Positions 1 to 64,000 of a DNA stretch of 64,000 nt are shown here, in pieces (positions within the stretch are counted from its first letter, which is position 1; every line of letters begins with the position of its first letter). The notes below the pieces were generated by a model. It was not told the DNA's origin, did no database searches, and saw nothing but the letters and a program-made list of their open reading frames with translations. Position numbers and translations under genes: made by a program. The stretch lies in contig NZ_JAEMVC010000002.1 of NCBI RefSeq assembly GCF_029215985.1, positions 62,001 to 126,000 on the forward strand, given 5' to 3'. The stretch comes from Sulfurimonas sp. SAG-AH-194-C21 (GTDB taxonomy: Bacteria; Campylobacterota; Campylobacteria; Campylobacterales; Sulfurimonadaceae).

Positions 1-50
1 CTAAAATTTCTACTGTACTTAAAACACGACCTTTTTTTAGGAGAATTATT

Positions 51-497
51 ATGGAACGAGAAATAAAAGTAAGACTTGAGGAAATTGTGACACTTCTCAA
101 CGATACAGAAGAAACTGTAATGGATAAGGAGATTAAAGAGAAGCTTGAAAAAGCTCTTATGCTTCTCAATGATCCAAAAGAGAGAGAAGGAAAGAGAGAA
201 GACTTAGATGCAAGACTTTCACAAGTTCTAGGACTTGTAAATAATGCAATGGTCGACCCTGACATCGAAATAGAATATTGTATACCTGATGTTGATTCAA
301 CAGCTTCAAGTTGTGATATCCATATCGACCCCTATATCTTAGTAACATATGTAATAGGTGACTACAATAAACCTACACGTAAAATACGTTTAAGAGATAC
401 CGCTTTAAGAAGAAATACACCAGAATCAATCGCGAATCAAGTTAATTTTTCGATTATGGAGTTTAAGGGTGAGATAGATTCTGTTCAAATGGGCTAA
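51..497 (+). CDS. Conserved-looking hypothetical protein with helical repeats
   Basis: I do not recognise this 148-residue protein. The start is a good ATG with TAGGAGAA (39-46) just upstream. The N-terminal half is charged and helical and holds three similar segments at residues about 4-18, 27-41 and 51-65, each of the form acidic-x-x-x-R/K-L-x-x-x-L/V-x-L-L/V-N. The C-terminal half (about 70-148) looks like a mixed alpha/beta domain. There is no signal peptide, so it is probably cytosolic. It converges on the kinase gene at 511-1581 across a small hairpin. The function is unknown. Confidence 0.7.
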   Translation: MEREIKVRLEEIVTLLNDTEETVMDKEIKEKLEKALMLLNDPKEREGKREDLDARLSQVLGLVNNAMVDPDIEIEYCIPDVDSTASSCDIHIDPYILVTYVIGDYNKPTRKIRLRDTALRRNTPESIANQVNFSIMEFKGEIDSVQMG

Positions 498-522
498 AGG
501 AACTCCTTCTTTAGGAGTTCTT
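498..522. terminator. Hairpin between convergent genes
   Basis: GGAACTCC and its complement GGAGTTC flank a short loop, giving a stem of about 8 pairs that sits right at the two convergent stop codons (495-497 plus, 511-513 minus). The T-tracts are weak on both sides, so this is a modest candidate for a bidirectional terminator. Confidence 0.4.
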
Positions 523-1581
523 AGCAAACCTTATCATTATTAATGTTCCTTCACTTACTACCGAAGAGACTGAAATATTTATCTCCATTAAATCACACAA
601 ACGTTTAACAATATCCAGTCCTATCCCATGTCCACTTGTATGCTCTTTATAGTTTCTATCAAAAATATTTTCAGGTTTTAATATCCCTACTCCACTATCT
701 TGAATATAAAGTGTCCTACCTTTAACATATACATCGATACTGCCCTCGATTTTATTATACTTACATGCATTTGAAAAAATATTTGAGAGTACCTGCTTAA
801 AAGCATCTGCATTAACTTTTACAAGAACTTCACTTCTTTGTACATTTATCTTAATCTTAGGATATAAAACTTCCTGAGTACTAACAACATGCGCAACTAA
901 ATCAAAAAGATTCTCTTCTTTCATTGTCATAGTCTCTTCTTGAAGTAAAATAGTGAGGTTATTATGTAATTCTCCTATCTCTTTTGCACTTGTTTTTATC
1001 CTCTGTACGGCCTTTGATTCTTTTACTAAGGTTTTCTCTAAAATTTTTGTGTTTAAAAGTATGGATGTAACGGGTGTATTTAAGTCATGGATTAAGTCTT
1101 TTGCAAAATTATCTAACTTTGTTATCGCCTCTTGCATAGGTGCAAGTGCACGTTTAGAGAGTAAAAAACTAATGATTGCAAAGAGTGCCAAAAGTAATAC
1201 TTGTGCAATAATGATTTTGTTTTTTACATGAGATAACTCTTTATAAAAGAAACTTTTCTCTTTACGAACTATATAGTATCCACCCTCCCAACTATAGGGT
1301 AAGTAAGCCTCAAAATAGTTCTCTTTAGTAGTAAAGTTGTTCATAGTAAACGCAGGAATCTCTTTATAAGTCACAGTATGGCTAATACCATTTGTATCTA
1401 ACTCATACAAGTTCATCTTGATTTTTCGTATATGTTCTATCATAGAAAAATGCTCTTTTTTGAGTAGTATCTTCTTTTGCTCACCAAAGTAAAAGTATCC
1501 CGAAACTAAAATAAGTAGTGCCACACTCCCAAAGTATATACTAAAAAATTTCCAAAAAGCAGTCTTTTCATACTCTAACAA
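511..1581 (-). CDS. Sensor histidine kinase of an OmpR-type two-component system
   Basis: Membrane histidine kinase of 356 residues. Two membrane segments (about 12-32 and 122-142) enclose a short periplasmic sensor domain of about 90 residues. The phosphoacceptor is H165 in an HDLNTP H-box. The ATPase domain has the N-box Asn near 271, DSGVGI (295-300) and GHGIGL (317-322). The gene overlaps the end of its response regulator by 14 bases, so the two are translationally coupled. The stimulus cannot be read from the sequence, and the periplasmic domain matches nothing I recognise. Related kinases in this phylum sense metals, pH or envelope state, but that is only background. Confidence 0.9.
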   Translation of the reverse strand: MLEYEKTAFWKFFSIYFGSVALLILVSGYFYFGEQKKILLKKEHFSMIEHIRKIKMNLYELDTNGISHTVTYKEIPAFTMNNFTTKENYFEAYLPYSWEGGYYIVRKEKSFFYKELSHVKNKIIIAQVLLLALFAIISFLLSKRALAPMQEAITKLDNFAKDLIHDLNTPVTSILLNTKILEKTLVKESKAVQRIKTSAKEIGELHNNLTILLQEETMTMKEENLFDLVAHVVSTQEVLYPKIKINVQRSEVLVKVNADAFKQVLSNIFSNACKYNKIEGSIDVYVKGRTLYIQDSGVGILKPENIFDRNYKEHTSGHGIGLDIVKRLCDLMEINISVSSVVSEGTLIMIRFAKNS

Positions 1582-2221
1582 GTCTGTATCCTGTACCTTT
1601 TATCGTCTCTATTTCTAAACCAACTTTACGAAGTTTTGTGATGTAAACGCGAAGAGCACCTTCACTTGCCTCTTGCTCACGGCTTAACTCAAAAAGTAAA
1701 TCTTCTTTGGTGATGGTCGTATTTATATTTTTAAAAAAAAGTGCTATGAGTTTTTTCTCTTGTGGTGCAAAAGATAAAAGTTTTGTATCTTCAAAGAGTT
1801 CATTTGTAGTTATCTTATAGAGTAGGTTTTTATACTTCACTTCATTCTCTAAAGTATGAAAATATTTTCTAAGCACTGCTTTTATACGCACAAGAAGTTC
1901 ATCAAAATCAAAAGGTTTTTTTAGGTAATCATCTGCACCAACTTCAAAACCTTTAGAGAGTGAAGCGATGTCATTAAGTGAGGTTAAAAATATACATGGG
2001 GTAGTGTTATCTGAGTCTCTGAGTAGTTTTAAAAGCTCAAACCCATTAAAGTCCGGAACATTCACATCAAAAAGCATTAGCTCAAAACTTTGACTCGCAG
2101 TTACGTCTAGAACATCCTGACCATGAGTCACTAAACTGACTTCATATCCTTCAGACTCTAAGAGTTCTTGGAGAGTATCACCAAGTGTGATATCATCTTC
2201 TAAAAGGAGTATTCTAGCCAT
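1568..2221 (-). CDS. OmpR/PhoB-family response regulator
   Basis: This 217-residue regulator has an N-terminal receiver domain with the acidic pair E8-D9/D10, phosphoacceptor D52 (LFDVNVP) and the conserved Lys in YLKKPFD. A winged-helix DNA-binding domain occupies about 125-217 and ends in the typical GTGYRLV. It is the partner of the overlapping kinase 511-1581 and lies 6 bases after a small hypothetical gene in the same direction. Target genes are unknown. Confidence 0.93.
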   Translation of the reverse strand: MARILLLEDDITLGDTLQELLESEGYEVSLVTHGQDVLDVTASQSFELMLFDVNVPDFNGFELLKLLRDSDNTTPCIFLTSLNDIASLSKGFEVGADDYLKKPFDFDELLVRIKAVLRKYFHTLENEVKYKNLLYKITTNELFEDTKLLSFAPQEKKLIALFFKNINTTITKEDLLFELSREQEASEGALRVYITKLRKVGLEIETIKGTGYRLVRV

Positions 2222-2227
2222 TATACT

Positions 2228-2602
2228 TTACTCTTCCCAGTCATCAAACATTGAGTTTGCATGTTTATCTTTTTTATAGCGTTTAGCATTTTTATTCTTA
2301 TCTAATTGATTCGAAGCATAAAGGATAGCTTCTTTTATACTATCTATATCATCTTCGGAGTCTTTATAGCCTATCATCTTTTTTACTAAAATTTGCAGGT
2401 CTTTTAACTCACCCTTGTATAAATCAATCTCATCAATACGTTTGAGAAGTTTTACAGAGTTATCTATCTTTTTGTTGAGACTTTTGTGTGTCAACTCAGG
2501 AGTATTCATCAAAAATGAGATCATACCCTTGTGAAAACGCTCTAGTGCTCTAATGTATCTGAGTCTATTTGCATTGTTTATCGCTTTTACAGATGCTGCC
2601 AT
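2228..2602 (-). CDS. Small charged hypothetical protein
   Basis: A 124-residue, largely helical, Lys-rich protein with no membrane segment. It ends in an acidic tail (DDWEE). I do not recognise the family. It is the first gene of a probable three-gene minus-strand operon with the response regulator (6 bases downstream) and kinase, so it may be linked to that system, but nothing in the sequence proves this. Confidence 0.65.
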   Translation of the reverse strand: MAASVKAINNANRLRYIRALERFHKGMISFLMNTPELTHKSLNKKIDNSVKLLKRIDEIDLYKGELKDLQILVKKMIGYKDSEDDIDSIKEAILYASNQLDKNKNAKRYKKDKHANSMFDDWEE

Positions 2603-2627
2603 TGTATTCCTATTTAGATATTATTGT

Positions 2628-2637
2628 TATAATTATA
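2628..2637. promoter_or_regulatory. Overlapping divergent -10 elements
   Basis: TATAAT on the plus strand (2628-2633) and TATAAT on the minus strand (2632-2637) overlap. They lie upstream of the rhodanese gene (plus) and the hypothetical-regulator-kinase operon (minus). A compact divergent promoter is the simplest reading; it is unproven. Confidence 0.4.
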
Positions 2638-2706
2638 CAAGAGATTTCTTAGGTTATTACTTATAGACCATATGTACCTAAACTCTAACACTTTTTGGAG
2701 AACAAA

Positions 2707-3105
2707 TTGAAAAAAATTATTTTACTATTAATGCTTGTGTCTGCTTCACTTTTTGCAGAGCTTACAAATGCTTACATGACACAACAAATGCTAGACTCAG
2801 ACCTACCTATCGTAGATGTTAGAACGGTTGGAGAGTGGAAAGAAGAAGGTCTTTTAAAAGGTGCCATACCTATAGAGTTTTTTAACATCAAAGGAAAGTA
2901 CGATATTAATACTTTTTTAAAAGAGTTAAATGCTAAAGTCGACACAACTAAACCCTTTGCTATAATCTGCCATACAGGGAGCAGAACATCTATGATAGCC
3001 AATTGGATGTCAAAAGACTTGAACTACAAAGTTACAAATATCTTAGGTGGTATGGAGTTTGCGACAAAGGGTCTTAAAATGAAAGTTTACCCTTACAAAA
3101 AGTAG
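2707..3105 (+). CDS. Periplasmic rhodanese-like protein
   Basis: Single-domain rhodanese of about 132 residues with a Sec signal peptide (MKKIILLLMLVSASLFA), so it acts in the periplasm. The active-site Cys lies in CHTGSRT, and the fold motifs VDVRT and GGM(E) are present. I chose the TTG at 2707 because GGAG (2697-2700) sits 6 bases upstream; a longer frame begins at a TTG at 2695 that overlaps this ribosome site. Rhodaneses transfer sulfane sulfur, which would suit a sulfur-metabolising organism, but the substrate here is unknown. Confidence 0.85.
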   Translation: MKKIILLLMLVSASLFAELTNAYMTQQMLDSDLPIVDVRTVGEWKEEGLLKGAIPIEFFNIKGKYDINTFLKELNAKVDTTKPFAIICHTGSRTSMIANWMSKDLNYKVTNILGGMEFATKGLKMKVYPYKK

Positions 3106-3107
3106 TT

Positions 3108-3233
3108 ATGAATATACCTCCCTTTTTAAAATTCTTATTTCACTTTACCCTCAGATTAGTTATAGTCTTTGGCGTTTTAGGAATTATAATATTTTTACTC
3201 TGGGGTGTGCTCTATCTTCTCCTTATTAAATAA
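3108..3233 (+). CDS. 41-residue single-pass membrane peptide
   Basis: ATG at 3108, two bases after the rhodanese stop, opens a 41-codon frame. It encodes a short amphipathic N-terminus (MNIPPFLKFL) and a strongly hydrophobic segment (about 17-40) ending LLLIK. The frame overlaps the start of the MFS gene by 29 bases, which suggests translational coupling. No homologue is known to me. The call rests on position, membrane-like composition and packing. Confidence 0.45.
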   Translation: MNIPPFLKFLFHFTLRLVIVFGVLGIIIFLLWGVLYLLLIK

Positions 3234-4380
3234 AAACTCTAATGCGAACATACTTCTAGCCGGTATACTTTCTATTATCATCGGTGTTGGTGTGGCACGT
3301 TTTGCATTTACCTCACTTTTACCCTCTATGCTTGGTGACTACCTTAGTGTTACACAAGCTGGTGTTTTAGCTTCACTTAATTTTGTTGGTTATTTATCTG
3401 GTGCTCTCTTTTCAGTCTCACTCAAAAACATACAAAAAAAAGTTTTTTACTTCCGTTTAGGTATTGTTATGAGTATATTTACATCAATTATTCTCGGTAC
3501 TACTCAAAATGAATTTTTATGGATTATTTCACGTATTCTTGCGGGTTTTGGTTCGGCGATGATACTCTTAGTCGGTTCTTCACTTGTCATGCTCAAACTC
3601 AACTTAGAAAACAAAACAAAAGCTATGGGTATTCACTTCAGCGGTATCGGTTTTGCCATTGTGACAAGTGAGTTAGTATCACAAATCGTTTTAAAAAACA
3701 ACTCCTGGAGTGAAGCTTGGATAGTCCTCTCCCTAATGGCGTTTGTGTTTTCTTTTTATATCTTTCATATACTGTCATTTGATGAAGAAACACAAAATGT
3801 TACACTACATAAAGAGAGTACAAAGTCTGTTTTCTCACTTTATGTAGTTCTACTCATTCTAGCCTACTTAACTGAAGGTGTTGGTTTTGTAGTCCAAGGT
3901 ACTTTTTTACCTGAAATAGTAAACTCACTTGAAGGTTTACAAGGAAAAGGGAACTTAGCATGGCTGATAGTAGGAGTGGCAGGAATCCCTTCTTCTATAC
4001 TTTGGATGCGTTTAGCCCATAGGTTTAACAGTGTAGATGTCATCATCTTCGCACTCTCACTCCAAGTCATAGGAATACTACTACCAACACTCAGTACAAA
4101 CATCTATGTAAATCTTTTGAGTGCAGCTCTTTATGGAAGTACTTTTATAGGTCTTGTAGCACTTTTTATGAACCTTGGTGGACAGATATCAAAACACAAT
4201 CCCGTTATACTAATGGGTTCCATGACAGCTGCTTATGGCATAGGTCAAGTTACTGCACCTCTGTACAGTGTGGCACTTATAGCAGAATATGGCGACTTTC
4301 ACACAACTCTTTACCTCACTGCGTTTATAGTCTCTTTAGGCGTCGTGTTAATGTTTTTTACCAAGCTTATTTCTAAATAA
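3205..4380 (+). CDS. YbfB/YjiJ-type major facilitator superfamily transporter
   Basis: A 391-residue inner-membrane carrier with about 12 hydrophobic segments. The N-terminal GVARFAFTSLLPSML and GVLASLNFVGYLSGA motifs are typical of the YbfB/YjiJ (MFS_4) group, whose substrates are mostly unknown. The GTG start at 3205 lies inside the preceding 41-residue frame, and no better start is visible. The 3' end overlaps the convergent Fic gene by 8 bases. Its substrate cannot be inferred. Confidence 0.85.
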   Translation: MCSIFSLLNKNSNANILLAGILSIIIGVGVARFAFTSLLPSMLGDYLSVTQAGVLASLNFVGYLSGALFSVSLKNIQKKVFYFRLGIVMSIFTSIILGTTQNEFLWIISRILAGFGSAMILLVGSSLVMLKLNLENKTKAMGIHFSGIGFAIVTSELVSQIVLKNNSWSEAWIVLSLMAFVFSFYIFHILSFDEETQNVTLHKESTKSVFSLYVVLLILAYLTEGVGFVVQGTFLPEIVNSLEGLQGKGNLAWLIVGVAGIPSSILWMRLAHRFNSVDVIIFALSLQVIGILLPTLSTNIYVNLLSAALYGSTFIGLVALFMNLGGQISKHNPVILMGSMTAAYGIGQVTAPLYSVALIAEYGDFHTTLYLTAFIVSLGVVLMFFTKLISK

Positions 4381-5518
4381 CAACCTTATATCTAACATTC
4401 CTTCCTTGTGTTCCTTCTATCTGTTTTATACAGCCAAAATCAACTAACTCTACAATATCCCGTACCGCTGTTGCCTTACTAACTTTAGTAAGTGAAATAT
4501 ACTTTTTAGTACTCAATCCACCCTCAAAATTTTCAACACCAATATCAAGAATTCTATTGAGTACTTTTATTTGACGTTCATTGAGTACATCAACTCTATG
4601 TTTGTCCCAGAACTTAGTTTTTTCTATCAGGTACTCAATATCTGTAAGTGCCTTGAGCATTGCATTTTTTAAGGTGATTAAACTCCATTCTAACCAAAGT
4701 GTGATATCAAACTCTCTATTTCTAAATAGATTTGTTGTTTTATCTAACACCTCATAATAAGCTTTTCTATCAGTATTTATAGCTGTTGAGATTGAGTAGA
4801 GTTTAAACTCTGTATATGTATTACCTTGGGAGAGTATGTAATCAGTTATAGCTCTTGAAATCCTACCATTTCCATCATCATAAGGGTGAATAGATACAAA
4901 CCATAAATGAGCAAGTGCACTTTTGATATAGATATTCTCATCACTATTATTACAATATTCTAAAAGTTTATTTATATCTTCATCTATCTTATCAACAGGA
5001 ATAGCTAGATAATGTACTTTCTCGTATCCGATTGCACCTGAGACGACTTCCATATCATCATTCTCTCTAAAAGAAGCGATATTGAGTTTATGTAATCTAC
5101 TATAATGGTTTTCAAAAAGGCAGTTGTGCCAGCCATGTAGTCTTTGCTCTGTTAAAGGATTTTTATTTAAATTACAATCTAAGAGAATCGCTACAAGGTT
5201 ATCAGTTGTAGCAGTTGCATGCGTATCACTTCTTTCGTCGAAATCTTTATCAAGTTTTTTTCGAAATGATGACCGTACACTTTCCCTTCTAAATACTTCG
5301 CCTTCTATAAGCGAGGTATTTATGGCTTCATCTGTTAAAGTATCTATCTCAATTCGACGAATATCATCTTCATTAAAAAGTTTTGAGATACCATCAAGAG
5401 TACCTCGATGGTACTCTATCTCATTAATTAACGGAGTAAGCTTTTCTCTATCAAACTGAAAATTTGGATAATCTGGATGTTGCCATATCCATTTGATAAT
5501 TGTCTTATTTTTATTCAT
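4373..5518 (-). CDS. Class II Fic family protein (probable AMP-transferase)
   Basis: A 381-residue Fic protein. An N-terminal DUF4172-like domain leads into the Fic core with the catalytic motif HPYDDGNGR (residues 211-219), which carries the active His and the nucleotide-phosphate-binding loop. An inhibitory-helix motif, TSLIEG (68-73, fitting S/T-x-x-x-E-G/N), is present N-terminal to the core, which defines class II, self-inhibited Fic enzymes. The C-terminal part (about 300-381) looks like a winged helix. Fic enzymes usually add AMP to Tyr/Ser/Thr hydroxyls. There is no adjacent antitoxin, consistent with inhibition in cis. The target is unknown. Confidence 0.9.
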   Translation of the reverse strand: MNKNKTIIKWIWQHPDYPNFQFDREKLTPLINEIEYHRGTLDGISKLFNEDDIRRIEIDTLTDEAINTSLIEGEVFRRESVRSSFRKKLDKDFDERSDTHATATTDNLVAILLDCNLNKNPLTEQRLHGWHNCLFENHYSRLHKLNIASFRENDDMEVVSGAIGYEKVHYLAIPVDKIDEDINKLLEYCNNSDENIYIKSALAHLWFVSIHPYDDGNGRISRAITDYILSQGNTYTEFKLYSISTAINTDRKAYYEVLDKTTNLFRNREFDITLWLEWSLITLKNAMLKALTDIEYLIEKTKFWDKHRVDVLNERQIKVLNRILDIGVENFEGGLSTKKYISLTKVSKATAVRDIVELVDFGCIKQIEGTQGRNVRYKVVI

Positions 5519-5615
5519 TATAAACCTTTGAGGCGATTAAACGATATAATAGTATCACAATATGAGTCGTTTATACTAATTAATTGTCTCATTACAGTTT
5601 ATATAAATTATATAT

Positions 5616-8600
5616 TTACTCTTTTATTGGCTTAATCTTATTTACCATTGCATAAAGTGTTGGTAGGTAGAGTAAATTAAGCACAGTTCCCCAAAGTAAT
5701 CCAAACCCGATAGATATAGCGATAGGCTGTAAAATAACTGCTTGACCTGTTGCATAAAAGATAAGAGTAAACAGTCCTAAAAATGTTGTAATACTTGTGA
5801 TAAGGATAGGTCTTAGTCTATGCTTTGCACGAGTGAAAAACTCTTCGCTGTTTCGTGTTCCGTGTAGAAAATCGAGCATGATTATTCCATCATTTATTAC
5901 TACACCTGCTAGACCAAGGATACCGATGATAGAGGGCATTGTTAGAGGGATACCTAGGAGTTTATGTCCTAGAAGTGCTCCTAATACTGAAAAAGGGATA
6001 ACACTCATAACCATCAGAACATACTTCACTTTTGAGAAGATAAAAAGTAGTGTAATGAAGATAAGAAACATCGCTAAGAGTAGAGAGGATTTCATGTCTG
6101 ATTTGAGTTGTTTTGACTTCTCTTTTTCTCCTAGTAGATTTACATCTATTCCCATATCTGCAATACTATCTAGCATCGGTTGGAGTTGTTCTAGTACTTC
6201 CTCTGGTGTTATCACTCGCTTATCTAAGTTAGCAAAAACCGTCTTAACGATAGCACCATTTAGTTTGTTGATGCTCTCATAATCTCGTATGGTTGTAATG
6301 GTAGCAACATCTGTTAGTTTTACATAACGACCATCATTAAGACTTATGTTAAAGTTAAAGAGTGTTGCTGTTTTATCTTTGTTTATATCCTCTGTTTTTA
6401 TTTCCATTACTCCACGGTTATTAAAAGTTGTCGATTGGCGTTTTTCTAAAAAGAAATCACTGAGAACTTTAGAAATAGAGCCTTCACTAAGCCCTAAACT
6501 CTCTCCATAAGAGTTTATCTTTATCTTGTACTCCATCTTTCCATACTTGATGTTATCACTGAAGTTTGCTACACCTTCTATCTTTGCAAGTGCAGCTTCG
6601 AGTTCTTTTATACTTTTTTCGAGTATTACATCTTCACTCCCTGAAAGATTTATCTGGATGTCACTTCTAATTAGCCCTGGTTTATCCTCTGTCACCCCAA
6701 GTTCGAGCATAGAGTACTTCTCACGAAATGGTTCTATAATCTCTTTTAAACGCGGCGAAAGCTCATAAGTCTTTTTATCACGGCGTTTATCAGGATCATT
6801 AAAAAGAAAACTAAAGTTGAGTATTGGGTTGATGTACTCACTGATAAAGTTCGTATCTTTTCTATCATAGAGTTCGAGTGTAATGTAAAAAACATTGTTA
6901 TTAAACTCTGTCTCACCTGAGAGACTTCGTCTGTAACCAGTAGTTGCCGAGATGGACTTAAGCGAGAATTCTTCAGCATATTTCATTATCTCTGCTTCTA
7001 TTTTTTTGCTAAGTGCAAACGTCTCTTCTATGGGTGTATTTATATCTATCTTTGCTGAGACATAAAGGTTATTTCCATCAAAGTTTGGAAAGAACTGAAA
7101 CTTCATAGACTTTGCAGTCACAACTGTTAAAAGAGGTACTAAAACTAAAAAAGTCAGTAGAAATATTTTTTTATAATGTATGTTAAAAGAGAGTAGTTTT
7201 TCATAAAAGTTTTGAGCCCCTGTCCAGTCTACAAAGTTGTTACTCTTTTTGAGGATTTCTCTTGCATGTAAAGGTAGAAAGAAAAAACTCTCTATGAGGG
7301 AACCTAAAAGGATAAGCACCACAACTATCGGAACAAGTATCAAAAACAGAGCGATCTCTCCATGCATCAAAAACATAGGTAAAAACGCAGCAGCAGTTGT
7401 AAGAGTTGCGAGTGAAACAGGCAACATCATCTCTTTGACTCCGACTATAGAAGCCTCTTTTGCATCCATTCCCTCATCTATATGCCTCTGTATATTCTCA
7501 CTCACAACGATGGCATCATCAACAACGATTCCAATGACAATAAGAGCCCCTAATAACGAGACGATATTGATAGAATACCCAAGATAATAGATAAATAAAA
7601 GTCCTATAATAAAAGAAAATGGAATCCCTAACGCCACGATAAATGCGATACGAAGATTGATGAGAATATACATAGAAAGGAACACAAGGATAAGTCCAAA
7701 CATCAGGTTCGAGATGACAGTATCAAGCCGTTTTTTTATAGGTACAGAACTATCTTTATAGGTATTAAAAATCACATCCTTATAAGTCTTTTGTATCTTT
7801 TGCACTTCTTGTATAACAATTTTTGAGAGTTTAAGAGCATCACCCTCTTCTCCTTTAGATATAACTAAAGTCAGCGTTTCATTGTTGTTAAAAGTAGCAA
7901 GTGTCGATGTTTGAGGATAGAGTATTTCCACCTTTGCCAAATCTCCTAAACGTACATACTTATCATCGATGTTTAAGATACTCTCTTCCCAATCAGCCGC
8001 ATCTGTTTTGCCATTTACAGTAGAGATAAAGGCAAAACTACCCTTCTCCTCAATCTTCCCAATAGGAAAGATATACGAAAGGTTTGAGATAGCACTCATA
8101 ACACTCGATGGTTTAAGCCCATAGGCAATGATGGCCTCTGAATTTATTTTTATAGACACCTCTTGTTTTGAGTCCCCACGGATAGCCACTTCAGCAATAT
8201 GTTTTATCTTAGAAAATTTACTTTTTACATCTTGTGCGATCTCTGTCAAGTCACCCTGAGAGAGTGTTTTTGAAGAGATAGCCACCCTGATAAGTGGTTT
8301 ATTTTTATCTATAAGTGTCGCAGTTGGTTCAAGCATATCAGATGGTAAGTACTGCTTTGAAAGACTTACAGCATCTTTTACATTATTTAAAATATTAATT
8401 TTATTTGCATTTTCACTTAGCGTTAGTATGATAGTAAACGCACCCGGAGCAATAGTCGCTTCTGTTTTATCTATTCCACTAATGTTACTCATCGCATCTT
8501 CTATATCTCGAACAGCCATCTTGTCCATGTTCGCTGCACTAGCCCCTGCGTAAGAGCCACGAACACTTATTTTATCAAGTTCTACAACGGGGAACATCTC

Positions 8601-8705
8601 TTTTGGAATATTAATATAAGCATTTATGCCAAGAAAAAGTAAAAAGGCTAAAAGTGCATAGTTTAAACGAGAATTATTTATAAAGTATTGTAAAAAATTT
8701 ATCAT
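5616..8705 (-). CDS. RND-family efflux permease (AcrB/HAE-like)
   Basis: A 1029-residue inner-membrane proton-driven pump with the classic RND layout: TM1, large periplasmic loop, TM2-6, second loop, TM7-12. The TM4 motif VVDDAIVVSENI keeps the Asp pair used for proton transfer. At the TM10 site where AcrB has a Lys, the sequence reads VINDGIIMLDF, so by eye the Lys appears to be Asn. That is common in uncharacterised RND groups. No membrane-fusion protein or TolC-type channel is adjacent, so partners must be elsewhere or absent. The substrate is unknown. Confidence 0.9.
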   Translation of the reverse strand: MINFLQYFINNSRLNYALLAFLLFLGINAYINIPKEMFPVVELDKISVRGSYAGASAANMDKMAVRDIEDAMSNISGIDKTEATIAPGAFTIILTLSENANKINILNNVKDAVSLSKQYLPSDMLEPTATLIDKNKPLIRVAISSKTLSQGDLTEIAQDVKSKFSKIKHIAEVAIRGDSKQEVSIKINSEAIIAYGLKPSSVMSAISNLSYIFPIGKIEEKGSFAFISTVNGKTDAADWEESILNIDDKYVRLGDLAKVEILYPQTSTLATFNNNETLTLVISKGEEGDALKLSKIVIQEVQKIQKTYKDVIFNTYKDSSVPIKKRLDTVISNLMFGLILVFLSMYILINLRIAFIVALGIPFSFIIGLLFIYYLGYSINIVSLLGALIVIGIVVDDAIVVSENIQRHIDEGMDAKEASIVGVKEMMLPVSLATLTTAAAFLPMFLMHGEIALFLILVPIVVVLILLGSLIESFFFLPLHAREILKKSNNFVDWTGAQNFYEKLLSFNIHYKKIFLLTFLVLVPLLTVVTAKSMKFQFFPNFDGNNLYVSAKIDINTPIEETFALSKKIEAEIMKYAEEFSLKSISATTGYRRSLSGETEFNNNVFYITLELYDRKDTNFISEYINPILNFSFLFNDPDKRRDKKTYELSPRLKEIIEPFREKYSMLELGVTEDKPGLIRSDIQINLSGSEDVILEKSIKELEAALAKIEGVANFSDNIKYGKMEYKIKINSYGESLGLSEGSISKVLSDFFLEKRQSTTFNNRGVMEIKTEDINKDKTATLFNFNISLNDGRYVKLTDVATITTIRDYESINKLNGAIVKTVFANLDKRVITPEEVLEQLQPMLDSIADMGIDVNLLGEKEKSKQLKSDMKSSLLLAMFLIFITLLFIFSKVKYVLMVMSVIPFSVLGALLGHKLLGIPLTMPSIIGILGLAGVVINDGIIMLDFLHGTRNSEEFFTRAKHRLRPILITSITTFLGLFTLIFYATGQAVILQPIAISIGFGLLWGTVLNLLYLPTLYAMVNKIKPIKE

Positions 8706-8723
8706 TTAGAATTGTACATTAAA

Positions 8724-8744
8724 TAGGTGTATGGACTACACCTA
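8724..8744. repeat. Inverted repeat between divergent genes
   Basis: TAGGTGTA and TACACCTA form a perfect 8-base inverted repeat around a 5-base spacer. It sits in the short gap between the RND gene (minus) and the EAL/HDOD gene (plus). It could be an operator for a dimeric repressor or a small hairpin; no regulator gene is adjacent. Confidence 0.45.
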
Positions 8745-8795
8745 AAATTAATATTTGTTTAGCTAAGATAATATTCATTATAATTGGAGACTACC

Positions 8796-10007
8796 ATGGA
8801 AGTCATTTATGTATCAAAACAAAAAATAGTTGATAATACAAACCACCTCTTTGCTAATGAATTAGTTTTTAAAGACTCAGCAAAAAAACGTCTAGGTTTT
8901 TCCAACTCTTTACAGTCTACAGCAAAGTTAATATTAGATGTAATAAGTAGCGCAAAACTCAACAATATTATTGGTATAAGATCAAAAGCTTTTATCAATG
9001 TTGATGAGACAACTTTAACAAAGGGTGTTTTGGATATTTTAGATAAAGATAGATTTATTTTAAATATCTTAGAAGATATAGTGCTAACAGAAGAAGTCAT
9101 CAAAAAAATCATCGAGTATAAAAAACAAGGTTTTTCCTTCTCATTAGAGCATTTCGACTCAAGTGCTCGAATGCTTATTAAGTTTAAAAGGCTTTTTAAC
9201 TATATTGACATTATAAAGATGGATATCATTCTCTCCGAATATGAAAATCTTAAAAAAGTTATGGGAAAATTTAAACAAACTCGTATAAAACTTCTTGCAC
9301 AAGGTGTTGAGTATAAAGAAGATTTCGAAGATTGTAAAGATATGGGATTTGACTACTTTGAAGGTTCTTATGTTGATAAACCTGAACTCGTCGAACTGGA
9401 AGTCACCAAAGAACCTGCACAAATGGTTATTTTACATCTTATTCAGATTATAAAAAACAACAACACAACTGAGGAGTTGGAGCACTACATAAAACAACAA
9501 GCCGACCTCTCCTTTAAATTGATTCAGTTTTTTAACAATATTGTACAACTCGAGATACGAATAGAATCTTTAACACAAGTAATTACTCTCATGGGTCGGA
9601 ATAAACTACTTAGATGGTTAGTTCTATATCTATACAGCGAAGTTTCAACTAAAGGTGCTTCGAAAACACTCTTAGAACTTGCAATGCGTAGAGCAGAAAG
9701 TATGGAAGCTGATGCTGATGCAAAAGATAAAGACAAGGCATACTTAGCAGGTATGTTCTCCCTTTTAGGGTCCATTTTTGATACTGATATTAAAGAATTA
9801 ATGGAGAGAGTAAAAATGGATACGGATATTACAATGTTAGTAATTCACAAAAAAGGCATTTTTGCTTCTAGTCTAATGCGTGCTGAAATTGCAGAAAAAG
9901 AATATCTTAAAAAGAAAATGTTAGAAAATTTTGAGAAATTAAATACATCTGATTTGGTGACAACACTAGAAGATGGTGGTGTGAGTCTAGATAAGGATGA
10001 CATATAA
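8796..10007 (+). CDS. EAL-like/HDOD domain signalling protein
   Basis: Protein of 403 residues from the ATG at 8796 (GGAG at 8786-8789 supports this start; the frame extends to a TTG at 8784 within that site). The N-terminal half resembles an EAL domain of the YuxH type, but the catalytic EAL signature is absent, so c-di-GMP hydrolysis is unlikely. The C-terminal half is an HDOD domain (about 190-390, with KLIQFFNN). Such proteins usually act as protein-interaction or c-di-GMP-related regulators. The partner is unknown. Confidence 0.8.
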   Translation: MEVIYVSKQKIVDNTNHLFANELVFKDSAKKRLGFSNSLQSTAKLILDVISSAKLNNIIGIRSKAFINVDETTLTKGVLDILDKDRFILNILEDIVLTEEVIKKIIEYKKQGFSFSLEHFDSSARMLIKFKRLFNYIDIIKMDIILSEYENLKKVMGKFKQTRIKLLAQGVEYKEDFEDCKDMGFDYFEGSYVDKPELVELEVTKEPAQMVILHLIQIIKNNNTTEELEHYIKQQADLSFKLIQFFNNIVQLEIRIESLTQVITLMGRNKLLRWLVLYLYSEVSTKGASKTLLELAMRRAESMEADADAKDKDKAYLAGMFSLLGSIFDTDIKELMERVKMDTDITMLVIHKKGIFASSLMRAEIAEKEYLKKKMLENFEKLNTSDLVTTLEDGGVSLDKDDI

Positions 10008-10017
10008 AATAAACTTT

Positions 10018-10026
10018 TGATATAAT
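10018..10026 (+). promoter_or_regulatory. Extended -10 promoter of the DUF445 gene
   Basis: TGATATAAT lies 24 bases before the ATG at 10050, with GGAG in between. The same TGATATAAT form recurs elsewhere in the window. Confidence 0.5.
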
Positions 10027-10049
10027 TCAAGTTAAATACTGGAGTCCTT

Positions 10050-10757
10050 ATGTTTTTAAATAAAAGTTTTGTCACAAATACTCTTGCACTTGTCCTTGTT
10101 GGGTTATCTTTTGTCTTTTTAGACTTTCACCATGCCCTACTTTTTACAGGACTTTTTGCCCTCTCTGGCGCACTTACAAACCAACTTGCTATTCATATGC
10201 TCTTTGAAAAAGTGCCTCTTTTGTATGGAAGTGGAGTAATTCCTCTACGTTTTGAAGCCTTTAAAGCATCAATCAAAAATCTTATGATGAATGAGTTTTT
10301 CACTAGAGAACAGTTAGAAAACTTTTTTAAAAATGAAGAGCAAAAAATCAATCTTGAACCTATCATAGAAGAAACAGACTTCTCACCTGCGTTTGATGCA
10401 CTCTCAAAAACAGTTATGGAGTCCTCTTTTGGTGGTATGCTTGGTATGTTTGGTGGAGAAACAGCACTAGAGAGTCTCAAAGAACCATTTTCAAATAAAA
10501 TGAGAGCAGCTGTTATAAAGATAGTAAACTCTGAAACTTTTAACAACACTATGCAAAATCATCTACAAAGTTCTTCTCTAAATGAAGATATGCTAAATTC
10601 TATTGAGACTGTTATAGACTCGCGTTTAGATAGTCTCACACCAGAGCTTGTAAAAGAGATGGTTCAAAAACTTATAAAAGAGCATCTTGACTGGCTTGTA
10701 GTCTGGGGTGGTGTTTTTGGTGGAGTTATTGGATTAGTGAGTTCTTTTTTTATCTAA
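10050..10757 (+). CDS. DUF445 family membrane protein
   Basis: A 235-residue protein with hydrophobic segments at both ends (about 8-45 and 213-233). The family hallmark region GALTNQLAIHMLFEKVPL is followed by GSGVIPLRFEAFK. This matches DUF445 (YheB-like) proteins, whose function is not established; they are inner-membrane proteins with a large helical cytosolic part. It converges on the exonuclease gene with a 2-base gap. Confidence 0.85.
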   Translation: MFLNKSFVTNTLALVLVGLSFVFLDFHHALLFTGLFALSGALTNQLAIHMLFEKVPLLYGSGVIPLRFEAFKASIKNLMMNEFFTREQLENFFKNEEQKINLEPIIEETDFSPAFDALSKTVMESSFGGMLGMFGGETALESLKEPFSNKMRAAVIKIVNSETFNNTMQNHLQSSSLNEDMLNSIETVIDSRLDSLTPELVKEMVQKLIKEHLDWLVVWGGVFGGVIGLVSSFFI

Positions 10758-10759
10758 AA

Positions 10760-11443
10760 CTAAACTTCACTACTGATGTCATACTCACCATTATTAAAGT
10801 CAACTTCAAACCATTGAGGCATAGCTTTTAAAACAAATGGGTACTCATTTATAAGATGTATGATAGTGTCATATACAACCGTTGCATCTTCTGAGGCATA
10901 CTTGATTTGTTTATCTGAGAGTGCATCTGCTTCCCAGTTTGATACACTTACTTTCTTTGATTTTTGTAGGTTTCTTTTGAGAAAAACTTTTGCTACTTTT
11001 TTCGCACCTATACTATTTTTGGCTGTAAGTTTTGAAAAAATAGTATCTAGGTCAAGTGTGCCTTTCATATGAATCTTATACTCATCATAGAGGGCTTTTT
11101 TATCACCTACTAAATTTATCCCGATTTTAATAAAATTCCTGTCTCGGATAAAATCTAAGAGTGGTGTAATATCTTTGATTTTGAGTACTTGTATAAGATA
11201 ACACTCAGTAGCATTTGCCATCTGGATAAGTGAAATCTTATTTGCTTTTTCACCTTTTTTGAAAGTGGGTTTTTGTTCACTATCAAAACCAATGAGTTTT
11301 GTCTTTCTCAGAGATGTTATCGCTTCTTTTAACTCTTGGGCTGTTTGGACTATACATACTTTTCTAGATCCAGTTGTGTACTCTTCTAAAAGGCTTTCTT
11401 CGTTTGACTTAGGCTCGTCAAGTAGTGCAAAGAACTCTGTCAT
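10760..11443 (-). CDS. DEDDy 3'-5' exonuclease (RNase D-like)
   Basis: A 227-residue exonuclease-fold protein. ExoI is GFDSEQ (D54, E56), ExoII includes NLVGDKKAL (D114) and ExoIII is KYASEDA (Y182, D186), the full DEDDy set. It likely trims RNA or DNA 3' ends. The first usable start is ATG 11443, but the frame stays open for about 46 codons upstream (to about 11580) with protein-like sequence and no ATG, GTG or TTG. The true N-terminus may therefore be longer (see findings). It follows the S4 gene on the same strand. Confidence 0.85.
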   Translation of the reverse strand: MTEFFALLDEPKSNEESLLEEYTTGSRKVCIVQTAQELKEAITSLRKTKLIGFDSEQKPTFKKGEKANKISLIQMANATECYLIQVLKIKDITPLLDFIRDRNFIKIGINLVGDKKALYDEYKIHMKGTLDLDTIFSKLTAKNSIGAKKVAKVFLKRNLQKSKKVSVSNWEADALSDKQIKYASEDATVVYDTIIHLINEYPFVLKAMPQWFEVDFNNGEYDISSEV

Positions 11444-11577
11444 TAACTTTAAGGAGTCTGAGCCATTCGTTAAAACTTCACTTATAGCCTTGTTGAGTTC
11501 TTTTATAGTCTCAGTTCCAGCGAACTTCTCTATTAAAGCAAGTCGTTTTTCATTAGCTATAAGTTCTATTGCTTTGA

Positions 11578-11808
11578 TTATTCTTTTCCAGCGACTACAT
11601 CAATCTCAACATCACCACCAATAACAAGGTGATCACCTGCAATGATTTTTGCACGTTTACGTAACTCTGGTTCGCCGTTACGCAGTACATAACCATCTGA
11701 TACTATCATTTTTGCCTGAGCACCACTATCTACTAAGTCTAGTACTTTAATCAGTTTAAAAAGTTCTATATATTCATCTTTGAGTTCAAATTGCATCATT
11801 TTTATCAT
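11578..11808 (-). CDS. Small S4-domain RNA-binding protein
   Basis: A 76-residue protein that is little more than one S4 domain (about 20-70), similar in size to YbcJ/RqcP-type proteins. The motif with an SGAQAK turn followed by V-x-x-N-G-E fits RNA binding on a basic surface. The start could be Met1, Met4 or Met5, all clustered. Its stop is directly followed, in another frame, by the open region leading into the exonuclease, suggesting co-transcription. A ribosome- or tRNA-related role is inferred from the family only. Confidence 0.8.
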   Translation of the reverse strand: MIKMMQFELKDEYIELFKLIKVLDLVDSGAQAKMIVSDGYVLRNGEPELRKRAKIIAGDHLVIGGDVEIDVVAGKE

Positions 11809-11930
11809 TCCTGCTTATCTTTTATATATGAAACTATGCCATAATCTTCATTTTCTTTATTGACTTATAATAATTTAATATATGTTTCATAAGGTAGCCT
11901 TTTATTAAATTTATTTGAATTTCTTTATAT

Positions 11931-11943
11931 TTTGTGTATAAAT
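11931..11943 (+). promoter_or_regulatory. Candidate promoter of the porin gene
   Basis: A TATAAA element (11937-11942) in an AT-rich 205-base gap upstream of the porin ATG at 12014, which also has a strong AAGGAG ribosome site (12002-12007). No operator was recognised in the rest of the gap. Confidence 0.4.
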
Positions 11944-12013
11944 GTGATAAACGACACAAACACCACACAGTAGTCAAATATACTTTTAATACTTAAGGAA
12001 CAAGGAGAACAAA

Positions 12014-13129
12014 ATGAAGAACAATTTAAAAGGGATCACACTAATGTCATTCTTTGCATCTACACTACTTTCAACTCAGCTTTTTGGAGCAAATATTGAA
12101 CAGCTAGCACAAGATGTTGAGCTACTAAAAGCGAACTTAGAGAGTAATTCTAAGTCAGGTTTTCAACTTGCAGGTTATGCTGCATTTGATTACTCAGATA
12201 AAGACTTTTCTGGTGTAAAATTTGCACCTATTTTTCATGCAAAGTATGGAGATATATTTCAGTTTGAAGGAGAGTTAGAGTTTAATGTAGACAGTAAAGG
12301 TGAAACTGTCACTGAGCTAGAATATGCGGCAGGAACTATTTTTCTAAATGATTATATGGGTCTACAAGTTGGTAAATTCATGTCACCAGTCGGTCAATTT
12401 GTTCAAAATCAACACCCTTCATGGATTAACAAACTTCCAGCCACTCCTGTAGGATTTGGACATGATGGTGCAGCACCAACATCAAATGTAGGTGTTGCTC
12501 TTCGTGGTGGTTTACCAAAAATGGGCGATATCAGAAGTAACTATGTTCTTTTTGTAGCAAATGCTTCTGTATATGGTAAAGTTGAAGATGGTGCTATCGA
12601 AGGCAGTATTGATGCAAATGGTAGAACCTCTTCAAATGGAGCTGCACCAACAATAGGTGGTCGTTATGCGATTAACCCTGTAGGTAATATGGAAGTGGGT
12701 ATTTCAGGTTCATTTGGTCAAATATCTGATGTAGATCAGTCTAGCTCGACTAGAGACTATAGTGTTTTCGATGTTGACTTTATGTATAACATTGATGCTA
12801 TTTCACTAAAAGGGGAATATGTACAACAAGATATAGGTACAAGTGACATCAGTAGTTTTGATACGGAGGGTGGCACATGGGCCGCATGGTATGCACAAGC
12901 GTCTTATCTTTTTGCTTTTGCACCAATAGAGCCTGTAATTCGTTACAGTGACTATCACAATCCAGAGCTACAACGTAATCAGTTAGCACTCGGACTAAAC
13001 TATCTTTTTGCCAGCAACCTTGTTGCTAAACTAGCTTTTGAAGTAAATACAAATGAAGATTCAGCAGTACCATCTGATGGACTTTATAATGAAGATATCT
13101 TACGTATGCAATTAGCATTTGGTTTCTAG
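12014..13129 (+). CDS. Outer-membrane beta-barrel porin-like protein
   Basis: A 371-residue protein with a Sec signal peptide (about 1-27, ending FG-A). A short coiled coil (IEQLAQDVELLKANLES) is followed by alternating-residue beta-strands and a C-terminal LRMQLAFGF ending in Phe, the outer-membrane barrel assembly signature. Its layout resembles phosphate-selective or general porins with an N-terminal coiled coil, but the substrate is unknown. It lies 9 bases before a small cytochrome c gene, so the two are probably co-transcribed. Confidence 0.85.
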   Translation: MKNNLKGITLMSFFASTLLSTQLFGANIEQLAQDVELLKANLESNSKSGFQLAGYAAFDYSDKDFSGVKFAPIFHAKYGDIFQFEGELEFNVDSKGETVTELEYAAGTIFLNDYMGLQVGKFMSPVGQFVQNQHPSWINKLPATPVGFGHDGAAPTSNVGVALRGGLPKMGDIRSNYVLFVANASVYGKVEDGAIEGSIDANGRTSSNGAAPTIGGRYAINPVGNMEVGISGSFGQISDVDQSSSTRDYSVFDVDFMYNIDAISLKGEYVQQDIGTSDISSFDTEGGTWAAWYAQASYLFAFAPIEPVIRYSDYHNPELQRNQLALGLNYLFASNLVAKLAFEVNTNEDSAVPSDGLYNEDILRMQLAFGF

Positions 13130-13138
13130 GAGTAAACA

Positions 13139-13423
13139 ATGAAAAACTTAATAAAAATAACAGCAACACTTTTACTACTTGGTGGACTTAACTCTGCTTC
13201 GGCTATGGATTTATCTAAGGCAGATATAGGAAATGGAGCAGCAGTATGGTCTGATGTATGTATGCGATGTCATAATGTTCGCCTACCAGAAGACTTAAAC
13301 AAACGTGCATGGGAATACTCAATGAACCATATGAGAATCCGTGCAGGTCTTACAGGACAAGAGACACGAGATATCTTAGCATTCATATTAGCTTCTAAAA
13401 CTAAAGATGATGCGCATAACTAA
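13139..13423 (+). CDS. Small monoheme c-type cytochrome
   Basis: A 94-residue exported protein. The signal peptide (about 1-22, ASA) is followed by a single heme site, CMRCH (C41, C44, H45). A Met in MNHMRIRAG is a candidate distal ligand. It is a periplasmic electron carrier or a subunit of a redox complex. It sits 9 bases downstream of the porin gene, so it may work with a substrate that enters through that porin. The redox partner is not encoded nearby. Confidence 0.88.
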   Translation: MKNLIKITATLLLLGGLNSASAMDLSKADIGNGAAVWSDVCMRCHNVRLPEDLNKRAWEYSMNHMRIRAGLTGQETRDILAFILASKTKDDAHN

Positions 13424-13428
13424 TACGT

Positions 13429-13434
13429 TATAAT
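13429..13434 (+). promoter_or_regulatory. -10 element placed for a leaderless transcript
   Basis: TATAAT ends only 7 bases before the ATG at 13442, so transcription would begin at or next to the start codon. No ribosome-binding site separates them. Confidence 0.35.
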
Positions 13435-13441
13435 TGAGATT

Positions 13442-14083
13442 ATGCAGGTAGGTTCAAACTCACTTTACGATATTGGTTCAAACTATGCCATCAAACTGGG
13501 TGAGAGTCAGACTCTTGTTGTGGATGATGATCCAGTCGCAAAAGCAAGAGCTGAGGCTAAAAAACTTCGTAGTGAGCAGAGTCAAGAAGAACAAAAAGCA
13601 CAAGAGTCAAAAAAAAGTTCTGATCCAAAAGAACTGAGTCAAGATGAAGAGCGTTTAGTAAAAGATCTTGCATCGCGTGACTCAGAAGTAAAAGCTCATG
13701 AAGCAGCCCATCAAGGTGCTGCTGGTGGACTTGCAGGTGCAGCTTCTTACACTTACCAACAGGGTCCAGATGGTCGTATGTATGCCATCGGTGGTGAAGT
13801 CTCTATCTCTACCCCGTCAGGTTCAACACCTGAAGAGACTCTCAAAAATGCTCGCTCTCTCGCTTCAGCAGCACTCGCGGCTGGTGACCCATCACCTCAA
13901 GACTTTTCAGTTGCATCTTCTGCCCGTGTTATGGAGATGAAAGCCCTTCAAGAGATAGCTAAAAAAGCACAAGAAGAGATTGATGGTACTGAGACTTATA
14001 AAAATGCCTCACAGAACAGTTCCCAAAAATCATCACAAGAATCAAACCAAAATGAGCATTCCAACATAGATATTTCCGCCTAG
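13442..14083 (+). CDS. Putative metalloprotease, CJM1_0395/SprA-related family
   Basis: A 213-residue protein. The N-terminal part (about 30-80) is rich in charged residues and Gln. A conserved block contains VKAHEAAHQGAAGG, whose HEAAH fits the zinc-protease HExxH motif. It is followed by YQQGPDGRMYAIGGEVSI and a Ser/Gln/Asn-rich tail. This is the family annotated as putative metalloprotease CJM1_0395, common in Campylobacterota. Proteolysis is predicted from the motif only. No clear signal peptide is seen. The 3' end overlaps the convergent yaiI-type gene by 4 bases. Confidence 0.8.
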   Translation: MQVGSNSLYDIGSNYAIKLGESQTLVVDDDPVAKARAEAKKLRSEQSQEEQKAQESKKSSDPKELSQDEERLVKDLASRDSEVKAHEAAHQGAAGGLAGAASYTYQQGPDGRMYAIGGEVSISTPSGSTPEETLKNARSLASAALAAGDPSPQDFSVASSARVMEMKALQEIAKKAQEEIDGTETYKNASQNSSQKSSQESNQNEHSNIDISA

Positions 14084-14532
14084 TTTTTTTTATATTTTGA
14101 TAAAAAAGCATTAAGCTGATTTGCAAAAGATTGGGCATCTTTTACTCCAAAAGCTTTAGGACCCTTAGTTATCTCCCCACTCTCACGAATTTTTTCCATC
14201 AAGTTTCGCATCGCTAAATACTGTTTGATATTATCCACACTATACAACTCTCCACGATGATCTAATGCATGAGCATTTTTACTGATGATTCGGTCTGCTA
14301 GTGGTATATCCGCAGTTATCACCATGTCACCCACTTGAACCATTTCTACTATCTTATGGTCAGCTTCATCAGCTCCAGCTTCTACTATCATATATGAGAC
14401 ATATTTACTTTTACCAATGCTTATCTTTTTGTTTGCTACGGCTATAGTTTCTATTCTTAAACGCTCAATTTGTTTAAGAAGGATTGGTTTTAGTAAGTTT
14501 GGAAAAGCATCCCCATCAACATATATCTTCAT
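14080..14532 (-). CDS. YaiI/YqxD (DUF188, UPF0178) family protein
   Basis: A 150-residue protein opening with MKIYVDGDAFPN and containing VITADIPLADR and KGPKAFG, hallmarks of the DUF188 family. The fold is PIN-like in relatives, suggesting nucleic-acid handling, but no activity is established. Its start touches the stop of the upstream rhodanese gene (base 14532), so the two are probably co-transcribed. Confidence 0.88.
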   Translation of the reverse strand: MKIYVDGDAFPNLLKPILLKQIERLRIETIAVANKKISIGKSKYVSYMIVEAGADEADHKIVEMVQVGDMVITADIPLADRIISKNAHALDHRGELYSVDNIKQYLAMRNLMEKIRESGEITKGPKAFGVKDAQSFANQLNAFLSKYKKN

Positions 14533-14897
14533 TATCTCTCTTTAATCTTTCTATTATATTCACTTTGCGTAGCGACATCATAAACTTCATATCCATGTTT
14601 AGATAGGATGTCTGCTGCAACACTACTTCTACTTCCACTACGACAGTAAACTACTAAAACTTTATTCTGAGGCACTCTAGCTAATGTTTTTACAAGCTCT
14701 TGCACGGGGATATTTATTGCACCAATAATATGATGATCTTTATATTCCTCACGGGTACGCACGTCTATAAGGACAGCTCCCTTTTCTATAGCTTTATGAG
14801 CAGCTAATAATATATTGTCATCAACTGTTTTACTACATCCAGTAAAATAGCTCATGACTAAAAGTGAAAATAATGTGTTTATTAAAAAGTATTTCAT
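14532..14897 (-). CDS. Rhodanese-like lipoprotein
   Basis: A 121-residue exported protein. The signal sequence ends in the lipobox YFTGC, so it should be anchored as a lipoprotein. A single rhodanese domain follows, with LIDVRTREEY and active-site Cys in VYCRSGSRS. It likely carries sulfane sulfur in the periplasm. It is the second exported rhodanese in the window (the other is at 2707-3105), and the two differ in anchoring. Confidence 0.88.
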   Translation of the reverse strand: MKYFLINTLFSLLVMSYFTGCSKTVDDNILLAAHKAIEKGAVLIDVRTREEYKDHHIIGAINIPVQELVKTLARVPQNKVLVVYCRSGSRSSVAADILSKHGYEVYDVATQSEYNRKIKER

Positions 14898-14950
14898 AAG
14901 TTCTTCTTTGTGTTGGTAAATTTATTGTCAGAAGTATAGCGAGAATGCTA

Positions 14951-15199
14951 TTAAGTGATATTTATAAGCTTTAGTTTCTCTTTTCTTGAAAGCTTTTTGA
15001 TGGCATACTCGCGTTTACAAGCCGAACTTCTATCTTCGCTATCTTCACTATAAACCAACTCAACAGGACGACGAAGTTTTGTGTACTTCGCTCCCTTATC
15101 TGAGTTGTTGTGTTCATCGAGACGGCGTTTTATGTCTGTGGTGATGCCTGTATAAAGAGTATTATCAGAACATTGAAGTATGTAAACGAAGTAAGCCAA
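14951..15199 (-). CDS. GIY-YIG nuclease-superfamily protein (UPF0213/YhbQ-like)
   Basis: An 82-residue protein consisting of one GIY-YIG domain: VYILQC, then LYTGIT in place of the GIY/YIG pair, followed by DIKRRLDEHN. Small stand-alone members of this group are common in bacteria and may act on structured DNA, though most are uncharacterised. The gene is divergent from the nucleotidase gene. Confidence 0.88.
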   Translation of the reverse strand: MAYFVYILQCSDNTLYTGITTDIKRRLDEHNNSDKGAKYTKLRRPVELVYSEDSEDRSSACKREYAIKKLSRKEKLKLINIT

Positions 15200-15231
15200 A
15201 AAGTGCCTTTAGAGTTTTAAAGAAATTTTAC

Positions 15232-15237
15232 TATAAT
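15232..15237 (+). promoter_or_regulatory. -10 element of the 5'-nucleotidase gene
   Basis: TATAAT, 22 bases before the TTG start at 15260, with AAAAGGA (15247-15253) as ribosome site. Confidence 0.45.
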
Positions 15238-15259
15238 ATCCATTATAAAAGGATATATT

Positions 15260-16210
15260 TTGGCTTATACACTAGATAAAACACTCGTAATAGGTATCTC
15301 TGCTACTGCACTTTTTGATCTAAGTGAGGCTGACAAACTTTACAGAGATGAATACATCAAACACCCTGATACTGCTATTGAAATATACCGTGCTTTTATG
15401 CTTAAAAATGAAGATGTAGTACTTGATGAGGGTATTGGTTTTCCACTTGTTAAAGCCCTACTTAATCTCAACCGCTACCAAAAAAAGGGAGAGCCACCAC
15501 TTGTTGAAGTTGTCATTATGTCAAGAAACTCTCCTGACACAGGGGTTCAAGTTCTAAACACCATCCGAGAACTCTCACTTAATGTCACTCGCTCTGCGTT
15601 TACTGCGGGAGAATCTTCTGCAGATTACCTTGATGCCTTTGATGTTGACCTTTTTCTCACAACAAATGAGAGTGATGCTCAAAAGGTTATAGACCGTGGC
15701 GTTTGTGCTTCTGCTGTTTTAAACATACCACCAGAGTATAAATGTGACACTGACGATGAACAAGTACGTATCGCGTTTGATGGGGATGCTGTGCTCTTTG
15801 ATGAGAGTAGTGAACTTGTCTACAAAGAAGAAGGTTTAGAAGCTTTTCATAAAAATGAAATTGAGGAAGAAAACACACCGATGAAAGAGGGTCCCTTTGC
15901 TGCGTTTCTCATCAAGTTAGCCAAACTCCAAGAGAGACTTCCTATGAAAATGGAGTTCTCACCTATACGGATAGCCATAGTTACAGCACGAAATGCTCCT
16001 GCTGACTTACGGGTTATAAAAACACTGAGACATTGGGGTGTGTATGTGGATGAGGCATTTTTCTTAGGCGGGTTAGAAAAAAGTAAGATTCTAAAGTCAT
16101 TTAAAGCACATATTTTCTTTGATGACCAAGATGTACATCTAAAGAACTCATCTCTAGTTGTTCCATCTGGAAAAGTTTTATACCCATCACATTCTAAACT
16201 AAAGAACTAG
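15260..16210 (+). CDS. Cytosolic 5'-nucleotidase (NT5C1-like family)
   Basis: A 316-residue protein matching the bacterial relatives of cytosolic 5'-nucleotidase 1. It opens with LVIGISATALFDLSEADKLY, and has MSRNSPDTGVQV and, near the end, IFFDDQDVHL, which belong to a HAD-like phosphatase core. It probably dephosphorylates nucleoside monophosphates. The TTG start is supported by AAAAGGA 6 bases upstream. The gene ends inside a strong hairpin shared with the convergent pepN. Confidence 0.85.
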   Translation: MAYTLDKTLVIGISATALFDLSEADKLYRDEYIKHPDTAIEIYRAFMLKNEDVVLDEGIGFPLVKALLNLNRYQKKGEPPLVEVVIMSRNSPDTGVQVLNTIRELSLNVTRSAFTAGESSADYLDAFDVDLFLTTNESDAQKVIDRGVCASAVLNIPPEYKCDTDDEQVRIAFDGDAVLFDESSELVYKEEGLEAFHKNEIEEENTPMKEGPFAAFLIKLAKLQERLPMKMEFSPIRIAIVTARNAPADLRVIKTLRHWGVYVDEAFFLGGLEKSKILKSFKAHIFFDDQDVHLKNSSLVVPSGKVLYPSHSKLKN

Positions 16211-16226
16211 AAATCACTAGTTCTTT
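16201..16226. terminator. Strong hairpin terminator between convergent genes
   Basis: AAAGAACTAG and CTAGTTCTTT form a perfect 10-pair stem with a 6-base loop, overlapping the nucleotidase stop codon. The flanking sequence is T-rich on the plus strand (ATCTTTATTT). It is well placed to stop both convergent transcripts. Confidence 0.6.
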
Positions 16227-16231
16227 CATCT

Positions 16232-18787
16232 TTATTTGAGGATTTTACTGATTATCTCAAAAGTGTTTTTTGAGAGTCCATCAGTTGCTGCAATTCTCTC
16301 TAACTCTTTTTTCATAAGCTCTTTATTTGTTTTATTCATACGAGTATAAATTTTAAAAGCACCTGCCAATCCTGAAGCCATCTGTGCGTTTATCTTATCT
16401 ATTTCTATGATTTTATCTGCTACAAAAGAGTAAGCATGTCCATCTTTTGAATGAAAGTGTTTATAGTTTCTAGCAAACACACCTATAAGTGAGCGAACAA
16501 GGTTTGGTACTTTTTCATCATAGACCTCATCATTTTGAAGGGCTTGAACTCGGTCAAGGGTTCCACTTCTATGTGATGATGCTAAGATAGCGAAGTACTT
16601 GTTCATAACAAGTGTCTGGTCTTTATACTTAGAGTAAAAGTCAGCATGAGCTACTGACGCGAACTCAGGATGAGTATTTTCAAGTATATCTAGTGCTACA
16701 ACTCTATCACTCATACTCATTGACTCTTCGTACTGTTTTCTTGTCAGTGCTGCTAATGCCTGCGTTTCATTGCCTGAGAGAATACGAAGCACTCTATTTT
16801 TTAGACTGCGTTTACCCATACTTAGACTATCTAGCTCTGCATCTGTTTGATGGTTCTCTTTATAAAGAGCAAGAAGTTTTTCCTCATAAACGAGAGCTAA
16901 ATGCTTTGCAAGTTTTTCTTTTGCTTCATAAATAGGCTCAAAATCAACTTCCTCTTGTCTTTGCATAAGTGTAGAAACGGATGGAAGTTCTAAAAGAAGT
17001 GCCTTGTATGAGAGGTCTGTATCTAAACTCAGAAGTTTACCAAATGAGTCTGTAAACGCAGGGTTTATAGGAGAACCTTTCATCATAGACTCTATTGTCT
17101 CTATAGCAAATGCTTGTGTTGCCTCGTACTTGATAAAACTGTTTGTATCATGCTCTATCAAAAATGCAAACTCTACATTCTCTTGTTCTATTATGATAGG
17201 AGCGGTAAAATCTCTGTTAATAGAAAGCACTGGTTTTTCACTCAAACCCTTAAACTCAAATGTCTCTGTTTCTTTTGAGATAATGATCATCTCATTTACA
17301 ACTTCTTTACCCTTAGTATCAAGGAGTGCTATCTTTAAAGGGTAGTAAAAAGGTTTTTGAGCAGTTCCATCTACTGCGTTTGGTACAGACTGAGTAAGTG
17401 TTAAAGAGTAAATTCCATCACAAAAACTCTCACTTACAGAGAGTTTAGGAGTTCCACTCTGATGGTACCAGTTTTTAAACGCACGCAAGTCTACCCCACT
17501 AGCCTCAGACATTGCCCAAAGAAAATCATCTGTAGTAACAGCTTGTCCATCAAAACTCTCAAAGTATAAGTCTGTCGCTTTTCTATAGTTCTCTTCACCT
17601 AAAAGAGTGTGAATCATTCGTATAACTTCAGCCCCTTTTTCATAGATAGTTGCCGTATAAAAATTGTTCATACTTATGTACGACTTTGGCTGTATAGGAT
17701 GAGAAGTAGGAGAAGCATCTTCAACAAACTGTCTCTCACGAAGACTTTTTACATCTTCTATGCGTTGTACTTCTTTTGAGTTTAAATCTGCAGAAAAACA
17801 TTGGTCACGAAAAACTGTGAGTCCCTCTTTAAGTGTAAGTTGAAACCAATCCCTGCAAGTGATACGGTTTCCTGTCCAGTTATGGAAGTACTCATGGGCG
17901 ATAACAGACTGTATCCCCATAAAGTTTGCATCACTCGCTGTATCTGTGTCTGCTAAAACATAAGCGGAATTAAAGATGTTAAGACCTTTATTTTCCATCG
18001 CTCCCATGTTAAAACTATCTACCGCTACTATGTTATATATCTCTAAGTCATACTCACGACCATACTTTTCTTCATCCCAAGTCATAGCTTCTTTAAGAGA
18101 CTTCATTGCATGATCACACTTAGACTCATTACCTTTATCACAGTAGATATTAAGTTCTACATTTTCCCCTGAGGCTGTTACAAACGCATCGTTTATACTT
18201 CCTAAGTCTCCTGCTACAAGAGCAAAAAGGTAAGAAGGCTTTTTATGTGGGTCAAACCAAGTAACTGAGTGTCGTTCATTATCTAAAGAAAGTGACTCTT
18301 TTTTATTACCATTACTTAAAAGCACAGGGTACTTACTCTTATCTGCTATAACTGTTGTCGTAAAAACACTCATAACATCTGGGCGATCTAAGTATGGCGT
18401 GATGCGACGAAAACCCTCTGGCTCGTTTTGAGTGCAGAAAATATCACCTGACTTATAAAGCCCCTCTAGTTCTGTATTGTTTTGTGGATAGATTTTATTT
18501 ATTATTTTTATGCTAAACGCAGCGGGAACATTAAGTATAGTTAAGCTCTCACTCTCTATGATATAACGACTGTCATCTAACTCTAAACCGTTGATAGAGA
18601 GAGAGACTAGCTCAAGGTCTATACTATCGAGTCTTAAGTGCTTCTCAGCTTCATCACTCTTTTGTATCTTCATACTAGAAGTAACCACTGCATACTCTTC
18701 AAACAAGTCAAACTCTAAGTTTATACTCTCAATACTATAGGCTGGTTTTGTGTAGTTGTGTAGGTATATCTCTTTTATTTCACTCAT
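16232..18787 (-). CDS. pepN: Aminopeptidase N (M1 family)
   Basis: An 851-residue zinc aminopeptidase with the M1 signatures GAMENKG (262-268) for N-terminal recognition and HEYFH (298-302) plus E321 for zinc binding. Length and the C-terminal helical domain fit the bacterial PepN group. It removes N-terminal residues from peptides in the cytosol during peptide turnover; no signal peptide is seen. It stands alone, converging on the nucleotidase gene across a strong hairpin. Confidence 0.96.
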   Translation of the reverse strand: MSEIKEIYLHNYTKPAYSIESINLEFDLFEEYAVVTSSMKIQKSDEAEKHLRLDSIDLELVSLSINGLELDDSRYIIESESLTILNVPAAFSIKIINKIYPQNNTELEGLYKSGDIFCTQNEPEGFRRITPYLDRPDVMSVFTTTVIADKSKYPVLLSNGNKKESLSLDNERHSVTWFDPHKKPSYLFALVAGDLGSINDAFVTASGENVELNIYCDKGNESKCDHAMKSLKEAMTWDEEKYGREYDLEIYNIVAVDSFNMGAMENKGLNIFNSAYVLADTDTASDANFMGIQSVIAHEYFHNWTGNRITCRDWFQLTLKEGLTVFRDQCFSADLNSKEVQRIEDVKSLRERQFVEDASPTSHPIQPKSYISMNNFYTATIYEKGAEVIRMIHTLLGEENYRKATDLYFESFDGQAVTTDDFLWAMSEASGVDLRAFKNWYHQSGTPKLSVSESFCDGIYSLTLTQSVPNAVDGTAQKPFYYPLKIALLDTKGKEVVNEMIIISKETETFEFKGLSEKPVLSINRDFTAPIIIEQENVEFAFLIEHDTNSFIKYEATQAFAIETIESMMKGSPINPAFTDSFGKLLSLDTDLSYKALLLELPSVSTLMQRQEEVDFEPIYEAKEKLAKHLALVYEEKLLALYKENHQTDAELDSLSMGKRSLKNRVLRILSGNETQALAALTRKQYEESMSMSDRVVALDILENTHPEFASVAHADFYSKYKDQTLVMNKYFAILASSHRSGTLDRVQALQNDEVYDEKVPNLVRSLIGVFARNYKHFHSKDGHAYSFVADKIIEIDKINAQMASGLAGAFKIYTRMNKTNKELMKKELERIAATDGLSKNTFEIISKILK

Positions 18788-18849
18788 GCATTCTCTTTAT
18801 ATTATTTTTTTCAATTATAGTATATTATAACAAAATCAAAACAACTACT

Positions 18850-19581
18850 TTACATACTAAACTTAAACTCTTTTAGAACTCTCAAAAACACCTCATCAAG
18901 AGGAGCTTGGATTACAAGCTTTTCCTCTGTATACGGGTGTTTAACTTCTAAACGCAGAGCATGAAGCATTAGTCTGTGTATATCATACTGCTCTCTTACA
19001 AACTTGTTATGCTCCCCTCTTCCGTACTTTGTATCTCCTAAAAGATGATGGTTTATATGTTTCATATGTCGACGGAGTTGATGTTTTCGTCCTGTGTGAG
19101 GTTTTAGCTCAACTAGTGAGTAACGTACTGTGTCGTATCTGCCTACTTTAGCATCTATCTCAACTTGTCCTAAACATCTAAACGCAGTAGTAGCCTCTTT
19201 TGCTTCTTGTAGCTCAGACTTATCTTTATCACTAATCTTATCTAGTTTTTCAAGAAGTGCATGTTCTATCACTCCCTCACTCTCCACATACCCTCGCCCA
19301 ATGGCGATATAGGTTTTCTCTATTGTATGAGAAGAAAACTGCTCTCCCATAAGTTTAGCCGTGTGTGAATCAAGTGCAAAAAGCAAAACACCTGATGTTG
19401 GTTTATCGAGTCTGTGAATGGGGTAAACCCATTTCCCTATCTGCTTACTCAGTATCTTCATAGCAAAATATATCTCATGTTTGTCTATCATAGATTTATG
19501 AACAAGTAATCCTGTCGGTTTATTTATAGCAACTAAATACTCATCTTCATAAAGTATCTCTAGTTCATAATTTTCAAACAT
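18850..19581 (-). CDS. truC: tRNA pseudouridine synthase, TruC-like (RluA family)
   Basis: A 243-residue RluA-family enzyme. The N-terminus (EILYEDEYLVAINKPTGLLVH) and the catalytic motif HRLDKPTSG (Asp59) match TruC, which isomerises U65 in some tRNAs. RLMLHALRLEVKHP is the usual C-terminal motif. TruC rather than RluA/RluC/RluD is chosen because there is no N-terminal S4 domain and because of the WVYPIHRLD context. Another RluA subfamily is possible. Confidence 0.82.
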   Translation of the reverse strand: MFENYELEILYEDEYLVAINKPTGLLVHKSMIDKHEIYFAMKILSKQIGKWVYPIHRLDKPTSGVLLFALDSHTAKLMGEQFSSHTIEKTYIAIGRGYVESEGVIEHALLEKLDKISDKDKSELQEAKEATTAFRCLGQVEIDAKVGRYDTVRYSLVELKPHTGRKHQLRRHMKHINHHLLGDTKYGRGEHNKFVREQYDIHRLMLHALRLEVKHPYTEEKLVIQAPLDEVFLRVLKEFKFSM

Positions 19582-19605
19582 TTCTCTCCTTATCTTGCTA
19601 AATCT

Positions 19606-20862
19606 TTAAAAAGTATAGTTAAGAATAAGCTGTATTCTATCCCAATCAAAATCTGTTTTACTTATACTTTTAGCATCTTCTTGCGTTGCATATATACAAG
19701 CAATCAAAAAATCTTTATCGACATGATATTCCAAAGTAATATCTTGCTCTTTTACATGATATGTAGTGTTTTTAAAGTCTCCATTTGCATATAAAAAACT
19801 AAAATTTTGTGTTTCATATGTGAGTCCATATACCAAAGCATCAGTATCTTCATCTTGGATAATGTCATCAAGTATCATAGTGTCCATACTTGTAAAAAGT
19901 GTCCCGCCACCGAGACCACTAAAACTATGTTTTCCTTGCTGAGTCAAGGCTTTATCATAAGCTATATTTAAACCTACACCATAAGCTATAAACTCAAAAA
20001 GACCACCGTAAATCAATGTTTCAACACCGCTATTTTCAAGCTCTTTTTGATCTAAGTATTGTACCATAGTATGAATCGCAAAATCTTCGTTAAAGTCATA
20101 AGCGAAACCTCCATCGATGTAGAGAGAGTCTGTCTCCCCAGTTATGTTATAAAACCAAGCATTAAACTCTAAAGTTTCATCATAACTTACCCCGATTAGC
20201 TTAGTACCATTTGTACCTGCACTTACCCATCCATCATCAAGACCTGCATCATAACCCTGCCAAGAGTTTAAATATCCAGTCATAAACTCAAATCCAGCGA
20301 AATTATATGTAAGAAGGTAGGCTTCAAAACTATTTTTATTCATTCGTATCTCATCGCTATCTGCTAGAGGAGTGTCTATAACTTGTCTTCCTAAGCGAAT
20401 GTTAAAATCTTCATAAACATAATTTAAATAAGCCTCACCGAGTTCTGTGTAAGAGCCATTTGAAGAGGATATCTCAGGATTTTGCACACTACCACTTCCC
20501 GTAGCGATGCCTACATCATGAGAAGTAAATACTGACACTGCTGCATTAAAGCCATTAAACTCACCAAGTTCATACTTAATAATAGCACCTACAGCAGTTG
20601 TGTAAGTATCTTGTTTATTTTTGTAGTCATAAGGAGCATACAAAGCCTTTAACTGGCCACTTACTTTTGCTTCTAAAAACATCTTTTTAAAACTGTTTAC
20701 ATTTAATGGTACCTTATCTTCTTGTTGAATCAGGTTATCTATCGCCTTTCTTGGAGAGTGTATTCTCTCTCTTTTTGTTTCATTGTTGTCTATGGGTGCG
20801 TGAGCATATACATTAGTTGTAAGAAGTGCCAAAAAAAGTGCACTTTTTATTGTTCTTGTCAT
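19606..20862 (-). CDS. OprD-like outer-membrane porin
   Basis: A 418-residue exported barrel protein. A signal peptide (about 1-20, YA-HA) is followed by a short helical linker, then VSGQLKALYAPYDYKN as the first strand and many alternating strands ending in QLILNYTF with terminal Phe. The order of strands, including RLGRQVIDTPLADSDEIRMN, is typical of OprD-family porins of Campylobacterota. The substrate is not predictable. A 51-codon frame (20905-21060) may precede it on the same transcript. Confidence 0.85.
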   Translation of the reverse strand: MTRTIKSALFLALLTTNVYAHAPIDNNETKRERIHSPRKAIDNLIQQEDKVPLNVNSFKKMFLEAKVSGQLKALYAPYDYKNKQDTYTTAVGAIIKYELGEFNGFNAAVSVFTSHDVGIATGSGSVQNPEISSSNGSYTELGEAYLNYVYEDFNIRLGRQVIDTPLADSDEIRMNKNSFEAYLLTYNFAGFEFMTGYLNSWQGYDAGLDDGWVSAGTNGTKLIGVSYDETLEFNAWFYNITGETDSLYIDGGFAYDFNEDFAIHTMVQYLDQKELENSGVETLIYGGLFEFIAYGVGLNIAYDKALTQQGKHSFSGLGGGTLFTSMDTMILDDIIQDEDTDALVYGLTYETQNFSFLYANGDFKNTTYHVKEQDITLEYHVDKDFLIACIYATQEDAKSISKTDFDWDRIQLILNYTF

Positions 20863-20904
20863 AATCTATCCTGTTATATTTATATGGGGTTTATTAAGTC
20901 TAAA

Positions 20905-21060
20905 TTATGATGAGGGAGGAGAGTTTATCTGTAGTCTAAGTGGTTTTCCACTTAAAGTACAAACTGAGGAGACATCGGCATATATCTTTTGCAAAGATAC
21001 ATAGGCTTGTATCGCTGCTAATGAAAAGTAGTTTTTTCCAAAACCTTTAGGAATGTGCAT
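20905..21060 (-). CDS. Possible 51-residue small protein
   Basis: ATG at 21060 opens a 51-codon frame beginning MHIPKGFGKNYFSLAAIQAY with one Cys. Upstream on the same strand are a GAGAGA ribosome-like site and a TATAAT (21084-21089), in good spacing for a transcript reaching the porin gene. I know no homologue. It fills most of the gap between the porin and the riboswitch. It could be chance. Confidence 0.4.
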   Translation of the reverse strand: MHIPKGFGKNYFSLAAIQAYVSLQKIYADVSSVCTLSGKPLRLQINSPPSS

Positions 21061-21110
21061 AGTCTCTCTCAAATTTTTTCGCAATTATAGCGTGAGAAAA
21101 TTTATTGTGT

Positions 21111-21116
21111 TATAAT
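21111..21116 (+). promoter_or_regulatory. -10 element of the cobalt uptake operon
   Basis: TATAAT just upstream of the cobalamin riboswitch, giving a transcript start near 21122. Confidence 0.5.
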
Positions 21117-21124
21117 TTTGCTTA

Positions 21125-21260
21125 AACTTTAAAAGAATCAAGGTGAAAATCCTTAGCTCTCCCGGAACTGTAAACTACTTTTGTGTAGTCAAGCCAGATC
21201 GATTAAAGTATAAAACATTAACTAAGCAACGGGTTATTTGCTAGATTGACATAAGTAAAT
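21125..21260 (+). promoter_or_regulatory. Cobalamin riboswitch
   Basis: The leader carries the B12-box core: AAGGTGAAAATCC followed by AGCTCTCCCGGAACTGTAA (21140-21172), then a variable arm (ACTACTTTTGTGTAGT) and the second conserved block GTCAAGCCAGATC. These match the order of the cobalamin riboswitch consensus, somewhat diverged in the 3' half. It lies between the promoter and cbtB-cbtA-cbiM, so high adenosylcobalamin or B12 should lower cobalt uptake. Boundaries are approximate, and the expression platform near 21225-21290 was not resolved. Confidence 0.82.
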
Positions 21261-21291
21261 AGAGTATTGCTTCTTAAAACATAAGGAGAAT

Positions 21292-21471
21292 ATGATGACT
21301 AATAATATAGGTGTTGCAAGTTCAACACAAACACTTTCAAAAACAACAATGGCTTTTTTAACTGTATCAGTAGGAATTGTACTAGTTTATTTAGTAGCAC
21401 TTTCATCACCAATGCAACTTCACAATGCCGCACATGATGTAAGACACACCTCGGCTTTTCCATGTCACTAA
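21292..21471 (+). CDS. cbtB: CbtB, small cobalt transporter subunit
   Basis: A 59-residue protein too short for most gene calls. One membrane segment (about 21-39) is followed by a His-rich tail, MQLHNAAHDVRHTSAFPCH, the CbtB hallmark thought to bind cobalt. ATG at 21292 has AAGGAGAA (21283-21290) directly upstream; a second ATG follows at once. It lies just after the riboswitch and overlaps cbtA by 10 bases. Confidence 0.85.
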   Translation: MMTNNIGVASSTQTLSKTTMAFLTVSVGIVLVYLVALSSPMQLHNAAHDVRHTSAFPCH

Positions 21472-22166
21472 GACAGATTTTTTATACAGTACTCTTAACA
21501 GGTTTTATAGGGAGTGGAATTTTTACACTGCTTCAATCTTTTAGTAGTATTCCTCTTATTTTACATGCAGAACAGTTTGAAGATGGTAAACTTATAAACT
21601 ATGTAAACAACAATGAAGTAAAAATTAGTGATACACATGAAGCAGAGGAAGAAGAGGCCTGGGCACCAGCAGATGGAGCACAAAGACTCTTTTTTACATT
21701 TGTTACAAACTTTGTTCTAGCTATGGGTTTTACATTTTTACTCTGTGGCGTTTACCTTTATCTCCAAGAGCTTACGGTTTTTAAAGGTATGCTTGTAGGT
21801 GCTGTAGGATACATGAGCTTTTTTTTCCTACCAAGTATCGGTCTTACACCTGAACTACCTGGAACATTAGCCGCAAGTTTAGAGTCTCGTCAAATATGGT
21901 GGGTCTCAACAGTTCTTGCTTCTCTAGTAGGCTTTGGAGTTTTGTATTTTAGTAAAAACATTCTCTATAAAGCCTTAGCAGTAGTCGTGATACTTGCACC
22001 ACATATAGTGGGTGCACCACATCCAGAGTTTCATGCAGGAACAGCTCCTCTTGAACTTTTTGAGACATTTGTACAGACTAGTTTTGTTATAAATGCTATT
22101 TTTTGGCTCTCTTTAGGAGCTATCAGTGCATCTTTTTATAAGAAGTTCGCACCACAGTATATTTAA
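21462..22166 (+). CDS. cbtA: CbtA, cobalt transporter membrane subunit
   Basis: A 234-residue inner-membrane protein with about five to six hydrophobic segments. The N-terminus, FYTVLLTGFIGSGIFTLLQ, and later PELPGT and VGAPHPEFHAG match the CbtA family, which is found with CbtB under B12 riboswitches. Together they are predicted to import cobalt, though the mechanism is not established. It overlaps cbtB and is 21 bases before cbiM. Confidence 0.85.
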   Translation: MSLRQIFYTVLLTGFIGSGIFTLLQSFSSIPLILHAEQFEDGKLINYVNNNEVKISDTHEAEEEEAWAPADGAQRLFFTFVTNFVLAMGFTFLLCGVYLYLQELTVFKGMLVGAVGYMSFFFLPSIGLTPELPGTLAASLESRQIWWVSTVLASLVGFGVLYFSKNILYKALAVVVILAPHIVGAPHPEFHAGTAPLELFETFVQTSFVINAIFWLSLGAISASFYKKFAPQYI

Positions 22167-22187
22167 ATTAATTAAAAGGATAAACAT

Positions 22188-22874
22188 ATGCATATAGAAG
22201 CAGGTGTAGTAGATGGAGCAAAAATGCTCCTTAGTTATGGGACAGCAGTGGCTGTATTTGGTGCTACTGCAAAAGTGGCGTTTGACAACATGAGAGAAAA
22301 TGGAATTATTTCACTTCTTTTAAAAAGTATGATCGCAACTATCGTAGTATTCTTTTGTTTTGAAGTTTTACCTCACTATCCTATTGGTGTGAGTGAAGTG
22401 CATCTTATTTTAGGTACAACTATATTTTTAGTGTTTGGACTTGCTCCAGCAGCTATTGGCCTTGCACTTGGTTTAGCCATACAAGGGCTATTTTTTGCAC
22501 AGTTTGACCTGCCACAGTACGGTATAAATGTAACAACACTTCTAGCAAGTATGATGATTTTAGATATGGCTATGAAAAAAATAGTTCCTGCTAAAACAGC
22601 TTATAAAGATATAACTTACTCTCAGATGTTAAAGATGTCACTAGTATGGGAAGGTGCAGTTGTTTCATGGGTTGCGTTTTGGGCATTTTATGGTCAAGGA
22701 TTTAGCCTTACAAATGTAGAAAATGTCGCTACTTTTGGCTCGGCTTATATGGCTGTAGTTTTACTTGAACCTATCGTTGATATGGCAGTTTTAACAGCTG
22801 TAAAAGCATTTCACAAAACAGATGAATGTACAACTATTTTATTTGACAAAAGACTCTGTAAAGCTTCCGCTTAA
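22188..22874 (+). CDS. cbiM: CbiM-like cobalt ECF transporter membrane component
   Basis: A 228-residue membrane protein starting MHIEAG. The Met1-His2 N-terminus and H72 in VSEVHLILGT correspond to metal-binding positions known in CbiM/NikM. About six membrane segments follow. No CbiN, CbiQ or CbiO (ATPase) is nearby. It is the third gene of the riboswitch-controlled operon and ends before a strong terminator. A nickel role (NikM) is possible, but the context favours cobalt. Confidence 0.8.
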   Translation: MHIEAGVVDGAKMLLSYGTAVAVFGATAKVAFDNMRENGIISLLLKSMIATIVVFFCFEVLPHYPIGVSEVHLILGTTIFLVFGLAPAAIGLALGLAIQGLFFAQFDLPQYGINVTTLLASMMILDMAMKKIVPAKTAYKDITYSQMLKMSLVWEGAVVSWVAFWAFYGQGFSLTNVENVATFGSAYMAVVLLEPIVDMAVLTAVKAFHKTDECTTILFDKRLCKASA

Positions 22875-22890
22875 CTGGGTTGAGCCTCAT

Positions 22891-22930
22891 AGAGTAAGTT
22901 CTCTAACTTACTCTTTAACTCTTTTTTTAC
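22891..22930 (+). terminator. Rho-independent terminator of the cbt-cbiM operon
   Basis: AGAGTAAGTT and AACTTACTCT form a perfect 10-pair stem with a CTCT loop. The T-rich run TTAACTCTTTTTTT follows. It lies 17 bases after the cbiM stop. The same sequence recurs inside the CDF gene (29903-29943). Confidence 0.8.
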
Positions 22931-22940
22931 ATTTTAAAAC

Positions 22941-22977
22941 TTCATTGAGACCTTATTAGGATAAAATAATATAAAAT
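22941..22977 (+). promoter_or_regulatory. Tandem 11-base operator and promoter of the DISM kinase
   Basis: Two adjacent 11-base half-sites (TTCATTGAGAC and CTTATTAGGAT, 22941-22962) are followed after 7 bases by TATAAA (22970-22975). The same arrangement occurs at 25519-25555. Tandem 11-base repeats overlapping the -35 region are typical of OmpR/PhoB-type activators. Confidence 0.5.
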
Positions 22978-22996
22978 TCATTATGGAGACTCTTTT

Positions 22997-24844
22997 TTGA
23001 AAACATTATTTATTTTCCTTCTTCTTGTCTCTATACTCTTCTCTTTAGAGATTAATGATAAAAATATCGATATAAGTAATTTTCAAGTTAAATATCTTGA
23101 AGATAATGCTAGTCAATATACCCTCGACACTATTTTAAACCAAGACTTTAGTAAAACCATTTCAAATAAACACTCCTTTGGCAATATAAAAGACAGCACT
23201 ATCTGGGTCAAAGTGGAGTTGAGCATTCAAAGTGACATAAAGAAACTCTATCTTCAACATTTAGATACAGTAAGTGTGACAGATATTCACCTCTATTTTT
23301 TAGAAGGTAAAAAGCTCTTAAAGTCAGTAACAAGTGGAGTACAAAACAGTGAGACGAAGGCTTTTGATGCTTTGCTTAAAGTAGATGTGCAAAAAGGGAA
23401 AACCTATACATTTTTAGCAAAATACTCCACAAAAAATTCATTAATACTCAACTTAAACATATATGATGAGCAAAATTATTATGATTCTAAAAAAGATTTA
23501 CATATATTGTTTGCTCTATTTTTGGGTGTGATGGGTGCTCTTTTAATTTACAATATTTACCTCTATTTTGCTTTGAGGTATATTCAATATTTGTATTTTT
23601 TCATGATGGTGTTTGGATTGACTATATTTAACATGGCTCAAGTTGGGATTTTTATAGAGTTTTTCCCATTAAGCATTCATTTTTACGAATATTTATACTA
23701 TGCTATTTTTATAAAAATGATGTTTTTTTATCTATTTACCCAAAAGATTTTAAACACAAAACAGACAATGCCTTATGTACATATATATTTTACTTTTTCT
23801 ATCATATCTATAGTAGTTACTTTTCTTTACACGCTAGTGACCTCTTCCATATATGAGTACCTTCAAATGCTCTACTATATATTTATTTATGGAAGTATCT
23901 TAGGACTCTCTATACTTCTTTGGGCAATGTACAAGAGAGTGCCTTTTATATACCATTATAGTATAGCTACCGCACCATCGGTAGTGATGGCAATGGTATG
24001 GGCAAGTCTGTTTCTTGGATATATAGAGTACTCATACATTCCTCGCTATGGCTCTTTGTATGGTTCCATGTATGAAATGATGACGTACTCCATTCTAGTC
24101 TCTTACTATATAAAAACCATACAAAAAGAGAATGAACTTCAAAAATCCATCATGCACCAACAGGAGAAGCAGGCCTCTTTAGGAGAGCTACTTGTCTACA
24201 TTACACACCAGTGGAGAGCACCTTTAGCAACACTATCTTCTCTAGTGACACTCAATGAAGCAAAGTTGAAAAATGGCATAGAGATTTCAAAAGAGCAGTT
24301 AGAGGTGAGCATAGTAAAAAGTAATCAAGCCATTAAGTTTATGGCAGATACCATGGATAACTTCTCCTCCTTTTACAGTCCTTCAAAATTTAAAACAGAT
24401 TTTACAATACTTAGTGCGATAGAGAGTATTCAACAAATTATAGATAAAGATTTGTTAAGTTTTAAAATTGACTTAAGCATAACTGGAGATGAGAGTATCT
24501 CAATATATGGTGTTTCTAATGATATTTCTCAAATCATACTAGCATTCATTTCAAATGCAAAACATATTTTTAATGAACGCAAGATTCAAAATCCAGCGAT
24601 AGCAATACATTTTTATAAACGCAACAATAATGTCATACTAGAAGTGAGTGACAATGCAGGTGGTATTGAAGTAAAACCTATAGAAGCTATTTTTGAGCCA
24701 TTTGTAAGTGAGAGAGTCGGTACTCAGTCTGGCATAGGTTTATACATGGTAAAAAGTATTTTAGATGCAAGTGGCTCTAACATCAGTGTCAAAAATGAAA
24801 ATGGTGGTGCAAAGTTTACTGTTGTACTCAAAGAGGGACAATGA
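22997..24844 (+). CDS. 7TMR-DISM sensor histidine kinase
   Basis: A 615-residue membrane kinase. A signal sequence is followed by a periplasmic 7TMR-DISM extracellular domain (about 20-160, with DSTIWVKVEL), seven membrane segments (about 170-365), a short coiled coil, then HisKA with H404 (THQWRAPLATL) and an ATPase domain with SDNAGGI and GIGLYM. DISM domains are thought to bind carbohydrates or other small ligands. TTG start 22997 has GGAG 8 bases upstream. It overlaps its response regulator by 4 bases. Confidence 0.9.
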   Translation: MKTLFIFLLLVSILFSLEINDKNIDISNFQVKYLEDNASQYTLDTILNQDFSKTISNKHSFGNIKDSTIWVKVELSIQSDIKKLYLQHLDTVSVTDIHLYFLEGKKLLKSVTSGVQNSETKAFDALLKVDVQKGKTYTFLAKYSTKNSLILNLNIYDEQNYYDSKKDLHILFALFLGVMGALLIYNIYLYFALRYIQYLYFFMMVFGLTIFNMAQVGIFIEFFPLSIHFYEYLYYAIFIKMMFFYLFTQKILNTKQTMPYVHIYFTFSIISIVVTFLYTLVTSSIYEYLQMLYYIFIYGSILGLSILLWAMYKRVPFIYHYSIATAPSVVMAMVWASLFLGYIEYSYIPRYGSLYGSMYEMMTYSILVSYYIKTIQKENELQKSIMHQQEKQASLGELLVYITHQWRAPLATLSSLVTLNEAKLKNGIEISKEQLEVSIVKSNQAIKFMADTMDNFSSFYSPSKFKTDFTILSAIESIQQIIDKDLLSFKIDLSITGDESISIYGVSNDISQIILAFISNAKHIFNERKIQNPAIAIHFYKRNNNVILEVSDNAGGIEVKPIEAIFEPFVSERVGTQSGIGLYMVKSILDASGSNISVKNENGGAKFTVVLKEGQ

Positions 24845-25515
24845 AAATATTAAAACAGTGCAATATTTTGTTGCTAGAAGATGATAAAGAATTTGCTTCT
24901 AATTTAGTCCAAGTATTAGAATTATATTTTCAAACTGTATATTTTAAGACAAATATTTCAGATGCCCTAGCGATAGTGCAAAAAGAAAAGATAGATGTTA
25001 TCATAAGTGATATCCACTTAGAAAAAGAGAATGGTCTGGATTTTATAGCAACACTTAGAAAAGAGAAGAACGATATACCCATTATTATATTTTCAGGATT
25101 TAAAGATGAAAAGTATCTTTTTAAAGCTATTGAACTTGGTGTGATAGATTATATTGTGAAACCTTTTGATTTAAAGCGACTAGAAGAGGTTTTAAGTCGA
25201 TATGCTCAAACGCTTAGTGATAAACAAGACAACACTTATCAGATAAAAAACAATATGTATTTTGACATGGATAAAAAGATTCTCTATGAAGATGACAAAG
25301 AAGTGACACTCACTGCTAAAGAGTACCTGTTTTTAGCCTTTGCAATTGAGAAAAAAAGCTATATCCTTACCCGAGAGATGATAGAGAGTGCTGTGTATGG
25401 ACAAGAACTTATGAGTATAGCTGCTTTAAAAAATCTACTCTTTCGTATTAGAAAAAAGCTTGGAAAAGAATTTATTACAACCCTTCCTGAACTTGGGTAT
25501 AAAATCAACATATAA
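24841..25515 (+). CDS. OmpR-family response regulator
   Basis: A 224-residue regulator. The receiver domain has the acidic pair near 14-15, phosphoacceptor D57 (IISDIHL) and Lys in YIVKPFD. A winged-helix domain (about 133-224) ends in PELGYKINI. It overlaps the DISM kinase gene by 4 bases, so the pair forms a two-component system. The shared tandem repeats before the kinase and before the next gene are good candidates for its own binding sites. Confidence 0.92.
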   Translation: MKILKQCNILLLEDDKEFASNLVQVLELYFQTVYFKTNISDALAIVQKEKIDVIISDIHLEKENGLDFIATLRKEKNDIPIIIFSGFKDEKYLFKAIELGVIDYIVKPFDLKRLEEVLSRYAQTLSDKQDNTYQIKNNMYFDMDKKILYEDDKEVTLTAKEYLFLAFAIEKKSYILTREMIESAVYGQELMSIAALKNLLFRIRKKLGKEFITTLPELGYKINI

Positions 25516-25518
25516 GAC

Positions 25519-25555
25519 CTCGCTGAGACTTCATTAAGATAAAATTGTCTATAAT
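25519..25555 (+). promoter_or_regulatory. Second copy of the tandem operator, with promoter
   Basis: Half-sites CTCGCTGAGAC and TTCATTAAGAT (25519-25540) match those at 22941-22962. A TATAAT follows at 25550-25555, 9 bases on. The copy lies between the response regulator gene and the GGDEF regulator gene. Confidence 0.5.
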
Positions 25556-25587
25556 AATATAGATAGTATTACTTTAGGGGATGATGC

Positions 25588-26469
25588 ATGAAAGATAAAC
25601 CAACTATTCTTATAGTAGATGACACAAAAGAAAACATTAATATTTTATTGTCTTTGTTAAAAGATTATGATGTAGTTGTTGCCCTAAATGGTCAAAAAGC
25701 TCTGCAGATGACTACAAAAAATGAGATTGACCTCATTTTACTCGATATTGTGATGCCTGAGATGGATGGGTATGAAGTATGTAAAGCCTTTAAGGATAGT
25801 ATAAAAACACAAAATATTCCTATACTCTTTATCACTGCAAATAGCGATGATGTATCAATTGAGAAAGCTTTTAGCATGGGTGGTGTTGATTATGTTACTA
25901 AACCCTTTAAACCAGTAGAACTCTTAGCACGTGTCAAAACCCACTTACAACTTAGCCAAACCCTGAAAAAATTAGAAGATTTAGCAACAAAAGATTATTT
26001 AACTGGAATATACAATAGAAGAATGTTTTTTCAACTAGGAGAGACACTGCTAAGAACCAATGAAAAAGTATTTGGTGTGATGATAGATATAGACAAATTT
26101 AAAAATATAAACGATACATATGGGCACTGCTTTGGTGATACAGTTCTTAAAAGTGTCGTAAACACAATACAAAAATTTGTTACACAAGATATGGTTTTTG
26201 CTCGTTTAGGAGGGGAAGAGTTTGCTCTACTTATACAGAGTGATTCTGAAGATGCAGTACTTCAAAAAGTTGAACAGATACGCCAGGCAGTCCAAGCGAT
26301 AGAAGAAAGTCATGAAAACAGTACCGTCAAGATTACTATAAGCAATGGTATAGCCAACTCTAAAGAGTATGACACCTTAAATACCTTGATGGCACAAGCA
26401 GATGAAGCACTCTATGATGCCAAAGGAAGTGGGAGAAATAAAGTCTGTTTATTTAGAAGCCGTACATGA
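25588..26469 (+). CDS. Response regulator with GGDEF domain (diguanylate cyclase)
   Basis: A 293-residue protein with a receiver domain (about 5-120, D53 in LLDIVMP) and a GGDEF domain (about 135-290) with the active-site GGEEF (208-212). It is predicted to make c-di-GMP when phosphorylated. The overlap of 4 bases with the following FIST hybrid kinase suggests that kinase as its phosphodonor. The upstream tandem repeat suggests control by the regulator at 24841. Confidence 0.92.
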
Positions 26470-29400
26470 AAACATTTAATACCTACTTTAGCTCGAAAGA
26501 AGATTTAGAACAGTTTATAGATTCTAACAATATTATAGATTCTGACACGTTAATGATTCAAGTGTTTAGTGCACACAATAACGAAACATATATTCAAAAT
26601 TTACTAGATATTGTAAATACTCTACTCCCTCTCTCTCAACTCATAGGAGCAACTACTGATGGTGAGATAAACAATGGAGAGGTCTCCACTAACAAAACAG
26701 TCATAAGTTTTACACACTTTAAGGCTACAACTCTTAGTACTTATATAGCTCAAGAATTTGAAGACTTTTATACTGCTGGAAAAAATCTTGCTCTTAATTT
26801 ATTAGAGCCTCATACTAAAGTTATTATCTCTTTTATTGATGGATTACACGGGAATGGAGAAGACTATTTAAATGGGATAAACGCGGTAAACTCTAGCATC
26901 AAAGTAGTTGGTGGTATGGCTGGGGACAATGCTCAGTTTGTGAAGACTTTAGTTTTTGATAAGCATACTATTTACGAAAATGGTGTTGTCGGTATGGCAC
27001 TGCATTCAAAAACTCTTCAAGTCCACACAGATTATAGTTTTAACTGGATTCCTATTGGAAAAAGTCTAACTATCACTAAGGCAGTTTCAAATCGCGTCTA
27101 TACCATAAACAATAAAACAGCTTATGAAACTTATGCATACTATTTGGGTGAAGATGTTGCTGCACAACTCCCTGCAATAGGCATAGAGTTTCCTTTAATT
27201 ATAAAACGCAATGGTCTCAACATCGCTCGTGCAGTACTAGGCAAAGAGGATGATGGCTCACTCATTTTTGCCGGTAACTTAGAAGAAGGTGATGTTGTCA
27301 GGTTTGGATATGGAGATAGTGATTCTATTTTAGGACATACAAAAAAAAATATTATAAAAATTATAGATAAACCTATAGAGTCTATATTTATCTACTCTTG
27401 TATGGCAAGACGACGTTTTATGCCTGACCTCATAGAGCATGAGACAAAGCCTTTTAACACCATTGCAGATACAGCGGGCTTTTTTACCTATGGGGAGTTT
27501 TTTAGCTCTGAGAGAAAAGAGTTACTCAACCAGTCGATGACACTTCTACTTTTGAGTGAATCAGAAGATACACAAAAGCATGTGAATGTCGATGATATAG
27601 TACAGACAAAATCCAATGAAAACGATACAATAAAAGCGCTCTCGCACCTCATTAATATCGCATCCACAGAGCTTGAAGAGACAAATACAAAACTGCAAAT
27701 AGCAAAAGATAAAGCAGAACAAGCAACAGAGATAAAATCAGAATTTCTAGCAAATATGAGTCATGAAATAAGAACACCAATGAATGGCATCATAGGCATG
27801 ACACACCTGGCACTAAAGACCAACTTAGATGATAATCAAAAACACTACCTTCAAAAGATAGACAATTCTGCAAAGTCACTACTAAACATTATCAATGATA
27901 TTTTAGATTTTTCAAAAATTGAAGCAGGAAAACTCACTATTGAAAAAAGAGATTTTGATCTTTTTGAACTCATTGACAATATTGTTGATCTTATAGAGTT
28001 TAAAGTCCAAGAAAAAAATCTTGAACTCATTATAAGCTACACACAAGATTTAGAGAAAAATTTTCATGGTGATGCTCTGCGTATTAGTCAGGTGCTTACA
28101 AACTTCATGAGTAACGCTATTAAGTTTACTATGTATGGAGAAATAGGTATTTATATCTCTAAAACTCAAGAGAATAGGCTTCGTTTTGAAGTCAAAGATA
28201 CTGGCATAGGACTCTCTTTAGAACACCAAAGTCATCTCTTTGAGTCATTTTCACAGGCTGATGGCAGCACCACTCGAAAATATGGAGGAACAGGACTTGG
28301 TCTTAGTATTTCTAAGCAGTTGGTTGAACTTATGGGTGGGAAAATTTGGATAGAGAGTGAGATTGGCGTTGGTAGTAGTTTTATATTTGAACTCTCTCTT
28401 GAGGAGTCTCAGGAGAAGAAGACTTATAAGTATTTTAACAACAAAAGAGTCCTCATCGTCGATGATAACCCCGTATGGCACACAATATTAGGAAATATCC
28501 TTGAAAAATTTGGGATAGAGGTAGAGTCTGCGTTAAGTGGTGAAGATGCCATAGAAATTTTGTGTGATAATTCAATAGGGTATGATTTAATACTGATGGA
28601 TTGGAATATGCCAGGGCTAAATGGTATAGAGACGACACAATCCATAAGAGAGTGTACTTTAATCAAAAAAATACCAACAGTTATAATGGTGAGTGCGATT
28701 AGACAAGAGAGTATTGTAAAACTCTCTCAAGAGGTAGGCATTGACATTTTTATACAAAAACCTGTGAATCCTTCTGTTTTCAATGATATATTGTCCGGTC
28801 TTTTTTCAGGTGATGTAGCTGTAAAGTATGGCAATAGTAAAAAACATATAAGTCTAGAAAAAGAGTTAAGCACTCTTAGAGGGAGTAAAATTTTACTCAC
28901 AGAGGACAATGATACCAACCAAGAAATCATACTAGGACTACTGCAAAATAGTGGTATAGAGATAGACATAGCCAACAATGGACAAGAAGCAGTCGATGCT
29001 TTTAAAGAGAATGAGTATGCACTTCTTTTGATGGATGTGCATATGCCGATTATGGATGGTTTAGAGGCAACAAGAATTATTCGAGAGCAAAATAAGGAGA
29101 TACCTATCATAGCGTTAACTGCAAACGCCATGATAGAAGATGTCCAAAAGACTCAAGCGGCGGGAATGAATGAGCATCTTAACAAACCCATAGATGTTGA
29201 GAAACTATATGCTACTCTTCTAAAATATATGCAAAAAAAGACAGATATTCAAGATATGAAGCTTATAGTAGAGAGTGTAGAAATACCGAATTTTACACAT
29301 ATTGACACAGAACTAGGACTACATTACCTAGGAGACAATAGAAAACTCTATGTGAAGATTTTACATAACTTTGTCAAAAACTATCAAGGCATCGTACTAA

Positions 29401-29822
29401 ACGAACTTTCTCAAGAGCAAAGAGAGAGAGTATTGCATACAATGAAAGGACTCAGTGTCAACCTTGGTGCAATAGCATTAAACATGATTATCAAAAAGCT
29501 TGAAGCAAATAGTAGTAGCAAAAAACTTGAAGCTCAGTTTTACAAAGAGCTTGAAGTAGTTACACAAGAGATACAGAAACTCTTACCCCTACAGACTAAA
29601 GCGACTTCACCAAAAATAAATACTTCACCTGCTGAGATTCAAAAGTTTTTTGTACAATTAAAAGCTGCTGTTGAAAAAGAGAGACCCCAACAGTGCGAAT
29701 CTATCATCGAAGATTTAAATAAATGTCATTTATCTCAAGCAGAGAGCCTTTTACTTGATTCTATTTGTGAGAATATTGATGATTTTGATTTTACGGAAGC
29801 CTTGAATAAATTTCCATTCTAA
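26466..29822 (+). CDS. FIST-domain hybrid histidine kinase with two receivers and HPt
   Basis: A 1118-residue multi-domain sensor with no membrane segments. The order is FIST N and C domains (about 1-375, putative small-ligand sensors), a coiled coil, HisKA (H433 in [10 protein letters not shown]), ATPase domain, receiver 1 (D712 in LMDWNMPG), receiver 2 (D857 in LMDVHMPI) and a C-terminal HPt domain with H991 in [12 protein letters not shown]. All phosphotransfer residues are present, so a full internal relay is possible. FIST domains are thought to sense amino acids or their derivatives. It is coupled to the GGDEF regulator. Confidence 0.92.
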
Positions 29823-29844
29823 AGAGTATAAGAGTATCACAGTA

Positions 29845-30732
29845 TTAGCAGTGTTGCACCTCACAGTGTGAATTCTCAAACTCTATAGATGAGTGCGAGA
29901 TGGAGTAAGTTGTCTCTAACTTACTCTTTAACTCTTTTTTTACCTTCTCTAAGTCAGTAACATGCTCTAAAACAACATGCGCTTCAAGTGCATTATGATG
30001 CTCGTCTAATTGCCATAAATGTAAATGATGCACATTTACAACACCCTCAGTCTCTTGCATAGTTTTTAAAATATCTTCTGAGTTTATATCTTTTGGTGCA
30101 CCTTGCATAAGTATATTTACTACACTCGGTAACATTGAATAAGCCTGATATAAAACATAGGATGCTATGAGTAAAGTAAGAAGAGTATCTACAAAATACC
30201 ACTGATACTTAAGGATGAGAATACCTGCGATTATGACAGCTAAAGAGGCAAGAGCATCGGAGACATTATGTAAAAATGCTACGCGCATGTTCATACTACC
30301 TTTTGAGACAGAGTATGTTAAAAATGCAGTTACTACATCTACAACAAGTGCTATACTAGCTACAATTATAACCATCCAACCCTCAATTGCCTGAGGTTCA
30401 TTTAAACGCCATAATGCTTCATAAATAAGATAAAACCCGACAAGGACAAGAGTTATAAGATTGGTAAACGCAGCAATAACCTCCGCACGCTTGTATCCAA
30501 AAGTCATAAATGCATCATGTTCTTTTACACTTATCTTTTGTGCGATGAGTGCTATGACTAAAGAGATAACATCACTAAGGTTATGTAGTGCATCTGCGAT
30601 AAGAGCGAGACTACCGGAGATAACACCACCGATGATTTGGGCAAATGTCAAAGCGACATTTATAACTATCGCCCATATAAGTCTAGAAGATTTTAAATCT
30701 GTTGAGACATGGTGGTGGTGATCGTGTGGCAT
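29845..30732 (-). CDS. Cation diffusion facilitator (CDF) metal transporter
   Basis: A 295-residue inner-membrane CDF protein. A His-rich N-terminus (MPHDHHHHVS) is followed by six membrane segments. The metal-site motifs HNLSD (H50, D54) in TM2 and HNVSD in TM5 are present, and there is a cytosolic C-terminal domain with HHLHLWQLDEHHNALEAHV. The HxxxD type usually exports zinc. Here it sits 1 base after cbiK on the same strand, so a link to cobalt is possible. Part of its coding sequence is nearly identical to the cbiM terminator. Confidence 0.9.
   Translation of the reverse strand: MPHDHHHHVSTDLKSSRLIWAIVINVALTFAQIIGGVISGSLALIADALHNLSDVISLVIALIAQKISVKEHDAFMTFGYKRAEVIAAFTNLITLVLVGFYLIYEALWRLNEPQAIEGWMVIIVASIALVVDVVTAFLTYSVSKGSMNMRVAFLHNVSDALASLAVIIAGILILKYQWYFVDTLLTLLIASYVLYQAYSMLPSVVNILMQGAPKDINSEDILKTMQETEGVVNVHHLHLWQLDEHHNALEAHVVLEHVTDLEKVKKELKSKLETTYSISHSSIEFENSHCEVQHC
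29903..29943. repeat. Copy of the cbiM terminator sequence inside a gene
   Basis: This 41-base stretch within the CDF coding region matches 22892-22930 except for a 2-base insertion in the loop: GAGTAAGTT, loop, AACTTACTC, TTTAACTCTTTTTTTAC. On the coding strand it encodes VKKELKSKLETTYS of the C-terminal domain. Confidence 0.75.
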
Positions 30733-30733
30733 A

Positions 30734-31570
30734 TTACATTCCTAGCTTTTTTATCTCTACTGCTATTGCGTCTTTAAATATCTCTCGCACTTCTATTTGA
30801 CCTAAAAAGTTAAACTTGACATCTGCGTTTACTGGTGCGACTATGTCTGCATTCGAATACTCTGCAACCTCATCAGCAATCTCTCTCATATCTTTATCGT
30901 AGTGATTTCCACTTACAAGTAAAACAGGGATAATATTTACTTTTATATCCATACTTCCTTGTGTGATTTTTAGAACTTGACGTTTGACAGCATCTTTTAT
31001 AGCAAAAAATGGAAACTCACCTTCGAGTGAACAAGTAAGGTTTCGCTCATTTATAAGCTCTAAAAACTTCGCTGTGTAACGCACTGACTCCAAACCAGCA
31101 AGATTTAAAACAGGTACACCATGGATGATGTAGAGGTTTATGGACTCAGGTGTATTTTCTCTTATTTTTGCATCAAGAAAATTTAAGTAGTTTGATGTCT
31201 CTTTTGTTTTTGTAAGCAGTGCATTTGTGTAACGGATGTTAGCAAGTGAAAATTCACGAAAACCTTTTACCATACGTATAAGAACTTCATGTTCATCAGT
31301 TGGAAAGATATTTACACTTACAACGATGTAGCGTTTGTAACCTTCCATATCGACATCAGCCATAACCTGTGGTAAGTTTTTAAAAACCTTCCCCTCTTTA
31401 GCAAGTCCTTTTATAACCATTTTTGAGCTAAACGCAGTAAAAACGGGAGTACCGGGAAATGATTCTTTTACATATTCTTCAAAGTCAAAGTATTTATCTT
31501 GTTCTATCACTGAACCAAAGCATGAGAGAATTATTGCAGTCTCTTTGTTATAATGTCTGTATCGTTTCAT
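30734..31570 (-). CDS. cbiK: CbiK-type sirohydrochlorin cobaltochelatase
   Basis: A 278-residue chelatase of the CbiK class. By position H150 (IIHGVPV), E183 (SLEGEFPF) and H223 (LVSGNHYDKDM) match the metal-binding His-Glu-His of CbiK. It inserts cobalt into sirohydrochlorin at the start of the anaerobic cobalamin route, in the cytosol (no signal peptide). It is divergent from cbiA and followed by the CDF gene. Confidence 0.82.
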   Translation of the reverse strand: MKRYRHYNKETAIILSCFGSVIEQDKYFDFEEYVKESFPGTPVFTAFSSKMVIKGLAKEGKVFKNLPQVMADVDMEGYKRYIVVSVNIFPTDEHEVLIRMVKGFREFSLANIRYTNALLTKTKETSNYLNFLDAKIRENTPESINLYIIHGVPVLNLAGLESVRYTAKFLELINERNLTCSLEGEFPFFAIKDAVKRQVLKITQGSMDIKVNIIPVLLVSGNHYDKDMREIADEVAEYSNADIVAPVNADVKFNFLGQIEVREIFKDAIAVEIKKLGM

Positions 31571-31614
31571 AAATTATCCATAAAAATTAAATTATCTAAT
31601 TATAGGCAACTATC

Positions 31615-32880
31615 TTGAAAAAAGCATTAGTCATCTCAGCAATCGCATCAAATCAAGGAAAAACACTCCTTACAATGGCACTTTTACATCATTACAAAGA
31701 ACGAGTGCGACCTTTTAAATGCGGTCCTGATTTTATAGACCCACAGTTTCATGAAAAAATTGCAGGAACGCCATCAGTCAACTTAGATGGTTATATGATG
31801 AATTATGAACAACTCACTTGGGTCTTTAACACTTACTTAGATAAGGAAGTCGCTATTTTAGAGGGTGTAATGGGTTATTATGATGGTATGGACAAGGGAG
31901 CATCTGCTTATGATGTTGCTCGCACTTTAGATGTAGCATCGCTTCTTATCTTAGATGCAGGTGGGAGTTACATCACTATAGCTGCCGTACTTAAAGGTCT
32001 AACAGAGTTCACAGATGATAACACTATAAACGCAGTAGTTTTAAATAAAGTCTCTTCACAAATGCATTATGACTTAGTAAAAAAGCATCTCATTGCTGCA
32101 TGCCCCGAGATTAAAGTATGTGGATGGATACAAAAGGGTTTAAAAACTCTCAGTAGCACACACCTAGGACTCAACTTAAAAGAGTTAGATGGGGAAACAA
32201 TAGAAGAAGTCACAAAAGATGTCTTAGAGCATATAGACTTAGAACTAATGGAGTCTGTTATGGACTTAAAGAGTGAAAAAAAGAGTGAAGTTTACCCGTT
32301 TGAGAATATAGTCCAAAAAGATGAAGTCTGCGTTTTAGTAAAAGATAAAAACTTCTCTTTTATTTATCATGATAACCTAGAGTACCTCCGTGAACTCTAT
32401 AAAGAAGTTATTTTAATAGACTCAACTAAAGATGAAAGTATCCCAATAAATGCAGACATAGTAATCATTCCTGGTGGTTATGTAGAAACTCAGGATGCTT
32501 ATGAGAGAGTAAAGGATAGTTCCCACTTTAGAGATTCTTTAAGAATTCATGCTAAGACAAAAGAAGTGTATGCCGAGTGTGCAGGACTTATCTATCTTGG
32601 TGAGTCATGTGATGATAAAAAAATGAGTGAAATTTTACCTATAAGTTTTGAGTTAACAAGTAAACGCGAACGTCTGGGTTACTACAAATGTGAGATAGAT
32701 GGGGAGATACAAAAAGGTCATGCTTTTCACTACTCTCGCATAAAAGAAGCACCACAAACAGATATACAACTCTATAAAGTCAGCAAAAAAACGGCTAAAG
32801 ATGGTGGATATAAGCAAGATAAGGTCTTTGGAACTTATCTGCATACTATGTGGCGAGTTTGTGGCTTATTAAGCAAATAA
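31615..32880 (+). CDS. cbiA: Cobyrinate a,c-diamide synthase
   Basis: A 421-residue amidotransferase. The N-terminal ATP-binding domain has SNQGKTLL (about 12-19), KCGPDFIDPQFH and EGVMGYYDG. The C-terminal class I glutaminase domain has C322 in AECAGLIYLGES and a conserved His near the end (YLHTMW). It amidates cobyrinate at a and c using Gln and ATP. The start is TTG 31615. It is divergent from cbiK, and no riboswitch is seen upstream. Confidence 0.94.
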   Translation: MKKALVISAIASNQGKTLLTMALLHHYKERVRPFKCGPDFIDPQFHEKIAGTPSVNLDGYMMNYEQLTWVFNTYLDKEVAILEGVMGYYDGMDKGASAYDVARTLDVASLLILDAGGSYITIAAVLKGLTEFTDDNTINAVVLNKVSSQMHYDLVKKHLIAACPEIKVCGWIQKGLKTLSSTHLGLNLKELDGETIEEVTKDVLEHIDLELMESVMDLKSEKKSEVYPFENIVQKDEVCVLVKDKNFSFIYHDNLEYLRELYKEVILIDSTKDESIPINADIVIIPGGYVETQDAYERVKDSSHFRDSLRIHAKTKEVYAECAGLIYLGESCDDKKMSEILPISFELTSKRERLGYYKCEIDGEIQKGHAFHYSRIKEAPQTDIQLYKVSKKTAKDGGYKQDKVFGTYLHTMWRVCGLLSK

Positions 32881-32950
32881 AATATATAATCTATCTACAT
32901 AAATATACCAATATTATTAGAGCATACAAAATCATTCAAAAGAGTAAGTT

Positions 32951-33227
32951 ATGAGATTAACAAAACAAGAAATCAACTCAATTCTAAGTAGTTTTTAAAA
33001 AGGGTAATATTTACCTTTTTGGTTCTCGTGTTGATGATACTGCAAAGGGTGGAGATATAGACCTTTTCATTGAGTGTGAAATAAAAGAAAATCTAAGTAA
33101 AAAGAAGATAGATTTTTTAGTCTCATTAAAACAGAAGATTGGTGAACAAAAAATAGATGTAGTCATTTCAAGGGATAAGAGCCGACTGATAGAACAAGAA
33201 GCTATAAACAAGGGGATACAGTTATGA
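32951..33227 (+). pseudogene. Frameshifted MntA-like nucleotidyltransferase antitoxin
   Basis: ATG 32951 encodes 15 residues, then a stop (TAA 32996-32998) arises after a run of five T (32992-32996). Reading as if one T were absent gives a continuous minimal nucleotidyltransferase of about 91 residues with IYLFGSR, GGDIDLFIE and KIDVVIS, the MntA signature G-S-x...D-x-D. MntA antitoxins AMPylate the HepT toxin. The frame ends in ATGA, overlapping hepT. No ATG/GTG/TTG opens the second frame. Real inactivation, programmed slippage or a base-calling error are all possible. Confidence 0.75.
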
Positions 33228-33679
33228 TAACATCGATATTTAAGATTTGTGATGAGATGATAAAAAGTTGTGATATAGATTATGGTGACTTAAAAAGTCA
33301 AAATATAAAGAATGACTTTTTTGAAGATTATACTAACACTCGGTTGGTAAATAGTTTTTTTTTTAATTTTGCAAAACTTCAAGATAAGATTGGAGCAAAA
33401 CTTTTTAGACAAGTACTTTATGACTTAAAAGAGATTGATGATAAAAATTTGCCAATGATAGATATTTTAAATATTTTAGAAAAACTTGAAATTTTAGAAG
33501 ATTTAAAGGACTGGGATACTTTAAGAGAGATTCGGAACTCCTTAGCACATGAATATCCTTTTGATATAGAAGAAAGAATTGAAAATATAAAATTAGCAAT
33601 AGACGGATACAAAACATTAAAAGAAATCTATAAAGGTATAGTTAACTTTTACCAGAAAAACAACACACTATTTAAATAG
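33224..33679 (+). CDS. HepT-like ribonuclease toxin
   Basis: A 151-residue all-helical HEPN protein. The catalytic motif R-x4-H-x-Y is present as RNSLAHEY (R104, H109, Y111); in characterised HepT the Tyr is AMPylated by MntA. It overlaps the antitoxin gene by 4 bases, the standard order. The toxin frame is intact whereas the antitoxin frame is broken. The pair sits between cbiA and bluB, apart from the cobalamin genes in function. Confidence 0.85.
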   Translation: MITSIFKICDEMIKSCDIDYGDLKSQNIKNDFFEDYTNTRLVNSFFFNFAKLQDKIGAKLFRQVLYDLKEIDDKNLPMIDILNILEKLEILEDLKDWDTLREIRNSLAHEYPFDIEERIENIKLAIDGYKTLKEIYKGIVNFYQKNNTLFK

Positions 33680-33787
33680 CATTTATTTAATATAATAAAA
33701 AGTAATTTTACTACAGTATCTTCTAAGAATAGAAAAGCTATGATATCTATAGTCACATAAATATTATTTTTAACCATAGAGGGTATA

Positions 33788-35860
33788 ATGAAAAAGTTTA
33801 GCTCTACATTTATTATTATTTTACTTATAGGGATTGGCACTCTTTTTTTACTGCAAAATACTTTTTCAAAAAGTTATGAGATAAATGCCAAATACCCACC
33901 GCTAATGAATGCCAACAAAACTATAATGTATAAAGTGACTCGAGCACACCTCTATCTAGAAGAACTACTATCAGGAGATAAAAAAGCAAATATACAAAAT
34001 GTGATCGCCGACATTAACAGTGCACTAGCGAGTCTAAGTACATTAGAAGGTTATGAAGGAAATATAAATATACTTGCTCAACTTAGAAAAGATATAAATG
34101 AATTTAAAACTCTCACTTATTATCGGGCTATGCACTATAAAACTTCAAAAATTGGCTCAGATGCAGATAGAGTTTTTGATATAGCTTTTACTAAAATTAT
34201 CAATACTTGCATACAAGTAGACAACACTCTCCGTAAAAATAAACAAATTGCTCTAAAAGACTATCAAGTATATCAAGTAACTTTACTTACCTTAGTCTTA
34301 GTCTCAGTACTTTTTCTTTTAGCCTATACATATTTTAGAGATAAAACCCTAAGAGTAAATATACAAAATAAACTCAAAATTCAAAAAAAGCTAGATAAAT
34401 CCCTAGAATTATTTGGAGAACATGTTATTTCCTCAGAATCAGACCTAAAAGGAGTGATAACATATGCAACTAAAGCATTATCTGTTATTAGCGAATACCC
34501 TTTAGATGAAATCATAGGACAAGCTCACAATGTTTTTAGACATCCAGATATGGATTCTGCTATATATAAAGATTTGTGGGACACTATTCAGCAAGAGAAG
34601 CCTTGGCAGGGTGAAATAAAAAATCGTACAAAAAGTGGTGGTTACTACTGGGTTCAAGCATATATCCAAGCACGATATGAAGATGGTGTACATGTAGGTT
34701 ACTCATCCATACGCCATGATATCACATTCCAAAAAGCAAAAGAGGAGTTTATGGCGAATATGAGTCATGAGCTCAGAACACCTCTAAATGCTATAATTGG
34801 TTTTAGTGCTATTCTCAATCGAAAACAGACTGACACTTCGCACAAAGAACTCTCAAAACAGATAAATAAAAGCTCAAAGTCTTTACTCTCTTTAATTAAC
34901 GATATCTTAGACCTCTCTAAAATAAAAGACTCTAATTTTACTTTAAATCCTCATGAATTTAATGCTTATGATGAATTTATAGCATTATCACAGCAGTTAC
35001 TAGGTTTAACAGATGAAAAAGCACTCAGTTTCAAAAACAACTTCGATACGAATCTGCATGCAATTTTCTTTGGAGACTGGATTAGAATAAATCAAATTAT
35101 TCTTAACCTTATCTCCAATGCTGTGAAGTTTACACCCTTAAATGGAGAAGTGATAAATAGTGTTTCGTATAAAGATGGATTTATCATCATTAAAGTCAAA
35201 GACAATGGTATTGGGATGAGTAAAGAAGTGCAAGATAAGATATTTAAACCATTTGTACAAGCAGATGGTAGTACAACAAGAGAGTATGGTGGCACTGGAT
35301 TAGGACTCAGTATCACACAAACATTAGTTGAGATGATGGATGGGAAGATAGAGCTAGAGTCACAAGAGGGTAAAGGGAGTCTTTTTAGTGTCTCCATAAA
35401 AGTTCAAAAATTAAGAGAATCAACATCTCACTTAGAACTTAAGGAAGTAATAGTAGACAATAAAGAGGGAACGCTAAGCGGTAATGTACTAGTAGTAGAA
35501 GACAACAAAACAAATCAGATGTTACTTTGTATGCTTCTTGAAGAATTTGGTATTAGCAGTGATATAGCGAATGATGGGCTAGAGGCTGTATCTATGTATG
35601 ACCCCGATAAACACATGCTTATTTTTATGGATGAGAATATGCCAAATATGAATGGTCTTGAGGCTATGAAAATTATTCGAGAAAAGCATAAAGACAAATG
35701 TGGATGGATAGTAGCCTTAACTGCTAATGCCATGGAGGGTGATAGAGAGAAGTTTATAAAACTAGGGATGGATGAGTATATTTCTAAACCCATTGATGAG
35801 GATGAACTTTATAAGGTTTTACTCAAACATAAACAACTTTGTCTTGAGAATGTCAAATAA
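33788..35860 (+). CDS. PAS hybrid histidine kinase
   Basis: A 690-residue kinase. A TM segment (about 8-26), a periplasmic helical region, a second TM (about 160-182), a PAS domain (about 205-315, including an IGQAHNVFRHPDM segment), HisKA with H327 (SHELRTPLNA), ATPase domain with GTGLGLS, and a C-terminal receiver with D615 (FMDENMPN). It lacks an HPt, so a separate one would be needed. The PAS with HNVFRHPDM resembles the Aer-type PAS found in redox or aerotaxis sensors. It sits inside the cobalamin cluster, but nothing ties it to B12. Confidence 0.9.
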   Translation: MKKFSSTFIIILLIGIGTLFLLQNTFSKSYEINAKYPPLMNANKTIMYKVTRAHLYLEELLSGDKKANIQNVIADINSALASLSTLEGYEGNINILAQLRKDINEFKTLTYYRAMHYKTSKIGSDADRVFDIAFTKIINTCIQVDNTLRKNKQIALKDYQVYQVTLLTLVLVSVLFLLAYTYFRDKTLRVNIQNKLKIQKKLDKSLELFGEHVISSESDLKGVITYATKALSVISEYPLDEIIGQAHNVFRHPDMDSAIYKDLWDTIQQEKPWQGEIKNRTKSGGYYWVQAYIQARYEDGVHVGYSSIRHDITFQKAKEEFMANMSHELRTPLNAIIGFSAILNRKQTDTSHKELSKQINKSSKSLLSLINDILDLSKIKDSNFTLNPHEFNAYDEFIALSQQLLGLTDEKALSFKNNFDTNLHAIFFGDWIRINQIILNLISNAVKFTPLNGEVINSVSYKDGFIIIKVKDNGIGMSKEVQDKIFKPFVQADGSTTREYGGTGLGLSITQTLVEMMDGKIELESQEGKGSLFSVSIKVQKLRESTSHLELKEVIVDNKEGTLSGNVLVVEDNKTNQMLLCMLLEEFGISSDIANDGLEAVSMYDPDKHMLIFMDENMPNMNGLEAMKIIREKHKDKCGWIVALTANAMEGDREKFIKLGMDEYISKPIDEDELYKVLLKHKQLCLENVK

Positions 35861-35866
35861 TGACTT

Positions 35867-36490
35867 TTATAAAGTAACTACACACTCTTTAAGCAGTTTC
35901 TCTCTCTCCCATCCGAGAGTTTTCAACTCACTCTCATCATAAAATTCATCAACATAACCTACACAAAGGTAAGCGATAAGTTGAGTATGCTTTTTCGCGT
36001 TTATAGTCTCTAAAACTTTTGTCTCATCGAGTATACTAACCCACCCTACTCCGATGTTTAAGGCTCTAGCCATAAGCCACATGTTTTGCACGGCACAAAC
36101 AACAGAGTACTCACCCATTTTTTGCATACTCGTCATACCTAAAACTTCTTCCTCGTTTGGTTCATATAAAACTGCTATGTTAATAGGTGCTTCTTTTATG
36201 CCTTCGAGTTTGAGCTGTTCATACAAACTTCTATCTTTAAAAATAACTTTTGCTTTTTCATTTTCGCCTGTAAAATTTTGACTGATAATCTCTTTTGTAG
36301 CCTCATCTTTAATAATGACAAATTTCCAAGGTTGAGAGTAGCCAACAGAAGGAGCAGATATACCCGCTTCTAAAATCATATCTAACTTTTCATCTTCGAT
36401 TTTCGTGCTTACAAATCTATTGCCACGGACATCGCGCCTAGCTTTTATAATGTTTAAGAGTTTATGGGCATCGCTAATTGTAAAGTTCAT
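35867..36490 (-). CDS. bluB: 5,6-Dimethylbenzimidazole synthase (BluB)
   Basis: A 207-residue nitroreductase-fold protein. The motifs ARRDVRGNRF, SAPSVGYSQPWKFVII, EAPINIAVLYEP and GWVSIL match BluB, which cleaves FMNH2 with O2 to give the lower ligand of B12. It is alone on the minus strand, between the PAS kinase and cbiC, with divergent transcription from cbiC. Because BluB needs O2, its presence suggests a microaerobic lifestyle. Confidence 0.88.
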   Translation of the reverse strand: MNFTISDAHKLLNIIKARRDVRGNRFVSTKIEDEKLDMILEAGISAPSVGYSQPWKFVIIKDEATKEIISQNFTGENEKAKVIFKDRSLYEQLKLEGIKEAPINIAVLYEPNEEEVLGMTSMQKMGEYSVVCAVQNMWLMARALNIGVGWVSILDETKVLETINAKKHTQLIAYLCVGYVDEFYDESELKTLGWEREKLLKECVVTL

Positions 36491-36504
36491 ACGAAATTAT
36501 ACTA

Positions 36505-36513
36505 TGATATAAT
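36505..36513 (+). promoter_or_regulatory. Extended -10 promoter of the main cobalamin operon
   Basis: TGATATAAT, 38 bases before the cbiC ATG at 36552. No riboswitch is recognisable in the 60-base gap. Confidence 0.5.
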
Positions 36514-36551
36514 CTAATCTATAAAAACTTAACAATTAATCTGGAATATTT

Positions 36552-37265
36552 ATGGAATTTAAACAACTTGAACCACCGATAAACATAGGCGATGAAATAA
36601 GTCTGAGATCATTTGAAATGATTCATGCAGAAGCAGTTACATACGAAGGTTTTGCTCGTTTTGATGAAAATGAGAGAGCTTTAGTAGAACGCCTTATCCA
36701 CACGACAACTTGTTTTGACCAAGTTATAGACAACATCTACTTTAGTGACAATGCAATGCTAAAACTCAAAGACCTCCTTGAGCGAAAAGCAAAACTTATA
36801 GTAGATACGAACATGATTCGTTCTGGACTCTCCAAGTTTTACCTCGATAAGTATGAAAATGAAGTAATCTGTTATGTAAACGAGCCTGAAGTATTTGAAA
36901 TGGCAAAAGTTAACAAAACTACACGTTCATATGCCGCGGTGGAGTTAGCCATAGAAAAGTTCAAAGATGAGCCTATGGTTTTAGCATGTGGAAATGCTCC
37001 AACATACATCTATGCCGCAATAAATGCTCTTATAAAACATAACATTAACCTAGACAATGTCATCCTTTTACTCTTTCCTGTTGGTTTTGTAAATGTAGTT
37101 GAGTCTAAGAAATATGGCCGTGAGTTTATGGAACACTTTGGATGTGAAGGTGTCATCTTAGAGGGTCGATATGGTGCTTCAACTATGGTTGTAGCAGCAC
37201 TTCATGCCGCATATAGACTCATAAAAGATTACGATAGCGAGTTTGGAAAGTACAATGGCAAGTAG
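36552..37265 (+). CDS. cbiC: Precorrin-8X methylmutase
   Basis: A 237-residue CbiC/CobH enzyme. It moves the methyl from C11 to C12 of (cobalt-)precorrin-8 to give (cobalt-)hydrogenobyrinate. H25 in FEMIHAEA corresponds to the catalytic His, and VDTNMIRSGLSK and ACGNAPTYIYA are family motifs. It is the first gene of the main plus-strand operon, overlapping the next gene by about 11 bases. Confidence 0.93.
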   Translation: MEFKQLEPPINIGDEISLRSFEMIHAEAVTYEGFARFDENERALVERLIHTTTCFDQVIDNIYFSDNAMLKLKDLLERKAKLIVDTNMIRSGLSKFYLDKYENEVICYVNEPEVFEMAKVNKTTRSYAAVELAIEKFKDEPMVLACGNAPTYIYAAINALIKHNINLDNVILLLFPVGFVNVVESKKYGREFMEHFGCEGVILEGRYGASTMVVAALHAAYRLIKDYDSEFGKYNGK

Positions 37266-37764
37266 CCTAATAAACTCTCATGCAAGTTCTCAGTATGGAG
37301 AAAACCCTGTAAAAAAGGGTGAAGTCCGTCTCAACGAAATGGGAAGTGAAGTCGTTGAGGGCTACACTTGTAAACCAAAAGACTACGACCCCAACCGTGC
37401 CATCATGCACTACAAAACGCTTTTACTTCTTTGTGATGATGAACGCTGTGGTAAAGCAGGTAAAGATAACCGTGCCGCACATCTAAGAGAGATTATCAAA
37501 GACATGGGGCTTAACAAGGGTGAAAATCGTATAAAGATAAGTAGAACAGGCTGTTATGGTGCTTGTAGATTTCGTCAAGTGTGCCAAGTAACAGAAAACA
37601 CTCAAGCAAATGGAAATGAAAAAAACAATGCGATATGGCTAAAACACACACATCAGTTTAGCGATGATCAGTGGAAAGACATCTTTACTAAACTAAGTGA
37701 AGATACAGTTCTTACAGAGGAACTTGATAGTGAAGTTTTTATACCTATGAAAGTGTATGAATAG
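37255..37764 (+). CDS. [2Fe-2S] thioredoxin-like ferredoxin in the cob operon
   Basis: Protein of about 169 residues from ATG 37255 (GGAAAG at 37245-37250; a TTG at 37243 in the same frame is less likely). A thioredoxin-like ferredoxin domain carries LLLCDDERCGKAG and GCYGACRFRQVC, giving four or more Cys for a [2Fe-2S] cluster. Embedded between cbiC and cbiD with overlap, it is probably an electron donor for a step of corrin synthesis. The exact step is not known. It might relate to CbiW-type proteins of other operons. Confidence 0.75.
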   Translation: MASSLINSHASSQYGENPVKKGEVRLNEMGSEVVEGYTCKPKDYDPNRAIMHYKTLLLLCDDERCGKAGKDNRAAHLREIIKDMGLNKGENRIKISRTGCYGACRFRQVCQVTENTQANGNEKNNAIWLKHTHQFSDDQWKDIFTKLSEDTVLTEELDSEVFIPMKVYE

Positions 37765-37773
37765 CCAAATAAT

Positions 37774-38871
37774 ATGTCAGAAAAACTTCGCTCAGGATAC
37801 ACAACAGGGACACATGCAACTGCGATTTTAGTAGCGAGTTTGACTGAGTACTTTGAGCAAAATATAGTTGATACTTTAGAGATAACACTTCCTAAAGATA
37901 TAAAAGCTACCATTGAAGTGACACGAGAAGATTTCTCTTTTTTTAGCACTATAAAAGTTGATAATGACGATATCGATGTAACTAAGGGTGCCAAAATATC
38001 AGTTGAAGTACAAGAAGAAGAACCAAGAGGTTTAAAAGAGCAGACACCATCTCTTTTAGAAGTTGGTGAGTTTAGTCTGAGTGTATGGGCTGGTGATGGT
38101 GTAGGGGTTGTGACCAAAAAAGGTCTTAAAATCACTCCAAACCATCCAGCTATAAACCCAGTTCCCCTCTCTATGATGCAAGAAAACATCACAAATATAG
38201 TAGCTTCAAAAAAGAGACATCTTCATGCAGTTTTTTCTGTACAAGATGGAGAGATAATAGCTCGTGATACTGCCAACTCTAAAGTTGGTGTGATTGGTGG
38301 CATCAGTATACTAGGGACTCGTGGCATAGTAAAACCTGTCTCTGCTAGTGCTTACATAGACTCCGTAGAGACCGAGATAGATGTCAGTGCTGCACAAACA
38401 CAAGAGTATATAGTTTTTACCCTTGGAAATACAGCCCTTGATTATGCCAAAGATTTGTATGATGAGACAAGCATAGTCGAGATAGGGAACTTTGTATATG
38501 ACGCGAGTGAGAGACTTAAAAAACACTCATTTAAAAAAGTCATATTTGTCACAAGTGTTGCGAAAATGTGTAAGGTCGCACAGGGTTTTAAAAACACTCA
38601 TAATAAATTTGGAACGATTGACTTTGAAGTAGTGCGTGAATGGTTAGAAAAAGACTTAGGATTTACTCTTCCTAGTGAAGAGTTTTTAACGCTAAAAGCT
38701 GTACTTCAAACTATAAAAGAAGAAGAAACAGAACCTTTTGTAAAACTACTTGGACAAAAATCAGCTCTAATGTTTCAAAAATGGTTTAATGAGTTAGAGA
38801 TAAATACACAAGAGTTAGAAATAGCGACAATACATGGTAAAAACATAATAATAGAGGAGTTAAAATGGTAA
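37774..38871 (+). CDS. cbiD: Cobalt-precorrin-5B (C1)-methyltransferase
   Basis: A 365-residue CbiD protein. It opens with LRSGYTTGTHATA, the family hallmark, followed by GDGVGVVTKKGL. It methylates C1 using S-adenosylmethionine to give cobalt-precorrin-6A and is characteristic of the cobalt-early (anaerobic) route. The frame overlaps cbiET by 7 bases. Confidence 0.94.
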   Translation: MSEKLRSGYTTGTHATAILVASLTEYFEQNIVDTLEITLPKDIKATIEVTREDFSFFSTIKVDNDDIDVTKGAKISVEVQEEEPRGLKEQTPSLLEVGEFSLSVWAGDGVGVVTKKGLKITPNHPAINPVPLSMMQENITNIVASKKRHLHAVFSVQDGEIIARDTANSKVGVIGGISILGTRGIVKPVSASAYIDSVETEIDVSAAQTQEYIVFTLGNTALDYAKDLYDETSIVEIGNFVYDASERLKKHSFKKVIFVTSVAKMCKVAQGFKNTHNKFGTIDFEVVREWLEKDLGFTLPSEEFLTLKAVLQTIKEEETEPFVKLLGQKSALMFQKWFNELEINTQELEIATIHGKNIIIEELKW

Positions 38872-40037
38872 CAATTGCAGGTTCAGGAATGGGTCCATAC
38901 AACTTTGATAATGTAAATATTGATTTTTCACAGTATGAGATGATTTTTTGCGATCAAAATTACGATACTGGTGCAGTAAATGTAACAAAAGGTGGATTTA
39001 AAATTGTAAAAGAGGCTATTTTAGCAAACCTTGATAAAGAGATACTTTATGTCGTGAGTGGCTCTCCTACATTTTTCTCAGGTGCTATTTTAATTTTAAA
39101 TGTACTCAAACGCGAAAATATAGCATTTAAAATCATCGACAACACCTCTTCTCTTAACTATATGCTAGCACACGAGGGAATGAGTCTTGTTAAAACTGGC
39201 ATCGTAACACTTCATGGAAAAAGTGGTGTAGATTTAGAGAGCTTTTTAGTTAAAGAACATACATTTATCATCTGTGATGATGAAACTCCTGCTGTTTTAG
39301 CGGATGCTATGGCTCATTTATATGAGAGTGATGTGACTATCACCTTAGGTGAGCAGTTTGGGTATGAGACTGAGTCATTTAAAACTGTTACGCTCAAAGA
39401 ACTTCAATCAACTCCACCAAAAATGCCCTACTCTCTACTTATAAAGAGAAACTTTACACCTTTGCCAAATATCTCTAGCGAAGATTCTATTGAGCATGAA
39501 AATGGGATGATTACCAAAAGCTACAAACGCCATGTAAGCCTACAAAACTTAGACTTACAGCCAAATATGCTTCTATGGGATGTTGGTGCTGGAAGTGGAA
39601 GTGTAAGTATAGATGGCTACAAACGCTATAAGATTCGTAGTATCATGTTTGAGAAAAATGAGAAACGAGCCAAAATGGTGCTAAATTCTCTTAAAACTCA
39701 TAAAATAATCGATGCAAAACTCTACATCGGTGAAGCGAGTATAGACTACAAGACAGAGACAAGTACACCAGAGCGAATCTTTGTTGGTGGCGGTGGCGAT
39801 AAGGTTATAAGCGAAATCGACTATCTTTACGGGCGACTAGCAGAGGGTGGACTCATGGTAGCAAACTTTGTAACACTCCAACACCTCACAACTGCGATAA
39901 ACACACTTAAAAAAGCAAAAATTACCTTTGATATAAAAAGTGTCAGTCTTACCACTTATAAAATGAGCCTACTTATGCCAGAACCAGAGAGAGTCATGCA
40001 TCAAATAATAGTAAAAAAAGAGAGTACTAATGGTTAA
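38865..40037 (+). CDS. cbiET: Fused CbiE-CbiT precorrin-6B methyltransferase/decarboxylase
   Basis: A 390-residue bifunctional enzyme. The N-terminal half (about 1-200, VTIAGSGMGP, VVSGSPTFFSG) is a CbiE-type methyltransferase acting at C5. The C-terminal half (from about 215; DVGAGSGSVSID beginning at D239) is CbiT, which methylates C15 and decarboxylates. The fusion matches CobL in the aerobic route and CbiET of Bacillus. It overlaps cbiF by 8 bases. Confidence 0.92.
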   Translation: MVTIAGSGMGPYNFDNVNIDFSQYEMIFCDQNYDTGAVNVTKGGFKIVKEAILANLDKEILYVVSGSPTFFSGAILILNVLKRENIAFKIIDNTSSLNYMLAHEGMSLVKTGIVTLHGKSGVDLESFLVKEHTFIICDDETPAVLADAMAHLYESDVTITLGEQFGYETESFKTVTLKELQSTPPKMPYSLLIKRNFTPLPNISSEDSIEHENGMITKSYKRHVSLQNLDLQPNMLLWDVGAGSGSVSIDGYKRYKIRSIMFEKNEKRAKMVLNSLKTHKIIDAKLYIGEASIDYKTETSTPERIFVGGGGDKVISEIDYLYGRLAEGGLMVANFVTLQHLTTAINTLKKAKITFDIKSVSLTTYKMSLLMPEPERVMHQIIVKKESTNG

Positions 40038-40779
40038 ATTTGTCGGAGCAGGTCCTGGGGATCCTGAACTTATAACGGTTAAAGGGATGAAAGCTTTGCA
40101 AGAGGCTGAAGTTGTTTTATACACTGGGAGTCTTGTGCCTAAAGAACTTCTTACTTGGTGCACAGACGAGTGTATCATCGATAACTCTGCAGATATGAGT
40201 TATGAGGATATATTTGATTTTATCAAAAAGTATAGTGACAAAAAGTTTGTACGTTTACATACGGGAGATAGTTCTCTTTACTCTACTACGGCAAAACAGG
40301 TTGAGTTTTTAAGAAATGAAGGTATAGAGTTTGAAGTTATTCCCGGTGTTACTGCTGCATTTGGAGCGGCTGCGGCTGTTGGGATTGAGTATACTATTCC
40401 TGGTGTTTCTCAGACACTTATAATCTCTAGAGTTGAAGGACGGACTCCTAATCCTGAGAGTCTAGAACAACTACTCTCAAACAAGAACTCATCTTTTGCT
40501 TTTTATCTTTCCATCAGTCTTATAGAAAAGTTAAAGACAACTGCTTTTGCACTTGGATACCTTAAAGAAACCCCTTGTTGGGTAGTCGAGCGTGCAACTT
40601 GGGCAGAAGAAAAGATTTATAAAGGTACTATTTCGGACATACAAAAACAGGTCTCTCACATAAAAGGGGTAGCCCTCATAATGTTTGGAGAGTACCTCAA
40701 CCAACAAGCAACTGTTGAGTCTCACCTTTATGCAAATAAGTATAAAAAAGAGGGCGAGAGAAAGTCCAAAGCACTTTAA
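40030..40779 (+). CDS. cbiF: Cobalt-precorrin-4 C11-methyltransferase
   Basis: A 249-residue tetrapyrrole methylase: FVGAGPGDPELITVKG at the N-terminus, HTGDSSLYST, and PGVTAAFGAAA. It adds a methyl group at C11 to give cobalt-precorrin-5A. It lies in the run cbiD-cbiET-cbiF-cbiG-cbiH, 8 bases before cbiG. Confidence 0.93.
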   Translation: MVKFVGAGPGDPELITVKGMKALQEAEVVLYTGSLVPKELLTWCTDECIIDNSADMSYEDIFDFIKKYSDKKFVRLHTGDSSLYSTTAKQVEFLRNEGIEFEVIPGVTAAFGAAAAVGIEYTIPGVSQTLIISRVEGRTPNPESLEQLLSNKNSSFAFYLSISLIEKLKTTAFALGYLKETPCWVVERATWAEEKIYKGTISDIQKQVSHIKGVALIMFGEYLNQQATVESHLYANKYKKEGERKSKAL

Positions 40780-40787
40780 GGAAAAAA

Positions 40788-41837
40788 ATGAAAATAGCAA
40801 TAGCAACAATCAACGACCCTAGTTTAAACGCAGCAAAAAAGCTCCTTCCACATTTATCATCTCATGAGTGTCATGTTTTTAACAAGTCTCAAGACCATGA
40901 CGAAATGGGAGCTAAGTTTTATATTTATAAAAAAGTAGATGATATTATGCCAACAGCTTGGGCTGAGTTTGATGCCATCATTTTCATCATGGCGACAGGT
41001 GCTGTTATCCGAAAAATTGCCCCACATTTAAAAGATAAAGCAACGGACCCTGCTGTTATCATCATGACACTTGATTTAAAGCGCATTATTCCTTTACTCT
41101 CTGGACACTTAGGTGGAGCGAATGAGCTTGCAGTTGAGATAACATCAAAGATAAAAGATTGTGTAAACTTTGTAACAACGGCAAGTGATCAGATAAAAGT
41201 ACTTGCATTTGATATGTTCGCTAAGAAAAGTGGATTTAGTATCTCTCACTTAAAATCACTTGCAGTAGTATCAAATGCCATCATCAACAAGAAGCAGGTG
41301 CAAGTTGTTACTTACCCTTGTATGGTTGAACTTGTTAAATCTTTTGAGGGTTACAAAGAAGAAAACTTTGTCTTTATCTCGCCTGATGATTTTGAAAACT
41401 TTAGAGATGATATACCTAGTGTTTACATCACTCCACAAAAACTGCCAAACTCAGACTTACAAATCCACCCAGATGAGATAACTCTAGGGCTTGGCATGAA
41501 CCGTGATACTCCAGTGCAAGAGATAGCAAACGCAGTGAAGAGGTTTTGTTATGAGCATGGGTTAGATATGTCACAAGTGACAAAACTTGCTAGTTTTACT
41601 GCCAAATCTGATGAAGTAGGACTTTTAGAGTATGCACAACAGACGGGAATTAACTTAGAGTTCTTTGACGAAGAAGCTATAAATGCACTGACTCAGGACT
41701 TCTCTCCATCTCAAGCAACAAAGTTTTTTAACATTAAAGGTGTGAGTGAACCAGCATCACTTTTAGCAAGTAAAAACAAAACTCTCTTTTTAAGTAAAAG
41801 AATTTATGGTGCAGTAACAGTAGCTGCTTCGTTTTAA
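40788..41837 (+). CDS. cbiG: Cobalt-precorrin-5A hydrolase
   Basis: A 349-residue CbiG. The N-terminal and central domains contain MATGAVIRKIAPHLKDKATDP and SGHLGGANELA, and the C-terminal domain has LGLGMNRDTP and LASFTAKSDE. It opens the delta-lactone and releases acetaldehyde from cobalt-precorrin-5A, a step unique to the anaerobic route. Confidence 0.93.
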   Translation: MKIAIATINDPSLNAAKKLLPHLSSHECHVFNKSQDHDEMGAKFYIYKKVDDIMPTAWAEFDAIIFIMATGAVIRKIAPHLKDKATDPAVIIMTLDLKRIIPLLSGHLGGANELAVEITSKIKDCVNFVTTASDQIKVLAFDMFAKKSGFSISHLKSLAVVSNAIINKKQVQVVTYPCMVELVKSFEGYKEENFVFISPDDFENFRDDIPSVYITPQKLPNSDLQIHPDEITLGLGMNRDTPVQEIANAVKRFCYEHGLDMSQVTKLASFTAKSDEVGLLEYAQQTGINLEFFDEEAINALTQDFSPSQATKFFNIKGVSEPASLLASKNKTLFLSKRIYGAVTVAASF

Positions 41838-41864
41838 AAAATAACATTTAAGGAATTAGAACTT

Positions 41865-42665
41865 ATGGGAAAATTAACTTTAGTATCAACAGGTGCAGGT
41901 GGTAATCGTTACCTAACAAATGAAGCTATAAACGCGATAAGAGAAGCTGACTTAATCGTAGCCTATACAAAGTATGCAAAAGATTTACCTGAGTTAGTTG
42001 CAGACAAAGAGGTTTTTACTACTCCTATGACAAAAGAGATAGAGAGAGTACAGCATGCCATTGATGAGGCTGAAAAGGGTCGTACAGTAGCCTTGCTTAG
42101 CAATGGTGATGCAAATGTATATGCCATGGGTTCACTCGTTGTAGAGCTTTTAGATACATACGATATGTGGGATAAGATTGAGTATTCTGCTCTACCAGGG
42201 ATTAGTTCTGTTTTAGCACTTGCATCTGAAGTTGGAGCACCACTTTCTCAAGACTTTTGTCTCATATCACTCTCAGATAGACTTACAGCGGCTGAACTTA
42301 TTCAAAAGCGTATTCGTTTTGCGATTGAGGCGGATTTTGTTATCTCTATATATAACCCTAAGAGTAAGAGTCGTTTAGCACCTTACCAAGGTATGCTAGA
42401 CCAACTTGAAGGTGTAGAAAAAAGCCGTGTTGTAATCATTGCCCGTGATTTAGGAAGACCTGATCAGATGATAAAAATCACAACTGCAGAGGAACTTATA
42501 AAAGCAGGAACAGCAAACACAGATGTAAATATGTCTACAACACTGCTCATAGGAAACTCAACTACAAAACTTACAAAAGATGGTCGTGTTTTAACACCTC
42601 GTGGGTATCTAAATAAGTATGAGCTAGATGGAAAACAAAAGGGAGAGTGGACGAAGGTAAACTAA
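41865..42665 (+). CDS. cbiH: Precorrin-3B C17-methyltransferase (ring contraction)
   Basis: A 266-residue tetrapyrrole methylase of the CbiH/CobJ group with LLSNGDANVYAMGS and PGISSVLALASEVGAPLSQDF. It methylates C17 and contracts the macrocycle. No separate CobG (O2-dependent) is here, so it should act as anaerobic CbiH. It is the last gene of the plus run, ending in a small hairpin. Confidence 0.9.
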   Translation: MGKLTLVSTGAGGNRYLTNEAINAIREADLIVAYTKYAKDLPELVADKEVFTTPMTKEIERVQHAIDEAEKGRTVALLSNGDANVYAMGSLVVELLDTYDMWDKIEYSALPGISSVLALASEVGAPLSQDFCLISLSDRLTAAELIQKRIRFAIEADFVISIYNPKSKSRLAPYQGMLDQLEGVEKSRVVIIARDLGRPDQMIKITTAEELIKAGTANTDVNMSTTLLIGNSTTKLTKDGRVLTPRGYLNKYELDGKQKGEWTKVN

Positions 42666-42681
42666 GGACTTAAACCTTAGT
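42661..42681. terminator. Hairpin between convergent cbiH and cbiL
   Basis: ACTAAGG and CCTTAGT form a perfect 7-pair stem around a 7-base loop at the convergent 3' ends. No clear T-tract follows. Confidence 0.4.
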
Positions 42682-43351
42682 CGCGCTTTACAAAGTTTAT
42701 AAAAAGTGTCATGTATCGTTTTACTTTCTCTATCTTAGAAGGTGTTATTTTTGCATCTTTTAAGTACATGTTTTCAAATGTATAAAAATCACCCTCACCT
42801 AAACTACTAGTATCCATCCCAATTTTAGGACGCATTAAAATCTCAGTAGTTTTTACTTCACCTCTAGGGTTAATAGGTTTGATAACAAGGGCTTCATCCC
42901 CTAAACATAGAGCTTTTTTTACCTCAGCACTTGCAGCACTAAAAGAAGTAACTCCGGCTATCACTTCACAAGACTCATACACAGAAATATTTTTCTCTTT
43001 TATAATGTCAAGAAGATAATAAATACTTGAGTAAATTCCAGCATCACCAAGTGTCACAAAACATACACTAGCATCATCAGCACAAGCTTGTAAAACAATA
43101 TCTGCTTCATCTTCCCAGTCTTGTGGATTAAAACGCATAGGAGAGTAAACAGGAATTATATTTTTTTCAATTCCTAGAATATTTAGTGCTTCTGAGACAA
43201 TTTTATAAGTGATAGACTTTGTAAAACTTTTATCCTCACTTTTAGTAGGCACACAGATAGTGTCACATGATTTAAAAGCATTGAGTGCTTTGAGTGTTAG
43301 TAGTTCTACATCACCGGGTCCTAAAGAGACCATATATAATTTTTGATTCAT
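42677..43351 (-). CDS. cbiL: Precorrin-2 C20-methyltransferase
   Basis: A 224-residue tetrapyrrole methylase (YMVSLGPGDVELLTLKALN; FVTLGDAGIYSS; EVIAGVTSFSAAS) of the CbiL/CobI group. It methylates C20 of cobalt-precorrin-2 to give precorrin-3. It overlaps the cobA stop by one base in TAATG, so is coupled to cobA. Confidence 0.9.
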   Translation of the reverse strand: MNQKLYMVSLGPGDVELLTLKALNAFKSCDTICVPTKSEDKSFTKSITYKIVSEALNILGIEKNIIPVYSPMRFNPQDWEDEADIVLQACADDASVCFVTLGDAGIYSSIYYLLDIIKEKNISVYESCEVIAGVTSFSAASAEVKKALCLGDEALVIKPINPRGEVKTTEILMRPKIGMDTSSLGEGDFYTFENMYLKDAKITPSKIEKVKRYMTLFINFVKRD

Positions 43352-44091
43352 TAAACGCTCTCAAACCATTGTAATTTTTCTCGTAAATTTACAACTTCAC
43401 CAATCACTATAAGTGCTGGAGTTGCTAAACCTTTTGACTTTTGGGCTATATCTTCAAGTGTTCCAACAACAACTTTTTGCTCTGGAGTTGTACCTTTAGA
43501 GATAACTGCAACTGGATAATCTTTTGATTTTCCAAGTGAGAGAAGGTTCTCACAAATAATATCTATATTTTTTAGTCCCATCAAAAAGACTATAGTATCA
43601 TCACTTTTTAAATCATCCCAGTTTATATTAGAGCTATCATTATTTGCTGAAATATGCCCTGTTACAACTTTAAACGCAGTAGATATACCACGATGTGTGA
43701 CAGGGATACCTGCATATGCAGGAACACTTATTGCCGAACTAATACCTGGAATAATCTCATAAGCCACATTTTTATCTTTAAGAAATAAAGCTTCTTCTCC
43801 ACCACGACCAAAAACAAAAGGATCACCACCTTTTAAGCGTACTACTATCTCGTATTTGAGTGAGGCAGCAAAAAGTGCTTCATTTATCTCCTCTTGAGGA
43901 ATCGTATGCTTTGCATCTTCTTTTCCTACATATAAAAACTCGCAGCCATCTTTAACTTCTTTTAGTATCTCTGCATTAGCAAGTCTATCGTAGATTATAA
44001 TATCTGCTTCTCTAATAACACGAAGAGCTTTAACAGTAAGTAGTTCTAAGTCACCGGGACCAGCACCTGTAAGGTAAACTTTACCCATCAC
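43351..44091 (-). CDS. cobA: Uroporphyrinogen-III C-methyltransferase (SUMT)
   Basis: A 246-residue SUMT. VYLTGAGPGDLELLTVKAL, RLKGGDPFVFGRGGEEALFL and PGISSAISVPAYAGIPVTHRG are the expected motifs. It adds methyls at C2 and C7 to give precorrin-2, the branch point to cobalamin and siroheme. No dehydrogenase/ferrochelatase domain is fused, so the oxidation to sirohydrochlorin must be encoded elsewhere. It begins inside the end of the helicase gene (11-base overlap, GTG 44091 or ATG 44088). Confidence 0.94.
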   Translation of the reverse strand: MMGKVYLTGAGPGDLELLTVKALRVIREADIIIYDRLANAEILKEVKDGCEFLYVGKEDAKHTIPQEEINEALFAASLKYEIVVRLKGGDPFVFGRGGEEALFLKDKNVAYEIIPGISSAISVPAYAGIPVTHRGISTAFKVVTGHISANNDSSNINWDDLKSDDTIVFLMGLKNIDIICENLLSLGKSKDYPVAVISKGTTPEQKVVVGTLEDIAQKSKGLATPALIVIGEVVNLREKLQWFESV

Positions 44092-45373
44092 GTTTTGTAG
44101 TCTTTCTTTTCTTCTTAGTAACTTTTACTTGTTTTCTTGTTGTTGGAACACTAGATGTATTTTTATTGTATTGGCGTTCTTTTTTACCAGTAGGACGTTT
44201 ATGTTCCGCTTTAAGTTTCACCTCTTGCACATCTTTACGTCTAATAGTAGGATCAGGTTCAAAACCTTCTACTGTCTCTTGAGGGATTTTTTGACCTATG
44301 AGTTTTTCAATATCTTTAATGTCATACTTCTCATAAATATCTATAAGGCTAATAGCCTCACCTTGGCGACCAGCACGACCAGTTCTTCCAACGCGATGCA
44401 CATAATCTTCAGGAACTGAAGGCAATTCGTAGTTTATAACATACGGTAAGTGCTCTATATCAAGTCCACGAGAAGCAATGTCTGTTGCTACAAGTACTCT
44501 AAACGCACCCTCTTTAAACTGAATAAGAGTTTTTAAACGATTTGCTTTTGTTTTATCTCCATGAAGGACACCACATTTGAGTCCATCTTTTTTAAGTTCT
44601 ATGAAAAGGTCATCTGCACTCTTTTTTGTTCTAGTAAATACTAAAACTTGAGGATAGTTTCTTGAACCGATTATGTATGCTAGAAGTGCAGCTTTACGTT
44701 CAGTATCTACTAAATAAGCAATCTGGTTAATAGTATCAACTGTTGTGTTTTTCTTTGCAGTCTCTATAAATGCAGGTTTCGTAAGTATAAGTTTAGAGAG
44801 TTTACGAACTTTCTCACTATATGTAGCTGAAAAAAGCAGTGTTTGGTGGCGTTTTGGAAGTAGTGGATGAATTTTACGTATATCTTTTGTGAAACCCATA
44901 TCTAACATTCTATCTGCTTCATCAAGTACAAAAGCTTCTACACTTGTTAAGCTAAAACCACTATCTGTGTGTTCCATCAAGCGTCCAGGTGTTGCTATGA
45001 TTATATCTACACCCTCTTTAAGCGTCTCTTTTTGTTTTGCTAAATCTTTTCCACCAACTAAAATCATGATTTTTATTTTCATGTTTTTAGCATATTTTTC
45101 TAAGTCTTCAAAAATCTGAATACTTAGTTCACGAGTTGGTGAGAGAATAACTACACGAACACCCTTTCCTTCAATTGGCTTACGTAAACGCTGAAGCAGT
45201 GGTAGACCAAATGCAGCAGTCTTTCCCGTACCCGTTTGAGCCGTTGCAAAAATATCACTTTTTGCCAAAACTAATGGAATAGCTCGCGTTTGAACCATAG
45301 TAGGTTTTTCATAACCTAAATCCTTGATTGCACTGAGCAGTGGCTTAATAATTCCTAGTTTTTCAAATGACAT
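44081..45373 (-). CDS. DEAD-box RNA helicase (RhlE-like)
   Basis: Protein of about 430 residues. It has the Q-motif region, TAQTGTGKTAAF (Walker A), DEAD in FVLDEADRMLD, SATYS, and VHRVGRTGRAGRQG. A basic C-terminal tail follows. I chose ATG 45373 because AAGG lies 7 bases upstream; a GTG at 45379 in frame is the longer option. It probably remodels structured RNA in ribosome assembly or cold stress. It is coupled to cobA, an unusual partner. Confidence 0.9.
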   Translation of the reverse strand: MSFEKLGIIKPLLSAIKDLGYEKPTMVQTRAIPLVLAKSDIFATAQTGTGKTAAFGLPLLQRLRKPIEGKGVRVVILSPTRELSIQIFEDLEKYAKNMKIKIMILVGGKDLAKQKETLKEGVDIIIATPGRLMEHTDSGFSLTSVEAFVLDEADRMLDMGFTKDIRKIHPLLPKRHQTLLFSATYSEKVRKLSKLILTKPAFIETAKKNTTVDTINQIAYLVDTERKAALLAYIIGSRNYPQVLVFTRTKKSADDLFIELKKDGLKCGVLHGDKTKANRLKTLIQFKEGAFRVLVATDIASRGLDIEHLPYVINYELPSVPEDYVHRVGRTGRAGRQGEAISLIDIYEKYDIKDIEKLIGQKIPQETVEGFEPDPTIRRKDVQEVKLKAEHKRPTGKKERQYNKNTSSVPTTRKQVKVTKKKRKTTKRDG

Positions 45374-45525
45374 ATTCACCCTTCTTTTTGTATATGGAAT
45401 TTTACCATAGTTTTATGCTTTTTATATCTAGAATTAAAAGGATATAAGAGTTTTACTCACAATTTTTTAATCAACAATATGTTATAATTCTCTATAAAAA
45501 TATTTTTAGTAGGCAATTTATAAAT

Positions 45526-47775
45526 TTGAATAGACTCCATAACCTTCTCAGTAAACTTTTACATATTGGGATCAGCTCAACAGACAACAAAACATTACAA
45601 CTTAAAAAAATATCTATTAACATGGTTCCATTATTAATAGGCCCAGTTGGTCTTCTTTGGTCTTTAATCTATTTAGGATTAGGCCAATACCTTTCAGCTT
45701 TAATCCCTATGTTTTATGCTCTAGTATCAGTCATTACAATGTTGAATTTTCATAAAACAAAAAATATGGTTTTTCTTCAAAAATCACAAATGTCGCTCAT
45801 TTTAATACTTCCTTTCCTTGTCATGTGGTCATTAGGTGGTTTTGTTCAGAGTAGTTATATTTTCATATGGGCTTTTGTGGCCCCTGTTATCGCGCTGATT
45901 CATGATAAGGGTCCTAAATCATTCTACTGGCTTTACTCTTTTATCTCCCTTGTAATTTTATCTATTATAATGGATTCTTGGTTATTAAATACTATGAGCT
46001 TTCACTTATCGGATTTCACAGTAAAACTGTTTTTCATACTCAATATCAGCATTGCATTGTCTGGAATATACTTTTTAATCCGTTACTTTATCCAAGAAAA
46101 AGATAAAAATGCAGATACACAACTTCAGGTAAAGCATGATGCACTTTTAACTAAGATAGAAGAGTTGGATAACAATGTTTCTTATCTTAAAAGCTATAAA
46201 GCCAACATCGATAATAACCTTATCGTTACTAAAACTGATATACACGGTAGTATCACTTTTGCGAATGACAACTTTTATAATATCACTGGTTATAGTGCTG
46301 AGGAAATTATTGGACATAACCATAATGTTGTTAGAAATACCAATACACCGAGTGAACTTTTTGAGGAACTCTGGCAAAAAATCCTTAGTAAGAAAACATG
46401 GAATGGTACACTGCAAAATACTAGAAAAGATGGTTCATCATACTGGGTTGACACAACTATCTCTCCCATCTTAAATAAAGACAATATGATAGTGGAGTTT
46501 ATCGCGATTCGTCATGATATCACCAAACTTATCGAGCATCAAGATGAGTTAACTAAGCTGCTCTATATTGATACATGTACTGGACTTAAAAATAGAAATG
46601 CACTTATAAAAGACATTAAAACAGATACAAAACTCTCTGCAATTTTAGTAAATATAGACAATTTCAGCCATATTAACAATCTTTATGGGGAGACTTTTGG
46701 CGATAAAGTACTGCTAGAATTTAGTACTTTTATATATGACAATTTCTGCCGTGATAAAGAGATGGAACTCTACCGCTTAAGTGGGGATGAGTTTATCCTT
46801 ATTTCTTCAGATAATAACCTTATTGAAGCTTATCAATACTCACAACAACTATTCGAGCAATGCAGCAACACTAGCATACTCATTGATGATCAAGATATTT
46901 CTTTAAACATTACCATCGGTCTCTCTTTTGAAGAAAATAGACAACTCATCACTACTGTAAACATGGCAATCATCGCAGCTAGAAAAGAAGCTGTATCAAT
47001 TAAAGTCTATACAGATAAGCTCTCATTAAATGACGAATATGAAAATAATCTCAAGTGGATTAAAGAGATTAAAGATGCTATAGCAGATGATAGAATCACT
47101 ATGTTTTATCAACCTATAATTGACCATGCTGATCCCCAACATAAAAAGTATGAAGCTCTAATTCGTCTCATAGACAAAGAAGGTAATGTCATTACACCTC
47201 ATTTTTTCTTAGAAATTGCTAAAAAAGCTAAGCTCTATAAGCAACTTACAAAAATCGTCATTAGTAAAGCATTTGAAGCTTTTAAAGATAATGACTATGA
47301 TTTTTCTATTAATATTACAATAGATGATATTTTAGATGAAGATATTAATAAGTATATTATAGAAACTCTACAGAAGTATAATATATCTCAACGTGTAATT
47401 TTTGAAATTGTTGAGAGTGAAAGTATAAACGATTTTGATGCTGTGGAAAATTTCATCATGATGGTTAAAGAGTATGGTTGTCGTATCTCTATCGATGATT
47501 TTGGAACAGGATACTCGAACTTTGAGCATCTAATGAGACTACAAGCTGACTATATCAAAATAGATGGTAGTATCATCAAAGAAATCACTACAAATAAACG
47601 CTCAGAACTTATCACTTCTGTTATAGTTGCCTTCGCAAAAGAGATGAACATTGAAACTATTGGTGAATATGTTGAGACAAAAGAGATAAATGACAAGTTA
47701 ATTGAACTTGGTGTAAATAAGTCTCAAGGCTACTACTTTAACAAACCTCAAGCTTCTCTAGAGAAAGAAGAGTAA
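45526..47775 (+). CDS. Membrane PAS-GGDEF-EAL protein
   Basis: A 749-residue signalling protein. Four to six membrane segments (about 30-190), then a PAS domain (about 225-335, NITGYSAEEIIGH), a GGDEF domain with SGDEF (419-423), and an EAL domain beginning near 510 with EALIRL (543-548) and DDFGTGYSNF. The GGDEF sequence SGDEF departs from the standard GG(D/E)EF and may be catalytically weak; the EAL motif looks intact, so c-di-GMP hydrolysis is the likelier output. The TTG start is assigned by frame. Confidence 0.85.
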   Translation: MNRLHNLLSKLLHIGISSTDNKTLQLKKISINMVPLLIGPVGLLWSLIYLGLGQYLSALIPMFYALVSVITMLNFHKTKNMVFLQKSQMSLILILPFLVMWSLGGFVQSSYIFIWAFVAPVIALIHDKGPKSFYWLYSFISLVILSIIMDSWLLNTMSFHLSDFTVKLFFILNISIALSGIYFLIRYFIQEKDKNADTQLQVKHDALLTKIEELDNNVSYLKSYKANIDNNLIVTKTDIHGSITFANDNFYNITGYSAEEIIGHNHNVVRNTNTPSELFEELWQKILSKKTWNGTLQNTRKDGSSYWVDTTISPILNKDNMIVEFIAIRHDITKLIEHQDELTKLLYIDTCTGLKNRNALIKDIKTDTKLSAILVNIDNFSHINNLYGETFGDKVLLEFSTFIYDNFCRDKEMELYRLSGDEFILISSDNNLIEAYQYSQQLFEQCSNTSILIDDQDISLNITIGLSFEENRQLITTVNMAIIAARKEAVSIKVYTDKLSLNDEYENNLKWIKEIKDAIADDRITMFYQPIIDHADPQHKKYEALIRLIDKEGNVITPHFFLEIAKKAKLYKQLTKIVISKAFEAFKDNDYDFSINITIDDILDEDINKYIIETLQKYNISQRVIFEIVESESINDFDAVENFIMMVKEYGCRISIDDFGTGYSNFEHLMRLQADYIKIDGSIIKEITTNKRSELITSVIVAFAKEMNIETIGEYVETKEINDKLIELGVNKSQGYYFNKPQASLEKEE

Positions 47776-47777
47776 TC

Positions 47778-48266
47778 ATGTTAAGAAAAGTCCTCAAAAA
47801 AACTACAAAAAGCGAAAAACTTAAAGCTTTTATAAAAAAGTCCAAGGTACCACCAGAATTTTTACAAGCGAACCGAAAAATGATTAGTCGTGGTGTATTT
47901 CTAGGCATTTTCATAGCTTTTATACCTATGCCTATGCAGATGGCACTAGTGCTAGCCTTCATGCCAATACTGCGTTTTAATGTCCCTATTGCACTTGCTA
48001 TGTGTTGGCTAAGTAATCCTTTTACTATGCCTCCTATGTACTATCTTGAGTATTTGACTGGTTCATTTTTTTTAGGAAGTGAGATTAGTGATGTAGAGAT
48101 GAGTATAGAATGGTTTAAAGAAAATCTTGATGATATTTTTATCCCACTTTATTTAGGAACACTTTTTTACTCTATTGTAGGTTCTCTCAGTGCTTACTGG
48201 GCAGTAAATCACTTCTGGAAATCTTCTGTTCACACCGCGAAGAAAAAGCATAGACACCATCGCTAA
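47778..48266 (+). CDS. DUF2062 membrane protein
   Basis: A 162-residue protein with a positively charged N-terminus and about four hydrophobic segments, including GVFLGIFIAFIPMPMQMAL and SNPFTMPPMYYLEY, which match DUF2062. The function is unknown; some members lie near glycosyltransferases. It starts 2 bases after the GGDEF-EAL gene and is likely co-transcribed. Confidence 0.85.
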   Translation: MLRKVLKKTTKSEKLKAFIKKSKVPPEFLQANRKMISRGVFLGIFIAFIPMPMQMALVLAFMPILRFNVPIALAMCWLSNPFTMPPMYYLEYLTGSFFLGSEISDVEMSIEWFKENLDDIFIPLYLGTLFYSIVGSLSAYWAVNHFWKSSVHTAKKKHRHHR

Positions 48267-48283
48267 AAGTTTTTATGCTTTTT
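48243..48283. terminator. Hairpin with T-run between DUF2062 and lgt
   Basis: AAAAAGCATA and TATGCTTTTT form a 10-pair stem with a loop of about 21 bases and a T-run on the plus strand. It spans the convergent 3' ends. The long loop makes it only moderately convincing. Confidence 0.35.
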
Positions 48284-49052
48284 TCAAACTCCAAATAATA
48301 AACCCAAGACCAGTCAGTAAAAATGGAATACTCAAAGCCTGACCAGTACTCATAAAAAGAAAACTCGTATCATAATCTGCTTGTTTAACTTTTACAAACT
48401 CAACAAGAAATCGTGCAGAAAAAACAAGTGTTAAAAAGATTCCAAGTAATAAACCAGGCTTGACCTTCGCTTTTGAAAATTTATATATAGAGAATAATAA
48501 TACAAAAATAGCGAGATAAGAAAATGCTTCATAAAGTTGTGCAGGATGTCTTGGAAATGCATCTACTTTAGTAAATATAATCGCCCATGAAACATCTGTT
48601 TTTATACCTACTATCTCAGAGTTCATAAAGTTACCCATGCGTACTAAGAATCCAAAGAGTGCAGTTGGAACGATAAGTCTATCTATAAGCCATAAAAAAT
48701 CCATCTTGTACTTCTTCGTTCCAAAATATAAGGCAATAATAGCACCAAGTCCACCACCATGAGAAGCAAGACCACCTTCCCACACAGCAAAGATTTTTAA
48801 AGGGTTTGCGAGATAAAAAGCAGGGTCATAAAAAAGACAGTGTCCGAGTCGTGCACCGACTACAATGCCTACAACGGTGTAGAGAAAAAGTGGCTCTATT
48901 GTAGTTTCGTTTTTTCCCTCAAGTTTAAAAGCCCACTTCATAAATTCTAACCCTAATAGAATAGAAGATGCAAATAAAATGCCGTACCAAAAGACAGTAA
49001 TGGGACCAAGAGAAAAAGCTATTGGACTAGCATTCCAAACAAAGTACTCCAT
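48273..49052 (-). CDS. lgt: Prolipoprotein diacylglyceryl transferase
   Basis: A 259-residue membrane enzyme with seven hydrophobic segments. The signature RMGNFMNSEIVG and the HPAQLYEAF region are present. It transfers diacylglyceryl from phosphatidylglycerol to the lipobox Cys, the first step in lipoprotein maturation. It is the last gene of the minus-strand run from 53436; its start shares base 49052 with the stop of the gene before it. Confidence 0.95.
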   Translation of the reverse strand: MEYFVWNASPIAFSLGPITVFWYGILFASSILLGLEFMKWAFKLEGKNETTIEPLFLYTVVGIVVGARLGHCLFYDPAFYLANPLKIFAVWEGGLASHGGGLGAIIALYFGTKKYKMDFLWLIDRLIVPTALFGFLVRMGNFMNSEIVGIKTDVSWAIIFTKVDAFPRHPAQLYEAFSYLAIFVLLFSIYKFSKAKVKPGLLLGIFLTLVFSARFLVEFVKVKQADYDTSFLFMSTGQALSIPFLLTGLGFIIWSLKKA

Positions 49053-50332
49053 TAATCTTTCAATGCTTCTGCAATAAGTTCTATAGGGTTTTTAAAGACA
49101 GTTTTACTCTCTACACCCATAGAGTTGTTTATCTGCATACGACAAGCTGAACACTCTGCGGAGACTATCTCAGCTCCTGTTTGTTTTATCATAGCAGCTT
49201 TTGGAATTCCCGCTGCTTTTGCAAAATGATATTTTTCAGTCTGCATAGTGATTCCACCAAATCCACAACAAGCATTTGAGTCACTCATATCAACCATTTT
49301 ATAGTTCTGGGCAACTAAATTACGTGGTTCTTCATGAATACCTTGCATTTTTCTCGCATGACAAGGGTCGTGATAAGTAACTACTTGAGGTTTTTTCTTT
49401 TTACTGGCTAATACTTTTTCTAAGTCAGTATGATGATGTAACCACTCAGTAGCCATAAAAACCTTAGACATAATAACTTTAGCACGTGCTTTCCACTCTG
49501 GTTGGTCATGAAAATAGTGTTCGTAGTCAATCTTTAACATTGCAGAACAAGTAGCTTCAGGGATGATAATAGCTTCAACATCCGACGAGAAACTCTCAAA
49601 GTACTCTATGTTAAACTTTGCATTAGAATCAACCGTATCAAAATCACCTGTAAAATAAGCAGGAGCAGAACAACACTTTTGACTTTTAGCTAAAAATGCG
49701 TCTATCTCTAAAGCTTCTAGTATCTCTAAAAGAGAATCACCAACATCTCTAAAGTTATAGTTTGCTAAACAACCTATAAAAATTGCGACCATGCGTTTAC
49801 CACCATTATCTATGTTCTCAGGGTGTGCGTTTAAAAATGAAGTCTTACGTAAACTAGGCATGAGTCTATCTGTTTTAATGATAGGCAGATTAAAACGCGA
49901 GTGCATAGAATCGATGTCGCCTTTTATCTTAAAACCACAGGTCTGAAATGCCCAACCGAGTTTAAATGCGATGTCATTAAGCCATCTATGGCGAAGAAGT
50001 AAAAAGAAAAGTCTTTTATACCAAGCGATACCAAACTTCTGAGCAATGTCAGAACGAACTTGTTCTATTATCATGTCAACTGGTAGGTCTTTTGGACAAA
50101 CATCCACACAGTTTGTACATAAAAAACACGACTCAAAAATATCTTTTGCATTCTTGTCTAGCTCTAAATGTCCATTTTTATAAGCCCCTAAAAGGTCTAT
50201 AAAACCACGAGGGCTTGTTACCTCATCTGGGTTGACAATATGAATAGTACAAACAGGAATACACTTTCCACACTTTATACAATCATCTTGTACTTCATCA
50301 AAACTAAATATATCTTCTATCATTTTACTCAT
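49052..50332 (-). CDS. Fe-S oxidoreductase with CCG domains (GlcF/LutA-like)
   Basis: A 426-residue protein. Two 4Fe-4S sites, C18-C21-C24-C28 and C69-C72-C75-C79, sit in a ferredoxin-like head. Two CCG domains follow, with KCCSAPAYFTGD and ACCGFGGITM. This layout is that of glycolate/lactate oxidoreductase Fe-S subunits and heterodisulfide reductase-like proteins. The partner flavoprotein is not nearby, so its substrate is unknown. It is co-transcribed with hemN and lgt. Confidence 0.88.
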   Translation of the reverse strand: MSKMIEDIFSFDEVQDDCIKCGKCIPVCTIHIVNPDEVTSPRGFIDLLGAYKNGHLELDKNAKDIFESCFLCTNCVDVCPKDLPVDMIIEQVRSDIAQKFGIAWYKRLFFLLLRHRWLNDIAFKLGWAFQTCGFKIKGDIDSMHSRFNLPIIKTDRLMPSLRKTSFLNAHPENIDNGGKRMVAIFIGCLANYNFRDVGDSLLEILEALEIDAFLAKSQKCCSAPAYFTGDFDTVDSNAKFNIEYFESFSSDVEAIIIPEATCSAMLKIDYEHYFHDQPEWKARAKVIMSKVFMATEWLHHHTDLEKVLASKKKKPQVVTYHDPCHARKMQGIHEEPRNLVAQNYKMVDMSDSNACCGFGGITMQTEKYHFAKAAGIPKAAMIKQTGAEIVSAECSACRMQINNSMGVESKTVFKNPIELIAEALKD

Positions 50333-50334
50333 AA

Positions 50335-51705
50335 TTACACCGTCTTTGAAAATGTTTTTTTACTAGCACTGTGCTGATGCATATAAGCATCAAACGCCAT
50401 TGCGATATTTCGCACAAGCAATGTTCCCGTTTGAGAACACTCTATTTTACTCTCATTCATCACTATTAATCCATCTTCAACAAAAGGTTTTAATGTTTTA
50501 ATAGCATCACTGAAGTATGTCTGAAATTCTACACCAAATTGCTTATTAAATCTTTTAATATCTAACTTAAAATTACTCATAAGCTCCATAATAACATTTT
50601 GACGAATTATATCATCATCATTTAGTACAACACCGCGCTCAAAAGGAAGACGTCCAGCGTCAATAGCCTCTTCATACTCACTCATAACTTTAAAGTTTTG
50701 GTTATAACTATCAAAACCCTCACCAATGGAAGTAAGTCCTACCCCAATAAGATCAGCTCCCGCCTTAGTAGTATAGCCTTGAAAGTTCCTATGTAATTCA
50801 CCTGTTTGTATAGCTTTAAAAAGTTCATCCTCAGGTTTTGCAAAGTGATCCATACCTATCATTTTATAACCATTTGAAGTTAGGAAATCTATCGTGTACT
50901 GCATTATAGCGAGTTTTTCATCTGGCTCGGGAAGTGTAGTTTCATCGATTTTACGCATTGTTTTCTTCAGCCAAGGGACATGTGCATAGTTAAACACAGC
51001 AAATCTATCAGGATTTAAAGTTAATGCAAGAGAGAGTGTCTCTTTAAAAGTCTCTAATGATTGGTAAGGAAGTCCATAAATAAGGTCAACATTTACTGAG
51101 ACCATATTATATTTTCTTGCTAAATCCATCGCATCTTTTGTTATGTTATAAGGTTGTACACGGTGAACAGCAATTTGTACTTTTTCGTTAAAGTCTTGTA
51201 TACCAAAACTCACACGGTTAAAGCCAGCTTCACTCATCACTTTCATCTGTTCTTCATCAATATGACGAGGATCTATCTCACAACTAATCTCTGCACCCTG
51301 AACAAAATTAGGAAAATAAGACTTAATCTCATCAATAATAATTTTAAGTTGAGGGGCCGTAAAAAAAGTAGGAGTTCCACCACCAAAGTGCATCTGAATT
51401 ACTTCGCGTTTGCAATCAAGGTGTTGCGAGAGAATAGCTAACTCGCGTTTGAGATACTCCATATAACGAAGCATTTTATCCTCTTTAGAAGTAAAAACAA
51501 CACTACAGCCACAAAAATAACAGGCACTTTTACAAAACGGAAGATGAAAATAAAGACTCAAAGGACGAGACGAGTCTTGTGACTCCATCTTTTTTATATA
51601 CTCATCATAAGCATAAGTATCACTAAACTCTAAAGCAGTTGGATACGAAGTGTAGCGCGGCCCTGGTTTTGAGTATCTTAAATACTTTGTATAGTCTAGT
51701 TTCAT
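50335..51705 (-). CDS. hemN: Oxygen-independent coproporphyrinogen III oxidase
   Basis: A 456-residue radical SAM enzyme. C58-x3-C62-x2-C65 (with an extra C67) holds the 4Fe-4S cluster, and GGGTPTF is the SAM-binding motif. It decarboxylates coproporphyrinogen III to protoporphyrinogen IX for heme synthesis without O2. The N-terminal YLRYSKPGPRYTSYPTA is typical of HemN rather than HemW. It sits 2 bases before the Fe-S gene. Confidence 0.95.
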   Translation of the reverse strand: MKLDYTKYLRYSKPGPRYTSYPTALEFSDTYAYDEYIKKMESQDSSRPLSLYFHLPFCKSACYFCGCSVVFTSKEDKMLRYMEYLKRELAILSQHLDCKREVIQMHFGGGTPTFFTAPQLKIIIDEIKSYFPNFVQGAEISCEIDPRHIDEEQMKVMSEAGFNRVSFGIQDFNEKVQIAVHRVQPYNITKDAMDLARKYNMVSVNVDLIYGLPYQSLETFKETLSLALTLNPDRFAVFNYAHVPWLKKTMRKIDETTLPEPDEKLAIMQYTIDFLTSNGYKMIGMDHFAKPEDELFKAIQTGELHRNFQGYTTKAGADLIGVGLTSIGEGFDSYNQNFKVMSEYEEAIDAGRLPFERGVVLNDDDIIRQNVIMELMSNFKLDIKRFNKQFGVEFQTYFSDAIKTLKPFVEDGLIVMNESKIECSQTGTLLVRNIAMAFDAYMHQHSASKKTFSKTV

Positions 51706-51726
51706 ATTTTTTCTGCCCCTAATCTT

Positions 51727-53436
51727 TTATGCATCAAATTCTCCAGCTAAACGCTGATAGACTTCTGAACTCTGAAGTAACTCAGTATGTGTTCCGCTAG
51801 AGATAATTTTTCCCTTTTGCATCACAAGTATCTTATCTGCATGCTCAATTGTACTGAGTCTGTGTGCTATAGTAATAGTTATTTTGTCCTTTGTGTACTC
51901 ATCTAGTGCTTTTTGTATACGCTTTTCGCTCTCGTTATCAAGTGCTGAAGTCGCTTCATCAAAGAGTATCAGTGAAGAGTGTTTATAAATAGCTCTAGCT
52001 ATGGCAACGCGTTGGCGTTGTCCTCCTGAAAGGTTTAAACCAGCTTCACTCATTTGGGTATGTATCCCCTCTGTGAGTGAATCGACAAAAGCACTTGCAT
52101 CAGCTAAACGCAGAGCATCATGTACTTTAACTTCATCTATCTCTTGCCCATAAGCAACATTAGCAGCTAAAGTATCTTGAAATATATAAATACGTTGTGA
52201 GACTAAAGAGATGTGATGCTTTAAAGATTCCTGTGTTAACTCTTTAATATCAATACCATTTACAGACACAACACCACTTTGCGGATCATAAAAACGCAGA
52301 AGCATATTTATAAAAGTTGATTTTCCTCCACCACTATCTCCGACAAGAGCAATATTTTCACCTTTTTTGATAGTAATATTTATAGAGTCTAGTGCATAAG
52401 CCCCCTCATACTGAAGCATCACATTATTAAAACAAATCTCATTTATATCTGCTGTCAGTTCTTTGTTTCCATCAACAACTTTACTCTGAGTATCTAGTAT
52501 ATCAAAGACACGCTCACTAGCAGCAACTGCATCTTGAACCTTAGAATAGATAGAACCAATACGACGAATCGGTTGAAAAACAAGTCCAACAGCAGTTAAG
52601 AATGCAGTAAATTCACCCACACTCATTTTTTCGTCATACACCTCACGACCACCGATAAATATAACAGCAGCTAAACCCAAGGCACCAATTATTTCCATAA
52701 AAGGAGAGACTATTTCGCCCACATACACCGACTTCATATTAATACGAAAAAACTGCCAGTTTTGTTCACTAAAGCGTGCTACTTCATACTTTTCAGTTGC
52801 GTTTGCTTTAATTATTTCACTATTATTAAAAACTTCAGTGAGTCTTGTGACTACATCCGCATTTTTAGCCTGAGAACGATGAGAATATTTTTTAAGTCTT
52901 TTAGCGATGAGGACAAGAGGGTAAATGATAAGCGGCATTACTACAAGGGCATAAAAAGCAAGATTTGCATTAAGATAGATAACATATGAGATAAGAGCAA
53001 CAACTGTTAGAGATTCACGAAAAAGCTCAGGGAGCATGTTTGAGACAAAGTACTGAATACGGTTGATATCATTCGTAACACGCGAAATCAGCTCACCACT
53101 GCGGTTAAGATATAAAAACTCCATATCTAAAGAGATGATTTTTGCTAAAAGTATCTCACGAAAACGGGTCACTATATGTAGCCCGATATAGTTCATATAT
53201 ACAGACTGAATATAACGCCCAATAGCTTTAATGAAATAAATACCAATAAGTCCAAGAGGAATATAAACAAGCATCTCCTCTTTTTTTGAGATAAATAAAT
53301 CATCCATAAGAGGTTTCATAATCTGAGCCGTAGCTATGGTGGCACTTACTGTCAAAAGAATACCTATAAAAACAAAAAAATACTGTAGTTTATAGTCTTT
53401 GAGATAAGGCATATAGCGTTTTAAAATCTTTTTCAA
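51727..53436 (-). CDS. MsbA-like ABC transporter/ATPase
   Basis: A 569-residue half-transporter. Six membrane segments (about 15-300) carry the exporter fold, followed by an ATPase domain with Walker A GDSGGGKST (near 364), LSGGQRQR and LILFDEATSALD. It probably flips lipid A-core or another lipid-linked substrate; its position beside a surface polysaccharide region supports this. It is the first gene of the msbA-hemN-FeS-lgt run. Confidence 0.85.
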   Translation of the reverse strand: MKKILKRYMPYLKDYKLQYFFVFIGILLTVSATIATAQIMKPLMDDLFISKKEEMLVYIPLGLIGIYFIKAIGRYIQSVYMNYIGLHIVTRFREILLAKIISLDMEFLYLNRSGELISRVTNDINRIQYFVSNMLPELFRESLTVVALISYVIYLNANLAFYALVVMPLIIYPLVLIAKRLKKYSHRSQAKNADVVTRLTEVFNNSEIIKANATEKYEVARFSEQNWQFFRINMKSVYVGEIVSPFMEIIGALGLAAVIFIGGREVYDEKMSVGEFTAFLTAVGLVFQPIRRIGSIYSKVQDAVAASERVFDILDTQSKVVDGNKELTADINEICFNNVMLQYEGAYALDSINITIKKGENIALVGDSGGGKSTFINMLLRFYDPQSGVVSVNGIDIKELTQESLKHHISLVSQRIYIFQDTLAANVAYGQEIDEVKVHDALRLADASAFVDSLTEGIHTQMSEAGLNLSGGQRQRVAIARAIYKHSSLILFDEATSALDNESEKRIQKALDEYTKDKITITIAHRLSTIEHADKILVMQKGKIISSGTHTELLQSSEVYQRLAGEFDA

Positions 53437-53480
53437 TATTTCTCTTTTTTCAATTCTTTGATGTAATTCTATTATAATTT

Positions 53481-53497
53481 AACTGATATAATGTCAA
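53481..53497 (+). promoter_or_regulatory. Extended -10 promoter, first copy
   Basis: AACTGATATAATGTCAA, holding TGATATAAT, lies 12 bases before the ATG at 53510. The same 17 bases recur at 54079-54095. Confidence 0.55.
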
Positions 53498-53509
53498 CAA
53501 AAAGGAAAA

Positions 53510-54079
53510 ATGATGAAATATATAATAACTGTATTGCTTTTTAGTTTAGTACTGATGAGTTTTGCCCAAGCTAAAGAGGCTGAAGCTTTAGATGTTTATG
53601 AGTATTTTGATGCACTTGAGGGTGAATGGATTCTCTCCCCTGCAAAGGATCAACTCGGTACGGAGTCGTATAAAAAAAGTGTGGTTTTACCTTTAGTTGG
53701 GACACAAGCCACCGGAATATCATTTAAATCTATTGGTAACTATAGTGCCATAAAAGAAAGACTCCTTCCCAATACTGATGCCGAAATGCTAACAATGTAC
53801 CACTGTAAAGATATAGCCTGTACACAACTAAAATCTACACACTATTGTGTCAAACAAAATCAACCTGAGTTTATTGCCAACCTTAAAAAAAGTACAGCCA
53901 ATAGAATCATTTTTGAGTGTGACATGAGTACTGAGCTGTGTCAATCAAATGAGGATCATGTCCATACTATCATCCATGAGCTCTCAAAAAATGCAACTCA
54001 TTTAAAGTCTTCTTATTTAAGTTGGGAGAACAAGACACCAAAGAAGTATTCCTCAATTTATCATTTTGATAAAAAATAA
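53510..54079 (+). CDS. Exported hypothetical protein
   Basis: A 189-residue protein with a Sec signal peptide (about 1-22, AQA-KE). The mature part has LEGEWILSPAKD and several Cys (HCKDIACT, HYCVK, ECDM, LCQS), suggesting disulfides in the periplasm. The pattern resembles small lipocalin-like exported proteins, but I do not recognise the family. It lies upstream of the rfb genes and has its own promoter. Confidence 0.7.
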   Translation: MMKYIITVLLFSLVLMSFAQAKEAEALDVYEYFDALEGEWILSPAKDQLGTESYKKSVVLPLVGTQATGISFKSIGNYSAIKERLLPNTDAEMLTMYHCKDIACTQLKSTHYCVKQNQPEFIANLKKSTANRIIFECDMSTELCQSNEDHVHTIIHELSKNATHLKSSYLSWENKTPKKYSSIYHFDKK

Positions 54080-54095
54080 ACTGATATAATGTCAA
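54079..54095 (+). promoter_or_regulatory. Extended -10 promoter of rfbA
   Basis: A second copy of the 17 bases at 53481-53497, starting at the last base of the previous gene's stop codon. TATAAT is at 54085-54090, 45 bases before rfbA. Confidence 0.55.
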
Positions 54096-54135
54096 AAATA
54101 ACTTAAATAGTATGAAAAAATAATGGAGTAGAAGT

Positions 54136-55020
54136 ATGAAAGGCATAATACTCGCAGGGGGAAGTGGAACAAGACTCTACCCCATCACAAAAGGTGTAAG
54201 CAAACAGTTAGTTCCAATTTATGATAAACCGATGATATACTACCCACTTTCAGTTTTAATGTTAGCAGGTATAACTGAAGTTCTTATCATCTCAACACCA
54301 GATGACCTTCCAAACTTTGAAAAACTTTTAGGCAATGGTACAGATATAGGAATGAAGTTTTCTTATGTAGTACAACCCTCACCAGATGGTCTAGCTCAAG
54401 CTTTTATCTTAGGTGAAGAGTTTATAGGCTCTGATGATGTTTGTCTTGTACTCGGTGACAATATATTTTATGGTCATGGACTTACAGATATGCTTGCTGC
54501 AAGTGTTAAAAATGCTAGTGATGAAAACAAAGCAACTGTCTTTGGTTACTATGTAAAAGATCCTGAACGTTATGGTGTTGCTGAGTTTGACAAGGCTGGT
54601 AATGTAACAAGTATAGAAGAAAAACCAAGTGAACCTAAAAGTAACTATGCGGTAATTGGTTTGTACTTTTACCCTAACGATGTAGTACAAAAAGCAAAAC
54701 TTGTAAAACCTAGTGATAGAGGAGAGTTAGAGATAACAACTCTTAACCAAGACTACCTTAATGAAGAAAGACTTAAAGTTGAACTTATGGGTCGCGGATA
54801 TGCATGGCTTGATACTGGAACACATGAGTCTTTACTTGAAGCGAGTATGTTTATTCAAACTATTGAAAACCGTCAGGGTCTTAAAGTTGCTTGTCTTGAA
54901 GAGATAGCTTATGAGATGGGGTATATCACTAAAGAAGCACTTATACAACTTGCACAACCTTTAAAGAAAAACCAATATGGACAGTACTTACTTCGTCGTG
55001 CAGAACAAGGCAAACTGTAA
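54136..55020 (+). CDS. rfbA: Glucose-1-phosphate thymidylyltransferase
   Basis: A 294-residue nucleotidyltransferase: [11 protein letters not shown] near the N-terminus, [18 protein letters not shown] and GDNIFYGHG. It makes dTDP-glucose from glucose-1-phosphate and dTTP, the first step to dTDP-L-rhamnose. It directly abuts rfbC. Confidence 0.96.
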
Positions 55021-55599
55021 ATGCAGTTTATAAGAACTGATATTCCTGATATAGTTATAATAGAGCCTACTGTTCACGGTGATGATAGAGGTTACTTTGT
55101 AGAGACTTTTCGAGCTGATAAATTAGAAGAATTTTTAGATTATAAGATAAACTTTTGCCAAGATAACGAGTCTAAATCATCTCGTGGAGTACTTCGTGGT
55201 CTACACTATCAGTTAGCTCCTGCTGCTCAAACTAAGCTTGTTCGTGTTATTCAAGGAAGTGTTTTAGATGTAGCAGTTGACATTAGAAAGGGAAGCCCTA
55301 CATTTGGTAAATATGTGGCAGTAGAACTTACTGCTACAAATAAAAAGCAGATGCTAGTTCCTCGTGGATTTGCTCATGGATTTGTTGTGCTTGAAGATGA
55401 TACTATTTTTGCTTATAAGGTAGATAATTATTATAGCCCTGAGAACGACAGAGGTATCGCGTTTGATGATGAGGCTTTGGGGATAGACTGGAAAGTAGCG
55501 TTTAATGAGTTAAACTTATCTGCAAAAGACAAGGTACAGCCTAAACTAGTAACAACACAAGATATATTTGAGTACGGAGTAGATTATTATAATGTCTAA
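55021..55599 (+). CDS. rfbC: dTDP-4-dehydrorhamnose 3,5-epimerase
   Basis: A 192-residue cupin-fold epimerase. HGDDRGYFVETFR, SSRGVLRGLHYQ and VPRGFAHGFVVLEDD are diagnostic. It epimerises C3 and C5 of dTDP-4-dehydro-6-deoxyglucose. It starts right after rfbA (0 bases) and overlaps rfbD by 8 bases. Confidence 0.96.
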   Translation: MQFIRTDIPDIVIIEPTVHGDDRGYFVETFRADKLEEFLDYKINFCQDNESKSSRGVLRGLHYQLAPAAQTKLVRVIQGSVLDVAVDIRKGSPTFGKYVAVELTATNKKQMLVPRGFAHGFVVLEDDTIFAYKVDNYYSPENDRGIAFDDEALGIDWKVAFNELNLSAKDKVQPKLVTTQDIFEYGVDYYNV

Positions 55600-56458
55600 T
55601 ATTTTAGTAACAGGTTCAAATGGACAACTCGGTAGTGAACTTAGAGAACTATCTAAAGAGTATGCATATAATTTTTACTTTACAGATAGAGAAACTTTAG
55701 ATATTTCAAATGCAAACGCCATCAAAGAATTTACTGAAATTAACAATGTCAACATCATTATAAACACCGCTGCATATACAGCTGTTGATAAGGCTGAAGA
55801 TGATGCCCTCAATGCAGATGCCATTAATGCTAAAGCTGTTAAAACTCTTGCCCAAATAGCCAAAGATAAAAATATACAACTCATTCATATCTCAACTGAT
55901 TATGTATTTGACGGTACAAATTATAGACCATACACAGAAGATGACAAAACTAACCCTAATGGAGTTTACGGCACCACTAAACTTGATGGTGAGAATGCTA
56001 TGAAAGAGATAAACCCTAGTAACTCCATTATCATAAGGACTTCATGGGTTTACTCTAGTTTTGGAGCTAACTTTGTAAAGACTATGCTGTGTTTAGGTAA
56101 GGAAAGAGACTCTCTTGGAGTCATATTTGACCAAGTTGGAACTCCTACTTATGCTAGAGACTTAGCAAAAATTATATTAGATATATTACCTAAGATTAAA
56201 AATGAGAAAGTCGAGATATATAACTACTCAAACGAAGGTGTACTCTCTTGGTATGACTTTGCAAAAGAGATAATGAGAATGGCTAAGATAAAGTGTGAGA
56301 TAAACCCAATAGAGACTAAGGATTATCCAACAGCAGCTTCACGACCACACTATTCACTTCTTAATAAATCAAAGATTAAGAAAGAGTTTAATATAACTAT
56401 CCCCTATTGGAAAGATAGTTTAGATGAGTGTTTAAAAACAATGGGAGAGAGAAAATAG
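55592..56458 (+). CDS. rfbD: dTDP-4-dehydrorhamnose reductase
   Basis: A 288-residue short-chain reductase. ILVTGSNGQLGSEL binds the cofactor; STDYVFDG and GVYGTTKLDGE carry the active-site residues. It reduces C4 with NADPH to give dTDP-L-rhamnose. Its stop overlaps the rfbB start in TAGTG. Confidence 0.95.
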   Translation: MSNILVTGSNGQLGSELRELSKEYAYNFYFTDRETLDISNANAIKEFTEINNVNIIINTAAYTAVDKAEDDALNADAINAKAVKTLAQIAKDKNIQLIHISTDYVFDGTNYRPYTEDDKTNPNGVYGTTKLDGENAMKEINPSNSIIIRTSWVYSSFGANFVKTMLCLGKERDSLGVIFDQVGTPTYARDLAKIILDILPKIKNEKVEIYNYSNEGVLSWYDFAKEIMRMAKIKCEINPIETKDYPTAASRPHYSLLNKSKIKKEFNITIPYWKDSLDECLKTMGERK

Positions 56459-57489
56459 TGAAAAATATACTACTAACGGGAACAGCAGGTTTCATAGGTT
56501 CTAACTTCGTGCCATACTTTTTACAAAAGTACCCAGAATACACTCTAATCAATTTAGACCTATTAACATATGCAGGTAACTTAGAAAACCTCAAAGAGTG
56601 TGAAGCTAACCCTAGATATAAATTTATAAAAGGTGATATCTGTAACCGTGCGCTTGTTGAGTTTATATTTACAGAGTATGACATACAAGGTGTTATCCAC
56701 TTTGCAGCTGAGTCTCATGTTGATAACTCTATTAAAAACCCTGGTGTATTCATAGAGACAAATGTAAATGGTACTTTTACTCTTTTAGATGTAGCAAAGA
56801 AGCACTGGATGAACAAACCATTTGAGTATAAAAAAGAGTATGATAAGTGTAGATTTCACCATATAAGTACTGATGAAGTATATGGAACACTTAATGAGAC
56901 AGACCTTTTTACAGAAGAGACTCCCTATGCTCCAAACTCTCCATATAGTGCAAGTAAAGCAAGCTCAGATATGATAGTAAGATCATACCAAGAAACATAC
57001 GGAATGAATACAGTTATAACAAACTGTTCAAACAACTATGGTCCTAAACAACATGATGAGAAACTTATTCCTACTATTATTAGAAAATGTTTAGCAGGTG
57101 AGAGTATTCCTATTTATGGAGACGGAAAGAACATAAGAGACTGGTTATATGTACTTGACCACTGTAAGGGTATAGATTTAGTCTATCATACAGGTAAAGA
57201 AGCCAATGTTTATAACATAGGTGGAAGAAATGAGAGAACAAACTTACAGATAGTTGATGCAATAACATCTATACTTGATGAAAAAGTTCCAGCACAAGAA
57301 AATATAAACAAAAAAAGCTATAAAGAACTCATAACTTTCGTCCAAGACAGAGCAGGACATGATAGACGTTATGCCATAGATGCTACAAAACTAGAAACAA
57401 AACTTGGCTGGAAAGCAGATGAAGACTTTGATAGTGGGATTTTACTTACTGTAGAGTGGTACTTACATATTTATACTAAAAATAAGTAA
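56458..57489 (+). CDS. rfbB: dTDP-glucose 4,6-dehydratase
   Basis: About 343 residues from the GTG at 56458 (GGGAGAGA 56443-56450 upstream; a GTG at 56428 in frame is less likely). Cofactor motif GTAGFIGSNF, HFAAESHVDNSI, and STDEVYG with YSASKAS give the extended SDR active site. It makes dTDP-4-dehydro-6-deoxyglucose. It completes the rfbACDB set, in an order that places it last. Confidence 0.96.
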   Translation: MKNILLTGTAGFIGSNFVPYFLQKYPEYTLINLDLLTYAGNLENLKECEANPRYKFIKGDICNRALVEFIFTEYDIQGVIHFAAESHVDNSIKNPGVFIETNVNGTFTLLDVAKKHWMNKPFEYKKEYDKCRFHHISTDEVYGTLNETDLFTEETPYAPNSPYSASKASSDMIVRSYQETYGMNTVITNCSNNYGPKQHDEKLIPTIIRKCLAGESIPIYGDGKNIRDWLYVLDHCKGIDLVYHTGKEANVYNIGGRNERTNLQIVDAITSILDEKVPAQENINKKSYKELITFVQDRAGHDRRYAIDATKLETKLGWKADEDFDSGILLTVEWYLHIYTKNK

Positions 57490-57575
57490 ATGATAATAAG
57501 AATAAAAAAGAAGTCTACAAATATAACTTTCAATCAATCGGCAAACTATTTTTTATTCTATTATAGTTCAAAGGC

Positions 57576-57581
57576 TATAAT
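57576..57581 (+). promoter_or_regulatory. -10 element of the GT9 gene
   Basis: TATAAT 27 bases before the GTG at 57609. The 119-base gap after rfbB contains no clear terminator. Confidence 0.4.
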
Positions 57582-57608
57582 ACAAATAAGTATTATAAAG
57601 GATTTTTA

Positions 57609-58616
57609 GTGAAAAAAATTTTGATTATTCGTTGTGGTGCATTAGGTGATTTAGTTATTTCAACGAGTGTGATTGATGCAATGGTACTACAATTTGGTGA
57701 AGACACTCTGATAGACTTTGTATCGACTCCTGGTCCTGCAATACTTTTAACCCAAGATACTAGGGTTCATCAGTTTTTTCCTCTCGCTCATAAAAGAGTT
57801 CCTATATTTCTAAGTTCGCAAAAAAAAGAGATTATAAAATCTTCATATAAAGAGCAATATGACATACTTATAAACTTCGAGAGAGGTAAGCATTTTAAAA
57901 ATCTTGTCTTAAAAATTCATGCAAAACAAAAAATTGGTCATTTCTTCACACCACAAATATTTAAAAAAGAAAACTTACATACTGTAGAAGTAAAAAAAAT
58001 GATGTTTAAAGAACTTGTTAGTTCGGAGGTCTTTGATAAAAGCTTTCCTAGACTTCTCGGTACAGCTAACGAAGATATATTACAAAAGTATACGATGCTC
58101 AATGAAAAGTATATAATTATAAGTCCTAGTAACTCTCATCAAAAGAGGAATAAGATCAACTACAGAGCATGGCAAAATGACAAATGGAAAGAACTTATTG
58201 AAGTACTAGCAACAAAGATTCAAGTTGTAATAGTTGGAAATAAAAATGAAGATACTTTTTTTAAAAAGCTTCAGCCCTACCCTGAAAATGTAATTGACTT
58301 AGTGGCTAAAACCCCCTTAGTAGACTTAATAACAATCATAAAAAATGCACAAGGGCTTGTCTCAACTGATACAGGAACTGCACATATGGCTTCAGCTGTA
58401 AATACCGAAGTATATACTCTCATCGGTCCCACACCAGCACATCAAACGGGTCCTTTTAAAACACCTGATAATAAAGTTCATATTATTAGTGCAAACTTAG
58501 AATGTTCACCCTGTTACAGAACGGAGGTTATGAAAAAATGTACAGACAACCTATGTATGAAAGAGATTAGTGTTGAACAGGTCTTTCATACAATTAAAGC
58601 ATCCTCTATTTTTTAA
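57609..58616 (+). CDS. Glycosyltransferase family 9 (heptosyltransferase-like)
   Basis: A 335-residue GT-B enzyme. It opens with ILIIRCGALGDLVIST and has STDTGTAHMASAV and IGPTPAHQTGPF, typical of LPS heptosyltransferases. A Cys-containing C-terminal part follows (CSPCYRTEVMKKC). It probably adds heptose in LPS inner-core synthesis. GTG start. The 3' end overlaps the convergent GT2 gene by 11 bases. Confidence 0.87.
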   Translation: MKKILIIRCGALGDLVISTSVIDAMVLQFGEDTLIDFVSTPGPAILLTQDTRVHQFFPLAHKRVPIFLSSQKKEIIKSSYKEQYDILINFERGKHFKNLVLKIHAKQKIGHFFTPQIFKKENLHTVEVKKMMFKELVSSEVFDKSFPRLLGTANEDILQKYTMLNEKYIIISPSNSHQKRNKINYRAWQNDKWKELIEVLATKIQVVIVGNKNEDTFFKKLQPYPENVIDLVAKTPLVDLITIIKNAQGLVSTDTGTAHMASAVNTEVYTLIGPTPAHQTGPFKTPDNKVHIISANLECSPCYRTEVMKKCTDNLCMKEISVEQVFHTIKASSIF

Positions 58617-59439
58617 CTATCCCATATGTAGCAATATAATTATTGTTATTCTTGTTATGCATATACAACTCAGTATTACCTCTAGCTTGTGCTGATGAGC
58701 GCTTATGATAAAGGTGAAATTCATTCGCAACAAATTTACAAGACTTAACTTTTAAACCTATCGCTTCTAAGCGCCATTGAATATCTGTATCACTTGCCAC
58801 AGCAGCATCTCCAAGTTCTTCATTAAAGCCATTAATTTTCAGTATATCTTCTTTAAAACAAGAAAAGTTACATCCAACTAAAGCCAATTTTTTCTTTCTC
58901 TTTTTTATAAATAAATTATATATTAAAGAATCTGGTGAAAAACTAAAACCCTCTTCAGAATGTTTTTCTAAGGCATCTTTCTTTATACTAAAATATTTTA
59001 TAAAAAAATTCTTCTCCAAATTATAAGAAATCATTTTATTACTTCTTAACATTAAAGAATATTTCGGACCGAGGTTCACTCTTTTTCCACCAAGAAAATG
59101 TTTTTTTTCAGCTAATTTTACATGGTACTCAATAAAGGTCGAATAAGGAATACAATCACCATCAATAAAGATCAAATAACTTCCGGTTGAAGATCGTATA
59201 GCATTATTTTGAGACATTGATTTCCTAATACCATAATCTTCTTGTGTTGTATGAATGATATTAAAAAAAGTATCTTGTATACTATTTATGTAGTCTCTCA
59301 TTATCACACTCGAACCATCTTCTGCAATTATCAATTCAAAGTTTTCATATGTTTGTACTTTTAAGCTTTCTACAATGAGCTTTAATGCCTCGGTATCCTT
59401 ATATACTGCCACTATTAAACTTACTTTGAAATCATTCAT
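58606..59439 (-). CDS. Glycosyltransferase family 2
   Basis: A 277-residue GT-A enzyme. VSLIVAVYKDTEALKLIVESL, LIAEDGSS, FIDGDCIPY (DxD) and, C-terminally, SDTDIQWRLEAIG are present. The C-terminal part resembles the galactosyltransferase-like C domain. It probably adds a sugar to the LPS core or O-chain; donor and acceptor are unknown. It is one of four minus-strand LPS genes (58606-62586). Confidence 0.87.
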   Translation of the reverse strand: MNDFKVSLIVAVYKDTEALKLIVESLKVQTYENFELIIAEDGSSVIMRDYINSIQDTFFNIIHTTQEDYGIRKSMSQNNAIRSSTGSYLIFIDGDCIPYSTFIEYHVKLAEKKHFLGGKRVNLGPKYSLMLRSNKMISYNLEKNFFIKYFSIKKDALEKHSEEGFSFSPDSLIYNLFIKKRKKKLALVGCNFSCFKEDILKINGFNEELGDAAVASDTDIQWRLEAIGLKVKSCKFVANEFHLYHKRSSAQARGNTELYMHNKNNNNYIATYGIVKK

Positions 59440-59453
59440 TTTAATCCTCGTTA

Positions 59454-60566
59454 CTAAGATAATAACTCTTTATAAAAAAGAGTTATTAATTTTTCTAACT
59501 GTTTCTTACTCTCAAATTTATCTAAGGCTTTTACTTTTGCTGCTATTATAATTTTGTTAGATAAAGTTTCTTCTTTTATCAGTAATTCTATTTTTTCGCC
59601 TAAACTTACACTATTTTCTGTTTCAAAAAGTAAACCATTCTTTTCATCATCAATTATCTCAACTACTCCACCACTATTTGATCCGATTACAGCAGTACTA
59701 GCCATCATCGCTTCAACAAGGACAAGTCCAAATGTTTCTTTTTTTGAAGCAAGAACCATGGCATCACTAATTTGGTAAACTTCATTAACATTATTCATAA
59801 AACCAAGGAATTCGATATAGTTTTCTAAGTTCTTATTTTTTACTTTCATCTTTAATTTATTTAAATAGTTTCTATTCATTGCGTTACCAATAAAATATGC
59901 CTTTACATTAATGCCTTTTTCAATCAAAACTTCTATTGCATCTATTAATAGGTACTGACCTTTATTATGGTTTATTCGTCCAACCATTACAATGTTGAAA
60001 TTCTCATCCTCAAACTTCAATTTCCTTTTTAAAACATTCCGCTGTTCTTGTGTCAACTCTTCATTTGATTCTACACCTGGATACAATGTAATAACCTTAG
60101 GGATAACATCAGTGGAAATAAATTTTTTCAATTGTTCATGAACTTGATTTGTTACAGGTAAGAGTAATGCAATATTTTTATACAAGAACTTATGATAAAA
60201 GTCCTTCTTAAAGCGTGTCATAGTCATGTGCCGACTTTGCACAATTTTTGGTTTAGATACAGATAAAAGTTTTCCCAATACAACTAAAGGTATATCTTTT
60301 GTCCAATGAATATGTATAATTTTTACATTGTATTTGTCTATAATTTTTGCTAATTTATTAGCACTAAAGTAAATAAATAATTTTGATTTTTTTTCTAATT
60401 CTATACAATTATCCTTATCTAGATAAGTTGCTAATTTAGAATTATCACTGATGACTGATATAACATTAAATGTACCATGTAACGCTCTTGCAGTTTGTGC
60501 CATATAAAGTTCTAGGCCACCTAAGTCTGGAGATGTACATACTTCTAGTATTGTTGGTTTACTCAA
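59454..60566 (-). CDS. Glycosyltransferase family 4
   Basis: A 370-residue GT-B enzyme. DLGGLELYM near the N-terminus and MVGRINHNKGQYLLIDAI, then ASKKETFGLVLVEAMMAS with the E-x7-E motif, define GT4. The product is a linkage in surface polysaccharide; specificity is unknown. It lies between the two GT2 genes. Confidence 0.88.
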   Translation of the reverse strand: MSKPTILEVCTSPDLGGLELYMAQTARALHGTFNVISVISDNSKLATYLDKDNCIELEKKSKLFIYFSANKLAKIIDKYNVKIIHIHWTKDIPLVVLGKLLSVSKPKIVQSRHMTMTRFKKDFYHKFLYKNIALLLPVTNQVHEQLKKFISTDVIPKVITLYPGVESNEELTQEQRNVLKRKLKFEDENFNIVMVGRINHNKGQYLLIDAIEVLIEKGINVKAYFIGNAMNRNYLNKLKMKVKNKNLENYIEFLGFMNNVNEVYQISDAMVLASKKETFGLVLVEAMMASTAVIGSNSGGVVEIIDDEKNGLLFETENSVSLGEKIELLIKEETLSNKIIIAAKVKALDKFESKKQLEKLITLFYKELLS

Positions 60567-60572
60567 AAAAAA

Positions 60573-61319
60573 TCATTTTTTATCATTCTCTGCCATTTCA
60601 ATCATAAGTGCATATTTCATATAAGAGCTAAATGCGGAGATAACGGCTACATTAAAACCATTAATACCATGAAGGAGACCACCTTTTAAGATAAGTGCTT
60701 TAAAAAGTGCTCCTATACCATGCATGAAAGGGTCAAATTTCGTCGCCCTTTTTCCATCTTCATAAGATATTCTTGCACCACGAGTAATAAACTTATGTGA
60801 AGTCTTTAACATCTCAGCATAATTTGAATAAGAGTAATGTAACATATCTGCATCCAAATCCAATAGTCTTGAAGTTTTAACATGAGCATGTCCACCTACA
60901 GTTGTGTACGCACAAGTTTTTCTATTATATAGTCTAGTAACCCTATCTGGATACCAGAGTTTGATAAAATGATTCCCTATAAATGTCCTGCGAGCGAAAC
61001 TATATGCATCAAACTCTTTATCATCTAAATTTAAATTTTTTATCGCTTCTATCGCATTTGTATCTAGTCTCTCATCAGCATCTATGCTTAATATCCAATC
61101 ATTAGAAGCTAAAGGAGCACCAAAAGCTTTTTGTCCACCATCGCCTAAGTACTCCTGTTTAACTACCTTAGCACCGAGTGCCTCAGCTATTTCACATGTT
61201 CTATCACTACTTAAAGAGTCCACCACCAAAACTTCATCACATACTTTTTGTACAGATTTTATGACAGCTTCTATATTTTTTTCTTCATTGAGTGTAATTA
61301 TATTTGCGGTTATTTTCAT
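60573..61319 (-). CDS. Glycosyltransferase family 2 (WaaE/KdtX-like)
   Basis: A 248-residue GT2. TANIITLNEEKNIEAVIKSV, LVVDSLSSDRT and LSIDADERL are typical of the WaaE/KdtX-type glucosyltransferases that act on inner-core heptose. The C-terminal part has a hydrophobic stretch. It is 6 bases after the GT4 gene in transcription terms and abuts the ligase gene. Confidence 0.85.
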   Translation of the reverse strand: MKITANIITLNEEKNIEAVIKSVQKVCDEVLVVDSLSSDRTCEIAEALGAKVVKQEYLGDGGQKAFGAPLASNDWILSIDADERLDTNAIEAIKNLNLDDKEFDAYSFARRTFIGNHFIKLWYPDRVTRLYNRKTCAYTTVGGHAHVKTSRLLDLDADMLHYSYSNYAEMLKTSHKFITRGARISYEDGKRATKFDPFMHGIGALFKALILKGGLLHGINGFNVAVISAFSSYMKYALMIEMAENDKK

Positions 61320-61320
61320 T

Positions 61321-62586
61321 CTAAGTTAACTTTGTACTGATTTTTTCTTCTTGTTTTATTGTCTGATATGCTATTATACTAAAAAGTATAAAGAAAATTA
61401 TATAGATATAATTGAGTGGCTTTAATGTCAATGTTTTGTTGGCAAATGAAACAAAAAAGAGTGTTAAAAAAACACTCATAGCCATGTACTTATGAATACC
61501 ATTATTAGGAAGCTTATACACTAAGAGTACAATTGATGTAAGTATAAGTAAATAACCAACTAATCCATATGCAGTAAGTATTTCCATATGCTCACTATGA
61601 AAATGTTTGATAAGTCTATAGTTTTCATTATCTCCTTGATAATGCTCGTCATTTTTTTCCATTTCTACTAACTTGGTTCTATTATCTACAGGACCCATTC
61701 CAAACAACAGGTTCTCTTTTAAGATTTCAAATCCTACTTTATTGAAGTAAAGTCTCACCCCAAAAGAACCAGAATAGACATTATCGGTATACACTTGTTT
61801 TGCTTCTTTGATTGCTATATTAAATTTATTAACAATATATATATTTTGTGAGAAAGAAAAAACTATAATTACTAGTATTATTAAACTTCCTATTGCAAAC
61901 TTTGTATTTTTTAAAGAGTACCCCACTATTAGAGCCACGATTGTAAATAAAAATGTTAATTGCGATGCTCTACTGTAGTTCACTAGTAATGCAAGAAGTG
62001 ACACTAATGATAAAGATACATATATTATTTTCCAAACACGGCTACTCACATCAAAAGCTAAAATCATTGCTACTAATGTTGTTATAACCATATACTGTGT
62101 TGAAATTGAAAATCTAATAAGACCTTCAGGATTATGATAGGAAATACCATCTACTCCTATAAAATTAAAGTGCACTAACAAACTAAAAAGTGCATATGTC
62201 GTAAAACTAAATAATAAAACTTTGATTGCTTTGATTGCACCTGCCTTATCTAATGAAAGCAGAAGTGCCGTGCCAAATAAGAAATAATATTTATGAAAAT
62301 TAAAAACTCGACAAAAGCCTTCACTAAAAGAATCACTCCATAATACAGAAATAAAACAGTAGCCTATAAAGGCTATGAGGATTAAGAGAGGTTTAAACTT
62401 GTAAACAATTTTCAAGTTATCTAAAAGGGTATTTCTATATTTATATATTCCCCAGAAAAATAATATTATTGAAAAAACTGCAACCTGTGATTTGACTAAA
62501 TTCCATGGTAGAAGAAATAAAAACAGGTAAATAACTAGTATATACTTATCTTCATTTTGTAAAAATATTTTCACTTTGTTTAACAT
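61321..62586 (-). CDS. O-antigen ligase/polymerase family membrane protein
   Basis: A 421-residue protein with about 10-12 membrane segments. The large periplasmic loop (about 270-345) contains LLFGMGPVDNR and the HFHSEHMEILTAYGLVGY stretch, with the conserved His typical of WaaL-type ligases. It probably joins O-chains to lipid A-core, though Wzy polymerase or another ligase type cannot be excluded. It is the first gene of the minus-strand LPS run. Confidence 0.82.
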   Translation of the reverse strand: MLNKVKIFLQNEDKYILVIYLFLFLLPWNLVKSQVAVFSIILFFWGIYKYRNTLLDNLKIVYKFKPLLILIAFIGYCFISVLWSDSFSEGFCRVFNFHKYYFLFGTALLLSLDKAGAIKAIKVLLFSFTTYALFSLLVHFNFIGVDGISYHNPEGLIRFSISTQYMVITTLVAMILAFDVSSRVWKIIYVSLSLVSLLALLVNYSRASQLTFLFTIVALIVGYSLKNTKFAIGSLIILVIIVFSFSQNIYIVNKFNIAIKEAKQVYTDNVYSGSFGVRLYFNKVGFEILKENLLFGMGPVDNRTKLVEMEKNDEHYQGDNENYRLIKHFHSEHMEILTAYGLVGYLLILTSIVLLVYKLPNNGIHKYMAMSVFLTLFFVSFANKTLTLKPLNYIYIIFFILFSIIAYQTIKQEEKISTKLT

Positions 62587-62686
62587 TAAATTTCCACTAC
62601 GATTTTATTTCATTATAGCATATTTAACTCCTAAGCTGTATGATGTTATACTTACATTATAGATTTATTTTAACCTTAGGAAAACA

Positions 62687-63838
62687 ATGAGAGTAGTCGT
62701 TATTGTAAAAAGTCTTCAAATTGGTGGGATGGAAAGAGCGGCTATTAATCTAGCCAATACATTCGTAAATGAAGGCCATGAAACTCATTTAATATATTTC
62801 AAAGAAAAGAAGCAAGTTCTTTCGCCAAATGAGCTTGTCAAAGTTCATCTTTTTAAATTAGAATATATACTTAAACTTACCCTTATTGGTGCTATTTTAA
62901 ATATTTTTGCAAAAATTATGAACGGTTTAGTTCGTCATAGTTATTTTTATTTTCAAGGTTCCCTACTCACTCCTATTTTCAAGTATAAGCTCAAAAAACT
63001 AGAACAAGAGTATGGAGATTTTGACTTAGTTATAGTGAGAGGTCAGGGTACTTTTGAAATGATTTGGGCTTATAATAGTGATAAACTCATTTTACAACAA
63101 GTAAATGTTCTTAGAACATCGAACTTTCTTTTGAACAATTTTTTTCTAAGAACAATTTTTTCAAATAAACAAATTGTATGTAATGCCCCAACTGTCTTCA
63201 AAGAACTTGTTAAAGACTTTGCCGATAATGGCGTTAAAGAAAAAAGTCTTAAAGTTATTCCTAGTCCAATACATCCTAGTTCTGTTATTTTAAAAAGTAA
63301 GCAGTATAATCCTGATATAAATGAAAAATATATCGTTAATGTTGGTAGACTAGTTCCTGTAAAGAATCTCTCTTTTCTTTTAGATGCATATACATATGCT
63401 AGACATAATTTATCTCTAAAACATGTATTAGTTATTGTTGGAAGTGGCAATCTTAGAAATACTTTAGAGAAACAAGCTAAAACATTAAATATTTCAGATT
63501 TTGTACACTTTACCGGTACTTTGGCTAATCCATATCCATGGTTAAGGTGTGCAGACCTTTTTGTCTTCACTTCAAAGAATGAAGGCTTACCCAATGTACT
63601 TCTAGAGTCACTCGCTTGTAAGACAAATATCGTTTCCACACGAGGTAGAGGTGGAACACTAGATATAATGAGTGCTGATTTATTAAACAATCTCACAAGT
63701 TTTGATATACAAGAATTTGCTGAAAAGATCATAGAAGTACTAGAAACGCAACAAAACATCAATTTTGAAAAACATTTAGAGCAATATTCACCGACATTTG
63801 TAGTTCAAGAATATCTTACATATATAAAAAAGGTTTAA
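62687..63838 (+). CDS. Glycosyltransferase family 4
   Basis: A 383-residue GT-B enzyme. KSLQIGGMERAAINLANTF near the N-terminus, VNVGRLVPVKNLSFLLDAY, and KNEGLPNVLLESLACK with E-x7-E identify GT4. Substrate unknown. It is followed 1 base later by a kinase-like gene. A 230-codon antisense frame lies within it and is not credible. Confidence 0.88.
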   Translation: MRVVVIVKSLQIGGMERAAINLANTFVNEGHETHLIYFKEKKQVLSPNELVKVHLFKLEYILKLTLIGAILNIFAKIMNGLVRHSYFYFQGSLLTPIFKYKLKKLEQEYGDFDLVIVRGQGTFEMIWAYNSDKLILQQVNVLRTSNFLLNNFFLRTIFSNKQIVCNAPTVFKELVKDFADNGVKEKSLKVIPSPIHPSSVILKSKQYNPDINEKYIVNVGRLVPVKNLSFLLDAYTYARHNLSLKHVLVIVGSGNLRNTLEKQAKTLNISDFVHFTGTLANPYPWLRCADLFVFTSKNEGLPNVLLESLACKTNIVSTRGRGGTLDIMSADLLNNLTSFDIQEFAEKIIEVLETQQNINFEKHLEQYSPTFVVQEYLTYIKKV

Positions 63839-63839
63839 T

Positions 63840-64000
63840 TTGTCATACCAATTACAAACAAATGAAAAATACAAAAATTTTGAAAAAGACTTAATTGATA
63901 TTCGGGACATTTTTAAACATTCAGGTAATAGTATTCATAAAGCGAGAAATGAGCTAAAAATTATCGAGATAAATGGTATAAAGTGTGTTGTCAAATCATT
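63840..64000 (+). CDS. Start of a probable LPS-core (Kdo/heptose) kinase, cut by the window end
   Basis: The first 53 codons of a gene that runs off the window. TTG 63840 has AAGG 6 bases upstream. The sequence includes IRDIFKHSG, KARNELKIIEING and CVVKSF, which resembles the N-lobe of the InaA/WaaP-type lipopolysaccharide kinases. The context of LPS genes supports it. The identity is tentative because the catalytic part is missing. Confidence 0.55.
   Translation, partial: MSYQLQTNEKYKNFEKDLIDIRDIFKHSGNSIHKARNELKIIEINGIKCVVKS

Follow-up and report, generated by a model that had tools for sequence, protein, structure and literature searches.

A putative direct-repeat operator-promoter shared by two signalling operons accompanies an OmpR/PhoB-type regulator subfamily in Sulfurimonas

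Two signalling operons of Sulfurimonas sp. SAG-AH-194-C21 lie one after the other, each preceded by a similar tandem repeat, and the gene of an OmpR/PhoB-type response regulator stands between the two repeats. This arrangement raises the question of whether the regulator controls both its own operon and the next one, thereby tying a membrane sensor to c-di-GMP output. We addressed this question by computational analysis of the window, the whole 64,000-nucleotide stretch of DNA under study, which is part of contig C16 of a 2.23 Mb, 88%-complete genome. Open reading frames and Pfam domains yield the gene order CbtA/CbiM-type pair, DISM sensor kinase, OmpR/PhoB-type regulator, REC-GGDEF protein and FIST hybrid kinase (Table 1), confirming the identities that the original prediction had given to the last four. 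The kinase and regulator genes overlap by 4 bases, as do those of the REC-GGDEF protein and the FIST hybrid kinase. The first candidate operator, S1, lies upstream of the DISM kinase gene and the second, S2, immediately 3' of the regulator gene. The regulator combines a receiver domain (PF00072, E 1.2e-24) with a winged-helix Trans_reg_C domain (PF00486, E 8.4e-9), as OmpR/PhoB response regulators do. The DISM kinase contains, as read by eye, the H-box ITHQWRAPLATLSS; for this motif, and for the GGEEF and HTMKG motifs of the second operon, we assume the customary meanings to hold in these proteins.

Table 1. Positions in the window of the two putative operator-promoters, their parts and the signalling genes that they precede
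Feature	Position	Strand	Basis
S1, putative operator-promoter before the DISM kinase-regulator operon	22935-22967	+	Ungapped 33-column block common to nine sites
S1, first repeat TAAAAC	22935-22940		
S1, second repeat TGAGAC	22946-22951		
S1, weaker third repeat TAGGAT	22957-22962		
S1, -10 element TAAAAT	22962-22967		
Sensor histidine kinase (7TMR-DISMED2, 7TMR-DISM_7TM, HATPase_c)	22997-24844	+	ORF, Pfam; TTG start
OmpR/PhoB-type response regulator (Response_reg, Trans_reg_C), presumed binder of both operators	24841-25515	+	Pfam
S2, putative operator-promoter before the REC-GGDEF/FIST operon	25513-25545	+	Same nine-site block as S1
S2, first repeat TAAGAC	25513-25518		
S2, second repeat TGAGAC	25524-25529		
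S2, third repeat TAAGAT	25535-25540		
S2, -10 element TAAAAT	25540-25545		
REC-GGDEF diguanylate cyclase, first gene of the second operon	25588-26469	+	Pfam; GGEEF motif by eye
Hybrid kinase (FIST-N/FIST-C, HisKA, HATPase_c, REC, REC; HPt-like C-terminus)	26466-29822	+	Pfam; HTMKG by eye

Because S1 and S2 are unlike at 8 of 28 positions, a strict consensus allowing up to 3 mismatches recovered S1 alone, and degenerate patterns were used instead. One such pattern, covering both sites and again with up to 3 mismatches, matched S1 and S2 and nothing else in the 2.23 Mb of the 88%-complete genome, and the reversed pattern gave no match in the same search; the motif, whose random occurrence throughout the genome had been named as a possible objection, is not scattered at random. 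A score matrix built from S1 and S2 alone was then run over three other loci, with 8 shuffles per locus. Its top matches (3/3 in genome G135, 2/2 in G153 and 2/2 on contig C2 of the same genome as the window) all exceeded every shuffle, the weakest of the seven scoring 13.8 against 12.2 for the best shuffle. The two matches on C2 lie around a receiver-less paralogue of the regulator. Over the 36 ungapped pairs that can be formed from the nine sites, mean identity is 0.69 in a 33-base block as opposed to 0.31 in its flanks. A search of the three genomes with 2 mismatches returned 22, 15 and 12 matches against 13, 8 and 19 for the reversed control; as these counts are close to the control, only sites without mismatch were taken from that search. 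S1 and S2 are real and far above chance.

Read by column, the nine-site block consists of three 11-base repeats ending in TRARAC, TRAGAC and TANGWT, the last T of the third repeat being also the first base of a -10 element, TANNMT. The general consensus for -10 elements is TATAAT, conventionally numbered -12 to -7. The conserved unit is RARAC-N5-TRAGAC-N10-TANNMT, with half-sites 11 bp apart and the -10 element exactly 10 bp downstream, and both S1 and S2 fit this geometry at 15/15. The half-site pair RARAC-N5-TRAGAC is exact in seven of the nine close sites, both G153 sites having one mismatch in the first half-site, and TANNMT follows TRAGAC after exactly 10 bases in all nine. When the loci of 20 relatives were searched for the half-site pair with the -10 element left out of the pattern, 11 of the 12 exact pairs proved to have TANNMT at N10 as well. 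The sites thus display two of the features of a direct-repeat OmpR/PhoB operator, namely two half-sites about 11 bp apart and a fixed placement beside a -10 element. The paired 11-mers of the original prediction (TTCATTGAGAC/CTTATTAGGAT at 22941-22962 and CTCGCTGAGAC/TTCATTAAGAT at 25519-25540) are real but were drawn one repeat out of register: the stronger pair is shifted upstream by one repeat, and what was taken for the second half-site is the weaker, -10-proximal repeat. The -10 boxes placed 7 to 9 bases beyond the half-sites were rejected, since that spacing is not conserved among the nine close sites or in the relatives' loci; the conserved -10 element TAAAAT is instead fused to the end of the second 11-mer. 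Distant relatives keep the first two repeats and their 10-base spacing to the -10 element and lose the third repeat, and the functional half-site pair is thus most likely formed by the upstream two. The upstream hexamer of S2 contains the TAA stop codon of the regulator gene (25513-25515), and a regulator stop codon TAA falls inside the first half-site at three places: in S2, after the C2 paralogue and after the G153 regulator.

To place the operator in the genus, 135 Sulfurimonas genomes were searched, the regulator being scored as present where a relative reached E <= 1e-34 and remoter regulators counting as absent; by this definition it occurs in 23 of the 135. A strict pattern, built from the nine sites that it then recovered, gave 10 matches, the nine derivation sites and one in a coding region, with 0 in the control. 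The additional match, in G100, is the sole exact one outside the three derivation genomes and was discarded as chance on account of its position inside a reading frame. The loose geometry RARAC-N5-TRAGAC-N10-TANNMT produced 29 matches in 18 of the 135 genomes, against 16 for the reversed control. Genomes with a match make up 14/23 of those with the regulator and 4/112 of those without it (Fisher p = 5e-10), compared with 5/23 and 11/112 for the reversed pattern (p = 0.15). Without the three derivation genomes, the geometry gives 12/20 and 4/112 (p = 5e-9) and the reversed pattern 5/20 and 11/112 (p = 0.07). The operator hence co-occurs with its regulator, a further feature of direct-repeat OmpR/PhoB operators. 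Seven of the 29 loose matches are the sites of the window's genome and of G135, 15 lie at sensor-kinase operons of other genomes or at their divergent partners, and seven lie elsewhere (G066, G132 and G133, in reading frames; G139; G084, contigs C18 and C73; G112, contig C12), at least three of these seven being inside reading frames. Two of the matches elsewhere, before the gene of a DUF4347 protein and before a Cache-GGDEF gene, may be genuine targets.

The loci of 20 relatives (190,754 bases) contain 17 matches of at least 14/15, while shuffles contain 0.35 on average and 1 at most, and all 17 lie directly upstream of a sensor/kinase operon or of its divergent neighbour. Such a match precedes the operon in 11 of the 20 loci; in G122 and G137 matches of at least 14/15 are found on another contig that carries a sensor gene, and seven distant loci (G063, G065, G067, G086, G103, G139 and G035) have no match of that quality. 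In the window as in G135 and G153, the operator stands immediately upstream of the kinase-regulator operon. This putative operator-promoter type accordingly appears as a companion of an OmpR/PhoB regulator subfamily through Sulfurimonas. A lone regulator relative in G065 (L168, 7127-9230) is divergent from a gene that resembles, by eye, that of the G084 DUF4347 protein; the intergenic stretch between them has other repeats and no operator of TRAGAC type.

The link to c-di-GMP recurs beyond the window. Seven further genomes have, next to a sensor-kinase-regulator operon, a REC-GGDEF gene with an operator copy of its own, and the seven proteins are 50-54% identical to that of the window (53% in G062). 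The gene is divergent from the sensor operon in G062, G005, G076, G098 and G137, with an operator matching at 14 or 15 of 15, whereas in G121 (15/15) and G146 (14/15) the divergent operator heads a unit with REC-GGDEF as second gene, the first gene of the G121 unit encoding a hybrid kinase. G103 has the same divergent REC-GGDEF arrangement and no operator match of at least 14/15. The sensor of G062, the one to which Pfam was applied, is of the NMT1/SBP type, and most of the other sensors share its N-terminal sequence by eye. Given these REC-GGDEF operators in other genomes and the non-DISM sensor of G062, the association of REC-GGDEF with this regulator family probably predates the window's DISM sensor. 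A REC-GGDEF/FIST operon stands alone in G036, its proteins 68% and 64% identical to their window counterparts and no relative of the regulator detected in the genome at E <= 1e-34; the best operator match there is 12/15, a score also reached by 17 of 200 shuffles of that region, which makes G036 an imperfect natural negative control. Relatives of the REC-GGDEF protein (E <= 1e-75) occur in 27 of the 135 genomes, some of them without the operator, so that the link is a recurring arrangement and not a rule. An operator-headed hybrid kinase gene divergent from the sensor operon was also observed on contig C4 of G121 (L178) and on contig C288 of G122 (L179); the long N-terminus of this kinase looks permease-like by eye and, in G121, has no Pfam match.

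The reading that best accommodates these observations is the one originally predicted, in which S1 and S2 are operator-promoters of the intervening regulator, which would activate its own operon and the REC-GGDEF/FIST operon; we assign it a probability of about 0.78. It draws on an operator that is conserved, keeps a fixed geometry, stands before these genes and is largely restricted to genomes with the regulator family. From there onwards we infer each arrow of the circuit, including regulator binding, activation, phosphotransfer and the signal. The DISM kinase would phosphorylate the regulator, a dimer of which would bind in head-to-tail orientation to the pair of TRAGAC-type half-sites, spaced by 11 bp on one face of the helix. 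If the -10 element is placed at -12 to -7, this pair would occupy about -39 to -23, and the bound regulator, sitting just upstream of a -10 element without a good -35 element, would recruit RNA polymerase to both operons, its own and that of REC-GGDEF/FIST. The expected outcome is positive autoregulation together with control over the amount of the c-di-GMP module, the activity of which would be set by the FIST hybrid kinase, so that FIST input gates c-di-GMP output. In such a circuit the DISM signal would pass through kinase and regulator to yield more of both, and more REC-GGDEF protein and FIST kinase. As far as genome comparison can support them, autoregulation and the c-di-GMP link are well supported inferences.

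This kind of regulation is already known from PhoB, KdpE, HP1043 and PceP, four systems that are considered here from excerpts of their published accounts. HP1043 of Helicobacter pylori, in the same phylum, is an OmpR/PhoB-family activator whose two target hexamers, separated by 5 bp, lie at -42 to -26 (PMC8345958, in excerpt), a hexamer-N5-hexamer layout overlapping the promoter as here. Its hexamer is TTTAAG, however, as opposed to TRAGAC, and HP1043 is described as an essential orphan that acts independently of phosphorylation, is modelled head to head and has 37 reproducible sites, in contrast to the local autoregulated pair of the window (PMC8345958, in excerpt). PceP/PceS of Sulfurospirillum, again in the same phylum, has an OmpR-family regulator and a -10 element TANNAT; PceP regulates the operon that encodes it, and also a divergent neighbour, through elements over the -35 region, in which CTATA with 6-base gaps amounts to three copies with an 11-bp period, but its repeat is described as CTATW-N17-CTATW and its targets are organohalide respiration genes (PMC7755780, in excerpt). 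In Escherichia coli, KdpE uses a pair of 6-bp direct repeats with 5 bp between them (PMC3264566, in excerpt), and the PHO box of PhoB comprises two direct repeat units of 11 bp, to which the protein binds head to tail (PMC4415409, in excerpt); the window differs from both in sequence, sensors and regulated genes, and we do not claim that it belongs to either regulon. The second operon encodes FIST, kinase and c-di-GMP receiver protein together, as does the NosP-NosK-NosR system of nitric-oxide signalling, in which FIST is the sensor that directs a kinase and a c-di-GMP receiver protein (PMC12570481, in excerpt); here, in contrast, FIST and kinase form one hybrid protein and the output is REC-GGDEF. 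No treatment of this Sulfurimonas operator or sensor system was found in the open-access literature. Less ordinary are the operator lying across the regulator's stop codon and the receiver-less paralogue with the same recognition stretch.

Position relative to the promoter also bears on the direction of control. The regulator might bind S1 and S2 mainly to repress, the third 11-mer, which overlaps the -10 element, blocking polymerase and phosphorylation relieving or strengthening the block; in the nine close sites this third repeat retains some conservation and adjoins the -10 element, but it is lost in distant relatives, where the half-site pair and the N10 spacing stay, and the position fits both the activator sites of HP1043 (PMC8345958, in excerpt) and the -35-region elements of PceP, argued to be activating (PMC7755780, in excerpt). 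Because of this likeness in position we regard activation as the likelier direction and predominant repression as unlikely. The sites might also serve another regulator, either an HP1043-like global one or another OmpR-type protein, with their closeness to the regulator gene being incidental. Such a reading could draw on the 52 matches to the regulator in the same genome, which indicate many receiver or OmpR-type proteins, and on the hexamer-N5-hexamer layout of HP1043 sites (PMC8345958, in excerpt); we consider it very improbable, since the operator occurs mostly in genomes that have this subfamily and precedes the subfamily's own operon, and sites of a global regulator would be expected in the majority of the 135 genomes. 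That the sites resemble each other as relics of a DNA duplication at the 3' end of the regulator gene, with no role in binding, is barely credible and largely refuted by the flanks, for although 78% of the 40 bases on the left (regulator coding sequence) agree between S2 and the site that follows the paralogue, left-flank identity is at most 0.47 in the other 35 of 36 pairs, the block reaches at least 0.58 in all 36, and sites before kinase operons have no flank in common with sites after regulators.

Activation by the regulator would extend to further transcripts of the same genome. The receiver-less paralogue on contig C2 (L002, 1480-1836) is a protein of 118 amino acids, 60% identical to the DNA-binding domain of the regulator; its first residues match the regulator's start, after which the match resumes where the receiver ends, as if this domain had been excised in frame. 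It is flanked by operators on either side, the second of which precedes the gene of a protein with 21 FG-GAP_2 repeats. As the same operators stand before the paralogue and its FG-GAP protein, this genome probably has one regulon of four transcripts. G135, whose regulator and DISM kinase are 57-58% and 50% identical to those of the window (the latter over 600 aligned residues), has an FG-GAP protein 57% identical to that of C2 under one of its operators. The LKNLLFRIRKKLGK recognition stretch is identical in the window regulator, the G135 regulator and the C2 paralogue, that is, where the operator is closest, and differs in two relatives of 36-40% identity. A protein search of named genomes found the G135 contig (JALWTK010000118.1) as sole close relative, the rest being remote, and no new operators. 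The operator follows the regulator frame directly in S2, after the C2 paralogue and in G153, where the next protein is DUF285/Fib_succ-like. On contig C7 of G153 (L066, L086) the kinase and regulator frames have several stops or shifts, with both operators intact; these breaks may reflect assembly errors or recent decay. A different OmpR-type gene of G135 (C22:5365; L106, about 1496-1530) has a tandem 11-mer, CTTCATTAAAA/CTTCATTAAGC, a few bases past its stop codon, and placement of an operator immediately 3' of a regulator gene may be common in this group.

We tentatively consider, as a possibility that falls well short of probable, that regulator and operator form a cassette whose parts move together, and that the receiver-less paralogue acts on the same four promoters without phosphorylation. 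The operator starts in the stop codon (the TAA of TAAGAC or TAAAAC); on this reading the 3' end of the gene would provide a ready promoter, so that any gene lying downstream would come under control: the REC-GGDEF/FIST operon in the window and, likewise, the giant FG-GAP protein on C2 and the DUF285/Fib_succ-like protein in G153. The paralogue would then be a signal-independent activator of the four promoters or a competitor of the DISM-controlled regulator.

Our analysis provides a sequence-defined operator for a Sulfurimonas sensor-regulator family and a small predicted regulon that would connect membrane sensors (DISM in the window, NMT1/SBP in G062) to REC-GGDEF enzymes and surface-type proteins. 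Through the receiver-less paralogue, the phosphorylation-independent sharing of one set of operators becomes directly testable.
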